DNA of 64,000 bases from Rhodococcus sp. BP22 (lineage in GTDB: Bacteria; Actinomycetota; Actinomycetes; Mycobacteriales; Mycobacteriaceae): NCBI RefSeq assembly GCF_014281965.1, contig NZ_JACFTB010000001.1, forward strand, positions 620,001-684,000, given 5' to 3'. This document shows, piece by piece, positions 1 to 64,000 of the stretch (position 1 is its first letter; every line of letters begins with the position of its first letter). Under the pieces are notes generated by a model that was given only the letters and a program-made list of their open reading frames with translations, ran no database searches and had not been told where the DNA came from. The position numbers were made by a program, and so were the translations under genes.

Positions 1-41
1 CACAAACATCCAGTCGCGAGCCAGTGGACCCTCTACCGATG

Positions 42-2167
<2,126 letters not shown>

Positions 2168-3958
2168 TTACTTGGGATCCGTGTCGCCTGAGTGCTCGTG
2201 ATCGCTCGTAGCGAGAGGAGCTCGGCGCGCCTGCTCGAGAACCTCGGTGGTATGTCCACCGTGATTGCCCGGGCCGACATGAGCCTCGGCCCGCAAGCGA
2301 TCCACCATGTGCGGGTAGTGGAGTTCGAATGCCGGACGCTCGGAACGGATTCGCGGAAGTTCCGTGAAGTTGTGCCGCGGCGGTGGGCACGATGTGGCCC
2401 ACTCGAGCGAGTTGCCGTAGCCCCAAGGATCGTCCACAGTGACCACCTCGCCGTAGCGATAGGACTTGAAGACGTTCCACACGAACGGCAGTGTCGAAGC
2501 GCCGAGTACGAACGCACCGATGGTGGAGATGATGTTCAGCGTGGTGAATCCATCGGAGGCCAGGTAGTCGGCGTAGCGACGCGGCATGCCCTCGTTACCG
2601 AGCCAGTGCTGGACCAGGAAGGTGCCGTGGAAGCCGAGGAACGTGAGCCAGAAGTGCCACTTGCCCAGCGTCTCGTCCATCATTCGGCCGGTCATCTTCG
2701 GGAACCAGAAGTAGATGCCCGAGAACGTTGCGAACACCACAGTGCCGAAGACCACGTAGTGGAAGTGCGCCACTACGAAATAGGTGTCGGTGACGTGGAA
2801 GTCGATCGGCGGGCTGGCGAGCAGCACTCCGGAGAGGCCGCCGAAGAGGAAGGTGATCAAGAAGCCGATAGCGAAGAGCATCGGGGTTTCCAGTGTCACT
2901 TGGCCCCGCCACATCGTGCCGACCCAGTTGAAGATCTTCACACCGGTGGGCACCGCGATCAAGAACGTCATGAACGAGAAGAACGGCAACAGCACCGCAC
3001 CTGTGGCGTACATATGGTGGGCCCATACCGCGATCGAGAGAGCAGCGATGGCAATCGTTGCGTAGATCAAAGTGGTGTATCCGAACATCGGCTTACGCGA
3101 GAAGACCGGGAACACCTCGGACACGATTCCGAAGAACGGCAACGCGATGATGTACACCTCGGGGTGGCCGAAGAACCAGAACAAGTGCTGCCACAACAAC
3201 ACTCCACCGGTCGCCGGGTCGAACAGATGCGCACCGAGATGTCGATCTGCCGCCAATCCCAACAGTGCCGCCGTCAACAGCGGGAAAGCAAGAAGAATCA
3301 GGATGCTGGTGACCAGGATGTTCCACGTGAAAATGGGCATCCGGAACATCGTCATACCTGGTGCTCGCAAGCAGATGACCGTCGTGATCATGTTCACAGC
3401 ACCGAGAATGGTGCCGAGACCGGCGATCGCGAGACCCATGATCCACAGGTCCGCACCGACACCCGGCGAATGCAATGCACTCGAAAGCGGGGTGTACGCG
3501 GTCCAACCGAAGTCAGCAGCACCACCGGGGGTGATGAATCCTGCCGAGGCGACCAACGCACCGAACAGGTATAGCCAATACGAGAAAGCATTCAACCGCG
3601 GGAACGCCACGTCCGGCGCACCGATCTGCAGCGGCAGAATGTAGTTGGCGAAGCCGAACACGACTGGTGTCGCGTACAGCAACAGCATGATCGTGCCGTG
3701 CATGGTGAACAGCTGGTTGTACTGCTCGTTCGACAGGAACTGCATCCCCGGTACCGCCAGCTCGGCGCGCATAAGCAACGCCATCAAGCCACCGACAAGG
3801 AAAAACGCAATCGATGTCACGATGTACATGATCCCCAACACCTTGGGATCTGTCGTCGTCACCGCCTTGTGAACGAATGAACCCTTGGGTCCCATCCGCG
3901 GCGGAAAAGGCCTCACCGCTTCCACAGCGGGAGTGGGCCTAGGCGCTAGGGCAGTCAC
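2168..3958 (-). CDS. ctaD: Cytochrome c oxidase subunit I (aa3-type)
   Basis: Catalytic heme-copper subunit of the membrane aa3 oxidase, transferring electrons to oxygen with proton pumping. About 12 membrane helices are visible, with the CuB/heme region [13 protein letters not shown], the WAHHMY histidine pair and the late AHFHYVVFG motif. The C-terminal tail is hydrophilic and His-rich, as in actinobacterial CtaD. The open frame runs further upstream to 4144, but GTG 3958 has an excellent AGGAGG site immediately upstream (3961-3969) and yields a 596-residue protein typical of the family. It is divergent from the FecB-like gene. Confidence 0.95.
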
Positions 3959-4199
3959 TGATCCTCCTGAATGCGCGTCGTACCTCGAACCACGAGGCGA
4001 CGTCCTGGTGTCTTGCGCTCCACGAATCGTAGACCGTCCCACAGAGCAGCGCCGAACCGGTCCTACCGTGTGTCGTATTCGATTGTACGAACCTCCGAAC
4101 AACGAAACCAATCGACGCTCACACCACCATGTGAAGGGGCCCATGGCTGCGGACCGATATGGTGTGAGCGCATCCCACTCCCGTTAGGAAACGCACGAG

Positions 4200-5282
4200 T
4201 TGTCCACTACCTCAGGCCTGTCGACCGTGACTTCGACTTCGCGCGCCGGGCTGATTCTGGCTATCGGCGTCGCCCTGTTCACGGCCGGGTGCTCCACTCC
4301 CCCGTCGTCCTCGGACGACGCGTCGACCATTGTCCGGAGCACGACCAATATCGCCGGAGCGGGTGTTGTCGGCAACGACCGCAAGACTGCCGGTCTGTGC
4401 CCCGAGGCTGCACCGCTCGATCCGACCGGCATAGAAGGATCGGTACGACCGGTCGGGCACAGCGAAGGAATAAGCAACGTTCCAGCCGACCCCATGCGCA
4501 TCGTTGTGCTCGACGCAGCTTCGCTCGATGCCACCTGCGCGGTAGGCGTCTGGGAACGAGTCGTCGGCGCGGCGACGCTCGACCCCGACTTCCGTGGAGA
4601 CGGTGACCAAGAGCTGTATCTAGGTCCTGGAATAGCGAGAGTTCCGAGCGTCGGAACTCTCGGCGCTCCGGACATCGACGCCGTCGCCACTCTCGCCCCC
4701 GACCTCATCATCGGGTCCGATTCACTGGGCCGGGATACTTACGCGGCGCTCAGCGATATCGCACCCACCGTCTTCACGAGCTCCGATGATGGCTGGAAGG
4801 GGACGTTCCTGCAATCGGCTGCCGCCCTCGGACGTGGTCGAACCGGATTCGACGAACTCGCTCGATTCAGTGCCGACGCTCAGCAGGCCGGCCGCGACAT
4901 CGATGCCGCACAGACCCAAGCCTCCGTCGTGCGTTTCCTTCCCGATTCCATGGTCACCGATTCCACGACGTCGTTCGCCGGGCAGGTACTCGCCGAGATC
5001 GGCGTTCAGCGCCCACCTGCGCAACGCGATGGTGAAGTCACCGTCGCCCCCGACGATCTGCTCGCGGCCGAAGGCGACATCGTCTACGTGCGCTTCGACG
5101 GTGACGAGGGTGAATCGTTCGGAACCGAAGTCCTGCGCAGTGATCCGTGGCTCGAGCTCGGATCGGTGAAGGACGGCCGTGTGTTCGCCGTCGACGACAC
5201 AGTGTGGTCAGGAAGCGGCATCGTCGCGGCGCGGGCGATTCTTGCGGACGTGCGGAACTCCCTCAACGCATACGCTTCCTGA
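4200..5282 (+). CDS. fecB: FecB-like siderophore-binding lipoprotein
   Basis: Periplasmic-binding-protein of the Fe3+-siderophore/cobalamin class (BtuF/FecB fold), expected to be tethered outside the membrane. It has a lipoprotein signal peptide with lipobox FTAGC (Cys31 from the TTG start), followed by a low-complexity Ser/Thr linker and a binding fold with repeated DAVATLAPDLII-type segments. The TTG at 4200 has TAGGAA nine bases upstream; GTG 4227 is a possible alternative and still leaves a usable signal peptide. No permease or ATPase gene is nearby, so the transport role is inferred. In M. tuberculosis fecB also sits next to ctaD. Confidence 0.8.
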   Translation: MSTTSGLSTVTSTSRAGLILAIGVALFTAGCSTPPSSSDDASTIVRSTTNIAGAGVVGNDRKTAGLCPEAAPLDPTGIEGSVRPVGHSEGISNVPADPMRIVVLDAASLDATCAVGVWERVVGAATLDPDFRGDGDQELYLGPGIARVPSVGTLGAPDIDAVATLAPDLIIGSDSLGRDTYAALSDIAPTVFTSSDDGWKGTFLQSAAALGRGRTGFDELARFSADAQQAGRDIDAAQTQASVVRFLPDSMVTDSTTSFAGQVLAEIGVQRPPAQRDGEVTVAPDDLLAAEGDIVYVRFDGDEGESFGTEVLRSDPWLELGSVKDGRVFAVDDTVWSGSGIVAARAILADVRNSLNAYAS

Positions 5283-5283
5283 G

Positions 5284-5757
5284 GTGCCGGTACCCGAGTT
5301 CGTCCTCTCACTCCGGCGACGAGTGGGTACGGCCCCGCTCTGGCTTTCCGGCGTCAGTGCAGTTGTCCTGGACGAAAACGACCGGATACTCCTCACAAGG
5401 CGACGGGACAACGGTCTCTGGGCAGTGGTGTCGGGAATTCTCGAGCCCGGCGAGGAGCCCGGACCCGCGGCACTACGTGAGATCACCGAGGAGACCGGGC
5501 TCGATGCGGAACTGATTCGGTTGACGAGCGTCGATGTCACCGGGCCGATCACTTACCCGAACGGCGACCAGGCGCAGTACCTCGATCTCACGTTCCTGGC
5601 CCGCCGCACTGGAGGCGACGCGCATGTCGCCGACGACGAAAATTTGGCAGTGGAATGGTTCGCGCCCGACGCTTTACCGGAAACCCTCTCGGAGACTTCA
5701 CGTTTGCGCATCGACAAAGCACTCGACGACTCGGTCGAGGCCTGGTTTCGTACCTGA
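5284..5757 (+). CDS. Nudix hydrolase
   Basis: A 157-residue single-domain Nudix protein with a complete Nudix box at residues 51-73 (G-x5-E-x7-REITEETG). The family hydrolyses nucleoside diphosphate-linked compounds; the substrate cannot be told from sequence. The frame is open further upstream inside fecB, but GTG 5284 directly follows the fecB stop (1-nt gap), suggesting co-transcription and reinitiation. Confidence 0.82.
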   Translation: MPVPEFVLSLRRRVGTAPLWLSGVSAVVLDENDRILLTRRRDNGLWAVVSGILEPGEEPGPAALREITEETGLDAELIRLTSVDVTGPITYPNGDQAQYLDLTFLARRTGGDAHVADDENLAVEWFAPDALPETLSETSRLRIDKALDDSVEAWFRT

Positions 5758-5771
5758 TCCACCCGGTATCG

Positions 5772-5807
5772 GGTGTGTTCGGCCACCGGCCGGTCGTCGA
5801 ACACACC
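5772..5807. terminator. Bidirectional hairpin between convergent Nudix and nrdF genes
   Basis: A perfect 10-bp stem GGTGTGTTCG/CGAACACACC encloses a GC-rich inner stem. It sits in the 64-bp gap between two convergent genes and could terminate both transcripts. Confidence 0.65.
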
Positions 5808-5821
5808 ACACCGTCCCTAGG

Positions 5822-6814
<993 letters not shown>

Positions 6815-6821
6815 TCACTCG

Positions 6822-7580
6822 TCATTGGTTCTGGCCGCATCCTCGATGCAAGTACCGACAGGAATCTTTGACGACGTTCTTGTTCGTGTGATGTCGAGTA
6901 TGCGCGTTTCGTCTACTCGAAGGCTTTGGCCGCCCCTTCTGCGCCTCGGACATTTTTGATCGCGTCGCCGCACTCGCTTTTCGACCGAAGTTCGGGTTGC
7001 CCGCGCCTCGCCGCTGTTCGGATAGCCCGACGCGCAATACCTCGGACATCGACCGACCATAGCTGGGGTGGTCCTCACCGAACATTCCAAAGTTCGGATT
7101 CTCGGCCCCGGCGTTGGTTCCCTTTCGCTCCAGAGACCATCGTTCGCGCTGATCTTCGGAATGCTTGCGTCCGTAGAAGGGGTTGTCCTCCGCGAACCGA
7201 CTGGTACCCGGTCGTCCTGTAGACCGGATCCGGGCAGCCTCCCGCATCTCAGCCGTCCACAAGACTCCGGTGGGCCCGAGCCCTCCTTGCGAGAGGTTGA
7301 GCAGCGGCTGACCATCACGCCTTAGATAGGCGATCCAATCGAACTCGGCCCGACCGAGGTCCTCGAGCCCCTCGACCCAGTGCAACTCGTCCGCAATCAC
7401 CTCTACACTGGCCTGCTTGCGCAGCCAGTCATAGAACGGCGTCTTACGACCCGAGCCAGCAACCTTGAGGTGCTGGCGCAGGCGAACGGACGCAGATTTG
7501 GTGGTGAGGCCGATGTAGCGGTAATCGTAAGCCGACCGCAGTCGAACCCCGTAGATCACGCCACCTGCAGCCAGGGCCAT
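6822..7580 (-). CDS. Free-standing GIY-YIG homing-type endonuclease with NUMOD3 repeats
   Basis: A 252-residue protein. The N-terminal GIY-YIG nuclease domain (about 1-100) shows VIYG at 8-11, YIG at 22-24, and candidate catalytic Arg33, Glu79 and Asn95 (LLNLSQGG). It is followed by three to four NUMOD3-type DNA-binding motifs: NPFYGRKHSED at 133, NPNFG at 161, HPSYGRSMSE at 171, NPNFGRKASA at 195. This is the layout of phage and organelle homing endonucleases related to I-TevI and SegE/Mob. ATG 7580 has a GGAG site five bases upstream and lies 34 bp after the nrdE stop; the frame is open further into nrdE but has no need of it. It is not inside an intron or intein: both neighbours are complete. 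Expression is presumably from the nrd operon promoter. Confidence 0.87.
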   Translation of the reverse strand: MALAAGGVIYGVRLRSAYDYRYIGLTTKSASVRLRQHLKVAGSGRKTPFYDWLRKQASVEVIADELHWVEGLEDLGRAEFDWIAYLRRDGQPLLNLSQGGLGPTGVLWTAEMREAARIRSTGRPGTSRFAEDNPFYGRKHSEDQRERWSLERKGTNAGAENPNFGMFGEDHPSYGRSMSEVLRVGLSEQRRGAGNPNFGRKASAATRSKMSEAQKGRPKPSSRRNAHTRHHTNKNVVKDSCRYLHRGCGQNQ

Positions 7581-7614
7581 ATTTGCTCCAGTGTCATTAT
7601 TCAGCCGCCACACA

Positions 7615-9780
7615 TCACAACATGCAGGAAACGCAGTTCTCCACTTCGGTGCCTTCCAACGCCATCTGACGAAGTCGGATGTAGTACAGGGTCTTGATTC
7701 CCTTGCGCCATGCGTAGATCTGCGCCTTGTTGATGTCACGGGTCGAGGCCGTGTCCTTGAAGAACAGCGTCAAAGACAACCCCTGATCGACGTGTTGCGT
7801 TGCCGCAGCGTAGGTGTCGATGATTTTCTCGTACCCGATCTCGTACGCGTCCTGGTAGAACTCCAGGTTGTCGTTGTTCAGGTACGGCGCTGGGTAGTAG
7901 ACCCGACCGATCTTGCCTTCCTTGCGGATCTCGATCTTCGCCGCAACCGGGTGGATCGAAGAGGTCGAGTTGTTGATGTAGGAGATCGACCCCGTCGGCG
8001 GTACTGCCTGCAGGTTCTGGTTGTAGATGCCGTGTTCTTGCACCGACGCCTTCAGCGCGGACCAGTCGGCCTGCGTCGGAATGTGCACACCGGCGTCGGC
8101 GAACAATGCGGCGACGCGGGACGTGGCAGGCTCCCAGACCTCGTCGGTGTACTTGTCGAAGAATTCACCCGATGCGTATTTGGAGTCCGGGAAACCCTTG
8201 AAGTATTCACCGCGCGCGATCGAGAGTTGGTTCGACGCCTGGATGGCATGGAATACCACGGTGTAGAAGTAGATGTTCGTGAAGTCGATGCCCTCGGTGG
8301 ATCCGTAGTGAATCCGCTCGCGCGCCAGGTATCCGTGCAGGTTCATCTGGCCGAGGCCGATAGCGTGAGAGTCGTTGTTCCCCTGCTCGATCGACGGAAC
8401 CGAGAAGATGTGGGTCTGATCGGACACGGCCGTGAGCCCGCGGATTGCCACTGCGATGGTTTTGCCGAAATCGGGCGAATCCATCGTCTTGGCGATGTTC
8501 AGCGAGCCGAGGTTGCAGGAAATATCTTTGCCGACGTGGCTGTACGACAGATCATCGTTGAACGTCGACGGAGTCGAGACCTGGAGGATTTCCGAGCACA
8601 GGTTCGAGTGAGTGATCTTGCCCTTCACCGGGTTGGCCCGATTCACGGTGTCCTCGAACATGATGTACGGGTATCCGGATTCGAACTGCAGCTCGGCGAG
8701 TGTCTGGAAGAACTCGCGTGCCTTGATCTTCGTCTTGCGGATCCGCTTGTCGTCGACCATCTCGTAGTACGTCTCGCTGACGTTGATGTCCGCGAACGGC
8801 ACTCCGTAGATCCGCTCGACGTCGTACGGCGAGAAGAGATACATGTCTTCGTTCTTCTTCGCCAACTCGAACGTGATGTCCGGGATGACGATTCCGAGTG
8901 AGAGCGTCTTGATGCGAATCTTCTCGTCCGCGTTCTCACGCTTGGTATCGAGGAACTTGTAGACATCGGGATGGTGCGCATGCAAATACACAGCGCCTGC
9001 ACCCTGACGCGCACCGAGCTGGTTCGCGTAGGAGAAGGAGTCCTCGAGCAGCTTCATGATCGGAATGACACCCGAGGACTGATTTTCGATTCGCTTGATC
9101 GGCGCGCCGGCTTCACGAATATTACTGAGCAACAACGCAACTCCACCGCCGCGCTTGGAGAGCTGCAGTGCGGAGTTGATCGATCGACCGATCGATTCCA
9201 TGTTGTCTTCGATACGCAGCAGGAAGCACGAAACCGGCTCACCGCGCTGCTTCTTACCGGAGTTGAGAAAGGTGGGAGTCGCGGGCTGGAAACGGCCGGC
9301 GATGATTTCGTCGACCAGATCGGTGGCAAGGGCTTCGTCACCTGCACCGAGAGTCAGGGCAACCATGCAGACGCGATCTTCGAACCGCTCCAGGTAGCGC
9401 TTGCCGTCGAACGTCTTCAGCGTGTACGAGGTGTAGTACTTGAATGCACCCAGGAACGTCGGGAAGCGGAACTTCTTCGAGTAGGCGTGGTTGATGAGGA
9501 ACTTGACGAACTCACGGGAGTACTGATCGAGAACCTCTGCCTCGTAATAGTTTTCCTCGACCAAGTAGTCCAGCTTCTCATCCAGGTCGTGAAAGAACAC
9601 GGTGTTCTGGTTGACGTGCTGCAGGAAGTACTGATTGGCCGCTTCGCGGTCCTTCTCGAACTGAATCTCCCCATTGGGGCCATACAGATTCAGCATCGCG
9701 TTCAGCGCGTGATAGTCGAGATCACCATCCGCGCGGACGGTTGTCTGGGCGGGTGCTGTATCGGTGATTGTCGGTGCCAC
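7615..9780 (-). CDS. nrdE: Class Ib ribonucleotide reductase alpha subunit NrdE
   Basis: Catalytic large subunit reducing NDPs to dNDPs, with the redox-active C-terminal CVSCML cysteine pair reduced by NrdH. It has the conserved [20 protein letters not shown]-region, [20 protein letters not shown] and NLCSEI segments. The frame is open to 9957, overlapping nrdI; GTG 9780, with GGAG eight bases upstream, gives a 721-residue protein matching mycobacterial NrdE and leaves a 53-bp gap to nrdI. No intein is present. The endonuclease gene follows directly. Confidence 0.94.
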
Positions 9781-9833
9781 GGCGGGTGCTCCACTTTCTT
9801 CGTGCGTCTTGTACTGCTGAACTCGTACTGATG

Positions 9834-10313
9834 TCAGTAGGTGTGCGCCGCTCGTCGCGACTCCCGCTCCCAGAAATCGCCGAGACCGTCCCGAACACGA
9901 ACTACGTCTTCGGGGGTCCCCATCAGTTCGAAGCGATAAAGGTAAGGAACAGCGCACTTCTGTGAAATGACATCGCCCGCAAAACAGAACGAATCACCGA
10001 AGTTGGTGTTACCAGCTGCGATGACTGCCCTGATCAAGGACCGGTTGTGCTTGTCATTGAGAAACTTGATGACTTGCTTGGGAACGTAATTGGTGTCACG
10101 GCCGGCAAATGTGGTGCCACCGCCGTAGGTCGGGACGATCAGAACGTACGGCTGATCCACCCGAAATTCTTCCGGCCGGTGAATCGGTATCCGACTCGAC
10201 GGAAGATCCAACTTGGTGACGAATCTATGCGTGTTCTGCGACGCACTGGAGAAGTACACCAGTGGGTGCGTCGAGGCAGGAAGTCGAGCCGAATCGAGAC
10301 CGGTGAACGTCAC
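9834..10313 (-). CDS. nrdI: Flavodoxin-like NrdI
   Basis: The 159-residue flavodoxin-like protein that supplies oxidant for assembly of the manganese-tyrosyl cofactor in NrdF. The FMN-binding [10 protein letters not shown] loop lies at about residues 19-28, with VPTYGGG and [10 protein letters not shown] further on. It lies 23 bp after nrdH in the standard nrdH-I-E order. Confidence 0.94.
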
Positions 10314-10336
10314 ACCTGCTCATCTCCGTATTCTGT

Positions 10337-10570
10337 TCAAGCAACGCTTGCGGTGAGCGACTTGATGCGATCGGGGCGAAATCCCGACCAATGAGTGTCG
10401 CCGGCAACGACGACCGGCGCCTGCAGGTAGCCGAGCGCCATGATGTAGTCACGGGCCTCGGTGTCCTGTGAAATATCGATGATCGAGTACTCGATACCCT
10501 CCTTGTCGAGGGCGCGGTAGGTGGCATTGCACTGAACGCAAGCGGGCTTGGTGTAGACGGTGACGCTCAT
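10337..10570 (-). CDS. nrdH: Glutaredoxin-like electron donor NrdH
   Basis: A 77-residue thioredoxin-fold redoxin with the active site CVQC (residues 11-14) and the class-typical WSGFRPD motif near the C-terminus. It reduces NrdE after each turnover. First gene of the nrd operon; its upstream region holds the twin NrdR-like boxes. Confidence 0.95.
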   Translation of the reverse strand: MSVTVYTKPACVQCNATYRALDKEGIEYSIIDISQDTEARDYIMALGYLQAPVVVAGDTHWSGFRPDRIKSLTASVA

Positions 10571-10769
10571 GGGGTTCCCTTCTCACTGTCCAGCATCGCG
10601 GAGTTCACCGAGATGCTCGTAATGCACTGCGGAATAGCTTTTCGAGCTTCTTTTTCGACTGTGTGTCGATTCCGGATATGAACCCGGATTCGAGCAGTTC
10701 CGAGCGGGATTTCACGGGCTCCGTACCGGTTTTCTCGGCGGGGAGCGTTGTGGCCTCTCGGTTGTTCAG

Positions 10770-10816
10770 ACACTACACCTAGTGTCCGACTTATAGCTAG
10801 AACACGAGATGTTGCG
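10770..10816 (-). promoter_or_regulatory. Twin NrdR-like boxes upstream of nrdH
   Basis: Box 1 (10770-10785) is the palindrome ACACTACACCTAGTGT. Box 2 (10801-10816) reads AACACGAGATGTTGCG, a weaker version whose complement resembles the actinobacterial CACAACATCTAGTGT form. The centres are 31 bp apart, the usual three-helical-turn spacing of tandem NrdR sites. NrdR is the ATP/dATP-sensing repressor of ribonucleotide reductase genes. The boxes lie about 200-245 bp upstream of the nrdH start, implying a long leader. The 10571-11003 stretch holds no convincing gene. Confidence 0.65.
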
Positions 10817-11003
10817 AACAACATGCATGACATTCGCTGGTCACGCTCTCGAGATGGACCAAAAGTCGAGGTCGACTCGGCGTGTCGTGCATCACACATT
10901 GTTGCGGTGCGCGTACGCCTCGCAGCCAGAAATGAGCAGCCCGCGCAACCGCAAGTCGACACGCGGCGCGCGGAGGGTGAAGTTTGCGACCTGTAGGCAG
11001 CAG

Positions 11004-11033
11004 AGAGCCCCCGAACACAAATTCGGGGGCTCT
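11004..11033 (-). terminator. Terminator after the FMN reductase gene
   Basis: A perfect 12-bp stem AGAGCCCCCGAA/TTCGGGGGCTCT with a 6-nt loop lies 50 bp beyond the stop of the minus-strand gene at 11083. Confidence 0.75.
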
Positions 11034-11082
11034 GCAACGACGCCTCGACGGAGCAGTTCATTCAGGAGCGGCGCGCTTCGAA

Positions 11083-11649
11083 TCAGGCGTCGACGAGCTC
11101 GTGCGATGCCTTGACCAACTCGGCCACCACAGCGGAAATCTGTGCCGACACCTCTACGTTTTCACGAGGATGCGCGGACCCGAACTTGTCGATGGTGCCG
11201 CCGATAGTGAGCACGACGTCCTCGAGAACCTTTCCGCCTGCAATGCCGACCGACTTACGCGTGTCGTCATGAGCCCACTTGGCCCCGTTACCGCTCGGCG
11301 AGGCGGAGATGACGGCAACCGGCTTTCCCTGCACTGCGCCCACCCCATACGGACGCGACAGCCAATCGATGGCGTTCTTCAAGACCGCAGGAATGGTGCC
11401 GTTGTATTCAGGGGTGACAAGGAGAAACGCGGTGGCATTCTCGGCGGCTGCACGCAGACTCAGCGCAGCCGCAGGCACCTTGCCCGCGACGTCGAGGTCC
11501 TCGTTGTAGAACGGCACATCTGCAAGTCCTTCGTACATGAGCGCGTCGGCACCCTCCGGTACGAGCGCGGCGGCGGTCTCGGCAATCTGCTTGTTCACGG
11601 AGTCGACGCGAAGACTGCCGACGAGAACGAGGACGTGCGCTTGCGACAT
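11083..11649 (-). CDS. NAD(P)H-dependent FMN reductase family protein
   Basis: A 188-residue flavodoxin-fold protein. The phosphate-binding loop GSLRVDSVN (residues 11-19) and the TPEYNGTIPAVLKNAIDWLSRP segment around residue 80 are diagnostic of the NADPH-dependent FMN reductase / azoreductase family. Its physiological electron acceptor is unknown. It is divergent from a TetR regulator across a 96-bp gap containing an inverted repeat. The pair corresponds to Rv3054c/Rv3055 next to nrdH in M. tuberculosis. Confidence 0.85.
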   Translation of the reverse strand: MSQAHVLVLVGSLRVDSVNKQIAETAAALVPEGADALMYEGLADVPFYNEDLDVAGKVPAAALSLRAAAENATAFLLVTPEYNGTIPAVLKNAIDWLSRPYGVGAVQGKPVAVISASPSGNGAKWAHDDTRKSVGIAGGKVLEDVVLTIGGTIDKFGSAHPRENVEVSAQISAVVAELVKASHELVDA

Positions 11650-11712
11650 GAAAGAAATTCCTTCGAAAGTTGAAGCTGCGACTGGTGCAGGTAGATTCTT
11701 ACCACCCTAAGC

Positions 11713-11724
11713 GGACTGCGGTCC
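11713..11724. promoter_or_regulatory. Candidate TetR operator
   Basis: The inverted repeat GGACTGCGGTCC (4-bp arms, 4-bp centre) lies in the short gap between the divergent FMN reductase and TetR genes, 22 bp before the TetR start. A GGACC/GGTCC-type centre is common in TetR operators. Position supports autoregulation and control of the reductase; binding is inferred. Confidence 0.4.
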
Positions 11725-11745
11725 ATTTCTATTCCAGGAACAGGT

Positions 11746-12384
11746 ATGGTTTCGCTTGTGGCCGACTTCATGCTCCCCATTGCAGGCGAGGAAACCGAGC
11801 GCTGCGATGCTGCACGTAATCGACGCCTCTTACTGGACGCGGCCACAGAAATGGTCTCCACAGTCGGGGCGGACGCTGTCACGATGGACGCACTGGCCGC
11901 CCGAGCCGGTGTGGGCAAGGGCACAGTCTTCCGCCGATTCGGCAGCCGATCCGGGCTCATGCAAGCGCTGGTGGACCATACCGAGAAGGAATTGCAGCAC
12001 GGCTTCCTTTTCGGCCCCCCACCGCTGGGCCCGGGGGCGGACCCGATCGACAGATTGGTCGCGTTCGGGCGCGCACGCTTGAACCTCGTCGAGGTCCAAG
12101 GAGAGGTCATGCGCGCGGCCGAAAACTCACCGGAACTTCGATATTCGGCTCCTGCACACAAGGTCAACTACACGCACGTGCTGACCCTCCTCCGAGCAGC
12201 CCGCGTGGAGGGCGATCTCGAACTCCTCGCTTACGGACTCCTGACACCGCTCGAAGCAACGCTGGTACTGCACCAATTCCGCGACCTCGGCATGTCGAAG
12301 CAACGGCTCGCCGACGGGTGGGAAGACCTGGTCCGCCGAGCAACCCGTCAGGAAAGCCGTACCACCGCCAACGCAGCGCGGTGA
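11746..12384 (+). CDS. TetR family transcriptional regulator
   Basis: A 212-residue protein. The N-terminal helix-turn-helix (about residues 22-68, with AVTMDALAARAGVGKGTVFRRFGSRSGLMQAL) is classical TetR; the C-terminal ligand domain has no recognisable specificity. ATG 11746 follows AGGA; downstream alternatives are GTG 11758 and ATG 11770. Probably represses the divergent FMN reductase gene. Its 3' end overlaps the convergent fructosamine kinase gene by 37 bp. Confidence 0.87.
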   Translation: MVSLVADFMLPIAGEETERCDAARNRRLLLDAATEMVSTVGADAVTMDALAARAGVGKGTVFRRFGSRSGLMQALVDHTEKELQHGFLFGPPPLGPGADPIDRLVAFGRARLNLVEVQGEVMRAAENSPELRYSAPAHKVNYTHVLTLLRAARVEGDLELLAYGLLTPLEATLVLHQFRDLGMSKQRLADGWEDLVRRATRQESRTTANAAR

Positions 12385-13112
12385 AGTGCCGCGCCATACG
12401 CAGGGCCGTGGCCCGCGGCATGCACCGCCAAAGGGTGCAACTGGTGCAACGGAATACGCGTCTTCCAGCCCTCGCGCAGTCGAAACACCGACTGATAGCC
12501 GTCGACGATATCCGCCAGAAGTGGACAACCGAATAGTTCCAGCATTGCCAGATCGGTTTCACGGTGACCGCCGTGCGCTGCCGGATCGATCATCACCGCG
12601 CCGGAATCTGTCCATACGACATTGCCTGCCCACAGATCGCCGTGAATTCGGCTCGGCGGCTCGCCGTCGTCGACACAGCCCGCCCGGACCCGCTCAGACG
12701 CACGCTCGATGTCAGCCGCCTGACTCGGCGTCACGTTCCCCACCTCGAGCGCTACCCGCAGGAACGGAAGAACCCTTTCCTCGACGTAGAACGAGCCCCA
12801 CGACGAGTGCTCGACGCTCGACATGGGCCTTGCCCCGATAAATAGCTGACCATCGAAACCATCTGGAGGACAACCGAACCCACGAGCTCCGCTACCGTGG
12901 ACGGTAGCGAGTCCAGCCCCGAACGCGCGGGCCGCGGCCTGCGTCGGCGAGCCGGGATCCAGTCGGGCCAGATCGATATGTGTCGGTCCGACGTCCAGCA
13001 CATCGACTGTCGTGCCGCCGCCCGCTCGTAACCACGCAAGCCCGGCTGCCTCGGCTGCAAAGAAGTCGGGGTGGGCACTGCGATCGGACTTCGAAAAGGT
13101 CTTCGCTGTCAT
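12348..13112 (-). CDS. Fructosamine kinase family protein
   Basis: A 254-residue protein-kinase-like fold enzyme. The C-terminal half has the catalytic HGDLWAGNVVW loop and the metal-binding DPAAHGGHRE motif characteristic of fructosamine/ketosamine-3-kinases, which phosphorylate glycated amines for repair. The frame is open much further upstream, antisense to nadE, but homology begins at MTAKTF; ATG 13112 or the GTG just before it is the likely start. Divergent from nadE with a 33-bp gap. Confidence 0.83.
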   Translation of the reverse strand: MTAKTFSKSDRSAHPDFFAAEAAGLAWLRAGGGTTVDVLDVGPTHIDLARLDPGSPTQAAARAFGAGLATVHGSGARGFGCPPDGFDGQLFIGARPMSSVEHSSWGSFYVEERVLPFLRVALEVGNVTPSQAADIERASERVRAGCVDDGEPPSRIHGDLWAGNVVWTDSGAVMIDPAAHGGHRETDLAMLELFGCPLLADIVDGYQSVFRLREGWKTRIPLHQLHPLAVHAAGHGPAYGAALHRAALAVVRLS

Positions 13113-13145
13113 CACGTGCAGTGTACGGAGCAGACCTAAGATGGC

Positions 13146-13994
13146 GTGATGGCTCTCATCCGTTCGGAATTGCGCACTCGAATTCAACGTGAACTCGCGG
13201 TCCAGTCGACCATCGACCCCGCCTCCGAGATCACCCGACGCGTCGACTTTCTCAAGAACTACCTCCGTTCGACACCTGCCACGGGGTTCGTGCTCGGCAT
13301 CAGTGGCGGTCAGGACAGCACCTTGACCGGAAAGCTGGCTCAACGCGCGGTCACCGAACTTCGCAGCGAAGGCGCCGAAGCAGGATTTCTTGCTGTGCGT
13401 CTCCCCTACGGCGTGCAGGCCGACGAAGACGATGCATCCATCGCACTGTCGTTCATCGATCCCGACCGGACCGTGACGGTCAATATCAAAGCATCGGCCG
13501 ACGCAGCGGCCGCCTCGGTGGCGGACGCCCTGGGCAACGAGGCGGTTCGCGACTTCGTGCGCGGCAACATCAAGGCTCGTGAGCGCATGGTGGCGCAGTA
13601 CGCGCTCGCCGGCGAACTCGGCTACGTCGTGGTCGGCACTGACCATGCAGCCGAGGCGATCACCGGATTCTTCACCAAATTCGGCGACGGCGGGGTGGAC
13701 ATCACACCTCTTACCGGACTGACGAAGCGTCAGGGCGCCGAGCTGCTGCGAGAACTCGGTGCACCGGAGAGCACGTGGAAGAAGGTGCCCACCGCGGACT
13801 TGGAGGACGATCGTCCAGCGCTTCCCGACGAGGAGGCCCTGGGTGTGACGTACGCGCAGATCGACGACTACCTCGAAGGCAAGGACGTAACCGAAGAGGT
13901 CGCAGCGAAACTGGAGAGGATGTTCTTGAACTCCAGGCACAAGCGCACGGTTCCCGTCACACCGTTCGACGATTGGTGGACCACCGAGAACTGA
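13146..13994 (+). CDS. nadE: NH3-dependent NAD+ synthetase
   Basis: Makes NAD+ from nicotinate adenine dinucleotide and ammonia. The PP-loop [10 protein letters not shown] at about residues 52-61 and the [22 protein letters not shown] segment are diagnostic. At 282 aa it is the short, ammonia-dependent form; the glutaminase domain present in many actinobacterial NadE proteins is absent. The start may be GTG 13146 or the adjacent ATG 13149; no strong ribosome-binding site helps to decide. Confidence 0.92.
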
Positions 13995-14003
13995 GCCCTC
14001 GGG

Positions 14004-14246
14004 CTAGCCGCCCGCGAACGGTGGCAGGATGTCGACTCGCTCACCGAACGTCGCTGTGGGATCACGCGTGAGATCGTCACCGATCAAAAACGCAGACACG
14101 CGCAGAACATCGGCCACCTTTCCGCCGTGTCTGTGAGCTACCGCAGCTTTCAACGCCGCGATATTACTGCCCATGGGCAGGTCGAATGTCTCGGCGGCAC
14201 ATCCCGACGCGTCCGCCGCACCGGCGAAGTAACGAACCTCAACCAC
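14004..14246 (-). CDS. moaD: Molybdopterin synthase small subunit MoaD
   Basis: An 80-residue ubiquitin-like sulfur carrier ending in the essential Gly-Gly (PPFAGG). It carries a C-terminal thiocarboxylate that donates sulfur to precursor Z together with MoaE. Its start overlaps the end of moaA by 8 bp, implying coupled translation. Confidence 0.9.
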
Positions 14247-15345
14247 CTATTGCTCCCATACTTCTCGTCGGTGGCACGAAACCTTCGGCATCGATTCCGT
14301 GTCCTGCCCACTTGTTCCACATTGCGCCACGCCACAGTGCGGCGAGTTCGTCGTCGGTTGCTCCCCCGCGCATGGCCGCCCGCAGGTCGGTTTCCTCATC
14401 GCTGAACAGACACGACCGCACTGTTCCTTCGGCAGTGAGCCGAGTTCGGTCGCAGTCGGAACAGAAGGACCTGGTGACGGACGCGATGATGCCCACGGTG
14501 GCGTCGGTTCCGTCGACTGCCCACTCCTCGGCCGGCGCGGACGGATCCTCGCGACCGACTTCGGTGAGGTCGAAACGGGTGGCGAGCACATCGAGCAGTT
14601 GCTGCGCGTCGAGCATGTTGGAACGCGCCCATTCGTGATCGGCGTCGAGCGGCATCTGCTCGATGAATCGAAGAGCCACGCCTTCGTTCAGGCACCACTC
14701 GAGCAGGTCACCTGCACCGTGCAGTGTCTCCGGCATGAGTACGGCATTCACTTTGACAGGGTTCAATCCGGCTCGCTTCGCTGCCCGGATTCCCGCCATG
14801 ACAGACGGCAGACGATCGCGTCGGGTGAGTTCGGCGAAATGCGCGCGGTCGATGGAGTCGAGCGAGACATTGACTCGGCTCAGTCCGGCTTCGACGAGGC
14901 TCTCCGCCCGATGCTCCAAACCGATGGCGTTGGTGGTCATCGCAAGGGGAATGCCGGGCACTCGCTGTGCGCATCGGGCGAGAATGTCGGTCAGATCGGC
15001 CCGCATAAGCGGTTCGCCACCGGTGAAGCGCACTTCCTCGACCCCGAGCCGATGTACCGCGAGGGACACCACTCGCGCGATCTCCTCGGCAGTGAGCAGG
15101 TTCTCGGCCGGAATGGCAGGCAGACCTTCTTCAGGCATGCAATAAGTACAACGGAGCGAACACTTTTCGGTGATGGACACCCGCAGATCGCGCGCCACCC
15201 GGCCGAACCGGTCTATCAGAACCGGTACATCGGGCCGGTCGTCCACCGAGAACACCCCAGGGCTCTTCGAAGATTCGGTGTTATTGGAAGATTCGGAGCC
15301 CTTCACCGAGGGGATACCAAGTCCGACGACACTGCTGACGGTCAT
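14239..15345 (-). CDS. moaA: GTP 3',8-cyclase MoaA
   Basis: Radical SAM enzyme that starts molybdenum cofactor synthesis from GTP. It has the N-terminal CSLRCTYC cluster motif, the C-terminal second-cluster motif [11 protein letters not shown], and the essential GG C-terminus. ATG 15345 has a strong GAGGAGG site; the open frame further upstream is not supported. The protein is 368 aa with an unusually long N-terminal extension of about 55 residues before the first strand. Divergent from moeA; the 174-bp gap between them presumably holds both promoters. Confidence 0.94.
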
Positions 15346-15519
15346 GTGCACCCTCCTCGAGAAACAAGAGCGAATCCTCGCTCCGACAACGCTACGCGGT
15401 CCAGTATGCCGTTCCTCACAGAACGGGGGGCCTCGGCCGTCTCCAATTTCGAAAACACGCACGCCTAGGATCGAATATATGAAGACCCGCGCCAAGTCGG
15501 CCCCGAAGGCGAGCGGAGC

Positions 15520-16707
15520 ATGAGCGCGGCCTCGGTCGAGGACCATGCCGCTCACGTTCGACGCCTACTCGATCCCTTGAAGACACGCACCGCGGAGTCG
15601 GTCCTGCTGAGCGATGCACTGGGCCGTGTCGCCTACGCCGACGTCGCTTCGCCGGTCGATCTTCCACTGTTCAGGAATTCGCAGATGGATGGATACGCAG
15701 TCCACTCGTCGGCGATCACCACGGTTCCGGTGACCCTCGAGGTTGCGGGCACAGTGGCCGCGGGAGCGACCGGACCGAGTGCAGTGCAACCCGGCACCAG
15801 CGTCAAGATCATGACCGGCGCCCCGGTCCCGGAAGGTGCGGACACCATCGTGCCCGTCGAGCACACGACTGCAGGTGACGAGCATTCCGTAACTATCGAA
15901 GTGTCCAGACAACCCGGTGACTACATTCGCGAGCAGGGCAGCGACGTCATCGCTGGTACCACGCTGATCCACGCAGGCCAGCTTCTCGAACCTCGTCACA
16001 TTGCAGTCCTTGCCGCAGTCGGCTTGTCGCACACGCAGGTTCGCAGTCGACCACGGGTTGCCGTGATCACCACCGGCGCCGAACTCGTCGAGGCGGGCTC
16101 GTCGCTTCGGCTCGGCCAAATTTTCGATTCCAATGGAATCGCACTGGCATCTCATCTTCGCAGCAACGGCGCCGAAGTCACGGGCGTACACCGCAGCTCG
16201 GACGAGCCGGCGGACTTCTATCGCATCGTCACCGCTGCTGCCGCCGAATCCGAGCTCGTCATTACCTCCGGCGGGGTGTCCATGGGCGATTTCGAGGTCG
16301 TGAAGGATGTGTTGCTCCCACTGGGCGGGCAATTCGGGCCGGTACGGATGCAGCCAGGCGGACCGCAAGGTACAGCCGTCGTCGACGGCGTTCCCGTTTT
16401 GAACTTTCCGGGTAATCCGGTGAGCACCGTCGTGTCGTTCCTGGTCTTCGCACGCGATGTGCTTCGTGAAGCAGCAGGCTTACCGCCGGTGCCCACCCGG
16501 GTGGCGAAGTTGGCAGCAGACGTCACCTCCGTCGCAGGCAAGCGGCAGTTCTTGAGAGGAAAGCTGGAGGGAGAAACCGTGACACTGATCGCCGGAGCAG
16601 GTTCGCACCTCGTTGCCGCGATGGCATGGGCTGATGTGTTGGTGGACGTGCCCGTCGAAGTGACCGAGATGACCGCAGGGTCCGAAGTGACAGTGGTGCC
16701 GTTATGA
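15520..16707 (+). CDS. moeA: Molybdopterin molybdotransferase MoeA
   Basis: A 395-residue enzyme that inserts molybdate into adenylated molybdopterin. It shows the conserved [13 protein letters not shown] motif near residue 48, [19 protein letters not shown], and the MoaB/Mog-like [11 protein letters not shown] and FPGNPVS loops. First of three overlapping plus-strand genes (moeA-moaCB-moaE), joined to the next by an ATGA overlap. Confidence 0.93.
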
Positions 16708-17702
16708 CAAGTTTTTCCCATCTCGATTCCGAAGGCCGCGCCCGCATGGTCGACGTGTCGCACAAGTCCGACACCACCCGAATAGCAGTCGCTGCAGGCG
16801 AACTGGCCACCACTGCCGAGGTTGTGTCCCTCGTCCGCGCCGATGGAATGCCGAAGGCAGATGTGTTGGCCACGGCTCGAATCGCGGGTATTTCCGGGGC
16901 CAAGAAGACCTCCGAGCTGATACCGCTGTGCCATCAGCTGGCACTGTCTTCGGTCGATGTGCGCTTCGGATTCACCGAAACGACGATCACTGTCGAGGCG
17001 ACGGCAAAGACCACCGGCCCGACGGGAGTGGAAATGGAGGCGCTGACGGCCGTAGCCGTCGCCGGTCTCACCCTGCACGACATGGTCAAGGCCGTCGACC
17101 CGTCCGCAACCATGAACAACGTCCGTCTGCTGAGCAAAGAGGGCGGAAAGAGTGGGCGATGGTCTCGGAGCGTCGAGAAGGCCCACGAAACACCCTGCGC
17201 TGGAACGAGATCAGCTGTTGTACTCGTAGCGTCGACCGGTGGTGCGCGAGGAACCCGCGAGGACACCACCGGACCGGTGATAGCGCGGTGGCTGCGCGAG
17301 CGCGAGTTCACTGTTCGCGGGCCGTTGGTATTTGCCGACGCCGATATCGCATCCGGCCTGGACGACGCATTGACCGGTGCGCCATCACTGGTGATCACCA
17401 CCGGGGGTACAGGCGTGTCACCGACCGATGCCACCCCCGAGGCGACACGAGCAGTTCTCGATTGCGAACTCCCCGGGATCGCCGACGCGATTCGGGCCAA
17501 GGGAACCACCGTCACTCCTCATGCGACCTTGAGTCGTGGACTGACCGGGCTTGCAGGAACGACCGTCATCGTGAATTTGCCTGGGTCACCCGGGGGGGTC
17601 AAGGACGGACTTTCGGTCCTCGGGCCGATCCTCGACCATCTGCTCGCGCAGGTTGCCGGTGACGGTCTGCACGCCGAAACACAGGAAGGCGAATTGCCGT
17701 GA
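16704..17702 (+). CDS. moaCB: Fused MoaC-MoaB/MogA molybdenum cofactor protein
   Basis: A 332-residue fusion. Residues 1 to about 160 are MoaC (cyclic pyranopterin monophosphate synthase: MVDVSHKSDTTRIA, KKTSELIPLCHQL, MEALTAVAVAGLTLHDMVKA). Residues about 167-320 are a MoaB/MogA adenylyltransferase domain (TTGGTGVSPTDATPEA; NLPGSPGG). The two catalyse step 1b and molybdopterin adenylylation. The start overlaps the moeA stop and the end overlaps moaE (GTGA), so the operon is tightly coupled. Confidence 0.92.
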   Translation: MTSFSHLDSEGRARMVDVSHKSDTTRIAVAAGELATTAEVVSLVRADGMPKADVLATARIAGISGAKKTSELIPLCHQLALSSVDVRFGFTETTITVEATAKTTGPTGVEMEALTAVAVAGLTLHDMVKAVDPSATMNNVRLLSKEGGKSGRWSRSVEKAHETPCAGTRSAVVLVASTGGARGTREDTTGPVIARWLREREFTVRGPLVFADADIASGLDDALTGAPSLVITTGGTGVSPTDATPEATRAVLDCELPGIADAIRAKGTTVTPHATLSRGLTGLAGTTVIVNLPGSPGGVKDGLSVLGPILDHLLAQVAGDGLHAETQEGELP

Positions 17703-18112
17703 ACGAGCCTCTGGCAGAGATCTCGAAGGATCGGATCGATATCGAAATCGTCGAGGCCGCAGTCGCCGGGCCGGAGCACGGCGCGGTCGTGCTCTTCAGC
17801 GGCGTGGTGCGCAATCACGATGGCGGTCAAGCGGTTTCCGCACTCGAATATCAGGCGCATCCTGACGCAGAGAAATTTCTCCGCGCGTGTTGCGCCGAAG
17901 TGGCGGCGCAATCAGGGTTGCCCGTCGCGGCAGTACATCGCGTCGGGGACCTGGTCGTCGGCGATGTCGCGCTCGTCGCCGCGGTCGCGTCACCACATCG
18001 CGCGGAAGCCTTCGCGACGTGCGCCACGCTCGTCGAACGCATCAAGTCCGAAGTTCCCATCTGGAAGCGTCAGCATTTCGCCACGGGTACTTCGGAATGG
18101 GTCGGCCTCTGA
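17699..18112 (+). CDS. moaE: Molybdopterin synthase catalytic subunit MoaE
   Basis: A 137-residue large subunit of molybdopterin synthase, with GAVVLFSGVVRNHDGG near the N-terminus and the KSEVPIWKRQ active-site segment near the C-terminus. It partners MoaD from the opposite-strand half of the cluster. Ends 21 bp from the convergent CobW gene. Confidence 0.94.
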   Translation: MNEPLAEISKDRIDIEIVEAAVAGPEHGAVVLFSGVVRNHDGGQAVSALEYQAHPDAEKFLRACCAEVAAQSGLPVAAVHRVGDLVVGDVALVAAVASPHRAEAFATCATLVERIKSEVPIWKRQHFATGTSEWVGL

Positions 18113-18133
18113 CTGATGTGGCAGGGCGTCTGT

Positions 18134-19189
18134 TCACGCCGGATTCGGCGTGTATCGATGAACCGGTAGCATCGCTGCTCGATCGGTCGGGTCCCCGGCC
18201 CGGCGGATGCAGTCGAGCAGGCGGACCTCCACCAATTCTTCGTCGATATCCGTTCCGATCAATACCAGTGAGGTCGCTCTTCGCTCGTCGCGGCCCCACG
18301 TGGTCGATTCCAGTCGGATATGACGGCCGACCGTACCGAGTACGTATTTCCCCGCGTAGCCATCCACACCGAAATATACGAAACCCTTTGCGCGGTAGAC
18401 CTCTCCCGAAGGATTCTCCATCACCTCGATGAAGCGGCGCGGGTCCATCGGCTCTTCGGTCTCGAAACTCGTAGTCGTATAGGCGGCGTGCAGATGCTGC
18501 GAGTGATCGCCGAGATCCTCGTCCTCGTACAGCACCTCGTCGAACGACAATTGCCGTGCCGAGCTTCTGTCGTCAGCACGTGTCGGAACATCGAAGAGCA
18601 ACGCTGCGTCGACGCGGCCATGTCTGGTCACCACGATCGGGACGTCTCCGACTATCTCGCGGACACTGTCGAGGCCCGCAGCCGTCTCGGCATCGTCGAG
18701 TCGGTCGGTCTTGTTGAGTACCACGAGGTCTGCGAGGCGGAGGTGTTGTTCGATCTCGGGATGCCGTTCGACGGTGCCGCCGAATTCGACTGCATCGACG
18801 ACTCCGACAAGGCCGCCATAGACGATCGCAGAATTGGCGCTGGCCAGCACCATTCGAATGAGGCTTCTCGGCTCCGCAATGCCACTGGCCTCGACCACGA
18901 TCACGTCGAGTGCCCTCGCGGGCTCGGACAGAACGTCGAACATCGAATCCATTTCCTCGATGTCCACGGCGCAGCAGATGCACCCGTTACCGAGGGCCAC
19001 CATCGAATCGACTTGACCTGCAACCATCATCGAATCGATATTGATCGAGCCGAAGTCGTTGACGATGACTCCGATGCGAATTCCTCGATTGTGGCGAAGC
19101 AGGTGATTGAGCAACGTCGTCTTGCCCGCACCGAGAAATCCTGAGACGAGAATTACGGGAATCCTTCGGTCTCCGAGTGCACGCGCCAC
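18134..19189 (-). CDS. CobW/COG0523-family GTPase (putative metal chaperone)
   Basis: A 351-residue G3E-family P-loop GTPase: Walker A GFLGAGKTTLLNH at 17-29, the metal-binding GCICC motif at about 69-73, VVLNKTDR base-recognition motif, and a C-terminal CobW domain. COG0523 proteins deliver zinc, cobalt or other metals to client enzymes; the metal here cannot be told. Closeness to the Moco cluster is suggestive only. GTG 19189 is 11 bp after the amidase stop, so it may be the second gene of that unit. Confidence 0.85.
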   Translation of the reverse strand: MARALGDRRIPVILVSGFLGAGKTTLLNHLLRHNRGIRIGVIVNDFGSINIDSMMVAGQVDSMVALGNGCICCAVDIEEMDSMFDVLSEPARALDVIVVEASGIAEPRSLIRMVLASANSAIVYGGLVGVVDAVEFGGTVERHPEIEQHLRLADLVVLNKTDRLDDAETAAGLDSVREIVGDVPIVVTRHGRVDAALLFDVPTRADDRSSARQLSFDEVLYEDEDLGDHSQHLHAAYTTTSFETEEPMDPRRFIEVMENPSGEVYRAKGFVYFGVDGYAGKYVLGTVGRHIRLESTTWGRDERRATSLVLIGTDIDEELVEVRLLDCIRRAGDPTDRAAMLPVHRYTPNPA

Positions 19190-19200
19190 GAGTCGTGAGG

Positions 19201-20259
19201 CTACTCGGTTGCGAGCATCTGCTTCAGCAGGCCCTGCGCGAAGTTCGACACCGACCGAACGTTGTCGTCGGTCACCAGATCCGACAATCCGTCGATCCCG
19301 ACGGAATCGACGTAGGGTGCGATCCCGGCAAGCAAGCGCGCGAGCGGACTCCCCCCGGCCGAAGTCGGGGCGGCTTCGAGCTTCGGCTTACCAGCAGCAG
19401 GGGTCGCCGTGGCCGAGTCGGACGGTGCTTCCGGTCCATCCTCCACCGGTAGTGCCGCGACAGTGGTGTGCGGGCCGAGGAGATAGTCGATCAGCCCGGT
19501 GGAGATCGCGATGGCGTGCTTCAGCTGCCCCTCCGGGCTTTCGAGCACAGCAGCGTCGTCAGGATTGGAGCCGTTTCCCATCTCGACGAAAACCAAAGGC
19601 ACACTGGTCAGTGCCGGCCCGGCGATGTCGGAACGCTCCTGCAGTCCGTCGACTACCCCCGCGTAGTTGGCGGCACTGAACCCGGCTCGCTCGTACGCGT
19701 CGCGCATCAGTTTCGATGCGGCCAGACCACCTTCCGACTGGGCCGCGTTGGCAGCCGCGTCGGGAATGGGGAGCGTGGGGACGATCAGGTGGAACCCGTA
19801 CTTGTCTGCATCGGTGCCCACAGCCGTCGAGTCCGCATGGATGCTGACAGCGACGTCCGCCCCGGACGCACTGGCCGCTCGTGCTCGGTCATCGACACAG
19901 CCGCCCCACGCAGAGTCGTCGGCACGGCTCATGACGACCGAGGCACCGAGGCTTTCCAAACTCGATTTCACCAGCTGAGCGACGTTCCAGTTGATGGTGT
20001 GTTCGGCGACGCCGTTGACGGTGGTCATCCCTGATGTCTGGCAGTCCTTGGTACCGCCGCGGCCGTCGTCCACCTGCGCAGCCAGATTCTCGGCGTGGCC
20101 CGCTCCTTGGTGACCGGGATCCACGAAGACCGTTTTGCCGTCGAGGTCTACGCCCGAAGGTGCAGCCGACGCTGTTGCGGGAATCATCAGCGCGCCGGCC
20201 ATCACACCTGCGGACAGCACGCCGAGCACAGAGGTTCTATTCATCAAGCAGTTGGACAC
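19201..20259 (-). CDS. Secreted N-acetylmuramoyl-L-alanine amidase
   Basis: A 352-residue Amidase_3 zinc hydrolase that cleaves the bond between muramic acid and the stem peptide of peptidoglycan. It has an N-terminal signal peptide ending near SASA-AP, the zinc-ligand motif VFVDPGHQG at about 44-52, a SIHADS motif, and a VFVEMGNGSN catalytic-Glu segment; this resembles mycobacterial Rv3717 (Ami1). The C-terminal 90 residues are a Pro/Ala-rich extension plus a short hydrophobic tail. GTG 20259 is listed; ATG 20244 is equally possible. The 240 bp upstream, shared with fprB, shows no other feature. Confidence 0.88.
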   Translation of the reverse strand: MSNCLMNRTSVLGVLSAGVMAGALMIPATASAAPSGVDLDGKTVFVDPGHQGAGHAENLAAQVDDGRGGTKDCQTSGMTTVNGVAEHTINWNVAQLVKSSLESLGASVVMSRADDSAWGGCVDDRARAASASGADVAVSIHADSTAVGTDADKYGFHLIVPTLPIPDAAANAAQSEGGLAASKLMRDAYERAGFSAANYAGVVDGLQERSDIAGPALTSVPLVFVEMGNGSNPDDAAVLESPEGQLKHAIAISTGLIDYLLGPHTTVAALPVEDGPEAPSDSATATPAAGKPKLEAAPTSAGGSPLARLLAGIAPYVDSVGIDGLSDLVTDDNVRSVSNFAQGLLKQMLATE

Positions 20260-20499
20260 ACTCCGACGAAGTCGAGCGTGTCACTCCCCTTCCACATAGC
20301 GAATCAGCAGCCTCTGTGGCACACACCAGCAACAGCAGACACTTTCGTCACAAGTGAAGCAGAAAGTGAAGCCGAGTTGGTCGCGCGATACCGGCTGATC
20401 CGAATCTGCAAGCGGAATGTGAGCAAGTCGACACCGAACCGTTGCAGTAGGAGTAGTGAACCTGCCACGCAGTTGTGCATCTCGCGGTAGAACAGGTTC

Positions 20500-22206
20500 A
20501 TGACGTTCGTGATTCTTCAACCCTGCTGCAACGACGCATCGTGCGTCGATGTGTGTCCAGTCGACTGTATTCACCCCACGCCGGACGAACCTGGCTTCAT
20601 GACCTCGGAGATGCTGCACATCGATCCGGCTACCTGCATCGACTGCGGTGCGTGTGTGGACGAATGCCCCGTCGACGCCATCCGCGCCGACCACGAATTG
20701 GAGCCCGAGCAAGAGCGATACCTCGGGATAAATGCCAACTACTTCCAATTCCACCCGATGCAGAGCAGTGGGTACAACACGGTTGCTTCGCCCTTCAAAG
20801 GCGTCGACTTCACGGGCCGAAGAATTGCCGTCGTCGGATCAGGCCCTGCAGCGTTCTACGCCGCCACCGAACTCGCGTCCATCCGCGGTATCGAGGTCGA
20901 GATGTACGACCGCCTGTTGACCCCGTACGGGCTTGTTCGGGCGGGCGTGGCCCCCGATCATCCAGGCACCAAGGCGGTGACCGATCTCTTCCGCGCGGTC
21001 GGCGGCAAGAAGTCGGTACGGATCCATCTCGGCGTCGAGATCGGCTCCGATATCTCTCACGAAGAACTTCTCGAACACCACGATGCGGTCATCTATGCGA
21101 CAGGCGCATCCAACGATCGACGCCTCGGAATTCCAGGGGAAGACCTTCCCGGCAGTCACGCAGCAGCCGAATTCGTCGGGTGGTACAACGGCCACCCCGA
21201 CTACGCCGACCGCAACTACGACCTGACCAACGAGAGAGCAGTCATCGTAGGCAACGGAAACGTCGCCCTCGACATCGCTCGTGTTCTGCTGGTTTCGCCT
21301 GCAGAACTCGAGAACACCGATATCGCCGACCACGCGTTGGAGGCTTTGCGAGGCAGCAAGATTCGCGAGGTGGTAGTTCTGGGTCGACGTGGGTCCGCCC
21401 AGGCCGCATACACGAACCCCGAATTGATCGGGTTGATGAATGCTGCCGACATCGACATCGTGTTGTCGGCCGACGAAGCCGAACCAGACGCCGCCACACT
21501 GGCAGCTCTGGAATCCGGCACCGCCGAACCCTCCACCGCGTTGAAGGTGGAACTGGCTCGCGAGATTTCAGCCGGAGCCGGCCATGGCGCAGGATCCGAC
21601 CCGAACCGGAAGCGCATTGTGCTCCGTTTCTGCGTTTCCCCTGACGAGATACTCGGAGAAGAGTCGGTCACCTCGATCCGTCTGATACACAATGAACTGC
21701 GAACCGATGAGTCCGGCACGGTGAAAGCCGAGCGAACCTCGACCGAGGAGATGCTCGACACCGGTCTGATTCTGCGTTCGGTCGGTTATCACGGAAGCGA
21801 GATACCAGGCGTGCCGTTCGATTCCGGTGTCGGCGTGATTCCTAACAAGGAAGGCCGCGTGATCGACAATTCAGGCGAACCGGTATCTGGAACCTACGCG
21901 ACAGGCTGGATAAAGCGCGGGCCCACCGGCGTGATCGGAACCAACAAGAAGTGTGCAGCTGAGACCGTTCGGAGCCTGCTCGAAGACATAGTTGCTGACC
22001 GTCTTCCTCATCCCCGCGCGGATCGAGCGGAACTCGACCTATTGCTGGAGAAGAAAGCGCCCGACGCACTCGACTTTCCTGCATGGGCACGCATCGACAA
22101 AGCAGAGATTTCGGCTGGAAAAGACACTGGGCGTCCCCGCGTGAAGTTTGTCGGCCTGGACGAGATGCGGCTCGCAGCTCAGCCTCCGAGTACAGATCGT
22201 TCCTGA
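20500..22206 (+). CDS. fprB: Ferredoxin/ferredoxin-NADP+ reductase fusion FprB
   Basis: A 568-residue fusion. Residues 1-65 are a bacterial ferredoxin with cysteines at 9, 10, 15, 19, 23 and the CIDCGACVDEC cluster motif at 46-56. The rest is an adrenodoxin-reductase-like flavoprotein: FAD-binding VVGSGPAAFYAA near 110, NADP-binding IVGNGNVALDIARVL, and the C-terminal GWIKRGPTGVIGTNK motif. It moves electrons between NADPH and iron-sulfur carriers. Same architecture as M. tuberculosis FprB. Confidence 0.93.
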   Translation: MTFVILQPCCNDASCVDVCPVDCIHPTPDEPGFMTSEMLHIDPATCIDCGACVDECPVDAIRADHELEPEQERYLGINANYFQFHPMQSSGYNTVASPFKGVDFTGRRIAVVGSGPAAFYAATELASIRGIEVEMYDRLLTPYGLVRAGVAPDHPGTKAVTDLFRAVGGKKSVRIHLGVEIGSDISHEELLEHHDAVIYATGASNDRRLGIPGEDLPGSHAAAEFVGWYNGHPDYADRNYDLTNERAVIVGNGNVALDIARVLLVSPAELENTDIADHALEALRGSKIREVVVLGRRGSAQAAYTNPELIGLMNAADIDIVLSADEAEPDAATLAALESGTAEPSTALKVELAREISAGAGHGAGSDPNRKRIVLRFCVSPDEILGEESVTSIRLIHNELRTDESGTVKAERTSTEEMLDTGLILRSVGYHGSEIPGVPFDSGVGVIPNKEGRVIDNSGEPVSGTYATGWIKRGPTGVIGTNKKCAAETVRSLLEDIVADRLPHPRADRAELDLLLEKKAPDALDFPAWARIDKAEISAGKDTGRPRVKFVGLDEMRLAAQPPSTDRS

Positions 22207-22381
22207 TTCCAATTATTCGGATCCGAGAACTTGTTTCGTCGATATCGTAGATTCCCAGTGGGCAGATCAATACATGAACTTTCGATACACAGTCGCTGAC
22301 ATGGATTATTCGAGTGTTCGGTCGTATAGTTTCTTGAGTTATACGCGGATTCATCCCGATTGATCATTGGAGACCTCCAGA

Positions 22382-22729
22382 ATGGCCAAGAAAGTTTATG
22401 TTCAACTGGTCGACGATATCGACGACAAGCCGATCGACTCCGGCGGAGAGCACATAAGCTATTCCGTCAACGGCGTCAGCTACGAAATCGACCTCAGCGA
22501 CAAAAACGCCAAAGAGTTCCACCGCAAACTCGATTACTACATCGAACACTCGGCCCGTGTCGGCGGTAAGCGGGTCAAGAAGGCCGTCGGCTCCACCTCG
22601 ACCGGTCAGAAACGCGATGCCAATCAAACGAAGGCTATCCGCGAGTGGGCAAAATCGAACGGATACACCATTTCGGCCCGGGGCCGAATTCCCTCGGACG
22701 TCGAGAACGCATTCGACGCTGCTCACTGA
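22382..22729 (+). CDS. lsr2: Nucleoid-associated protein Lsr2
   Basis: A 115-residue xenogeneic silencer that bridges AT-rich DNA. The N-terminal dimerisation domain (MAKKVYVQLVDDIDDK) and C-terminal IREWAKSNGYTISARGRIPSDV DNA-binding segment with the RGR minor-groove motif are both present. ATG 22382 follows GGAG; the upstream ATG at 22367 lacks support. The 175-bp upstream region is visibly AT-richer than its surroundings, consistent with autoregulation. Confidence 0.96.
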   Translation: MAKKVYVQLVDDIDDKPIDSGGEHISYSVNGVSYEIDLSDKNAKEFHRKLDYYIEHSARVGGKRVKKAVGSTSTGQKRDANQTKAIREWAKSNGYTISARGRIPSDVENAFDAAH

Positions 22730-22757
22730 CCGGGGCTGCGGCACGTCTGGGCAAGTA

Positions 22758-22787
22758 AATGGGGGCCACCACGAGGTGGCCCCCATT
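22758..22787 (+). terminator. Terminator after lsr2
   Basis: A perfect 13-bp stem AATGGGGGCCACC/GGTGGCCCCCATT with an ACGA loop lies 29 bp after the lsr2 stop. Confidence 0.82.
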
Positions 22788-22871
22788 ACTCGTTCACCCC
22801 CGCAAACAGCGCAAGCCCTGACCAGGATCACCGGTCCGGGCTTGCGTGTACTTCTTTCAGGACGAACTCGG

Positions 22872-22944
22872 TGGAGCTAAGGGGACTCGAACCCCTGACC
22901 CCCACACTGCCAGTGTGGTGCGCTACCAGCTGCGCCATAGCCCC
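22872..22944 (-). tRNA. tRNA-Ala (GGC anticodon)
   Basis: A 73-nt cloverleaf. The acceptor stem GGGGCTA pairs with TAGCTCC (one G-U), the anticodon loop is CTGGCAG with anticodon GGC, and the T-loop is GGTTCGAGTCC. The 3' CCA is not encoded. Reads GCC alanine codons. Confidence 0.96.
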
Positions 22945-23040
22945 GTACTTCACAGCCGCGCTGTTTTGCGGTTGCTCGAACGAAGTTACACCATGGCCGC
23001 ATACTGCTACAAATCCGCTGCTGGGACAGGAAATGTTCGG

Positions 23041-23793
23041 TCAGCCGATCGATTCGATCCAGGACGAGTCGCGGAGAGCATCGACGACCTGACCATCGAC
23101 GAGAACACCAGGGGTTCCGGCTGCGCCGGCCGCGGACAGGGCTTCACGGGCGCTCGCCGCATCTGCTGCGGCCACATCGGTCATCGCCCCGGACAGAATG
23201 CACTGCGTGGTCGCCTCTCCTGCGCCACTCTTCTGGGCAAGGTCGGCGAGTTCGGTGTCGGTGCGGTCGGAATCACCGTTTTCTTCGGGTTGGAATTCTG
23301 TGCCGAAAAGTCCCGCGTGAAATGCCGAATACACGATGGCATTCTCCGATGCGGCGACACAATGAGACGCAGCAACCGCCCGACTCGAGTAGCTACCGCT
23401 CGCCGAAGAAGCGTCCAGTTGTGGAAGCACAACCAGGTGATATCGGACGGCTACCGCACCGTCGTCGATCTTCTGTGCCAACTCCTGGCCGTGCTTGACT
23501 TCTAGGTCACCGCAGAAGGGACACATCGGATCTTCGAACAGATCCACGACCGGCGCGGCATTTGCTACTGCGAGCTGGACGACGCCGTCGGGAAGAACCG
23601 TCAATTCAACATTCGAATTTTTGACCGTGCCGTAACCGTCGTTGCGTGGAGTGTCACTGCCGCGCTGCCACATGACCGCCACGACGACGACCACAGCGAC
23701 CACGAGTACCGCCACCGCGGCCAGAACGTACGTAGAGGTGCTCGACGTCGGTTGTGGGGTGTACTTCGCACTCGATGTTCTTTTTTGGCTCAC
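23041..23793 (-). CDS. Membrane-anchored DsbA/thioredoxin-like oxidoreductase
   Basis: A 250-residue protein with one N-terminal transmembrane helix (about residues 22-42) and an extracytoplasmic thioredoxin_4/DsbA-like domain whose active site is CPFC (in DPMCPFCGDLE). The late TPGVLVDG segment carries the cis-proline. It likely introduces or shuffles disulfides in exported proteins. GTG 23793 starts just before the hydrophilic N-terminus; its ribosome-binding site is weak. Confidence 0.82.
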   Translation of the reverse strand: MSQKRTSSAKYTPQPTSSTSTYVLAAVAVLVVAVVVVVAVMWQRGSDTPRNDGYGTVKNSNVELTVLPDGVVQLAVANAAPVVDLFEDPMCPFCGDLEVKHGQELAQKIDDGAVAVRYHLVVLPQLDASSASGSYSSRAVAASHCVAASENAIVYSAFHAGLFGTEFQPEENGDSDRTDTELADLAQKSGAGEATTQCILSGAMTDVAAADAASAREALSAAGAAGTPGVLVDGQVVDALRDSSWIESIG

Positions 23794-23848
23794 GGTGGAA
23801 ATAGTACGGAGTGCTACCCAACCGAGGCGCGAGGCGCCGGGAAGCACT

Positions 23849-25075
23849 TCATTGCTTACGGGCAGCTGCTTTTGCCGCGCTCGCCGTATCCTTCACAAAC
23901 AGCCACCACACTGCCGCAGCGAGCAGAATCGCCCCGGACATCACGAAGGCCGTTCCGTAGGAGTAGTACTCGACCACCATTCCGGCGACGATGGGCCCGA
24001 AGATCGCCCCGACGTCGGATGCCATTTGGAATGTCGAGAGAACTGGGCCACCGCGTGCACGGGAGCCGATGATGTCGGCCACCGAGGCCTGCTGCGCCGG
24101 TGTCATCAGACCGGACCCGAAACCCGCAACGAAAGAGGCGATCATGAACAGCGCCACGTTATCGGTCAGACCGATGGCTGCGGTGCCCAGACCCGCAACG
24201 ATCAGGCCTGCGACGACAAAAGGTTTTCGCCCGCGTACGTCGGAAAGCCGTCCGGAGGTGATCAGCACGAGGGCATTTCCGACCGCGAAGACCGCCAGCG
24301 CCACAGCAGCCACCGCAGCCGAGCGGTCGAGAACTGCAACGACGAACAGCGGAACCAACGCAACGCGGACACCGAACACTGCCCACCCCGTCGCGAAATT
24401 CGAGGAAAGAGCAGCACGGTAGGCGGGCACTCTCAAAGCAGCGCGTAGCGACATCATCGGCACTGCAGAACCGTGCTCGGATTCGGTCGAATCGACATTG
24501 CCGAGGCTGAAGAAGACGACGGCAGCAGCGATGATCAGAGCGATCGCGTAGATGATGAAGGGTGCTCGTAAACCCAATCCGACGACCGCTCCGCCGACGA
24601 GCGGGCCACCTATCGAACCCATCAGAAAACTCGTCGCGTAGAACCCCGATACGCGTCCACGGCTGTCCGCCGGGCTCATTCGGATGAGAAGGCCCAGAGC
24701 CGACACCGTGAACATTGTCGATCCGATGCCGCCGAGCCCCCGAAAGATCAGGAGCTGCCAATAGGTTTGGGCGAAAGCGCAGGCACCGGTCGATGCAGCC
24801 ACGATCAACAATCCGGCCAGGTAGACCGGCCGCTCACCGAGCTTCTGCACCAAAAGCCCGCTGGCAGGCGCAAACAACAGTCGCATCGCCGCGAACACGC
24901 TGATGACCGCCGACGCAGCAACTACGCCGACTCCGAATTCGGTGGCGAACTGTGGAATTACCGGTGCGACGATGCCGAATCCGAGAGCTATCACGAAGCT
25001 CGCCGAGATCAAGACCCAGATTTGCGACGGCAGTGCGCCGCCCTTCACAGCGTCGGTGGGTTTCGAAGCTGTCAC
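23849..25075 (-). CDS. MFS transporter (drug-efflux-like)
   Basis: A 408-residue protein with 12 predicted membrane helices of the Major Facilitator Superfamily. The loop-2/3 signature ([16 protein letters not shown]) and loop-8/9 counterpart ([16 protein letters not shown]) are clear. The substrate is unknown; the family resembles bacterial multidrug exporters. GTG 25075 overlaps the pgm stop (GTGA), so the two genes form an operon although their functions are unrelated. Confidence 0.83.
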
Positions 25076-26712
25076 GATCGGTCGAGTGCCTGAGACACCA
25101 GTTCTCTCGCAGCAGTCTGAACCCGCGCGAGATGATCTTCGCCCTTGAACGATTCGGCGTAAATCTTGTAGACATCCTCGGTTCCCGATGGACGTGCGGC
25201 GAACCACGCGTTTTCGGTGGTCACTTTCAGTCCCCCGATCGCGCCACCATTACCGGGTGCGGTAGTCAGTGTGGCCGTGATCTTCTCCCCCGCAAGTTCG
25301 GTTGCCGTGACCTGATCAGCAGAGAGCTTGGCCAGGATGGCCTTGTCCTCACGTGAAGCCGGCGCATCGACCCGTGCATACACGGGACTGCCGTACTGCG
25401 CAGTGAAGTCGGCGTAGCGCTGAGACGGCGTTTTGCCCGTGACAGCGGTGATCTCGGAAGCGAGCAACGCAAGGATGATGCCGTCCTTGTCCGTCGTCCA
25501 CACCTGCCCATCGGTCCGCAGGAACGACGCTCCCGCCGACTCCTCGCCGCCGAATCCGAGACCGCCGTCGAGGAGTCCCGGCACGAACCATTTGAATCCG
25601 ACAGGTACCTCGAGCAGATCTTTACCGAGGCCTGCGACGACACGATCGATCATCGACGACGACACCAAAGTCTTTCCGACTTTGCAGTTCGGCGACCAGC
25701 CCGGCCGATGGGTGAACAGGTAATCGATTGCAACTGCCAGATAGTGATTGGGATTCATCAGACCACCGTCAGGTGTCACCACGCCATGGCGATCCGAGTC
25801 GGCGTCGTTTCCGGTGGAGATGTCGTACGAGTTCCGTGCCGCGATCAACGACGCCATCGCGTTGGGAGACGAACAATCCATTCGGATCTTTCCGTCGGTG
25901 TCGAGCGTCATGAAGCGAAAAGTCGCATCGACGAGCGGATTGACGACAGTGAGGTCGAGGTTGTGACGCTCGGCGATCGCCTGCCAGTAGTCGACACTCG
26001 CACCACCGAGCGGATCGGCGCCGATGCGCACCCCGGCCGACCTGATCGCGTCGAGATCGACGACGTTCGGCAGATCCTCGACGTAAGTTCCAAGGAAGTC
26101 GTATTTGTCCACCGAGGTACTCAGAGCGGTCGCCAACGACACACGCTTCACACCTGCCAGTCCACCGCGCAGAATCTCGTTCGCACGGTCCGCGATCACA
26201 GACGTGGCGTCACTGTCGGCGGGACCACCGTGCGGAGGGTTGTACTTGAATCCGCCGTCGCGCGGCGGATTATGCGAAGGTGTCACGACGATGCCGTCGG
26301 CTTTGGCCGAAGATCCGGTCGAGTTGTAGCGCAGAATCGCGTGACTGACCGCGGGCGTCGGCGTATAGCGATCTCCGGAGTCGACGAGTACCGAAACATC
26401 GTTTGCGGCAAGAACTTCCAACGCGGTGGTCCAGGCGGGCTCGGACAGAGCGTGCGTGTCACGGCCGATGAACATCGGCCCGGTGATTCCCTGCGCGGCG
26501 CGGTATTCGACTATCGCCTGCGTCGTTGCGAGAATATGGGCCTCGTTGAACGCCGTATCGAGGCTCGATCCACGGTGACCGGAGGTCCCGAAAACGACGT
26601 GTTGGCCCGGATCCGACATGTCCGGAGTACGCGAGTAGTAGGCCGTGACCAGCTGTGCGAGATCGACGAGATCCTCGGGTAGAGCAATGGAACCAGCTCG
26701 TTCGTGCGCCAC
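25072..26712 (-). CDS. pgm: Phosphoglucomutase (alpha-D-glucose phosphate-specific)
   Basis: A 546-residue interconverter of glucose 1- and 6-phosphate, feeding glycogen, trehalose and cell-wall sugars. The catalytic serine loop VTPSHNPP (near residue 143), metal loop [10 protein letters not shown], and sugar-binding GGEESAG motif are all present. Full length for the family. Confidence 0.95.
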
Positions 26713-26916
26713 GATGCGCCTCCTTCTTGTCGCCGAGTAAACCCGGAGACAACACTAGTTCCCCGGTGAAGTTTCGCATCGGCGCACCTGCGAACTGCAC
26801 CCTTGAGAATGTGCAAGAGGTACCTGCTGATTTTGGCTGATCATTGCGGTCACAAACAAGAGCCGCCGTCGTGGCGGGACTGGAGACCACCTTGTCGATG
26901 CCCTCGCCTGGGAGCG

Positions 26917-27143
26917 ATGTCGGATCGACGGCGAGAGGCGATACTCGTGTTCGAGCACAAGTGGTGGCGGGTGGCCGAGAAAGGACCTTCGATCGCCGAC
27001 GAGCTCGAAATGTCGGCGGTGCGCCACTATCTGGTGTTGTTTAGTTTGTTTGATGACTGGACGCGCAGGCTGCGGAACCGGTGTTGAAGGGACTCCGCAA
27101 GATCAAAGACTCACGCCTGAAGTGGCGTGCCCAACAGAGGGGA
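26917..27143 (+). pseudogene. Frameshifted DUF3263 family gene
   Basis: From ATG 26917 the frame encodes a DUF3263-like protein (REAILVFEHKWWRVAEKG, then MSAVRHYLVLFSLFDD). Similarity stops abruptly at about 27056 and resumes in the next frame as LDAQAAEPVLKGLRKIKDSR, matching the DUF3263 C-terminal Arg/Lys-rich part. One lost base at GATGACTGG (27053-27061) explains this. The restored frame also lacks a stop before the next gene. DUF3263 proteins are small actinobacterial proteins of unknown function. Either a true pseudogene or a sequencing error; the remaining 26713-26916 shows no gene. Confidence 0.65.
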
Positions 27144-27148
27144 ATTAC

Positions 27149-27922
27149 ATGGCTCAGCCAGGTTGGCATTCGGACCCGGAGGGATCGGGACAACTGCGGT
27201 GGTGGGATGGGCGGCAGTGGACGTCGGCGGTTCAGCGGATACCGGTGGCTCCGACACCACCAGACGCGCCAAAGAAAACACCGCAGACGCCGGAGCAGAA
27301 ACGACGGAACTATATCGCGGCCGGTGTCGTAGCCGCCGTCATAGTTGCCTTCGTCGGCTACACCGCATGGAACGACACCCGCAGCGACGATTCACACATG
27401 CAGGCAGCGTCGACCCGCAGTGAAACCACCGCAACGTCGGCATCTTCAACCCGTACAGAACGAGCGGTAGTTCCATACGAGCAGCCCCCCGTGACAGTGA
27501 TGCCGCGCGTCTCTGCACCCATGGCAACGACAACGACAGCACGTCCAGGGGTTTCGCTACTGCCGCCGGCTACTTCGGCGGCCGACGCAGGCTGTACCGA
27601 ACCGGACCCCAGCGTGCTCGCTGCCATCGAGGCTGCGCTCACGGACGGCCGCGTCTTGCTCGACGTCGCTGCCGCGTCCGACATCATCAACGGTGTCCAG
27701 TACGAATACGTCGGAGCCAACGTCTATCGATCCGATGGTGTCACTCGGTCCGTCTCGGGCGTGGTGTGGTTGTCGCCGGGAATCGGTGTCGTCAACCTTT
27801 CGGGCAATTCTCGTGACGTCACACCAGGGTTCGCATTCGGCCGTGGCACCTTCGGTAATGCAGGCGACGACGCAGGCTTGAAGGTTCAGGACTGTGTCAG
27901 TGCATTGGCCCGCGGCAGGTAG
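27149..27922 (+). CDS. DUF2510 membrane-anchored protein
   Basis: A 257-residue protein. The N-terminal DUF2510 motif (PGWHSDPEGSGQLRWWDGRQWT, residues 4-25) precedes a basic stretch, one transmembrane helix (about 54-73) and a Ser/Thr-rich linker. The extracytoplasmic C-terminal domain has two possibly disulfide-forming cysteines. ATG 27149 has a GAGGGG site. DUF2510 is a short Trp-rich cytoplasmic module common in actinobacterial membrane proteins; the function is unknown. Confidence 0.75.
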   Translation: MAQPGWHSDPEGSGQLRWWDGRQWTSAVQRIPVAPTPPDAPKKTPQTPEQKRRNYIAAGVVAAVIVAFVGYTAWNDTRSDDSHMQAASTRSETTATSASSTRTERAVVPYEQPPVTVMPRVSAPMATTTTARPGVSLLPPATSAADAGCTEPDPSVLAAIEAALTDGRVLLDVAAASDIINGVQYEYVGANVYRSDGVTRSVSGVVWLSPGIGVVNLSGNSRDVTPGFAFGRGTFGNAGDDAGLKVQDCVSALARGR

Positions 27923-27925
27923 CCG

Positions 27926-28354
27926 GTGCCTCGTCCGAGCCTGCCCGTGGGTGCGCACGGGAAGATCAGCCGCACACCACTGCCGGATGGTCGGTGGCAA
28001 GCGTTGTGCCGTGCCTGGGACGCAGACGGTGAATGCTTCGCTACGTCCGGACGGCGTAAAGGATCGGCCAGCGCGGGGGACGATGCTGTTCGAGTCGTCT
28101 TCGGGGACGTTGCGTGATCCGGATACGGTGGCGCGGCAGTGGAGGCAGGTGGGGGCGACGCTCGGTTCGGATTGGGTGACGTCTCATACGTTCCGCAAGA
28201 CGGTCGCGGCGATTCTCGATGATGAGGGATTGTCTGCTCGGGTGGCGGCGGATCAGTTGAGTCATGCGCAGGTGTCGATGACTCAGGATGGTATTTCGGT
28301 CGGAGTCGGGTTCATACGGTTGCGCGGATGGCGTGATGTTGAAAGCGTCCAGTA
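27926..28354 (+). pseudogene. Decayed tyrosine recombinase (phage-type integrase) relic
   Basis: From GTG 27926 the first ~48 codons match the N-terminus of actinobacterial integrases (PRPSLPVGAHGKISRTPLPDG). The core-binding middle is missing. The catalytic end then appears: FESSSGTLRDPDTVARQW in another frame (shift near 28088), then HTFRKTVAAILDDEG and ADQLSHAQVSMTQD. A third shift at about 28290 moves the catalytic tyrosine (TAT 28292-28294, YFGRSRVHTVARMA) out of frame. So there is an internal deletion plus at least two frameshifts. It points at, and ends about 70 bp from, the 3' end of ssrA, a classical integration site. Confidence 0.75.
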
Positions 28355-28370
28355 AGCGTCCTGTGGGTGC

Positions 28371-28422
28371 AAAAAAAAGGACCAGATCGAGTAACCCGTT
28401 TAGGTTAGTCGACCTGGTCTTT
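28371..28422 (-). terminator. ssrA terminator
   Basis: On the minus strand, directly after the tmRNA 3' end, GACCAG-G-TCGA-CTAACC pairs imperfectly with GGTTA-C-TCGA-TCTGGTC and is followed by a run of eight T residues. A Rho-independent terminator. Confidence 0.8.
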
Positions 28423-28423
28423 G

Positions 28424-28791
28424 TGGAGCTGCCGGGAATCGAACCCGGGTCCTCTGCTGCATTGCCAGGGCTTCTCCGTGTGCAGTCTGCTATGCCTCTA
28501 CTTGGATCTCCCGATCTCGCAAACAAGCCAGGATGACGATCCCAGCCACTGTTTGATTTTCCTCATCACTCCGTGGCCGAGTGAATCGGTAAGCCCTCTA
28601 GCTGATGCCAGTACCCGGACCGAGGGCAAGCCCGGACTGACAGACACGCAGTCGCTACTTAGGCAGCGAGTGCGTAGTCGCGCTGATTGGAATCGGCGCT
28701 TATATTTTTGCGATGACGCTTACGGTGGTCTCTCGCCTGCACCGACACGCTTCCCCTGACTCAACATACAAAGTCGAAACCGTTCAGCCCC
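28424..28791 (-). ncRNA. ssrA: tmRNA
   Basis: Rescues stalled ribosomes together with SmpB. The 5' end GGGGCTGAACGGTTTCGACTT and 3' tRNA-like end with GGTTCGATTCCC and acceptor CAGCTCC are canonical; GGGGCTG pairs with CAGCTCC (one G-U). The tag reading frame follows a TAA-containing A-rich segment and encodes ADSNQRDYALAA then TAA, starting from a GCC resume codon. About 368 nt; CCA is not encoded. smpB lies 2.4 kb away on the same strand. Confidence 0.96.
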
Positions 28792-28885
28792 GTATGTTCC
28801 GAAGCACTGTGCTCCGGCTTGTCAGTGTAACGCGTGCGCCGAGCAGAATCATCCCGATACCCATGGGGATACCAACCGTGGTGTG

Positions 28886-30262
28886 TCAGGCGCGGTCGAC
28901 CTGCCGCACAACCGCCTGCAGCGTACGACCCAGAAGGACCTTGCGGGCAGGCAGAGACCCGTACCAGAACACCCTCCCTGCGAGTCCGCGTGGGAAGAAG
29001 TAGGTTCGCTGTTCGAGTCGAGTACCACCACCCGCCGAGATGACCTGGTACTGCATCCGCGCGTCGCCCGGCAGTGATGCGGTAGACCGCAACCGCACCT
29101 CACCCGAGTTTTCCCCTTCACGATCCTCCCGACGCCAACCCTTCAATTCACCCGATTCGACAGCGCCTCGCAGTCGACTACGGATCTCGCTCGGCCCACT
29201 ACCGAGAAATACGCTGCGACTGTCGCAATAGACGACCTCCCCGGCCCATGTCGGATCGGTCGGCAGTGGATCGGACGGTTGTGCCGAGTCGGAGTCGGAC
29301 CACGTCGTTTCGGCCTCCCCCTCCTCGATGTTCCGCAGCGCGAGACGCACGGACTCGCGATACGAAGTCAGACCGCCTGCAGGTCGAGGGATGATCGAAT
29401 CGACGTCCATTTCGTGTGCGACGGCGTCGAATTGCAAAGATTCGATGAGTGGCATGGCCAGTCCGCGCGGGATCGGGGTGACCAGTCCGATCCAGTGGCC
29501 GGCGAGACGCGGCGTCAACACCGGCAGCACCACCATCCGACGCTGGCGCAGCCCGGCCACTCCTGCGTAAATGTTCATCATTTCGCCGTACTCCATGACG
29601 TCGGGGCCTCCGACGTCGAACGTTCGGCTTTCCTTCAGATCGGCCTCAGCGGCACCGATGAGGTAGTGGAGCATGTCTCGCACCGCTATCGGCTGAATCC
29701 TGTTGTGCACCCATCTCGGCGTAGTCATGACCGGTAGACGGTTCGTCAGGTGCCGGATCATCTCGAAGGACGCCGATCCCGAACCGATCACGACACCGGC
29801 CTGGAGCACCAGGGTGGGGACCGAGGATTCGATGAGAATCCGACCTACTTCGGCGCGAGATTGCAGATGCTCCGACAGCTGGCCGTCGGTGGGGTGCAAT
29901 CCGCCGAGGTAGACGATTCTTCCCACTCCGCTTTCAGCGGCGACCTCGGCGACGTTCTCTGCGCCGGCACGCTCGGCGTCCGCGAAATTGTCGTGGCCCA
30001 CCGAGCCCATCGAGTGAACGAGGTAGTAGACGACGTCCACGTCCGCGAACGCAGCCTTCAGAGAATCTCGATCGTTGAGGTCACCCTGCGCGATCTCGAC
30101 GTCGTCTGCCCACGGAACACCGTCCAGCTTGTCAGGGTTACGCGCCAACACTCGCACTGTGTAACCGGCGTCGAGAAGCCGCGGAGCGAGGCGTCCTCCG
30201 AGATAGCCCGTCGCTCCGGTGACAAGCACGCGAAGCGGGGTCGAGTTGATGTTGGCGGTCAT
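28886..30262 (-). CDS. SDR-type NAD(P)-binding protein with DUF2867 C-terminus
   Basis: A 458-residue protein. The N-terminal atypical short-chain dehydrogenase domain has the glycine motif VTGATGYLGGRLAPRLL (about residues 13-29) and VYYLVHSMG; the C-terminal part (from about residue 330) resembles DUF2867, a START-like region with conserved GRVFWYGSLPARK. No substrate can be assigned. ATG 30262 follows AGGGG. The gene is separated from ssrA by only 94 bp. Confidence 0.77.
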   Translation of the reverse strand: MTANINSTPLRVLVTGATGYLGGRLAPRLLDAGYTVRVLARNPDKLDGVPWADDVEIAQGDLNDRDSLKAAFADVDVVYYLVHSMGSVGHDNFADAERAGAENVAEVAAESGVGRIVYLGGLHPTDGQLSEHLQSRAEVGRILIESSVPTLVLQAGVVIGSGSASFEMIRHLTNRLPVMTTPRWVHNRIQPIAVRDMLHYLIGAAEADLKESRTFDVGGPDVMEYGEMMNIYAGVAGLRQRRMVVLPVLTPRLAGHWIGLVTPIPRGLAMPLIESLQFDAVAHEMDVDSIIPRPAGGLTSYRESVRLALRNIEEGEAETTWSDSDSAQPSDPLPTDPTWAGEVVYCDSRSVFLGSGPSEIRSRLRGAVESGELKGWRREDREGENSGEVRLRSTASLPGDARMQYQVISAGGGTRLEQRTYFFPRGLAGRVFWYGSLPARKVLLGRTLQAVVRQVDRA

Positions 30263-30341
30263 CAACCCCTGATACCCCCGTAGTGGGTGATTCAACCGGG
30301 ATCGGCACGGCAATCATGTGCACCCAGCCGGAATCGGATCA

Positions 30342-31205
30342 TCACGCGACGGCGATCATCCCGACCGCACCGAGAGCTATGACCATTCCGATCTGCTGCA
30401 GACGACCAACACGCTCGCCGAGCATGACCATCGCCAACAGCACCGTCGCCGCCGGATACAGCGACGCGATGACGCTGACAAGCGAGAGCATTCCGCCCTG
30501 GTAGGCGTAGAGCAGTGCGGCGTTCGCGACGACGTCGAGCACGCCGACGAACGCCGCGAGTTTCAGGACACTTCCATGGGGGGCGGAAAAGTGACCGGTT
30601 GCCAAGGCAACGCTCCACACGACGGCGGTCGCAGAGGCTCGCGACGCGGCCAGTGGCCACAGCCCAGACCCTTCGCCGATCTGATGGAGACAGATGAACG
30701 CCAACGCGAAAGTGATACCCGAGCCGACTGTCAGCCAGGCGACAGTACGGGTGAATTTCATGTCGCGACCACCCGCGACCTCACCGGTCGCCTCGTCCGG
30801 CGACTCCTTACTCACCAAGACGACCGCAACGAGCGCGAGAGCAATTCCGCAGAACGCGAGTATGCCGGGTCTTTCCCCGATCATGAGCCCAGCGAGCACT
30901 GGAATACCTGCGACGAGAACGGCCGTCAGCGGCGACACGACGGCCATCGGTCCCGACGCCAAGGCGAGATAGAACCACCACACCGCAAGCCCCCCGGCGA
31001 CCCCGGACGCCAGCCCCCACAACATCGGAACCAACGACACGGTCCCGCCTACGAATGGGGCTATCAGCAAGACGACGACCAACGAGAACGGGTACGAGAC
31101 TATGACGACTCGAAGTGCGGCTACCCGCCTCGATGCGACTCCGCCGACGAAGTCGCTGACTCCGTAGCCGACGGCTGCGACGAGCGCGAGCAGGATTGCT
31201 GTCAG
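30342..31205 (-). CDS. EamA/DMT-family transporter with apparent CTG start
   Basis: A 287-residue protein with ten predicted membrane helices and the two tandem EamA repeats; it probably exports or imports a small metabolite, substrate unknown. The first helix ([19 protein letters not shown]) lies upstream of the first ATG/GTG/TTG in frame (TTG 31082), which would delete about 40 residues including helix 1. The only start-like codon that keeps it is CTG 31205, overlapping the smpB stop as CTGA and preceded by AAGGG. Translation is presumably coupled to smpB. Confidence 0.7.
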
Positions 31206-31675
31206 CGCATGCCCTTGATACGACGTCCGAGTTCGCGCGTCACCTCGCGCTCGGCGGTGCGGCGCGCCAGGTCCTGACGCTTGTCGTAGTCCTGCTTACC
31301 TCTGGCCAAGGCAAGTTCGACCTTGACCTTGCCATCGGAGAAATACATCGACAGCGGGACGATCGTCAGGCTGCCTTCCTTGACCTTGCCCGCCAAACGC
31401 TCGATTTCTCGCTTGTGTAGCAAAAGCTTCCGAGTGCGCCTCGGTGCATGGTTGGTCCAGCTGCCCTGCGTGTACTCGGGGATGTGCAGTCCACGCAGCC
31501 ACACCTCACCGTCATCTACAGTCGCAAAAGCGTCGGCCAAGGATGCTTTGCCTTCGCGAAGGCTCTTCACTTCGGTTCCGACAAGGGCGACACCGGCCTC
31601 GTAGACATCGAGGATCGCGTAGTTGTGTCGCGCTTTTCGGTTGGTCGCGATGGCCTTACGGCCCTTCTCTCTCAC
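31202..31675 (-). CDS. smpB: SsrA-binding protein SmpB
   Basis: A 157-residue tmRNA partner that brings alanyl-tmRNA to stalled ribosomes. It contains [34 protein letters not shown], the IPEY motif and a basic C-terminal helix ending GRRIKGMR. The frame is open to GTG 31723, which has a GGAG site, but GTG 31675 matches the usual family N-terminus. Downstream of ftsX on the same strand; ssrA is also nearby. Confidence 0.94.
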
Positions 31676-31766
31676 TGCAGGGCCCTTTCTCGAGCGCGGG
31701 AAGGCGTGTGCGCTCGTGTACACAGCCGCTCCAGCATAGAACCGGTGCGCAATCGGTTTTCTTCCG

Positions 31767-31865
31767 GCCGGAGCGGAGCCTGCGGAGTGACCAGGATTAG
31801 CCGGAGCGCAGCCTGCGGAGTGACCAGGATTAGCCGGAGCGGAGCCTGCGGAGCGACCAGGGTGA
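31767..31865. repeat. Three tandem 33-bp repeats between ftsX and smpB
   Basis: Units start at 31767, 31800 and 31833 with an exact period of 33 bp. The core is GCCGGAGCGGAGCCTGCGGA followed by GTGACCAGGATTA; unit 2 has one change (GCGC for GCGG) and unit 3 diverges at its end. They fill about half of the 206-bp gap between ftsX and smpB. Confidence 0.9.
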
Positions 31866-31881
31866 GTGTATGGAGCGGATT

Positions 31882-32787
31882 TTATTCTCTGACGTAGAGG
31901 CGCAGCGTGATGTAGGCAGTCACGGCAGCCATACCGATGCCGACGAGGGCCAGGAACGGCGACACCAGCAGCACGTCACTGTTGGAGATGCGGGCGAGAA
32001 TGTTGGCTTCGTATACGTCGGCGAGTACGTCGTCTATGAAGATGTTCTTGGCTCCGAACAGGCCTGCGATCGCAAGTGCAGATCCGATGATCGCGGCGAC
32101 GACGGCCTCGAGCAGGAACGGCAATTGCGTGTACCACCGTGTTGCGCCGACCAGTCGCATGATGCCGACCTCGGTTCGCCTGGTGAACGCGGCAATCTGA
32201 ACCATGTTGGCAATCAATAGAACTGCGGCTATCGCCTGAACGATGGCGATTGCGAAGGCGGCGTTACGTACCCCGTTCAACACGCTGAAGAGCCGCTCGA
32301 CCAGATCGCGTTGGTTGAGCACGCTCTGCACTCCGGGACGTTCGGCAAAGTTGTCGTTGATGACGCCGAACCGCTCGGGATCACTCAACTTGACTTTGAA
32401 CGACGCCGGGAAGCTGTCGGGGCTCACCAACTGTGCCAACTCTGGTTGGTCCTTGAAGACTCGCTCGGTGGCGTCCTTGACCGCGTCATCCCGATTCAGG
32501 TACTCCACGGACACGACTGAGGGAGTCGACTCCAGGTCTCGACGCAGCGCCGAGCATGTGTCTTGCGCGCACTCTGGGTCGGTCGCGGAAATGTCGTCGG
32601 TGAGGAATATCTGCACCTCGACGCGATCGAGAAAGATCTGTTGCGTTTTTCCTGCCATCTGTACGACCAGCAGACCGCCGCCGAACAGGCCGAGCGAGAT
32701 CGCGGTCGTGAGAATCATGGCGATGGTCATGGTGATGTTGCGGCGAAGTCCGGTCAGAACCTCACTGAAAATGAAACTTGCGCGCAT
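31882..32787 (-). CDS. ftsX: Cell division ABC transporter permease FtsX
   Basis: A 301-residue four-helix membrane protein: N-terminal helix near 20-42, a large extracytoplasmic domain with a Cys pair ([10 protein letters not shown]), then three C-terminal helices. With FtsE it activates peptidoglycan hydrolases (RipC in mycobacteria) at the septum. The stop precedes the 33-bp repeat cluster and the start follows a second repeat cluster. Confidence 0.94.
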
Positions 32788-32849
32788 CGCGGAATCCGAG
32801 CCCTTCGGTGTGTGCGGTCGAGAAAGTCATGTCAGCCGGCCTTGCCGGC

Positions 32850-32942
32850 GGGAGTGGAGCCTGCGGAACGACCCGAGGTCCGGGAGTGGAGCCTGCGGAA
32901 CGACCCGAGGACTGCACTAGTGGAGCCTGCGGAACGGCCGGG
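32850..32942. repeat. Direct repeats between ftsE and ftsX
   Basis: Two identical 29-bp units (32850-32878 and 32882-32910) with core GGGAGTGGAGCCTGCGGAAC, plus a truncated third copy at 32919-32942. The core GGAGCCTGCGGA is shared with the 33-bp repeats on the other side of ftsX. They occupy most of the 159-bp ftsE-ftsX gap. Confidence 0.9.
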
Positions 32943-32946
32943 GAGG

Positions 32947-33636
32947 CTATCTGCCCACGCCGTAGACCCCGCGAGCCTCGTCTCGCACCACTCGGCCGTT
33001 GTCCAGTTCGACGACGCGTCGCCGCATCGAGTCGACGATGTGATTGTCATGGGTAGCCATGAGAACAGTCGTGCCGGTTCGGTTGATCCGCTCGAGCAGC
33101 ATCATGATGTCTTGGCTGGTGTCGGGATCGAGGTTTCCGGTCGGCTCGTCGGCCAACAGAACCAGAGGTCGGTTGACGAATGCGCGTGCGATCGCGACGC
33201 GTTGTTGTTCGCCGCCGGATAACTCGGAGGGCAAACGATCGGATTTACCACCGAGCCCGACCAATTCGAGAACCTCGGGCACTGTCCGCTTGATCATCGA
33301 GCGCGGCTTGCCGATTACTTCCAGGGCGAACGCGACGTTCTCGACGACGGTTTTCTGCTGCAGCAACCGGAAGTCCTGGAAGACACAACCCATGCTCTGC
33401 CTCAACCGTGGAACCCGCCGTGACGCGAGCCGATTGACGTGAAAGTCCGCTACGTGGATGTCCCCTGAGGTCGGGCTCTCTTCCTTCAAGAGCAGACGCA
33501 TGAACGTCGACTTGCCCGAACCCGATGGTCCGATGAGAAAGACGAACTCGCCCTTGTCCACGGAAACGGTCACGTTGTCCAGAGCAGGCCTGGTCGACGT
33601 CTTGTACGACTTGGACACATTCGTGGTGCTGATCAC
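32947..33636 (-). CDS. ftsE: Cell division ATP-binding protein FtsE
   Basis: A 229-residue ABC ATPase: Walker [11 protein letters not shown]-loop VFQDFRLL, signature [14 protein letters not shown], Walker B VLLADEP, and H-loop MATHD. Drives FtsX at the divisome. Usually overlaps or abuts ftsX, but here a repeat cluster separates them. Confidence 0.95.
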
Positions 33637-33697
33637 GGCTCGCAGTGTAGTCCTTACCGGCGGGTAGCCGACCGAAGCGAGGACCGCGATTCGAATG

Positions 33698-34189
33698 TCA
33701 TGGGGTACTCGACGGAGCTGAGGGGGCAGGCGCCTGCGGATACAGCGATCGCAGTTGCGGAGGAACGGTCAAACCTGGCAAATAGGTCGGATCCTGCGAT
33801 GTCGTGCTCCCCGACTCTCCGGTTGACGACCCGGGCTCTCTCTGTTGTCCCGGCTCCTGCTGTTGCCCTGGCTCCCCCGGTGTCCCGCTTGTGCCCGAGG
33901 GGTCCTGCGATGTCGTGGGCTCGGCGCTCGACGATGGCGGGATGCTGGCCGACGGAATCGAGGACTCGGGTACGTCGCTCGGAAGGCGGTTCTGGTACTG
34001 ACCGGTGTCGATCGGAGTCGGGCCATTCACCGCACCTTCCGGCTCAGGCCGCACCTGACCGTAAAGCAGCGCGGTCAGCACGAAGCAGATTCCGAGGGCG
34101 ACTGTCGAAGTCCGAGCACGCCCGAAGATTCGCGCCGGAATCTTCCAGTGGCGAGTCCAACGATCGGTTTCGGTGTTCTCTTCGGTCAC
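33698..34189 (-). CDS. Membrane-anchored Pro/Ser/Gln-rich protein
   Basis: A 163-residue protein with a basic cytoplasmic N-terminus, one transmembrane helix (about residues 28-46) and a low-complexity extracytoplasmic tail rich in Pro, Ser, Gly and Gln ([17 protein letters not shown]). No domain is recognised. Its GTG overlaps the stop of the upstream mscS gene (GTGA), so it is translationally coupled to the channel and probably belongs to the prfB-mscS-ftsEX transcript. Role unknown; the tail could span or contact the cell wall. Confidence 0.65.
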
Positions 34190-35118
34190 CTGTCCGCCCC
34201 TCGATCTCCTTGGGCAGAGTCGGGTGCGACTCCGGCAGTCGAGATGTCCGGGGCCACACTGATCCCCTCGGGCTGCAACGCTGCTGCCACCCGAACACGC
34301 AGTTCGCGTCCGACCTGAAATTGCTTACCCGGCAACGTTCTCGCCACCAGGCGCACATGCACCAGATCGACTTCGATGCTCTCCACACCCATCACGGTGG
34401 GCTCGTCGAGCAGCAATTTTCGCAGTCTGGCGTCGGCGAAGGCAGCGTGCCCGACGCGTCGCAGAATTTCGTTGACGTGCGTGAGGTCGGCAGTGGAAGG
34501 AATCGGAACATCGACCACCGCACGTGCCCAGTCTTTCGACAGGTTGATCGCTTTGACGATCTGCCCGTTCGGAACGGTGATCACTTCACCGTCCACGCTA
34601 CGAACCCGCGTGACACGCAACGTGACGTCCTCGACGGTCCCTTCGGCATCTTCCGCCGAGCCGAGGACGGCGATCTGTACGACATCACCGAACCCGTACT
34701 GCCGTTCGGTGATGATGAAGAACCCGGCGAGAATGTCCTGCACTACGCGCTGCGCGCCGAAGCCGAGCGCTGCACCCAAGACGGTTGCGGGTGCGACGAG
34801 CGAGGTGACGGCAAATCCGAACCGTCGGAGAACTTCGATGGTGACGAGTATGTAGACGATGGTGACGGCAACCCAGGTGATCACTTGAGCGAGTGCGTGC
34901 CGGTGCTTGGCTGCCTCGGACCGGACCAGCGCGTCGCTGTGCTGGTAGTTCGAGTCGATCCGCGTAGTGATTCTCGATCCGGTCCAGCTGATCAATCTGG
35001 CCACCAGCATGCCGCCGAGCACATAGAGCACGATCTCCAGACCTCGGCCACTGAGCCATAGTGCAAGATCTGGCGGCACTCCGAACGATAGAGCGCTCAC
35101 GGTCGTGGCGGACATCAT
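34186..35118 (-). CDS. MscS-family mechanosensitive channel
   Basis: A 310-residue small-conductance channel homologue. Three N-terminal helices lead into the pore helix region (LVAPATVLGAALGFGAQRVVQDILAG, Gly/Ala-rich as in TM3) and then the beta domain (GDVVQI, VTVRNGQ-like ITVPNGQIVKAINLS). It releases solutes on hypo-osmotic shock. Lies 6 bp after prfB. Confidence 0.88.
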   Translation of the reverse strand: MMSATTVSALSFGVPPDLALWLSGRGLEIVLYVLGGMLVARLISWTGSRITTRIDSNYQHSDALVRSEAAKHRHALAQVITWVAVTIVYILVTIEVLRRFGFAVTSLVAPATVLGAALGFGAQRVVQDILAGFFIITERQYGFGDVVQIAVLGSAEDAEGTVEDVTLRVTRVRSVDGEVITVPNGQIVKAINLSKDWARAVVDVPIPSTADLTHVNEILRRVGHAAFADARLRKLLLDEPTVMGVESIEVDLVHVRLVARTLPGKQFQVGRELRVRVAAALQPEGISVAPDISTAGVAPDSAQGDRGADR

Positions 35119-35124
35119 GTCGAT

Positions 35125-36234
35125 TTACTCCCCCCGCATACGCCAGCGAATTCCGGCCTCCAAGAAGCCGTCGATGTCGCCATCGAGCACGGTGGAGGGG
35201 TTGTTCACCTCGTATTCGGTGCGCAGGTCCTTGACCATCTGATATGGATGCAGAACGTAGGACCTCATCTGGTTGCCCCACGAGCTTCCGCCGTCGCCCT
35301 TGAGCGCATCCATCTCGGCCCGCTCTTCTTTGCGCTTGACCTCGAGGAGCTTGGCCTGCAACACGCGCATCGCGGACACCTTGTTCTGCAGCTGCGACTT
35401 TTCGTTCTGACACGTCACGACGATGCCGGTCGGAATGTGTGTCAGTCGGACGGCAGAGTCGGTGGTGTTGACGGACTGACCACCCGGACCGCTGGACCGG
35501 TAGACGTCGACACGGATGTCGTTCTCGGGAATCTCGATGTGGTCGGTGGTTTCGACTACCGGCAGGACCTCTACCTCGGCGAAGGAAGTCTGACGTCGAC
35601 CCTGGTTGTCGAACGGGCTGATCCGAACCAGCCGGTGCGTTCCCTGCTCGACCGAGAGCGTGCCGTACGTATATGGGCCCTTGATCGCGAACGTCGCACT
35701 CTTGATGCCCGCTTCTTCGGCGTACGACGTGTCGTAGACCTCGACACCGTATCCATGCTTTTCGGCCCACCGTATGTACATGCGCATGAGCATCTCGGCC
35801 CAGTCGGCCGCGTCGATTCCGCCGGCGCCGGAACGAATGTTGACGAGCGCCTCACGCTCGTCGTATTCACCGGACAGCAGCGTCCGGACTTCGGCGGCAG
35901 CAATGTCTTCTCGCAACGCGGCGCGCTCGGCATCGGCATCCGCCGTCGCGGCAACCTCGGCGTCACCTTCTTCACCCTCTGCCAGTTCGTACAGAACCGG
36001 GAGGTCGTCGAGCCGTTGTCGCAGCGCCTCCGCACGACGCAGTTCCGCCTGTGCGTGCGAGAGCGCACTGGTCACCTGCTGAGCGTGGTCCTGGTCGTTC
36101 CACAGGTCCGGCGACACAGCTTGATGCTCCAACTCGTTGATCCGTCTGCGCAGCTCCTCGATGTCGAGGACAGACTCGATCGTGGTGAGGGTGATGTCGA
36201 GTTCGGCTAGGTCTGCGGAAACGTCAGGATGCAC
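35125..36234 (-). CDS. prfB: Peptide chain release factor 2
   Basis: A 369-residue RF2 that terminates at UGA and UAA. The anticodon-like SPF tripeptide is in RISPFDNQ and the catalytic GGQ in [10 protein letters not shown]. No in-frame UGA or frameshift is present, as usual in actinobacteria. GTG 36234 ([13 protein letters not shown]) fits the mycobacterial N-terminus better than the longer open frame. Head of the prfB-mscS-ftsEX-smpB run. Confidence 0.93.
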
Positions 36235-36359
36235 GAGAGCCAAGGTTACCGGCACCGTCGACGGCGCGGAGACCGCCGTCCCCGACACGACCCCGGACTG
36301 CGGAGGCATCGACTGACGAGGGTGACGTCGACTGCGTCGACACCTCTAGTCTTGTTCGC

Positions 36360-37142
36360 GTGACCGACTACGCTGCCGACCTCCGACTCGCGCTTGCTTT
36401 GGCCGACGACGCCGACTCCATTACGCGGAATCGTTTTCTCGCCTTGGACCTCGAGGTCGACGACAAACCGGACCTGACCCCGGTCAGCGACGCGGATCTG
36501 GCCGTCGAACATCAACTGAGGTCTGTGCTGACAGAGCAACGCCCCGATGATGCAGTGCTAGGTGAGGAATTCGGCGGTGATGTGGCCTTGAAGGGACGAC
36601 AGTGGGTGATCGACCCCATCGACGGCACCAAGAACTTCGTCCGCGGCGTACCGATCTGGGCAACACTCGTCTCACTGCTGGTCGACGGAGTCCCGGTCGT
36701 CGGCGTCATCAGCGCGCCGGCACTGAACCGGAGATGGTGGGCCTCGGAGTCCGCAGGAGCATTCACAGCCTTCGACAACGGTTCACCCCGGCGACTCGGT
36801 GTTTCGGCGGTGCGGGAATTGTCCTCGGCCAGTTTGAGCTTCTCCAGCCTGTCTGGCTGGTTGGAGCGTGGAGTACGCGAGGAGTTCATCTCGTTGACCG
36901 ACGATGTGTGGCGCGTGCGTGGCTACGGCGACTTCTTTTCCTATTGCCTGGTGGCCGAGGGCGCTCTGGATATTGCCGCCGAGCCGGAGGTCTCGTTGTG
37001 GGACCTGGCACCGCTGGACATTCTCGTCCGCGAGGCCGGTGGAAGGTTTTCCTCGGTCGACGGCCGACCCGGCCCCCACGGCGGCAGTGCCATCGCGACC
37101 AACGGACTTCTGCAGGACGAGGTAGTTCGCCGCCTGAGCTGA
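36360..37142 (+). CDS. hisN: Histidinol-phosphatase (IMPase fold)
   Basis: A 260-residue inositol-monophosphatase-like enzyme, with GEEFGG and the metal-binding [15 protein letters not shown] motif and a C-terminal [15 protein letters not shown]. Actinobacterial members with this sequence type (Rv3137-like) dephosphorylate L-histidinol phosphate; a general IMPase role cannot be excluded. GTG 36360; divergent from prfB and upstream of fadE24. Confidence 0.83.
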
Positions 37143-37214
37143 GACATGAGGACGACGGTGCTGCGGTGTTCGGATGCAGCCGCACTGGCGCTGACGTGCG
37201 GCGACCGCCCACAA

Positions 37215-37257
37215 CTTACTCAGGAGTAGACAGCTATCTTACCCGGGAGTAAGATAG
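37215..37257. promoter_or_regulatory. Palindromic operator(s) upstream of fadE24
   Basis: 37234-37257 is an inverted repeat with 9-bp perfect arms CTATCTTAC/GTAAGATAG around CCGGGA. Just upstream, 37215-37229 (CTTACTCAGGAGTAG) is a shorter related palindrome with ACTC/GAGT arms. They lie 40-80 bp before the fadE24 start, as expected for a TetR/FadR-type repressor of fatty-acid degradation; the regulator is not in this window. Confidence 0.55.
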
Positions 37258-37296
37258 TCCGAGTCCGAGCCCGACACCGAGAAACAGCTGGTGATC

Positions 37297-38697
37297 ATGA
37301 GCAAGCAAGACAGTGTGACCGAAACGAAGCGCAAAGCGCCTCGCGACACGTCCGCGGTTGGCCTCAATCCGTTCAAACGAGATGCCATAGGCACGGCTAT
37401 GCGCGTGCTCACGGCAATCACCGGATCCGAGCTGGCAGAGAAGTACAACCTCCGCCAAACAATCGACCGCGTCACCTACGAGAGCACCAAGAGCGGGTTC
37501 AAGACCCTCGGTGCTGCAACTCGTACGTTCGCGAAGGCGACCGGTAACGAGAAGCCGAAGCGCCTCGACGATTCAGCGGCCAAGAACCTCGGGTACTTCG
37601 ACCTGACTCCCGACGACGAGCAGCGCATGATCGTCGAGACCGTCAGGGAATTCGCCGAGGAAATTCTGCGGCCCGCAGCATTCGATTCGGATGCCTCCGC
37701 ATCCTCTCCAGAGGACCTCGTTCGCAGATCCGCCGAACTCGGCATCACGTTGATCAACGTGCCGGAGGAGCTCGACGGCGCGGCCTCCGAGCGCGGTGCC
37801 GTGACCAACTCCCTGGTGGCCGAAGCATTGGCGCACGGAGACATGGGACTGGCACTGCCCATTCTGGCGCCCAGCGGAGTTGCCGTTGCACTCACCCAGT
37901 GGGGCACCGATGCTCAGCAAAAAACCTACCTTCCCGCATTCGTCGGCGACAAGGTGCCCAATGCAGCCGTCGTCGTCAACGAGCCTCGCGCCTTGTTCGA
38001 CCCATTTGCATTGTCCACCAAGGCAGTTCGCTCACCCAGCGGCTTCAAGCTCAACGGCGTCAAAAGCCTCGTTCCCGCGGCAGCAAGTTCCGAATTGTTC
38101 ATCGTCGCCGCAGAACTGGAGGGCCGTCCGGCCTTCTTCATCGTCGAGTCCGATTCCAAAGGCCTTGTCGTCGAAGCCGATCCGAGCATGGGCCTGCGGG
38201 CCGCAGGCCTTGGAAGGTTACTTCTGACCGACGTCTCCCTTCCGGAGTCCGCGCTGCTCGGCGATGGAGATTCGGACCAGCACGCGCTCGACTACGCCGA
38301 TGCCATCAGCCTTGCGCGCCTCGGTTGGTCCTCCCTCGCAGTCGGTACCAGCCAAGCTGTTCTCGACTACGTCATCCCCTATGTCAACGAGCGCGAGGCG
38401 TTCGGTGAGCCGATCAGCAATCGGCAGGCCGTCGCCTTCATGGTCGCCAACATTGCCATCGAGTTGGACGGCATGCGGTTGGTCACCCTCCGCGGCGCCT
38501 CGCGTGCAGAGCAGGGACTGTCATTCGCCCGCGAAGCTGCCCTCGCACGTCGTCTCGCGTCGGAAAAGGGTATGCAAATCGGTTCGGACGGAGTTCAACT
38601 CCTCGGCGGGCACGGCTTCACCAAGGAGCACCCGGTAGAACGTTGGTACCGCGATCTTCGCGCCATCGGCACTGCCGAAGGCATCGTTCTCATCTGA
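37297..38697 (+). CDS. fadE24: Acyl-CoA dehydrogenase-like subunit FadE24
   Basis: A 466-residue acyl-CoA dehydrogenase-fold protein with about 100 extra N-terminal residues, ending RAIGTAEGIVLI. The usual catalytic-base motif EGT near the C-terminus is replaced by IGT, so this subunit probably lacks the catalytic Glu. The order and lengths match Rv3139/Rv3140 (fadE24-fadE23), which I recall being described as a heteromeric pair. ATG 37297 is used; GTG 37291 is just upstream. Confidence 0.85.
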   Translation: MSKQDSVTETKRKAPRDTSAVGLNPFKRDAIGTAMRVLTAITGSELAEKYNLRQTIDRVTYESTKSGFKTLGAATRTFAKATGNEKPKRLDDSAAKNLGYFDLTPDDEQRMIVETVREFAEEILRPAAFDSDASASSPEDLVRRSAELGITLINVPEELDGAASERGAVTNSLVAEALAHGDMGLALPILAPSGVAVALTQWGTDAQQKTYLPAFVGDKVPNAAVVVNEPRALFDPFALSTKAVRSPSGFKLNGVKSLVPAAASSELFIVAAELEGRPAFFIVESDSKGLVVEADPSMGLRAAGLGRLLLTDVSLPESALLGDGDSDQHALDYADAISLARLGWSSLAVGTSQAVLDYVIPYVNEREAFGEPISNRQAVAFMVANIAIELDGMRLVTLRGASRAEQGLSFAREAALARRLASEKGMQIGSDGVQLLGGHGFTKEHPVERWYRDLRAIGTAEGIVLI

Positions 38698-38738
38698 TTC
38701 GCGCCCACCTTGAAGAAAATGACCCAAGGACACACACG

Positions 38739-39962
38739 ATGATCAATCTCGAACTACCCAAAAAGCTTCGGGCACAGGCGAATCAAGCGCATCAGGTGGC
38801 GGCCGAGATCTTCCGTCCGATCTCGCGCAAATACGACCTCGCCGAGCACGAATACCCGGTCGAACTCGACACCATGGCGTCCATGATCGAGGGAATGTCC
38901 GACGCAGGCAACGATATCGGTGGCGCCGCAGGTGGCCGGCAAAAGGACAGCGAATCCGCACCCAAGCCCAGCAAGACCGCCAACGCCAACGGCGGAAACA
39001 TGTCCGCACTGATCAACGTCATCGAGACCTGCTGGGGTGACGTCGGATTGACGTTGTCCATCCCCTATCAGGGCCTCGGCAACTCGGCTATCGCCGCAGT
39101 GTCCACCGACGAGCAACTCGAACGATTCGGCAAGGTATGGGCTTCCATGGCCATCACCGAGCCTAGCTTCGGATCCGACTCGGCTGCTGTGACCACAACT
39201 GCAGTGCTCGACGGCGACGAGTGGGTTCTCAACGGTGAAAAGATCTACGTGACCGCTGGTGAGCGCTCGAGCCACATCGTCGTATGGGCGACCGTGGACA
39301 AGTCGAAGGGACGCGCAGCGATCAAATCGTTCGTCGTACCGCGCGATGCCCCTGGGCTGAGCGTCGCTCGCCTCGAGCACAAGCTGGGAATCAAGGCCTC
39401 CGACACAGCAGCGCTTCTCTTCGAAGACTGTCGGATTCCGAAGGACAATCTCCTCGGGAACCCGGAAGTGGATGTGGACAAAGGGTTCGCGGGCGTCATG
39501 CAGACGTTCGACAACACGCGACCACTCGTAGCAGGTATGGCGATCGGCGTAGCCAGGGCTGCTCTGGAAGAGCTGCGGTCCATTCTGACCGACGCCGGTG
39601 TCGATATCTCGTACACCACTCCGGCATACAACCAGCATGCCGCTGCAGCCGAGTTCTTACGGCTCGAAGCAGACTGGGAGGCATCTCACCTCCTGGCACT
39701 TCGGGCAGCCTGGATGGCCGACAACAAGCAGCCGAACTCGCTTCAAGCTTCGATGGCCAAGGCAAAAGCCGGCCGTTCGGCAACCGACATCACGCTCAAA
39801 GCCGTCGAGCTTGCCGGGACCGCAGGCTACTCCGAGCGACTACTCCTGGAGAAGTGGAGCCGGGACTCGAAGATCCTCGACATCTTCGAAGGAACGCAGC
39901 AGATTCAGCAACTGATCGTCGCCCGTCGAGTACTGGGAAAGACGTCGGCGACGTTGAAGTAG
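38739..39962 (+). CDS. fadE23: Acyl-CoA dehydrogenase FadE23
   Basis: A 407-residue flavin-dependent acyl-CoA dehydrogenase introducing the alpha-beta double bond in beta-oxidation. FAD/substrate motifs SMAITEPSFGSDSAA and WVLNGEKIYVTAG and the catalytic-base motif FEGTQQIQ are present. ATG 38739 follows AAGGA; the longer frame overlapping fadE24 is unsupported. It probably forms an alpha2beta2 complex with FadE24, supplying the catalytic Glu. Confidence 0.9.
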   Translation: MINLELPKKLRAQANQAHQVAAEIFRPISRKYDLAEHEYPVELDTMASMIEGMSDAGNDIGGAAGGRQKDSESAPKPSKTANANGGNMSALINVIETCWGDVGLTLSIPYQGLGNSAIAAVSTDEQLERFGKVWASMAITEPSFGSDSAAVTTTAVLDGDEWVLNGEKIYVTAGERSSHIVVWATVDKSKGRAAIKSFVVPRDAPGLSVARLEHKLGIKASDTAALLFEDCRIPKDNLLGNPEVDVDKGFAGVMQTFDNTRPLVAGMAIGVARAALEELRSILTDAGVDISYTTPAYNQHAAAAEFLRLEADWEASHLLALRAAWMADNKQPNSLQASMAKAKAGRSATDITLKAVELAGTAGYSERLLLEKWSRDSKILDIFEGTQQIQQLIVARRVLGKTSATLK

Positions 39963-39984
39963 TCGTTCCAGACAATATCTCCCC

Positions 39985-40021
39985 AAAGAGCCCGTGGTCG
40001 CGAGTCGACCACGGGTTCTTT
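39985..40021 (+). terminator. Terminator after fadE23
   Basis: A 16-bp stem AAAGAGCCCGTGGTCG/CGACCACGGGTTCTTT (one G-U) with a short loop lies 22 bp after the fadE23 stop. Confidence 0.8.
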
Positions 40022-40076
40022 GCGTCTTTGCAGAAGTATCGTCGATAGATGTGTGGCGGGATAATTTCTGTCGCAG

Positions 40077-40103
40077 TGTCGAAAACGCTGAGCGCCGTTC
40101 GTC
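40077..40103 (+). promoter_or_regulatory. Putative ECF42-type promoter
   Basis: TGTCGA (40077-40082), 17-bp spacer, then CGTC (40100-40103), about 60 bp before the YCII gene. ECF42 sigma factors in Streptomyces are reported to use TGTCGA at -35 and CGA/TC or CGTC-like at -10, and to autoregulate the DGPF-ECF operon. The match in motif and position is good; activity is inferred. Confidence 0.55.
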
Positions 40104-40163
40104 GTCATCATGTAAGACAACGAACGTGCCGAACGAGGCACCGCTGATGCAAGGAGACGAACC

Positions 40164-40499
40164 ATGAAGTACATGCTGCTGATCAACGCGCCGAGCGCGG
40201 ATTTCGACAACGGTTGTTCGGTGGAGGACTGGATACAGTTCGGTAAGGAAATGCAGGATGCAGGCGTGTGGGTTACCGGCCACGCTCTCGCAGATCTCAC
40301 CACGGCGACAACAGTGCAGGTCGACGCGTCCGGGCAGCGCAGCATCACGGACGGGCCGTTCGCGGAAACGCGAGAGGTATTGGGGGGCTTCGAGGTCATC
40401 GATGTGCCGGACTTGGACGCCGCACTCCATTGGGCCGAACGCTGCCCGGGTTCTCGCGGAGGTGGTGCGGTAGTCGTACGACCGATCGCCGACTTCTGA
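40164..40499 (+). CDS. YCII/DGPF-domain protein
   Basis: A 111-residue YciI-like protein starting MKYMLLI and containing the DGPFAETREVLGGF motif at about 63-76 that gives the DGPF family its name. Such proteins are constant partners of ECF42 sigma factors; their biochemical role is unknown, though some were proposed to act in sensing or metabolism. 11 bp before the sigma factor gene and clearly co-transcribed. Confidence 0.87.
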   Translation: MKYMLLINAPSADFDNGCSVEDWIQFGKEMQDAGVWVTGHALADLTTATTVQVDASGQRSITDGPFAETREVLGGFEVIDVPDLDAALHWAERCPGSRGGGAVVVRPIADF

Positions 40500-40510
40500 A
40501 AGCTAGCTTG

Positions 40511-41791
40511 ATGAGCCGCAGACCGGCACTGTCTCTCGAAGCAGTGTTCCGCGAAGAATACGGGCAACTTCTGGCAACGCTCGTGGGGAGATTCGGCGAT
40601 CTGGATTTGGCCGAGGACGCCACCTCCGATGCACTCGAGGCCGCGTTGAGTCGATGGCCGGTCGACGGCGTCCCCTCGAGACCCGGCGCTTGGCTGCTGA
40701 CCACAGCTCGGCGTCGGGCCGTGGACAGACTTCGACGCGATCAGACCTACGCCGCGAAACTTGCGGAAATTCAGGTCGAGCAAGATCGCGCATTTCAGGC
40801 CCCGTCCGCCGATCCCGTCGACGGCGGTCTGCCCGACGAACGTCTCCAACTCTTCTTCACGTGTGCACATCCCGCGCTGGCACCGGATGATCGGATTGCG
40901 ATCACGCTTCGCTGCCTGGTCGGCATGACCACAACCGAGGTTGCGCGCGCCTTTTTGATTCCTTCGTCGACGGCCGGACAGCGAATCTCCAGAGCCAAGA
41001 ACAAGATCCGGGTCGCACGGATTCCTTTCCGCGTCCCGGATCGACATGAAATGGCGCAACGGTTGCCCGGAGTTCTGCAGGTCGTGTATTCGATCTTCAC
41101 CGAGGGCTACGCAGCGTCGTCCGGCGAAAACCTGCTCCGAACAGATCTGGCCGACGAAGCGATACGGCTCGGCCGGATTCTGCATGGCCTGCTTCCGGCC
41201 GAGCGTGAAGTTACCGGGCTGCTGTCGCTGATGCTCTGCACTCACGCCCGGAGTTCTGCACGCGCAGGCAAAGACGGTGAGATGGTGATGCTCGAAGAGC
41301 AGGACCGTCGGTTATGGGACCGCGAGATGATCGACGAAGGGCGCACATTGGTGGTACTCGCTCTCACCGGCGGCTCCCCTGGGCCGTACGGCGTTCAAGC
41401 AGCCATTGCGGCCTTGCACGACGAAGCTACCGATGCCGAGAGCACGGATTGGCCTCAGATCGCAGAATTGTATGGCGTGCTGGCCACGATCACGCCGTCG
41501 CCGATCGTCTCTCTCAACAGGGCGGCGGCTATCGCAATGTCCGAGGGTCCCAGCGCCGGCCTCGAAGTGATGGAAGCGTTGTCCACCGAGCCCCTGCTAC
41601 AGAACTACTATCCATATCCTGCCGCCCGAGCGGATCTCCTCGCACGGCTCGAACGCTGGTCGGAAGCTGCTCGATGGTTCGAACGCGCACTCGGCCTCGC
41701 CGGCTCCGAACCCGAGCAAAGATTTGTCCAGCGCAGATTGGCCGCGTGCTATCGCAACGCGCCGACTCCGGAAGACACCCCTGGATTCTGA
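40511..41791 (+). CDS. ECF42-type RNA polymerase sigma factor with C-terminal extension
   Basis: A 426-residue protein. Sigma region 2 (FREEYGQLLATLVGRFGDLDLAEDATSDA) and region 4 (ITLRCLVGMTTTEVARAFLIPSSTAGQRISRAKNKIR) occupy the first ~185 residues. The remaining ~240 form the DUF6596/TPR-like extension (LNRAAAIAMSEGPSAGLE) that defines the ECF42 group. No anti-sigma factor gene is adjacent, as is usual for this group; the extension is thought to replace it. ATG 40511 has only a weak ribosome-binding site. Confidence 0.88.
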   Translation: MSRRPALSLEAVFREEYGQLLATLVGRFGDLDLAEDATSDALEAALSRWPVDGVPSRPGAWLLTTARRRAVDRLRRDQTYAAKLAEIQVEQDRAFQAPSADPVDGGLPDERLQLFFTCAHPALAPDDRIAITLRCLVGMTTTEVARAFLIPSSTAGQRISRAKNKIRVARIPFRVPDRHEMAQRLPGVLQVVYSIFTEGYAASSGENLLRTDLADEAIRLGRILHGLLPAEREVTGLLSLMLCTHARSSARAGKDGEMVMLEEQDRRLWDREMIDEGRTLVVLALTGGSPGPYGVQAAIAALHDEATDAESTDWPQIAELYGVLATITPSPIVSLNRAAAIAMSEGPSAGLEVMEALSTEPLLQNYYPYPAARADLLARLERWSEAARWFERALGLAGSEPEQRFVQRRLAACYRNAPTPEDTPGF

Positions 41792-41963
41792 CACTTGTCC
41801 GCAACTCCGGATCGAACGTCAGTGCGACTCCAGGATCGACACTTTCACCCCGGAGTGAACTGAATCACACTATGATCGAGGCCGCAGGGTGCTGGTCCAC
41901 GGTCTTCGACCCACCTGCAAGCGAAGCAGTTTCGGCACGACGCACGATCTCGAGGGGATGATC

Positions 41964-43646
41964 ATGTCGGTCAAACACAGCATGGTTCGACACCGCACGC
42001 TGTCACACATTATCGAAGGAGCCGGTGCAGTACGCGTCATGAATCGAGCGGGACTCATACCGTTTCCGCGACTGGATCGAGGAATAGCATCGATCCGTGC
42101 AGTAGGTAAGTACGGACCGTTCGCCGGTCCGGTCCACGCACACGCTACGGCGGGCGTCACCACAACCGCTCTCGTCGACGAGATGGGATCGATGTCGTAC
42201 ATCGACCTCGAGCAGCAGTCCAACGCGCTCGTTCGAGGCTGGATGAATGCAGGCGTCGGAGCGGGATCCGTCATGGGCGTCATGGCTCGCAATCACCGGG
42301 GGCTCGTTCTCACCATGCTGGCCGCTGCGAAAGGAGGCATCCGGCTCGTGATGATGAACACCGGTTTCGCTCCCCCGCAATTGGCCGACGTCGCAGTCCG
42401 CGAGCAGGTCGGCACCTTCGTGTACGACGAAGAGTTCGCCCCTGTCGCGGCCGTTCTCGCACCCGAGGTGAAAACTTTTCTGGCCTGGTCCGACTCGTCG
42501 AATCCCACGATCGCCACCCTGGCCGACGTGGCGAAAGGGCAATCCACCTCACCTGTCCCAGCACCGACGACGCAAGGAGGTTTCGTTCTACTCACGAGTG
42601 GCACGACCGGGACGCCGAAAGGCGCTCCCCGAAATCACACCTCCCCGCTGGCGTCAGCGCAGTTCCTGGATCGGGTTCCACTGCGCCGCGGACAGACGAT
42701 GGTGATGGCAGCTCCTGCTTTCCACGGAACCGGTGTCTCACAATTCGCGTTGGCCCTGGCGCTGTGCAACACCGTGGTGATGCATCGAAAATTCGATCCA
42801 GAGAACACTCTCGCGCTGGTCGCCCGTCATTCCGCGGACTCCTTGGTGTTGGTTCCGACGATGCTGCAACGGATTGTCGATCTCCCGCCCGCTGTACTCG
42901 CGAAGTACGACACATCCTCTCTACGAATAGTTTTCGCAGCAGGCTCGGCAATCTCACCCGACTTGAGCCGTCGTACGACCGAGGCATTCGGCCACGTTCT
43001 GCACAATCTCTATGGGTCCACCGAGGTCGCAGTTGCCACCGTCGCAACACCCGAGGATCTCGCGGTAGCACCCGGCACCGCGGGTCGGCCACCGGTTACG
43101 TGCCATGTCGAACTGTTCGACAACGACGGACTACGCGTGACCGACGTCGGAGCAGTCGGCCGGATCTTCGTCTCAAGCGGACTGAGCTTCTCCGGCTATA
43201 CCGATGGACGTGACAAGGAGCGGATCGACGGAATGCTGTCGACCGGCGACATGGGCCACTTCGACGAGAACGGTCTGCTGTTCGTCGACGGACGCGACGA
43301 CGACATGATCGTCTCGGGTGGTGAGAACGTCTACCCACTGGAAGTGGAGAACTTGCTCGCCGAACGTCCGGATGTCGTCGAAGCCGCCGTGATCGGAGTC
43401 GCTGATCCAGATTTCGGACATCGCCTCAAGGCCTTCATCGTCCCAACGGACGACTCGACGCGAAATGCAGACGAGATTGTGAGCTACGTGAAGTCGAACC
43501 TGGCTCGGTACAAGGTTCCACGCGAAATCGTGTTCCTCGACGAGTTACCCAGAAACGCTACCGGCAAGATCCTGCGGCGCGCGCTGACGGAGCATGCCGG
43601 CCCGGTTGCCGACGTGAACGATCTACGGACCGAGAAGACCTGGTAA
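41964..43646 (+). CDS. Fatty acyl-CoA ligase (FadD family)
   Basis: A 560-residue AMP-forming ligase. The P-loop-like LLTSGTTGTPKGAPRNHT, LYGSTEVA, hinge STGDMGHFDENG and C-terminal catalytic lysine PRNATGKILRR motifs are complete. It activates a carboxylic acid, probably a long-chain fatty acid, to its CoA thioester for the adjacent beta-oxidation genes; the actual chain length is unknown. ATG 41964 is six bases after GAGGGG; ATG 41958 is too close to it. Confidence 0.88.
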   Translation: MSVKHSMVRHRTLSHIIEGAGAVRVMNRAGLIPFPRLDRGIASIRAVGKYGPFAGPVHAHATAGVTTTALVDEMGSMSYIDLEQQSNALVRGWMNAGVGAGSVMGVMARNHRGLVLTMLAAAKGGIRLVMMNTGFAPPQLADVAVREQVGTFVYDEEFAPVAAVLAPEVKTFLAWSDSSNPTIATLADVAKGQSTSPVPAPTTQGGFVLLTSGTTGTPKGAPRNHTSPLASAQFLDRVPLRRGQTMVMAAPAFHGTGVSQFALALALCNTVVMHRKFDPENTLALVARHSADSLVLVPTMLQRIVDLPPAVLAKYDTSSLRIVFAAGSAISPDLSRRTTEAFGHVLHNLYGSTEVAVATVATPEDLAVAPGTAGRPPVTCHVELFDNDGLRVTDVGAVGRIFVSSGLSFSGYTDGRDKERIDGMLSTGDMGHFDENGLLFVDGRDDDMIVSGGENVYPLEVENLLAERPDVVEAAVIGVADPDFGHRLKAFIVPTDDSTRNADEIVSYVKSNLARYKVPREIVFLDELPRNATGKILRRALTEHAGPVADVNDLRTEKTW

Positions 43647-43689
43647 CGGATCGACCAGATGCCGAACGGACTGAACTCAGTCCAAAAAG

Positions 43690-43728
43690 AACTAAAGCCG
43701 GTACCCGTGGTGGGTACCGGCTTTAGTT
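43690..43728. terminator. Strong hairpin terminator between fadD and tRNA-fMet
   Basis: A perfect 17-bp stem AACTAAAGCCGGTACCC/GGGTACCGGCTTTAGTT with a 5-nt loop. It lies between the plus-strand ligase and the minus-strand tRNA, and probably terminates both. Confidence 0.85.
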
Positions 43729-43733
43729 CTTAG

Positions 43734-43807
43734 TAGCGGGGACAGGATTTGAACCTGCGACCTCTGGGTTATGAGCCCAGCGAGCTACCGAGCTGCTCCA
43801 CCCCGCG
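43734..43807 (-). tRNA. Initiator tRNA-fMet (CAT anticodon)
   Basis: A 74-nt cloverleaf reading CGCGGGGTGGAGCAGCTCGG at its 5' end. Anticodon loop CTCATAA, anticodon CAT, with the three consecutive G-C pairs (GGG/CCC) in the anticodon stem that mark initiator tRNAs. The first base C1 opposes U72, an unpaired end as required of initiators. CCA is not encoded. Confidence 0.95.
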
Positions 43808-44020
43808 ATGCAGGACCTAAGTTACCGGACCATCTGGAACGAAAGCAAATCGCTTCTACCGATGAAGCGAGACCTGAACTCTCAGCCCTACGAGAAAACC
43901 GGACGCGCGGTCCCTTCACGCCTTTCATCCAACACAATGAGTCCGAAACTTGTTGGACACGCCGGTTCAGTAGACCGAATACGGTGCTCTGAGTCACTCA
44001 AACTACGTGATGTATGGCAC

Positions 44021-44036
44021 ATAACGAGCACGTAAC
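44021..44036 (+). promoter_or_regulatory. Possible MtrA-like direct repeat upstream of rpf
   Basis: ATAAC-N6-GTAAC, a near match to the GTAAC-N6-GTAAC repeat ascribed to the response regulator MtrA, which controls rpf and other cell-wall hydrolase genes in related genera. About 325 bp before the rpf start. A second palindrome, GTGACGTCAC, lies at 44130-44139. The rest of 43808-44180 is relatively AT-rich with no gene seen. Confidence 0.35.
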
Positions 44037-44204
44037 GATGTGGATACGAAATGGTCCCGACCGCTCCCCAGCAGCGGAAACGCCGTGATTCATCCCAACA
44101 GGTGGACGGCCGTACAGGAAATTCTTAGTGTGACGTCACGAAAATCCTCGACTACCTTCGCTCTCGGTCCTAAAACACAGGGCCAGTACCACCCCCGCCG
44201 CTAG

Positions 44205-44996
<792 letters not shown>

Positions 44997-45058
44997 TCGA
45001 TCGTCCGTTCGGCATGGCTGATCCGTCAGCGCTGATCGACGCGACATAGCTTCGCAAC

Positions 45059-45106
45059 AACGCGAACGGCGCCGTCACTCATATGAGTGACGGCGCCGTT
45101 CGCGTT
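45059..45106. repeat. 48-bp perfect palindrome
   Basis: Two 24-bp arms with no spacer, centred on CATATG between 45082 and 45083; the arm begins AACGCGAACGGCGCCGTCAC. It lies 63 bp after the rpf stop. It may act as the rpf terminator, though the flanking sequence has no clear T-run. Confidence 0.85.
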
Positions 45107-45155
45107 GGTCTTCGTCTTCAGATCTCTGTCACCGATGTTGTCTGTGACCCGGTGA

Positions 45156-45187
45156 CTGCGAGTACCCAGTAGTTCGGGTACTCGCAG
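45156..45187 (-). terminator. Terminator after the UPF0182 gene
   Basis: A perfect 12-bp stem CTGCGAGTACCC/GGGTACTCGCAG with an 8-nt loop lies just beyond the stop of the minus-strand gene at 45194. Confidence 0.7.
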
Positions 45188-45193
45188 CTGCCG

Positions 45194-48163
45194 TTAGCTG
45201 CCGCCGTTGTTATACGCGTCGATAGCTTGCTGAAGTGCGTCGAATGCAGTTCCCAATCGTCCGAGATCACCGCTCTGTTGAGCGGTGCGCACATCGGTGA
45301 GCGCACTGTTCAATCGCTGCACAGCAGCTTGACTCGGCTGACCCTGAGCCGGTGGCGAAGTGGCAGGAGGAGGAGTCGCGCCGGGCGTTGCGCCTGGCTC
45401 GACGGTGGGCTGGGGTTTCTCTGGTTCGCCGCCGGGTGCGGTTGCCGCAGTTCCAGTGCCCGATCCGAAGACCTGATCGAGCGCCTCCGACAACGTCGCT
45501 GCGTATCCGACGCGCACACCACCTCCCGAACCCGGTTCGCGGTAGCTCACCAAAACCCTGGTCAGCTGTGGGAACGTCGACGTAGAAGCCGTATTTCGCT
45601 CCGTGTACAACGGTTCCACGTACAGAATGCCGCCGTCGGCAATCGGCAGTGTCAACAGGTTTCCATATTGGATCTTGTTGGACTGCTGCAACAACGTTTT
45701 GTCCGATGCAACTCGTGCATCCGATGTCATCGAGTTCTGCGCCTGCTGCGGACCCTGCGTCTGAGTGTTGGTCGGCAATTGGAGAATCGTGAACTTGCCG
45801 TAATTGTCGGGATCGGAACGCACCGATATGTACGCCGACAGCAACTGCCGATCGAATCCGACCATGGCACTGGTCAATCTGAACGAGGGCTTGCCGGTCT
45901 CGGGATCGCCGATCAGTACATAATACGGAGGCTGATTGAGATCGGTACCGCCGTCAACGGTCGGATCGCTCGGAACCGACCAGAACGCGTTGTTGGTGAA
46001 GAACTCGTTCGGATCATCGACGTGGTACTTGGCGAGCATTTCGCGCTGAACCTTGAACAGATCCTCCGGGTACCGGAAGTGCGACCGAAGATCGGCGGGG
46101 ATTGACGACTCCGGCTGGACCGAGTCGGGGAAAACACCCATCCATGCGTCGAGCACCGGATCCTTGTCGTCCACCTGGTACAAGGTGACCGTGCCGTCGT
46201 AGGCATCCACCGTCGCCTTGACGGAGTTCCGAATGTATGAAACCTCTTTCTTCGGAAGCGGCCGACCTGTCGTCGGTTCCACACTGTCCGCGGTGAGACC
46301 GTCCAACGACGCACGCTGCGCGTAAGGATAGTTCTCCAACGTGGTGTAGCCGTCGACTATCCAAACGATCTTCCCGTCCACAACAGCTGGGTAGGAGTCG
46401 CTGTCCGTGGTCAGCCAAGGAGCGGCCTTCTGAACACGCTCGCGGGGATCACGATTGAACAGAATCTTGGAATCGTCGCCGATAGCGCCCGAGAACAGGA
46501 TGTTGCGCTCGGCGTACTTGGCTGCGAAGGCCAACCTGTTGAACCAGTTACCGATTGGGACGCCGCCCGCACCGGAATAGGTGTAGCGAGAAGTATCGGT
46601 GTCGTACTCTCGATCTCCGCTCGAACCGCCGGTACCGACGATGGCGTAATCGGGATCGGCTTGTGCAATGACCTCGCCGTAGTAGATGCGGGGCTGATCC
46701 ACTGGAATGACCTGATCGGTGCCCTGCGAAGCAATGTCACTGACGGTGTAGATCGGGTAGCCGCTGTTGCTGTTGGACCCCTCTGCAGTCGGATCCTGCA
46801 CCGCTTTGTTTACGCGGTTGGCTGGAGCTGCCACGAAACCGTTTCCGTGCGTGTAGACCGTGTGCCGGTTGATCCAGTCCGTCTGGTTGCCTGTAAGACT
46901 CTCGGGCGACAGCTCACGTGCAGCGACGATGTAATCCTGAAGCTGGCCGTCGATCTCGTACCGATCGACATCCAGCGATGTCGGAAACCCGAAGAAGTTC
47001 TTCAGCTGTTGCTGCTGAGTGAAGGTGCGCGACAAAACATTCGGATCGAGCAGACGGGTGTTCGCAATAGTGGTGATGTCCGCTGGGCTTTCCCGCGGAG
47101 ACTGCGAACCTTCGCCCGAATAGTCCTGATACTCGACGTTGTCGTCCCCGATACCGTAGGCATCTCGGGTAGCCGCGATATTTCTCTCGATGTATGCCTG
47201 CTCTTTGACTGCAGCGTTGGGACGAACCGAGAACTGCTCCATCAGGAGCGGGAACACTGCACCGACGAGGATCGACGACAGCACCAGCAACGCAGTTGCG
47301 AGCGCTGGAACACGCAAATCGCGGAGGAAGATCGCCGCGAAGAAAGCTGCGGCACAGATCAATGCAATGGCCAACAGAATCAGTTTGGCCGGGAGCACAG
47401 CATTGATATCGGTGAAGCCTGCACCGGTGAACGTCGGTTCCTTCCGACTACTGGACAGCAGTGAGTATCGGTCGAACCAGTACGCAATTGCCTTGAACAG
47501 AACGAACGAACCGGCAAGGACTGCCAACTGAATACGTGCGGCCCGAGTGAGAGCGCCCTCGCGGCCGGCCAGACGAATGCCGCCGAAAATGTACTGCGTC
47601 ACCAAGTTCGCAAAGAACGCGATGAGGGTAGAGACGAACAACCAGTTCAGAATGAATCTGTAGAACGGAAGGTCGAACGAGTAGAAGCCGACATCGAGAC
47701 CGAACTGCGGATCGGCAACTCCGAAATCGCCGCCGTGCAGGAACAACTGGACCGTGACCCAGTTGGTCTGCGCGATGAGACCGGAGATGAGACCGAAGAT
47801 CAAGGGAATTCCGACGCCGAACAGACGGAGCCTGCTCATAACGGTCGTGCGGTACCGAGCAATCGGATCGTTCGGCCCGGCAACGGGAACGAAGACCGGA
47901 CGATTCCGGTAGGCAAACCAAATCGACAGAAATACGAGGCCACCGACGAGCAAGCCGACAACCAGGAAGATCACCAAGCGAGTCAGCACTGTCGTGGTGA
48001 AGACCTGGCGGAAGCCGACTTCGTCGAACCACAGCCAGTTCGTGTAGGTATCGATAAGGCGTGGGCCGATCAGCAGCAACGCTGCGAGGACCAAGGCCAG
48101 GACAAGTAGAATTCGGCTCCGTCGCGACAGCGACGGTAGTCCGGAGGGGGCCCTCATGCCCAC
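45194..48163 (-). CDS. UPF0182 family large membrane protein
   Basis: A 989-residue protein. The N-terminal ~330 residues contain seven predicted membrane helices (first one ILLVLALVLAALLLIGPRLI), followed by a large extracytoplasmic region and a Pro/Thr/Gly-rich tail. It is the counterpart of Rv3193c; the function of UPF0182 proteins is unknown. The open frame extends upstream to 48487, but GTG 48163 (MGMRAPSGLP) has GGAG eight bases upstream and matches the mycobacterial N-terminus. Confidence 0.9.
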   Translation of the reverse strand: MGMRAPSGLPSLSRRSRILLVLALVLAALLLIGPRLIDTYTNWLWFDEVGFRQVFTTTVLTRLVIFLVVGLLVGGLVFLSIWFAYRNRPVFVPVAGPNDPIARYRTTVMSRLRLFGVGIPLIFGLISGLIAQTNWVTVQLFLHGGDFGVADPQFGLDVGFYSFDLPFYRFILNWLFVSTLIAFFANLVTQYIFGGIRLAGREGALTRAARIQLAVLAGSFVLFKAIAYWFDRYSLLSSSRKEPTFTGAGFTDINAVLPAKLILLAIALICAAAFFAAIFLRDLRVPALATALLVLSSILVGAVFPLLMEQFSVRPNAAVKEQAYIERNIAATRDAYGIGDDNVEYQDYSGEGSQSPRESPADITTIANTRLLDPNVLSRTFTQQQQLKNFFGFPTSLDVDRYEIDGQLQDYIVAARELSPESLTGNQTDWINRHTVYTHGNGFVAAPANRVNKAVQDPTAEGSNSNSGYPIYTVSDIASQGTDQVIPVDQPRIYYGEVIAQADPDYAIVGTGGSSGDREYDTDTSRYTYSGAGGVPIGNWFNRLAFAAKYAERNILFSGAIGDDSKILFNRDPRERVQKAAPWLTTDSDSYPAVVDGKIVWIVDGYTTLENYPYAQRASLDGLTADSVEPTTGRPLPKKEVSYIRNSVKATVDAYDGTVTLYQVDDKDPVLDAWMGVFPDSVQPESSIPADLRSHFRYPEDLFKVQREMLAKYHVDDPNEFFTNNAFWSVPSDPTVDGGTDLNQPPYYVLIGDPETGKPSFRLTSAMVGFDRQLLSAYISVRSDPDNYGKFTILQLPTNTQTQGPQQAQNSMTSDARVASDKTLLQQSNKIQYGNLLTLPIADGGILYVEPLYTERNTASTSTFPQLTRVLVSYREPGSGGGVRVGYAATLSEALDQVFGSGTGTAATAPGGEPEKPQPTVEPGATPGATPPPATSPPAQGQPSQAAVQRLNSALTDVRTAQQSGDLGRLGTAFDALQQAIDAYNNGGS

Positions 48164-48346
48164 GTGCCACACTCCAACTTCGGGCGGTACAAATCTGTAC
48201 CGCAGATGGCTTCGGCGGCACACATCGTGCGCCGCCATGTCCGATTTGAGAACCACTGTACGGAAGACGTCACCGACTCGCCCACACCCGTCGACTCTTT
48301 CGTAGCCCTGCGAGGTGCATTTTCTGCTCGGTGGGAGGATGAACAC

Positions 48347-48988
48347 GTGAGCGATTTCAGTGACGACCTGTACGGCGACGGCATAGACCACGAAAACGAC
48401 CCCGAAGAGCTCGGTGCCGCCCTGGCGCGATGCGCGCACGAAGTGGCAGATTTCGTCGACGCCGAAGGGTGGGGACAGCCACCGCAACTGTTCGCATTGG
48501 TCCCGACCTCGGTATTGGCCGCCGCGGAGCCTGGACTACTGGAGGAACTGGCCGACGGTTCGAAGCTCACTCCTATTCAGCAGCACTCGCTTCCCGATGA
48601 CATCAAGGGCGGTTCGCCGGCACTGGACGAGTTTCTCGCCACGACCAGCTGGCCGGAGGGCGTCGTCGGATGCGCACTCGTCCAAGAGATCGTCGTGTTA
48701 CCACCGGCAGCCGAATCAGCGCTCGACGAAGCACTCGTGCCGTTGCTCGCGAACAGTGACGCAGCAGACGAGGCAGCGCGGATCGCCGCTCGGACCCACC
48801 CTGATCGCAAGGACGGCCGACTCATCGCCGCGGTGATCAAGGACGGCCCCACGTTGACGCTGCTACAGATGCAGCCGGACGACGACGCCGACCCCTTCGC
48901 CCCGATCGAACTGCTCCTCTACGACAACCTCGCGCCCAATGTCGTGCACGCGTTGTACTCGACATTCGACAATGTGGAAGAGGACTGA
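48347..48988 (+). CDS. PPA1309 family protein
   Basis: A 213-residue acidic soluble protein of an actinobacteria-conserved family with no known activity. Segments such as FVDAEGWGQPPQLFALVPT and RTHPDRKDGRLIAAVIKDG are typical. GTG 48347 has a GGGAGGA site; the upstream extension of the frame overlaps the divergent UPF0182 promoter region and is not used. Convergent with the PDZ protease gene. Confidence 0.75.
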   Translation: MSDFSDDLYGDGIDHENDPEELGAALARCAHEVADFVDAEGWGQPPQLFALVPTSVLAAAEPGLLEELADGSKLTPIQQHSLPDDIKGGSPALDEFLATTSWPEGVVGCALVQEIVVLPPAAESALDEALVPLLANSDAADEAARIAARTHPDRKDGRLIAAVIKDGPTLTLLQMQPDDDADPFAPIELLLYDNLAPNVVHALYSTFDNVEED

Positions 48989-49009
48989 ACCGGGTCGATG
49001 AGTCCTCAC

Positions 49010-50032
49010 TCAGCAGGCAGGCGCGTCTCCCCCGTCGCCGATCGCCTGCAGTGACTCGATAGCGCCGTCGAGCGAGTCGACCCTGACGAGCCGGAGGCCG
49101 TCGGGAACGTTCTGTTTCGCCTCCTCGCAGTTGCTCGACGGAACCAGGAATGTCGTCGCACCAGCTTCACTCGCGGCGATCAACTTGTACGGGATGCCGC
49201 CGATCGGTCCGACCGTCCCGGCTGCGTCGATGGTGCCGGTGCCGGCCACGAAGTCACCGTTGCTCAATTCGCCGGGGCTGAGCTTGTCGACCACCGCGAG
49301 ACTGAACATCAGGCCGGCAGAGGGTCCGCCGACGTCCGCCAGGTTGAACTTCACGGTGAACGGGACATCGGGTTTCTCGGCCGGCGTGACACCGAGATAC
49401 CCCTTTTCCGGGTCGTCCGGTCGGGCCCCGAGCGTCACGGATTCGGTTCGTTCGCCGTTTGCGTTCGACACCACGATCTCGACGACGGCACCGGGTGCCC
49501 GAGCACTGACGGCGTCACGGACCCCCGCAACGGTGTCGGCGGGAACGCCGTCGATCGAGATCAGGCCTTCACCTTCGGTCAGCTTCCCTGCCGCCGGCCC
49601 GTCGGCGGCGACCGATCCGACCGTGAGCACCACAGGCAGGCCCAGGTGGTGCAACGCGGCAAGTTCTGCGCTGGCCTCCGACTGCTCGAAATCCGCCTCG
49701 TTACTCTGCTGGACTTCTTCCTTCGTCTTGTCCGGTGGATACACCTCTTCGCGCGGCACCAGTCCCTGCCGTCCGCTGACCCAGTAGCCGAACGCCTCGA
49801 AGATGTTCAATTGATCGCGCACCGCGACGGTGGTCATGTTCAGATGGCCGGTGGTGGGGTCTACGCCCACGCCGTCGATCTCGACTACGGGCACCCCGTC
49901 TGCATCACCGAGGGTGTTGTAGGTGGGCCCCGGACCGAGCGCAGCGAACGGAACGGTAACGACCGTTCCCGCGACACCGAGTACGACAACGGGCACAAGG
50001 GCGGCGACCAGAGTAGCGATCCTACGATTCAC
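49010..50032 (-). CDS. PDZ domain/Lon-like secreted protease
   Basis: A 340-residue protein, counterpart of Rv3194c. One N-terminal transmembrane helix (about 5-28), then a PDZ domain (around LTEGEGLISIDGVPADTVAG) and a Lon-type Ser-Lys protease domain with the catalytic serine in GGPSAGLMFSL and lysine in PYKLIAASEAG. It presumably cleaves or senses envelope proteins; substrates are unknown. GTG 50032 gives this layout; the longer frame is antisense to the next gene. Confidence 0.87.
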   Translation of the reverse strand: MNRRIATLVAALVPVVVLGVAGTVVTVPFAALGPGPTYNTLGDADGVPVVEIDGVGVDPTTGHLNMTTVAVRDQLNIFEAFGYWVSGRQGLVPREEVYPPDKTKEEVQQSNEADFEQSEASAELAALHHLGLPVVLTVGSVAADGPAAGKLTEGEGLISIDGVPADTVAGVRDAVSARAPGAVVEIVVSNANGERTESVTLGARPDDPEKGYLGVTPAEKPDVPFTVKFNLADVGGPSAGLMFSLAVVDKLSPGELSNGDFVAGTGTIDAAGTVGPIGGIPYKLIAASEAGATTFLVPSSNCEEAKQNVPDGLRLVRVDSLDGAIESLQAIGDGGDAPAC

Positions 50033-50173
50033 CCGACAAACAGTAGAACCGATCGAACAACGGACGGTGCGAGACCCCTCCTTTCCGCATTCTCGGCGGG
50101 CAGGTGCGCGTGTTCGCCGACAGCGTGATCGCCGTTGATACCCTCGAGCGCTGCAGCCTTGTACCGTTGACCC

Positions 50174-51535
50174 ATGAGCAATTTTGGTTTCGAGAGCTCC
50201 GACGAGGATCCGGACAAGAAGAAGGATCAGGGCGGAAACAGCACGCCTGGCGGCTTCGGATTCGGCAGTGAGGGTTTCGACCCCGCGGCCCTGGGCCAGA
50301 TGCTTACCCAGTTCGGGCAGATGCTGAGCGGAATGGGCGCCCAAGGACAGGGAGGCGCGAATGCGGGGCCGGTGAACTACGACCTGGCCTTGCAACTCGC
50401 TCGTCAGCAGATCGGCACGATCACTCCGGTGGCTGCGGGAAAGTCCGAGGCTGTCGCGGACGCCGCACACCTCGCCGAACTCTGGCTCGACGGCGCTACG
50501 ACGCTGCCTGCCGGGGCGAGCAAGACACTTGCGTGGACTCCTGGCGACTGGCTCGACAACACCATCGAAACCTGGAAGCGGTTGTGCGATCCAGTCGCAG
50601 AGCAGATTTCCGGAATGTGGACTTCCGGTCTTCCGAGTGAAGCTCAGCAGGCCGCCGGGCCGATGATGGGCATGCTGACTCAGATGGGTGGGATGGCGTT
50701 CGGGTCTCAGCTGGGTCAGGCTCTCGGCCAGCTCTCCAAAGAAGTACTGACCTCTACCGATATCGGCCTTCCGCTCGGACCGAGCGGGGTCGGAGCGTTA
50801 CTGCCCGAGGCCATCGCAGCGTTCTCCGAAGGTCTGGAACAACCCGAACGCGAAGTTCTCGTGTTCCTGGCTGCCCGCGAAGCTGCACATCACCGGTTGT
50901 ACAGCCATATTCCGTGGTTGCGCCAGCGCGTGCTCGCCACGGTGGAAGAGTATGCCCGGGGAATTCGGATGGACTTCTCGGCAATCGAGGAGGCAGCGGC
51001 CGGCCTCGATCCCGCATCCCTGACCGATCCGTCGAAGATCGAAGAAATTCTGCAGCAAGGCGCGTTCGAGCCGCAGACGACGCCTGAACAGAAGCACGCG
51101 CTCGAACGCCTCGAGACCATGTTGGCGCTCGTCGAGGGCTGGGTCGAGACCGTCGTAGGTGAAGCTCTCGGCGAGAGGCTTCCGGGCGCGGGTGCGCTCG
51201 GCGAAACCATTCGACGACGTCGCGCATCGGGTGGACCGGCGGAACAAACCTTCGCAACGTTGGTCGGTCTCGAGTTGCGGCCACGCAAGGTTCGCGAGGC
51301 AAGCGAGCTGTGGCGTCGACTCACCGCCGCAGTCGGCATCGATGGACGCGACGGTGTGTGGTCTCACCCTGATCTGCTGCCCGTATCGGCAGACCTCGAC
51401 GATCCTGCCGGATTTATCGACGGTGTCGTGGGCGGCGGATCGAGCAGTTTCGACGACCCGATCGCACAACTCGAAGCTACCGAGGCTCAGGAACGATCCG
51501 AACGGGAAAAGAAGGACGGCGATAAGTCCTCCTAG
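50174..51535 (+). CDS. DUF2342 zinc-dependent metalloprotease-like protein
   Basis: A 453-residue protein resembling Rv3195. An acidic, Gly-rich N-terminus is followed by a helical DUF2342 domain whose REAAHHRLYSHIPWLR segment carries the HxxH-like zinc motif assigned to this family. Catalytic activity is, to my knowledge, unproven. Divergent from the PDZ protease across 141 bp. Confidence 0.8.
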   Translation: MSNFGFESSDEDPDKKKDQGGNSTPGGFGFGSEGFDPAALGQMLTQFGQMLSGMGAQGQGGANAGPVNYDLALQLARQQIGTITPVAAGKSEAVADAAHLAELWLDGATTLPAGASKTLAWTPGDWLDNTIETWKRLCDPVAEQISGMWTSGLPSEAQQAAGPMMGMLTQMGGMAFGSQLGQALGQLSKEVLTSTDIGLPLGPSGVGALLPEAIAAFSEGLEQPEREVLVFLAAREAAHHRLYSHIPWLRQRVLATVEEYARGIRMDFSAIEEAAAGLDPASLTDPSKIEEILQQGAFEPQTTPEQKHALERLETMLALVEGWVETVVGEALGERLPGAGALGETIRRRRASGGPAEQTFATLVGLELRPRKVREASELWRRLTAAVGIDGRDGVWSHPDLLPVSADLDDPAGFIDGVVGGGSSSFDDPIAQLEATEAQERSEREKKDGDKSS

Positions 51536-51564
51536 AAATACACGCTGGGAAATGCGCGGCAGGG

Positions 51565-51604
51565 AACTGGGTGGATCGAAAATCTTCGATCCACCCAGTT
51601 TTTT
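51565..51604 (+). terminator. Terminator after the DUF2342 gene
   Basis: A perfect 16-bp stem AACTGGGTGGATCGAA/TTCGATCCACCCAGTT with an AATC loop followed by TTTT. Confidence 0.9.
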
Positions 51605-51696
51605 GCTTTATACGCTGTTCAGCCATGTTGGCGGCCTGTGGATAACCGACGGTTCGCGGCGCAGTGGGACCGTGCCGGGGTGTCATCGTTCGATTT

Positions 51697-52557
51697 ATGA
51701 GCACATCAACGATCCGTCGACCGAAGCTTCGTGTATCGGCGTTCGCACAACGGGACGGAACCGTTCGTCTCGGTTGGGATCCCTACCGGTCGTACATCCT
51801 CACTCCCCCACCCGGGATCGCACCGAAGGTGCTGCTCGACATCCTCGGCCAACTCGACGGCGCCCATTCCCGTGCTCACGTGGTGTGGTTCGGGTGCACA
51901 GTGGGGTTGACGGGCAACTCGATGTCGACTCTCCTCGCCGAACTCGACGAGGCCGGACTGCTGAGCGAGGGAGTCCTTCCCTCGACGGACGGAACTGCAA
52001 GCAGTGTGATGACCGTCCACATACTCGGACGAGGACCGCTGTCGGACGCCTTGGCCGCGGGGCTGACCCCTTCCTCGATCCTCGTCGTAGTGCGTTCGAG
52101 TGTCGCGCCTGCACAACTGCTGAAAGTGGACGACGCCGGGTGGCCCTGTGACATTGCCGTTCTCGCCGACGATATGGCGCCCGATCCGCGTGTGATCACT
52201 TCGCTCGTGCGTTCACGCACCCCACATCTTCAGGTCCGAATCCGCGACGGCAAGGGGATCGTGGGTCCGTTCGTCGACCCCGGCAATACCAGTTGCCTTC
52301 GGTGCGCGGAGTTGATTCGCTGCAGCTTGGATCCACAGTGGCCGCACGTTTCGGCACAGCTTCTCGGCCGTGTCGGTGAAGCCACCAAGCCCACCGTCCT
52401 GGCAACCGCTGCCGTTGCGCTCGCCCAGATCGAAGCATTCGTCGCCGGACATGACGCGGCGCTGCGGGACATGTCGCTGGAGCTCGATCTCGTGGCGCAC
52501 ACCATGGACTCCCGCCACTGGGTTCGGCATCCAGGATGCGACTGCGCCCTCGTATAG
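51697..52557 (+). CDS. ThiF/TOMM cyclodehydratase-like protein
   Basis: A 286-residue protein, counterpart of Rv3196. The sequence has a Rossmann-like core (VHILGRGPLSDALAAGL) and a probable zinc tetrathiolate split between SCLRCAELIR and the C-terminal HPGCDC, as in the ThiF-like partner proteins of azoline-forming (TOMM) cyclodehydratases. No YcaO, dehydrogenase or precursor peptide gene is nearby, so it seems to be an orphan with another role. Confidence 0.7.
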   Translation: MSTSTIRRPKLRVSAFAQRDGTVRLGWDPYRSYILTPPPGIAPKVLLDILGQLDGAHSRAHVVWFGCTVGLTGNSMSTLLAELDEAGLLSEGVLPSTDGTASSVMTVHILGRGPLSDALAAGLTPSSILVVVRSSVAPAQLLKVDDAGWPCDIAVLADDMAPDPRVITSLVRSRTPHLQVRIRDGKGIVGPFVDPGNTSCLRCAELIRCSLDPQWPHVSAQLLGRVGEATKPTVLATAAVALAQIEAFVAGHDAALRDMSLELDLVAHTMDSRHWVRHPGCDCALV

Positions 52558-52622
52558 CAGTCACATGTGTGCTCTCACCTGCTAGGTGGGCAAGAAGTTC
52601 TTCGTTCAGCCATGATGGGTAT

Positions 52623-53957
52623 GTGTCAGACATTCCTCGCCGCGGCTCAGCCCGAACTGCCAAGCTCGCACGAATTCCAATCGGTATCGCCGGGCGGGCT
52701 GCGGTGGGCTTCGGGAAGAAGCTTGCCGGCGGCAATCGCCAAGAAATCGACAGCGCACTTGCCGCCAAAGCAGCCGAGCAACTCTTCTCGGTGCTCGGCG
52801 AGCTCAAAGGTGGCGCAATGAAGTTCGGGCAGGCACTCAGCGTGATGGAGGCCGCCGTCCCGGAGGAGTTCGCTGAGCCGTATCGCGAAGCGCTCACCAA
52901 ACTCCAAGCGGATGCACCGCCCCTACCAGCGGACAAAGTGCATCGAATGCTCGACCGGCAGCTCGGCACCACGTGGCGATCCCGATTTATTTCTTTCGAC
53001 GACACTCCGGTGGCGTCGGCGAGCATCGGACAGGTTCACCGCGCGGTCTGGGCTGATGGCCGAGACGTCGCGGTCAAGGTTCAGTACCCAGGCGCAGACG
53101 ACGCTTTGCGTGCCGACCTGAAGACATTGTCGCGTTTTGCCAACACATTCAGCGCCATCTTCACCGGCGCAGACGTCAAACCTGTCCTCGAAGAATTGAT
53201 AGCTCGGACCGAGGACGAACTCGATTACCGTATCGAGGCAACCAACCAGCGGGCTTTCGCGCAAGAGTTCGACGGTGACCCACAATTCGCGGTACCCCGC
53301 GTCGTCGCCAGCGCGCCGAAGGTCCTGGTCAGTGAGTGGATGAGCGGTACACCGTTGGCCACCATCATCGCGGGCGGAACAGCGCAGCAACGCAACGACG
53401 CGGGAGCTCTGCTGGCGTTGTTCGCTTTTGCGGCACCGGCACGGGCAGGTCTGCTGCACGCCGATCCACACCCCGGAAACTTCATGCTGCTGCCCGACGG
53501 CCGACTCGGCGTCATCGACTTCGGTGCGACCGCCCCGATGCCGAACGGCTTACCGCCGGTGCTGGGCAGGATGGTTCGGTTGGCGCGCGAGGAACGATTC
53601 GACGAATTGGTCGAACTGTGTACCGACAATGGATTCGTCATTCCGGGGCGCACTGTGACCGCGACGGAAATATCGGACTATCTACGGCCGTTCACGGATC
53701 CGATTCGCACAGATACATTCCACTTCACGCGCGCATGGCTTCAAAAGGCAGCGGGTTCCGCAGCTGAATTCGACAGCGCCCAGCTCAAAACAGTTCGCGC
53801 ACTGAATATGCCTGCCGAATACATCATGATTTTCCGCGTTCTCGGTGGCCTTGTCGGTATCTGTGCACAATTGGACGCATACGCGCCCTACATGTCGATC
53901 TTGACCGAATGGATGCCCGGCTTCACCGACGACGACGCTCAGTCGAGCGAAGGCTGA
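52623..53957 (+). CDS. ABC1/UbiB-family atypical kinase
   Basis: A 444-residue ADCK/UbiB-like protein, counterpart of Rv3197. It has the family KxGQ motif (MKFGQALS near residue 93), nucleotide-binding VAVKVQYPGA, and the HADPHPGNFML/VIDFGAT catalytic and metal loops. In other bacteria such kinases support quinone synthesis; here the partner pathway is unknown. GTG 52623 is taken as the start. It is convergent with whiB7, as in mycobacteria. Confidence 0.85.
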   Translation: MSDIPRRGSARTAKLARIPIGIAGRAAVGFGKKLAGGNRQEIDSALAAKAAEQLFSVLGELKGGAMKFGQALSVMEAAVPEEFAEPYREALTKLQADAPPLPADKVHRMLDRQLGTTWRSRFISFDDTPVASASIGQVHRAVWADGRDVAVKVQYPGADDALRADLKTLSRFANTFSAIFTGADVKPVLEELIARTEDELDYRIEATNQRAFAQEFDGDPQFAVPRVVASAPKVLVSEWMSGTPLATIIAGGTAQQRNDAGALLALFAFAAPARAGLLHADPHPGNFMLLPDGRLGVIDFGATAPMPNGLPPVLGRMVRLAREERFDELVELCTDNGFVIPGRTVTATEISDYLRPFTDPIRTDTFHFTRAWLQKAAGSAAEFDSAQLKTVRALNMPAEYIMIFRVLGGLVGICAQLDAYAPYMSILTEWMPGFTDDDAQSSEG

Positions 53958-53994
53958 TCGGACCGGCGCACGCGCCGGGCATCCCATACCGATC

Positions 53995-54378
53995 TCACGC
54001 AACCTCCCGTTGGTTGCTCCTGTCTTTCCGGGGTCGACCACGCGGACGTTTACGAGCAATGACGACACCCTGATCGAGTATCTCGCCGCCCCACACACCC
54101 CATGGTTCGGCGCGATCGAGGGCGGCACTCAAACACATGGTGCGGATGGGGCACTCGACGCACAGCTCCTTGGCTCGCTCCAGTTCATGTGGACTCTCCG
54201 CGAACCATAAGTCGGGATCGTCTGCCCGGCAGGGTACTTCGACTCCGAAGATTATTCCGTTATCGGTCGATATCGCTACATGTTGCGGTGACGCAGCGAT
54301 ACGTGCTGCGCTCGAATGTGAAACGGTCGAACTCTCGACCTCGTATCGGCATGTCGTCCGGGTTATGACGGTAGACAC
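53995..54378 (-). CDS. whiB7: WhiB7 transcriptional regulator
   Basis: A 127-residue iron-sulfur activator of intrinsic antibiotic resistance genes. Four Fe-S cysteines (PCRAD, ELCVECPIRTMC), the GVWGGE turn and the diagnostic C-terminal AT-hook RPRGRPRKDR are present. GTG 54378 is preceded by a strong GAGGAG site six bases away; the open frame continues upstream only through the leader. It is expressed from a long leader with an upstream ORF and an attenuator. Confidence 0.94.
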   Translation of the reverse strand: MSTVITRTTCRYEVESSTVSHSSAARIAASPQHVAISTDNGIIFGVEVPCRADDPDLWFAESPHELERAKELCVECPIRTMCLSAALDRAEPWGVWGGEILDQGVVIARKRPRGRPRKDRSNQREVA

Positions 54379-54477
54379 GTCAGTCTCCTCTACTTGTCGT
54401 ACGGCGTATGTGCGGTTCTGCGACTTCTGTGCGAACCCGGGGCCGAACGTTCGAGTCAGGAGGGGGACTTCTCGAAC

Positions 54478-54514
54478 AAAAATGGCCACGGTCCGCGTGA
54501 GCGGGTCCGTGGCC
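54478..54514 (-). terminator. Attenuator terminator in the whiB7 leader
   Basis: On the minus strand GGCCACGGACCCGC, loop TCAC, GCGGACCGTGGCC, then ATTTTTG: a Rho-independent terminator 100 bp before the whiB7 start and 27 bp after the upstream ORF. Mycobacterial whiB7 leaders carry an equivalent hairpin controlling antibiotic-induced readthrough. Confidence 0.8.
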
Positions 54515-54540
54515 TTTCGGAGGCGATTCTCGAAGCGTTC

Positions 54541-54798
54541 CTATCGAGGCTTTCCTCGATATCGACTTTCGATCACGGACGTACTCTGTGCTCGGCGATG
54601 AAATGCTGCTGCCGCTGCGGGACGTACTGCTGCGCCTGCTACCTGGACTGGCCAGTTCGCGAGCATCGTGTCAATCCCTGCCGGGGTGGCACCGGCACCA
54701 ATGGTTGCTCCGGCTGTAGCGCGGTAGGCAGAAACACGAGCCAGAGGCACGGACCGAACAGCATGCGTGTCGTCAGCAACAAAAATCTGATTCTTCAT
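54541..54798 (-). CDS. Upstream ORF in the whiB7 leader (85 codons)
   Basis: ATG 54798 is preceded by GAGGAGG and GGGAG, a very strong ribosome-binding region, and opens an 85-residue frame beginning MKNQIFVADD, Ala-rich in the middle and basic at the end. No family is recognised. It ends just before the attenuator. By analogy with mycobacterial whiB7, slow translation here in the presence of ribosome-targeting drugs would favour readthrough. It could also be a separate small protein gene. Confidence 0.55.
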   Translation of the reverse strand: MKNQIFVADDTHAVRSVPLARVSAYRATAGATIGAGATPAGIDTMLANWPVQVAGAAVRPAAAAAFHRRAQSTSVIESRYRGKPR

Positions 54799-54886
54799 CG
54801 TTTCTCCCACCTCCTCTTCGACCAATGGATAATTCATTTACCAAGTGAATATTTACCGCTCGCGGTCTACCACGGGCGGTGGAAAC

Positions 54887-54925
54887 AGACTAAACCCCAC
54901 GCTTCGAACGGCACAAGCTATTTTC
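54887..54925 (-). promoter_or_regulatory. Candidate WhiB7-type promoter of whiB7
   Basis: On the minus strand an AT-rich block (GAAAATA) lies two bases upstream of a -35-like TTGTGC (54911-54916), followed after 18 bp by TAGTCT (54887-54892). WhiB7-dependent promoters need an AT-rich stretch next to the -35 that is bound by the AT-hook. It is placed about 90 bp before the upstream ORF. Confidence 0.45.
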
Positions 54926-54954
54926 TACCTGCAGTTTTGTTGCCGCGACACCAC

Positions 54955-57147
54955 TTACTTGGCCGAAGAATCACGAACCACCGTCAACACGTCCTCACCG
55001 AACCGCTCGAGCTTCTTGGCGCCGATGCCCGGGATGGCGACGAGACCGCGATCGTCCTGTGGAAGCTGTTCTGCGATCGCCGTCAAAGTCGTGTCACTGA
55101 ACACAACGTATGCGGGCACCTTCAACTCGCGGGACTTGTCCAGTCGCCACAACTTCAAGGCGTCGAGAAGTTCGACATCTACATCCGAAGGATGGCTTTC
55201 GCATCTACCCAACATCGTTGCGGCGGAACCGATCAACGGCTTCCCACATAGGCGGCACTTGGGGCCGGATTTCTTGGTAGCCGGTACTGCAATCCGAGAC
55301 GCAGGTGAGTCCTCCGGAATCAATCCGTTGAGAAAGCGAGATCGTCGACGCGACTTCCGCCCACCCTCGTTGCGGGCCAACGCCCACGACAGGTGAAGAT
55401 GCTCCCGAGCGCGCGTGACACCGACGTAGAGGAGTCGCCGCTCCTCTTCGATTGCAGCATCGTTGCTCGAACTCGGATCATTGCCCAGCGCGTGCGAAAT
55501 GGGAAGCGTTCCGTCGGCAAGGCCGACGAGGAACACTGCATCCCATTCCAGCCCCTTCGCTGCGTGCAGGGAGGCAAGGGTGACGCCCTGTACGACCGGT
55601 GGATGCCGGGCCTCGGCACGCGCTGCGAGTTCACCCAGGAGACGATCGAGGTCCAACTCGGGATCCTGCGCCAGCAGTTCCTCGGTCACCTGAACCAGAC
55701 CGCCGAGTGACGCCCATTTCTCACGGGCCTGAGCACCTGCTGGTTCCGTTGCGGTCAGACCGAGCGGTGCGAGAACAGCGCGCACGAGTGAGGGCACACC
55801 ACTACCCGACTTGGACTCCATCGGGAGATCGTCTCGACCAGACGCCGTGCGCAAAGCAGAAATACCCTGGCGAACTTCCGGTCGGTTGAAAAATCCTTCG
55901 CCGCCCCGAACCTGGTACGGGATCTTCATTTCCGTCAACGCCTGCTCGTGAACCTCCGATTGAGCGTTGATCCGATACAGCACCGCGATTTCCGAAGGTG
56001 CCACACCCGAAGAAATCAATCTCTTCACAGCGCGGGCGACTCCATCGGCCTCGGCCGGCTCGTCGTCGTATTCGAAGAACGCTGGTTCCGGCCCTGACGG
56101 GCGCTGCCCGATCAACTGCAACCGGGTACCGGCGATGCGTCCTCTCGCTGCGCCGATGACTCGGTTGGCCAACGACACGACCTCGGGTGTCGAACGGTAG
56201 TCGCGTTCGAGTCGGACGACTGTGGCGTCGGGGAAGCGTCGGGAGAAGTCGAGGAGGTAACGCGGGGTTGCCCCGGTGAAGGAATAGATAGTCTGATTCG
56301 CATCTCCGACGACGGTGAGATCGTCGCGTTCTCCGAGCCAAGCGTCGAGGACTCGCTGCTGAAGCGGCGTCACGTCCTGGTACTCGTCCACCACGAAGCA
56401 TCGGTATCGCTCGCGAAATTCGTCAGCGACCGCGGAGTGCTCTTCGAGAGCAGCCGCAGTGTGCAACAGCAGGTCGTCGAAATCGAGCAACATGCCGTCA
56501 CCGCCATGAGTCTTGAGGTCCTCGTAGCCCGCGTAGACCGATGCGACCTTCGAGGCGTCCATGGGAACTTCTCGATGCAGGCGCGCCGCTACCGCGGGAT
56601 AGTCCTCGGGCGCAACGAGCGAACCTTTGGCCCATTCGATTTCACCCGCCAGGTCCCGGATCGAATCGGTGGACGTCGACACACCCGCACGATGGGCGGA
56701 CTGGCTCACCAGTGCGAACTTGCGATCGAGCAGTTGCCAGCCGGTGTCACCGACAACCTGCGGCCAGAAGTATTTGAGCTGCCTGAGCGCGGCAGCGTGA
56801 AAGGTTCGCGCTTGCACCGGCGGGCCTTCACCACCGACACCCAACTCGCGGAGGCGGCCACGCATCTCCCCTGCCGCGCGTGCGGTGAAGGTCACCGCAA
56901 GCACCTGGCCCGCCGATACGTGCCCGGCCGAGACCAGGTGCGCAATCCGCCTGGTGATGGTCCGAGTTTTACCTGTTCCTGCACCTGCCAGAACACACAC
57001 GGGACCACGTGGCGCCGACACGGCAGCAGACTGTTCGGGATCCAACCCGGCGATCATCGAGTCCACTGGCATGCCGACCATCATGTCAGGAGGCACCGAC
57101 GGTTCTTGGAGCGCGGTTCCGGACGCCGGCTGGCCGACTGCTGCCAT
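54955..57147 (-). CDS. uvrD2: UvrD2-type superfamily I DNA helicase with HRDC domain
   Basis: A 730-residue 3'-5' helicase: Walker [18 protein letters not shown] motif [12 protein letters not shown], and [19 protein letters not shown] motif VI. The C-terminus holds a zinc tetracysteine module starting CRLCGKPL (the last ligand position reads CESHP, so one ligand may be His) and an HRDC domain. UvrD2 is essential in mycobacteria. The start is unclear: ATG 57147 is used, ATGs at 57084/57081 are alternatives. Divergent from mrx1. Confidence 0.92.
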
Positions 57148-57183
57148 GGAACAATCACACACCGGACGGTGTTGAATCTCCTC

Positions 57184-57441
57184 GTGACTACTTCCGAAAA
57201 CCAGGCCGCACTCACCGTCTACTCCACTACGTGGTGTGGCTACTGCCGCAGGCTGAAGACCCAACTGGACGAAGCCGGTATCGAGTACAAAGAGATCGAC
57301 ATCGAGAAAGATCCGGCGTCGGCCGAGTTCGTGGGCAGTGTCAACGGAGGCAACCACATCGTCCCCACCGTGCTGTTCGCCGACGGCACCACTGCAACCA
57401 ATCCCTCACTCGCTGCAGTGAAAAGCGCTTTGTCGATGTAA
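57184..57441 (+). CDS. mrx1: Mycoredoxin-1 (glutaredoxin-like)
   Basis: An 85-residue thioredoxin-fold protein with the active site CGYC (in [11 protein letters not shown]), cis-proline loop [11 protein letters not shown] and C-terminal TNPSLAAVK. Mycoredoxin-1 reduces mycothiol mixed disulfides. Located between uvrD2 and nudC as in mycobacteria. GTG 57184 chosen; GTG 57169 is also in frame. Confidence 0.93.
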
Positions 57442-57460
57442 GGAGCCCGGGCCGAGACCG

Positions 57461-58363
57461 CTAATCGACGGCGGCCCAGGCCTCGAGCATTCCGCGTGCG
57501 ATGGAGATGGACCCGGGGAGAAGCAATCGTGAGTCGGAATCTGCTGCCCAATCCCCCAACTTCAGCGCCGCTCGCACTTCCTCGCGGTCGAACCAATGAG
57601 CCTCCACAATTTCGCCGTCCAGAAATCGCAGGGGTACTTCCGGGTCGCCTACTGCCGAGAAGCCGATCATCACCGACCGGGGAAAAGGCCACGGCTGACT
57701 TCCCAGGTAGGTGATGTCGGACACGGTGATGCCGACTTCTTCGGAGATCTCACGGACGACACATGTTTCCAGGGACTCCCCCGCCTCGACGAATCCCGCG
57801 AGAATGGAGAACCTTCGCTCGGGCCACGTCGGTGCACGTGCGAGCAGGACCCGGTCAGCGCCGTCGTGAACCAGGCAGATGACCGCGGGGTCCGTGCGGG
57901 GAAACTCCTCGTGACCGTCGGACGTGCTCGTCCTCGACCATCCGGCTGCCGACGGCGTGGTTGCCGCCCCGTCGATGGCGCTGAAGCTGGCTCTGGCGTG
58001 CCAGTTGAGGATGGCGAGCGCGGTGGTGAGAATCGACAACTCGGTCTCGTCGAGGCGCTCTCCAATTGTTCGTAGATCCCCCAACTCTCCGGTCAGGGCG
58101 CCTACGCGCTGAGCCCAAAGATGGTGGCCGTCTCGAATTCCGAGAAATACCGCATCCAAGGCAGGCTCGGCCGCAACCTCGGAGGTAGGTGTGTGGACGA
58201 GGCCCGATGCATCGATCCGGAACCGACCTCGGTGATCGATCTGTACGACTTTCGCGGTCGGCCAGCCCGCCCGAAGAGTTTCGGTATCTTTTCTCGACTC
58301 CTCGGCGCGATCGAGCGGCGACCGTGACAGAAGCGGGGGTTGAGCAAGTTCGAATCGTGGCAC
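57461..58363 (-). CDS. nudC: NADH pyrophosphatase NudC
   Basis: A 300-residue Nudix enzyme that hydrolyses NAD(H) and can remove NAD caps from RNA. The Nudix box GFVEAGESLETCVVREISEE and the NADH-specific SQPWPFPRS array are intact. The four zinc-ribbon cysteines found in many NudC proteins are not seen in the segment before HEEFPRTDPAV (residues about 120-155). GTG 58363 is the only suitable start; its ribosome-binding site is weak. Confidence 0.9.
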   Translation of the reverse strand: MPRFELAQPPLLSRSPLDRAEESRKDTETLRAGWPTAKVVQIDHRGRFRIDASGLVHTPTSEVAAEPALDAVFLGIRDGHHLWAQRVGALTGELGDLRTIGERLDETELSILTTALAILNWHARASFSAIDGAATTPSAAGWSRTSTSDGHEEFPRTDPAVICLVHDGADRVLLARAPTWPERRFSILAGFVEAGESLETCVVREISEEVGITVSDITYLGSQPWPFPRSVMIGFSAVGDPEVPLRFLDGEIVEAHWFDREEVRAALKLGDWAADSDSRLLLPGSISIARGMLEAWAAVD

Positions 58364-58457
58364 AACGACGACACTATCGTGGAGGCGTCGGACCCGGCCG
58401 TAGGACTGGAGCGACTACGCCGAGCGAACGCAGGCTCGCGTGCTCGACATCCCGCCG

Positions 58458-59525
58458 TCAGTCTCCGACGCGACGAATGTAGAGCAACCTGTCGGTCGCC
58501 TCGACTGCATCGACCTCGGGCGATCCGACACGGAAGAGCTTGCCGCTGCGGACAACCCCCAGAACGATGTCGGTCAGATGGCGAGGAGAACCCCCGACCT
58601 CGTCGCGTTCGACTTCGCGTTCGGCGATGGCAAAGCCCGCCTCGGGAGTCAGAAGATCCTCGATCATTTCCACGACGTTCGGCGTCGTCGTAGCGATTCC
58701 CAGCAGTCGGCCGGCGGTCTCGGAAGACACGACCACCGAGTCGGCACCGGATTGCCGCAGCAGGTGAGTGTTCTCTGCTTCCCTGATCGCCGCGACGATC
58801 TTCGCTTTGGGCGCGATCTCGCGCGCAGTCAGCGTCACCAGGACCGCGGTATCGTCCCGGTTGGTGGCGACGATGATCGCTGCCGCATGTTGTGCACCGG
58901 TCAACCGCAGAACATCGGACTTGGTAGCCGAACCGTGCACGGTCACCAACCCCATGCTCGACGCCGATTCCAGCACAGCGGGGTCGGTGTCGACGACGAC
59001 GATCTCCGACGCAGGAACACCGTCACCCAGCATGGCGTCCACAGCAGTGCGGCCCTTGGTTCCGAAGCCGATGACCACGGTGTGATTGCGCACTTTGTGC
59101 CTCCAACGCTGAATTTTGAATGCCTGCCGGGAGCGCTCGGTGAGTACTGCGAGCGTCGTACCGACCAACAAGATGAGGAAGAAGATTCGTAGCGGCGTAA
59201 GGACGAGAATATTCACCAGCCGCGCCGACGGCGTGATCGGTGTGATGTCACCGTAGCCGGTCGTGGAGAGCGAGACGGTTGCGTAATAGAGGGAATCGAG
59301 GAACGAGAGTTCGTCGCCCTGCGCGTCTATGTAGCCGTCTCGGTCGATCCATACGATCAGCGCCGCGAAAAGCAACACTGCCAGTGCGACCAGAATGCGT
59401 CGATAGATTGCGCGCCACGGACTGCTCTGTAGTTCGGGCACGCGAAGTACGCCCACGAGTGCAAAGTCGGGTCTGTCGGTCAGCGTGTCCCCGGCGCTCA
59501 GACGCGCTCGTAGCCTACCTGCCAC
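58458..59525 (-). CDS. Potassium channel protein with RCK/TrkA domains
   Basis: A 355-residue two-helix ion channel. The pore helix carries the K+ selectivity filter TTGYGD between two membrane segments, followed by a TrkA-N (RCK) Rossmann domain (VVIGFGTKGRTAV) and a TrkA-C-like end. The N-terminal cytoplasmic stretch is about 40 residues. Counterpart of Rv3200c. It likely mediates gated K+ flux across the membrane. Confidence 0.9.
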   Translation of the reverse strand: MAGRLRARLSAGDTLTDRPDFALVGVLRVPELQSSPWRAIYRRILVALAVLLFAALIVWIDRDGYIDAQGDELSFLDSLYYATVSLSTTGYGDITPITPSARLVNILVLTPLRIFFLILLVGTTLAVLTERSRQAFKIQRWRHKVRNHTVVIGFGTKGRTAVDAMLGDGVPASEIVVVDTDPAVLESASSMGLVTVHGSATKSDVLRLTGAQHAAAIIVATNRDDTAVLVTLTAREIAPKAKIVAAIREAENTHLLRQSGADSVVVSSETAGRLLGIATTTPNVVEMIEDLLTPEAGFAIAEREVERDEVGGSPRHLTDIVLGVVRSGKLFRVGSPEVDAVEATDRLLYIRRVGD

Positions 59526-59635
59526 GTCGGCTACCTAAGTCGATGTCATCCACGGCTGGCAGCGTAACCCTGTTCGAGGACTTCGTAGTACCGCAGCGGA
59601 GAGTTTCTCTCGTACCAGTGTGGGACGGTATACGC

Positions 59636-60022
59636 ATGAGCGAGCACAAAAGCCAGGCTGCAGCAGTCCGCCTCGCAGTGATATTGGGCGGCGCGGGTGT
59701 TCTCCACTTCGTCACGCCCCAGTTCTTCGACATTCAGGTTCCTGCCGCGTTGCCGGGCAAAGCACGGACCTACACCCAGGTATCAGGGGTGGCCGAACTC
59801 GCCGTCGCTGCGACGCTCGCGGTGCCGCGGACCAGACGTCTCGGGGGTGCACTGGCCGCTGCGCTCTTCGTGGCCGTATTCCCCGCGAACATCGACCTTG
59901 CAAGACGGTATGTCCAGAATCCGAAGACCTCCCCCGCAGTCAAGGCTGCATTGATAGCCCGGCTTCCCCTTCAAATACCGTTGGTGACCCAAGCACTGAA
60001 AGTGCGCCGTAACGCATCCTAG
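59636..60022 (+). CDS. DoxX-like small membrane protein
   Basis: A 128-residue protein with about four predicted membrane helices, resembling the DoxX family (GVLHFVTPQFFD, TQVSGVAELAVA). Function unknown; DoxX members have been linked to redox defence at the membrane. The frame is open far upstream, antisense to the channel gene, but ATG 59636 begins the hydrophobic protein. Convergent with adnB, 14-bp gap. Confidence 0.72.
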   Translation: MSEHKSQAAAVRLAVILGGAGVLHFVTPQFFDIQVPAALPGKARTYTQVSGVAELAVAATLAVPRTRRLGGALAAALFVAVFPANIDLARRYVQNPKTSPAVKAALIARLPLQIPLVTQALKVRRNAS

Positions 60023-60036
60023 GTCGCTTCGAAAAC

Positions 60037-63000
60037 CTATGCCTCGCTGGCTAATTTCCCGTGCGGGGTTCCGTCGATGAGCGCGGCGAGCATCTTGACG
60101 TCCGGCAAGTCGCTGGGGGCGACAGTGCGCCCGCTGCGCACGTAGTGGAATGCCGCACGAACCTTCTCTAGCGGGACAGGGTCCGATTCGGGGCGCGCAG
60201 CGGACATCAATTCAGCCCAGGCGATTCGATAGGCCGCCAGCTGCATGACCACCGACTGCTCTTCGGTGGCTGTCGGTTCCTTTCCGGTCTTCCAATCGAT
60301 GACAGTCCAGCCTCCGTCCGGATCAGCGAACACCGCATCGATGCGACCGCGCAGAACTGTGCCCGCGACCGATGTCTCGAAGGGAACCTCGACTTCGATC
60401 GGGCTCCGGAGCGCCCAATCGGACGCGAGAAACGCGTGTTGCAGAGTCTCCAGATCGATGTCGGCCGCCGCGCCGTTGTCCGCAGAGCCCGGAAGTTCGT
60501 CCAGGTCGAGCAATCGAGTTGCCCCGAACCGCCGTTCGATCCAAGCGTGAAAGGCTGTCCCGCGCCGCGCGAGCGGGTTCGGTGGGAACGGTAGCGGTCG
60601 CCGGAGCCGTTCGGCCAACGCATCGGGATCTGCGGCGAGGTCGACCAATTGGCTCACCGAAAGATTCTCGGGCAACGCAATCGTCACCGTCGGGTGAAAG
60701 CGCTCCTCACGTTCGGCCAGGAGGGCATCTACATCGGCAGCCCAATTCTCAGGATCCGCGACGCTCTCGGGGTCCGCCTCATGCGGTGACGTCGCTGCCG
60801 AAAGCGCCGCGATCACCGAGCGCGCGCCGTTCTCCACGGCAGGGCGACGTGCACCGAGTGGGTCGCGTGGCCAGATCGCTGAATACGGTTCTGCGCTCAG
60901 CGGATTGGCGGTACCGCTTTCCGGTGCTGGGGCCCATCCGTCGATCACCGCAACCGGCTCGGATCCTGTGGCGGCGGACTCGTCGACGAACTTCTTCAGC
61001 TCGTCCAAGAACGGGGACGGACCGCGAGGCTTGGAACTGCTCTCGTCCCACTGGTGGCCGGAAACGAACAGTGCACGCTCCGTTCGGGTAAGCGCAACGT
61101 AGAACAATCGGCGATCCTCGGCGAGACGGCGACGGGCCAGCGCGTCCTTGTGCCGACCGACAGCTTCTTGGAGATCCTTCCGGCTGTACAGCTCACTCAG
61201 ATCCAACACGGGCACACCGTCGGAACCCTCCGCATCGAGCGCTCTGTCTCCCCGAAGGGCGGGCGGTAGCTCGGCCATTGCGCCGAGCCAGGTCGACGAT
61301 GCAGTCGACGACGGGAACACGCCCTTCGAGACATGAGGGACAGCAACGACTTCCCATTCCAGGCCCTTCGCCGAGTGCACCGTGAGCACCTGCACGCGAT
61401 GCGGTGACACCTCGACCTCACCGGGGGCCAAACCGTTCTCGACTGTTTCCGCGGCCGAGAGGAACGAAAGAAACCCTGTGATCGTTGCCTTGGGGTTGTC
61501 TGCGTAATCAGCAACGACACCGGCGAACTCGTCGAGATGTTCCCGGCCGACGTCTCCTCCAGTTGTGAACGGTGTACGTGCCTGAGCCTCGGTCCCGATT
61601 CCCATCAGTCGTTCGATGTCTGCGACGAGCTCGGTCAAAGGCTGACCGATGCGCTCACGCAACGTGTGCAGTTCTGCTGCGAGTGCAGTGATACGGCGTC
61701 GGCCCACCTCCGAATAGTGCTCTGCCGGGCCTGGATCGGCGATTGCGTCCGCCAGACCCGCATCTTCGGAGTGCTCGCCGGGCAACGAGCTCCCGAGCGC
61801 AGCGTCCAGTTCGGCGGCATCCTCGACACGTCCCACTGCTCCATAGCCGGACCTTATGCCCAGCTCTCTGGCCCGGCGAGAAAGCGCACGAAGGTCTGCG
61901 GCACCGATTTGCCAGCGGGACCCGGTGAGAATCCGCATTGCTGCGCTACCTGCCAACGGATCGGCCACTACCCTGAGCATCGCGATCACGTCGGCGACTT
62001 CGGGGATGTGAAGCAAACCGCCGAGCCCCACGACCTCCACCGGAAGGCCTCGTTCACGCAGAACCTCGGCAATCGGTTCGGCGTCTGCGTTGCGCCGCAC
62101 CAGCACTGCCGCTGTCGGGGGTGTACGTCCGTTCTCGGCTGCGGACCGATACTCCCCTGCTATCCGGTCGCCCACCCACTCACGTTCACTGAGCACTGTG
62201 TCGGTGACCGTCAATCGAACATCACCAGGGGTTGCCCCCGGACGTGCGCGAAGTGTCGGCACACTGACTCCTGTTTGCCGGAGTGGCGCCGTGACGAGGT
62301 TGGCCAGCTCGAGCGCCTCCGGTGGGTTGCGCCAACTGGTCGACAGCTCGAGTCGCGGGGCAGGTGCACCTCCCACCAACGGAAAATCCGTCGCGAAACG
62401 CGGAAGGTTGGCCGCCGAAGCACCACGCCAACCGTAGATCGATTGCATCGGATCTCCCACTGCTGTCAAGGCAAGGGTGGAATCGGAACCTCCTCCGAAC
62501 AGTGAAGACAGCAAGACTCTTTGAGCGTGCCCGGTGTCTTGGTATTCGTCGAGCAGCACCAACCGGAATCGTTCTCGCTCGGATCTGCCTACCTCGGGAT
62601 GCTCGGCAGCGACTCGCGCAGCCATGGACATCTGACTCCCGAAGTCGAGTGCCCCCTCACGTCGAAGTGTCTCGGCGAGGCGGCTCACGAGGGGCAACAG
62701 CGCGACTCGCTTATGTTGCGCATCGAGAATATCGAGCAGCTCTTTCGTGGGTCCGCCGCGCTGCCCAGCACCTGGCGCGAGGGTGTGCACGAGCTTGTCC
62801 AGATCGGTGTGTGCCTGTCGCAGATCATCGGGATCGACAAGGTGCTCGGCAAGTTGACCCGACAGAGCCAGTACGGTCTCGGTGATCGAGGTCGGGTTGC
62901 GGTCGGTATCGAGGTCGCCGTCCCAGGTGCTGACGACGCGGTGGGCGAGTTGCCACAGTTCGGTTTCCGAGAGCAACGTGGCAGAAGGCTCGATCGGCAA

Positions 63001-63441
63001 CAGGAGTCCGTGTTCGGTCAACAATCGTCCAGCGTACGAGTGGTAGGTGCTGACCTCCGGTTCTCCGCTCACGATGCGGTCACGTAGCTGCAGACTGGGG
63101 TCGAGCGCACGCACGACCTCCGATCCGGCCAGCCGCGCCAAACGAGCTCGGATTCTCGACGTCAGTTGCTGCGCAGCCTTTCTGGTGAAGGTGAGCCCGA
63201 GAACGCTGTCCGGGTCCACGAAGCCGTTGGCAACCATCCACACCACTCGGGCCGCCATCGTTTCGGTCTTCCCGGCACCTGCTCCGGCGACGACGAGTGT
63301 CGGTCCGAACGCAGATGCGATGACCGCGGCTTGTTCGGGGGTCGGTGGATGCTTCTGACCGAGCGCACTCGCCAGTTCGATCGGATCGATTCGAGCTGAA
63401 CCGACGTCGATCGGAGCCCGATTCTTGGAGCGAGCCATCAT
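60037..63441 (-). CDS. adnB: AdnB subunit of the AdnAB helicase-nuclease
   Basis: A 1134-residue subunit of the actinobacterial double-strand-break end-resection machine. The N-terminal UvrD-like motor has Walker A GAGAGKTET, LLDEYQDT, GDPMQSIYGWRGA and AEDRRLFYVALTRTE; the C-terminal RecB-like nuclease has RGTAFHAWIERRF and GRIDAVF...VIDWKTGKEP with the D-DxK residues. ATG 63441 overlaps the adnA stop (ATGA); the longer frame to 63507 is not needed. Counterpart of Rv3201c. Confidence 0.93.
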   Translation of the reverse strand: MMARSKNRAPIDVGSARIDPIELASALGQKHPPTPEQAAVIASAFGPTLVVAGAGAGKTETMAARVVWMVANGFVDPDSVLGLTFTRKAAQQLTSRIRARLARLAGSEVVRALDPSLQLRDRIVSGEPEVSTYHSYAGRLLTEHGLLLPIEPSATLLSETELWQLAHRVVSTWDGDLDTDRNPTSITETVLALSGQLAEHLVDPDDLRQAHTDLDKLVHTLAPGAGQRGGPTKELLDILDAQHKRVALLPLVSRLAETLRREGALDFGSQMSMAARVAAEHPEVGRSERERFRLVLLDEYQDTGHAQRVLLSSLFGGGSDSTLALTAVGDPMQSIYGWRGASAANLPRFATDFPLVGGAPAPRLELSTSWRNPPEALELANLVTAPLRQTGVSVPTLRARPGATPGDVRLTVTDTVLSEREWVGDRIAGEYRSAAENGRTPPTAAVLVRRNADAEPIAEVLRERGLPVEVVGLGGLLHIPEVADVIAMLRVVADPLAGSAAMRILTGSRWQIGAADLRALSRRARELGIRSGYGAVGRVEDAAELDAALGSSLPGEHSEDAGLADAIADPGPAEHYSEVGRRRITALAAELHTLRERIGQPLTELVADIERLMGIGTEAQARTPFTTGGDVGREHLDEFAGVVADYADNPKATITGFLSFLSAAETVENGLAPGEVEVSPHRVQVLTVHSAKGLEWEVVAVPHVSKGVFPSSTASSTWLGAMAELPPALRGDRALDAEGSDGVPVLDLSELYSRKDLQEAVGRHKDALARRRLAEDRRLFYVALTRTERALFVSGHQWDESSSKPRGPSPFLDELKKFVDESAATGSEPVAVIDGWAPAPESGTANPLSAEPYSAIWPRDPLGARRPAVENGARSVIAALSAATSPHEADPESVADPENWAADVDALLAEREERFHPTVTIALPENLSVSQLVDLAADPDALAERLRRPLPFPPNPLARRGTAFHAWIERRFGATRLLDLDELPGSADNGAAADIDLETLQHAFLASDWALRSPIEVEVPFETSVAGTVLRGRIDAVFADPDGGWTVIDWKTGKEPTATEEQSVVMQLAAYRIAWAELMSAARPESDPVPLEKVRAAFHYVRSGRTVAPSDLPDVKMLAALIDGTPHGKLASEA

Positions 63442-64000
63442 CGGTCGGTCACCTGTCTGCCGGTCTCGTGCGCTGGGCAACTCGATTTCACGGGGCAGTG
63501 TCGACACCCGTCGTTGACGAACGCGGCGAACGTCGGCCCCTGTGTCGCGGACGCCGCCTCGTGCACGGCATCACGCCACTCCTCGAGGACCTCCGGAGTC
63601 GGCGCCGGCTGGATTCGCTGCGTCGCCCCATCCTTGTTGTGGGATTTGGCCACGAACACCAATCGCGCTCCTCCGGGTTCTCCCGCAGGCTCACCGGCGA
63701 TGGCACCCGCCGCTGCGGCGACCTGATACGTCGCCAGCTGACTATGTCTGCGGGCGTCCTCTTTCGACATCACGGTCCTGGCAGTCTTGACGTCGATGAT
63801 CACGGGGCGTCCGTCGGCATCACGCTCGAGTCTGTCGATCCGTCCGCGAAGAGCAACCGACGGTTCTCCCTCGGACCGTGACTCCAGAATTCCGTCGACC
63901 TCGACTTCGACGCCTATTTCGGTGAGTTCGCCGCGAGTACCGCGAAGCCATGCCTCGAAGGTATTCAACATGGCTTCGGTTCTTTCCAACTCGTGCCGCG
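63438..64000 (-). CDS. adnA: AdnA subunit, C-terminal part (runs off window)
   Basis: The last ~187 residues of AdnA; the 5' part lies beyond the window edge. The nuclease core LRGRIDRLERDADGRPVIID plus VKTAR gives the catalytic D-DxK set, and a C-terminal CRHCPVKSSCPAH carries the cysteines expected for an iron-sulfur-stabilised nuclease fold. Translationally coupled to adnB by the ATGA overlap. Confidence 0.88.
   Translation of the reverse strand, partial: RHELERTEAMLNTFEAWLRGTRGELTEIGVEVEVDGILESRSEGEPSVALRGRIDRLERDADGRPVIIDVKTARTVMSKEDARRHSQLATYQVAAAAGAIAGEPAGEPGGARLVFVAKSHNKDGATQRIQPAPTPEVLEEWRDAVHEAASATQGPTFAAFVNDGCRHCPVKSSCPAHETGRQVTDR

Follow-up and report, generated by a model that had tools for sequence, protein, structure and literature searches.

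The window analysed here, a 64,000-nucleotide stretch of the Rhodococcus sp. BP22 genome, contains a cellular nrdHIEF operon that lies entirely on the minus strand. In the direction of transcription it comprises an nrdH-like glutaredoxin ORF (10337..10570; named by eye from its translation), nrdI (9834..10313), nrdE encoding the class Ib ribonucleotide reductase large subunit (7615..9741; start codon not fixed) and nrdF encoding the class Ib small subunit (5822..6796). Between the complete nrdE and nrdF reading frames lies a free-standing gene of 252 codons for a GIY-YIG/NUMOD3 homing-type endonuclease (6822..7580). It is separated from the nrdE stop by a 34-bp spacer (7581..7614) with a GGAG sequence at 7586-7589, and from the nrdF start by a 25-bp spacer (6797..6821), and both the cellular operon and the spacer lengths described in an earlier note on this DNA agree with our coordinates. 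A scan of positions 5700-10600 returned one promoter-like site (1.3 expected) and nine terminator-like sites (3.7 expected), none of either kind inside the endonuclease gene or its spacers.

The catalytic domain occupies residues 7-95 (7296..7562, minus strand) and contains Y10, Y22-x-G24, R33, E79 and N95, as judged from the family alignment, a structure model and a match to I-TevI. The Arg, Glu and Asn of GIY-YIG nucleases have catalytic roles, and all six residues are invariant in the 31 rows of the family alignment. The model places blocks of residues 11-100 at pLDDT 77-94, and the fold matches the I-TevI catalytic domain. The Pfam profile PF01541 scores 14 bits in the window protein against a gathering cutoff of 22.6, and matches 28 of the 31 family members at E <= 0.1 (best 4e-4). 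NUMOD3 DNA-binding motifs are found by Pfam in the window protein, in three stretches at about residues 115-216 (6933..7238, minus strand), and in 31/31 family members; profile positions 121-158 also match the I-TevI DNA-binding domain (1i3j) weakly, at E 0.0043. An HNH nuclease domain like that of MobE was not found, Pfam giving NUMOD3 and GIY-YIG alone at E <= 1. The assignment made in the earlier note, a GIY-YIG nuclease retaining Arg33, Glu79 and Asn95 and carrying NUMOD3 motifs, holds. Its description of the gene as intact-looking fits the catalytic residues and fails at the C-terminus, where the window copy is frameshifted near codon 243; a second family protein (P0002) is identical up to this point and then stays in the family frame. 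Because of this shift, the last Cys of a conserved H-x-R-x-H...C-x2-C motif (6825..6902, minus strand) and the tail behind it are gone from the window copy, which may therefore be inactive. The frameshift marks an early stage of decay, unless the assembly is in error here. Among endonuclease pairs picked by hand, dN/dS lies between 0.05 and 0.20 in 11/11 (dS > 1 in three of them), which points to strong purifying selection.

Relatives of the endonuclease gene are found behind nrdE in Rhodococcus, Gordonia, Nocardia, Mycolicibacterium, Speluncibacter, Sinomonas, Paenarthrobacter and Glaciibacter, as well as in the Arthrobacter phage Talia1610, and the arrangement is not unique to this genome. 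The first set of 37 loci came from 35 named contigs and, for two of them, from the genus search (L002 and L003 are apparently one genome); in every one the gene lies directly 3' of the nrdE stop with no gene intervening, and the same position is occupied in 16/16 family genomes with a match and in 3/3 further class-level loci. Only 11 of the 37 filled loci have nrdF as the next gene, namely those from Rhodococcus, Speluncibacter, Gordonia, Sinomonas, Paenarthrobacter and Glaciibacter; in Nocardia and the mycobacteria it is kilobases away or beyond the fetched stretch, and the endonuclease still stands right behind nrdE. The anchor is therefore the nrdE 3' end, and the nrdE-nrdF junction, through which the earlier note had envisaged the element spreading, is ruled out as the target. 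Estimated nrdE-endonuclease spacers are mostly 27-43 nt across 80 loci (repeats included), and in the phage the two genes overlap. Two spacers measure 117-121 nt: in Mycolicibacterium rhodesiae JS60 and M. vinylchloridicum (L017, L025) there are about 85 extra nucleotides with a long inverted repeat. As a separate observation, the nrdE of Mycobacterium sp. 1164966.3 (L027:1626-4958) carries an intein-like insert (Hint, LAGLIDADG) in addition to the endonuclease behind its stop, so that two homing elements would share a single gene. The nrdE match is shortened to the length seen in L027 also in L153, L160, L173 and L200, which may contain an intein-like insert too.

Presence of the gene is sporadic. 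Matches were obtained in 2/37 genomes of the genus, 16/401 of the family and 5/394 of the class, where the family and class searches scored at most six candidates per genome so that their counts are lower bounds; the matches include fragmentary or broken ones (G158, G553, G515), and four loci (L032, L035, L036, L037) hold broken or degenerate copies. Matches on plasmids amount to seven records, all from Bacillus, with about 34% identity across half of the protein. Empty alleles, the existence of which the earlier note had made a test of mobility, are found even in close relatives: nrdE of the window differs from that of its closest empty relative, G029, at 46/2100 nt. An ancient, vertically inherited gene that co-evolved with its nrdE tail and became patchy through frequent loss is unlikely to account for this distribution. 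Such a history would suit the endonuclease tree, which clusters by host genus (8 changes against a minimum of 7), and the correlation between endonuclease and nrdE identity (r 0.75, 561 pairs). It fits poorly with the close similarity of the window and G029 nrdE genes, and with the at least 22 changes of state that presence requires on a tree of nrdE (153 rows with >= 1300 nt of nrdE, last 60 nt omitted, phage excluded, degenerate L037 scored as present). Frequent jumps between genera are unsupported: when endonuclease identity is set against nrdE identity even the largest residuals are modest, and the endonuclease tree is ordered by genus. Since the endonuclease tree follows host genus, mobility across genera seems rare and homing would take place mostly within genera.

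The gene is accompanied by a change in the end of nrdE. Empty relatives mostly end in EGCVSCML and filled alleles mostly in ENCVSCML; in the window the Asn codon, which is Gly in plain empty alleles, lies at 7636-7638 within the recoded nrdE tail of 13 codons plus stop (7615..7656, minus strand), the putative recognition and cleavage region. Among 41 distinct filled junctions (loci with the nrdE end present, identical junctions merged) this position holds Asn in 34, Gly in five including the phage, Ser in one and Leu in one. Six of the 40 bacterial filled junctions therefore have no Asn (L010, L013, L016, L020, L033 and the degenerate L037), so that Asn alone would not be the whole of any resistance. 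In an order-wide listing by tail pattern Asn occurs in 14/76 genomes. When G136, in which the gene had not been looked for, and G158, which has a fragment, were set aside in the hand-typed table, Asn was present in 5/5 carriers versus 9/69 others among 74 genomes that fit a pattern allowing only some residues before the Cys, other tails falling outside the table (Fisher p 1.2e-4; 7e-4 minus the window genome). Phylogenetically independent comparison agrees: among 17 tree pairs, Asn and the gene agree in 11.7, are opposed in 0.1 and show no difference in 5.3 (sign-test p median 0.0005, range 6e-5 to 0.02).

The footprint is short and extends beyond the Asn codon. We compared 31 filled with 39 plain empty alleles from four genus groups, that is 70 fetched alleles grouped by hand after removal of Asn-bearing empties, Micrococcaceae, Speluncibacter, phage, L037 and those with <1300 nt of nrdE. 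The association between codon and gene is concentrated in the last 13 nrdE codons and is strongest at the 6th and 7th codons from the end (z 9.1 and 7.0); bins upstream have mean z of 0.3-1.1, and single codons far upstream (25, 400 and 427) reach z 3.7-3.9. At codon 12, Gln replaces Glu in 16/31 filled and 0/39 plain empty alleles. Sister pairs, each partner being used once and with background divergence <= 13%, were formed for 17 of the 37 filled alleles, for 101 plain empties (36 pairs) and for 12 of the 14 Asn-bearing empties. Filled and empty sisters differ at 23.2% of the last 39 nt versus 8.3% beyond 300 nt, with an excess in the tail in 17/17 pairs, while empty sisters show 8.0% in the tail versus 7.9% in the background and an excess in 18/36. 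The two distributions of tail excess differ at Mann-Whitney p 7e-8, and still at p 0.0008 without codons 6 and 7. Filled alleles compared with each other show no excess (4/12). A long shared tract in bacteria was considered and rejected: synonymous identity between filled alleles of different genera exceeds that between filled and plain empty alleles in only two stretches, codons 8-12 (0.56 vs 0.43) and, slightly, codons 24-40 (0.81 vs 0.78). Such rewriting of the tail is the footprint that would be expected if the nuclease spreads by cutting there while sparing itself. Under vertical descent with loss, by comparison, the absence of a mutual tail excess among plain empties would mean that loss has to restore the plain tail repeatedly.

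At least 14 genomes (L147-L160) have the Asn tail and no endonuclease match downstream, about 150 of the 387 family rows being listed; these 14 were chosen for fetching by that residue. A tblastn search with the window protein detected no endonuclease remnant downstream of their nrdE. All 12 that could be compared show an excess of change in the tail (22.2% versus 10.2%) and hence hold more than one changed residue, as would be expected of alleles that have lost the gene or have received a resistant tail. They are candidate post-loss or resistant empty alleles, and one of the two, gene loss or the spread of a resistant allele, is needed to explain them. The existence of recoded empty alleles is also in keeping with an ancestral gene that was frequently lost.

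The edges of the replaced DNA can be followed between the window and G029. Moving upstream from the nrdE stop, 8/42, 5/48, 5/210 and 28/1800 nt are different, and the four amino-acid differences in 700 codons include three within the last 17. On the other side of the gene, the native intergenic stretch of 151 bp and nrdF codons 1-5 (MSEKI; 6782..6796, minus strand) are replaced in the window, and homology restarts at nrdF codon 6. It likewise restarts inside nrdF in Gordonia (L161 compared with L181 to L183), and 21 nt past the empty nrdE stop in Nocardia (the decayed L036 compared with L196); in some other pairs matches are absent or found far downstream only. In these comparisons arrival of the gene is accompanied by replaced DNA on both sides: nrdE is changed in its last codons and, at loci with a neighbouring nrdF, so are the intergenic DNA and the nrdF start. 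Independently of the endonuclease, the N-terminus of NrdF differs considerably between empty relatives in Rhodococcus (L039-L067), with several unrelated-looking starts.

Block edges in homologous flanks are what any recombination gives, and the gene and tail might have travelled passively by ordinary homologous exchange with nuclease activity being irrelevant. We regard this as improbable: the left edge of the association lies about 13 codons from the stop in a sample pooled across four genus groups whereas random exchange would scatter the edges, and neither the conserved catalytic residues nor the low dN/dS would be anticipated. The replaced DNA might also bear on the NrdE:NrdF stoichiometry, which the earlier note thought the gene may alter. 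G029 has a strong hairpin behind nrdE (-34.5 kcal/mol, z -4.2) that the window allele does not have, and with the native hairpin lost transcription of nrdE may now continue into nrdF. This loss and the purifying selection on the endonuclease are features that a domesticated regulator of the nrd operon, kept for its benefit to the host through stoichiometry or expression, would also display. Domestication is nevertheless highly improbable given that 385/401 family genomes have no match (<= six candidates scored per genome), that broken or degenerate copies exist and that nrdF is not adjacent to the gene in Nocardia and mycobacteria.

The best phage match, gene 111 of Talia1610 (33% identity), resides between nrdE and nrdF, and its sisters Racecar and Mimi have both nrd genes and lack the endonuclease. 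From the nrdE end, Talia1610 and Racecar differ at 9/42, 13/48 and 9/210 nt and then, beyond 300 nt, at 9/1800 nt. Here no amino acid is changed in the last 24 codons, and positions 25, 30 and 31 counted from the end account for three changes; as the rewriting next to the gene is synonymous, the likely object of rewriting in the phage is the DNA and not NrdE function. Atuin, a more distant empty phage, has Glu where the other phages have Gly. That phages can differ in gene and tail when nrdE beyond 300 nt is 99.5% identical is again difficult to reconcile with vertical descent and loss. Remoter homologues in other actinophages (30-38% identity) sit elsewhere, for example beside thymidylate kinase or beside capsid and tail genes.

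A first scan of viral contigs gave one locus, without nrdE. A search of IMG/VR with the family alignment gave nine contigs, of which seven (L234-L240) have nrdE directly upstream. L238 and L240 look like phages, having tRNA arrays as in Talia1610; L238 and L239 returned identical matches; and L234 and L237, with NrdE 78-81% identical to that of the window, may be bacterial. Around 11 viral loci found with the Talia1610 protein, a close nrdE was detected in 0/11 and a distant one in 2/11. These two (L248, L250) encode a large reductase subunit of 25-27% identity with an endonuclease-family match downstream, and the 3' end of nrd genes may be a recurrent target. In the endonuclease tree the main bacterial clade excludes the phage and viral-contig sequences, except that L234 groups with the bacteria. 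Because this tree is rooted on distant phage rows and has long branches, and in view of the placement of L234, a phage source is only a suggestion.

The observations to be explained are thus a nuclease family with its site, sporadic presence and short recurrent tail footprint, and a phage homologue at the same site. They very probably reflect intronless homing by a free-standing endonuclease gene that has specialised on the nrdE 3' end (class Ib). Where filled and empty alleles meet in one cell, infected or not, the empty nrdE would be cut within about the last 13 codons, and recombinational repair would copy the filled allele, importing the endonuclease gene together with the recoded nrdE tail. 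Conversion would run rightward to the next homology, that is nrdF where adjacent and otherwise the downstream flank. The CVSC end of class I reductases is redox-active, and the recoded tail keeps encoding it, so that the essential enzyme would survive. The recoded tail would resist further cutting; in intronless homing the recipient is assumed to be resistant since donor sequence replaces the cleavage sequence (PMC12724721, in the part that treats this). Copies would decay later, the window C-terminus perhaps being an early case, and could be lost to leave recoded empty alleles. We infer the cutting, the exact cut position, self-resistance and the direction of transfer from comparison of alleles.

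Chromosomal copies might additionally serve as target-recoded interference, in which the host nrdE is immune by virtue of its rewritten tail and an uninterrupted nrdE on phage or other incoming DNA is cut. If true, coding changes in an essential gene would take the part that methylation plays in restriction-modification. Interference by a homing endonuclease has precedent between phages (PMC11620839). We think such a role doubtful. A related nrdE (E <= 1e-100) is present in 449 phage records, and Rhodococcus, Mycobacterium, Nocardia and Gordonia are not in the named top groups, which cover all but five smaller ones, so the host groups of phage nrdE speak weakly against defence.

Intronless homing has been described in phages such as T4. 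Homing at the nrdE 3' end would bring its logic to the chromosomes of several bacterial genera, and to an actinophage, at a single homologous position, and points to a selfish element by which the C-terminus of an essential enzyme is repeatedly rewritten. With many filled and empty sister pairs at hand, the homing cycle, which runs from plain empty through filled and decayed to recoded empty, can be measured in bacteria; since the recognition site is predicted by the 13-codon footprint, the idea is directly testable in vitro.

Free-standing GIY-YIG homing endonucleases and phage nrd operons as homes for homing endonucleases are both known, from what passages of three papers describe (PMC2988022, PMC3653736, PMC10448857), and a search of open-access PMC titles and abstract starts returned no description of a chromosomal actinobacterial endonuclease family at the nrdE tail. 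I-TevI has the same GIY-YIG catalytic fold and a DNA-binding part that matches weakly in sequence; it is intron-encoded in td, whereas the window ORF lies between complete nrdE and nrdF genes. T4 mobE, Aeh1 mobE and Hef are free-standing homing endonucleases in a ribonucleotide reductase operon (PMC2988022), but MobE is an HNH enzyme among phage class Ia genes, listed in that paper with nrdB as its target in T4, while here the enzyme is GIY-YIG and the footprint is in nrdE. Talia1610 gene 111 is a homologue that is flanked by nrdE and nrdF too and shows a tail footprint when its phage is compared with empty sister phages; it differs in belonging to a phage genome, in overlapping the nrdE end and in the purely synonymous recoding of the last 24 codons. 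The T4 Seg endonucleases SegF and SegG resemble the present family in being free-standing GIY-YIG enzymes whose gene lies near the target and whose flank is co-converted (as a part of PMC2988022 sets out). The Seg systems belong to phages, whereas here bacterial chromosomes and a phage are involved with the nrdE tail as the putative target, and in most of the bacterial cases the rewriting changes a residue of an essential enzyme.
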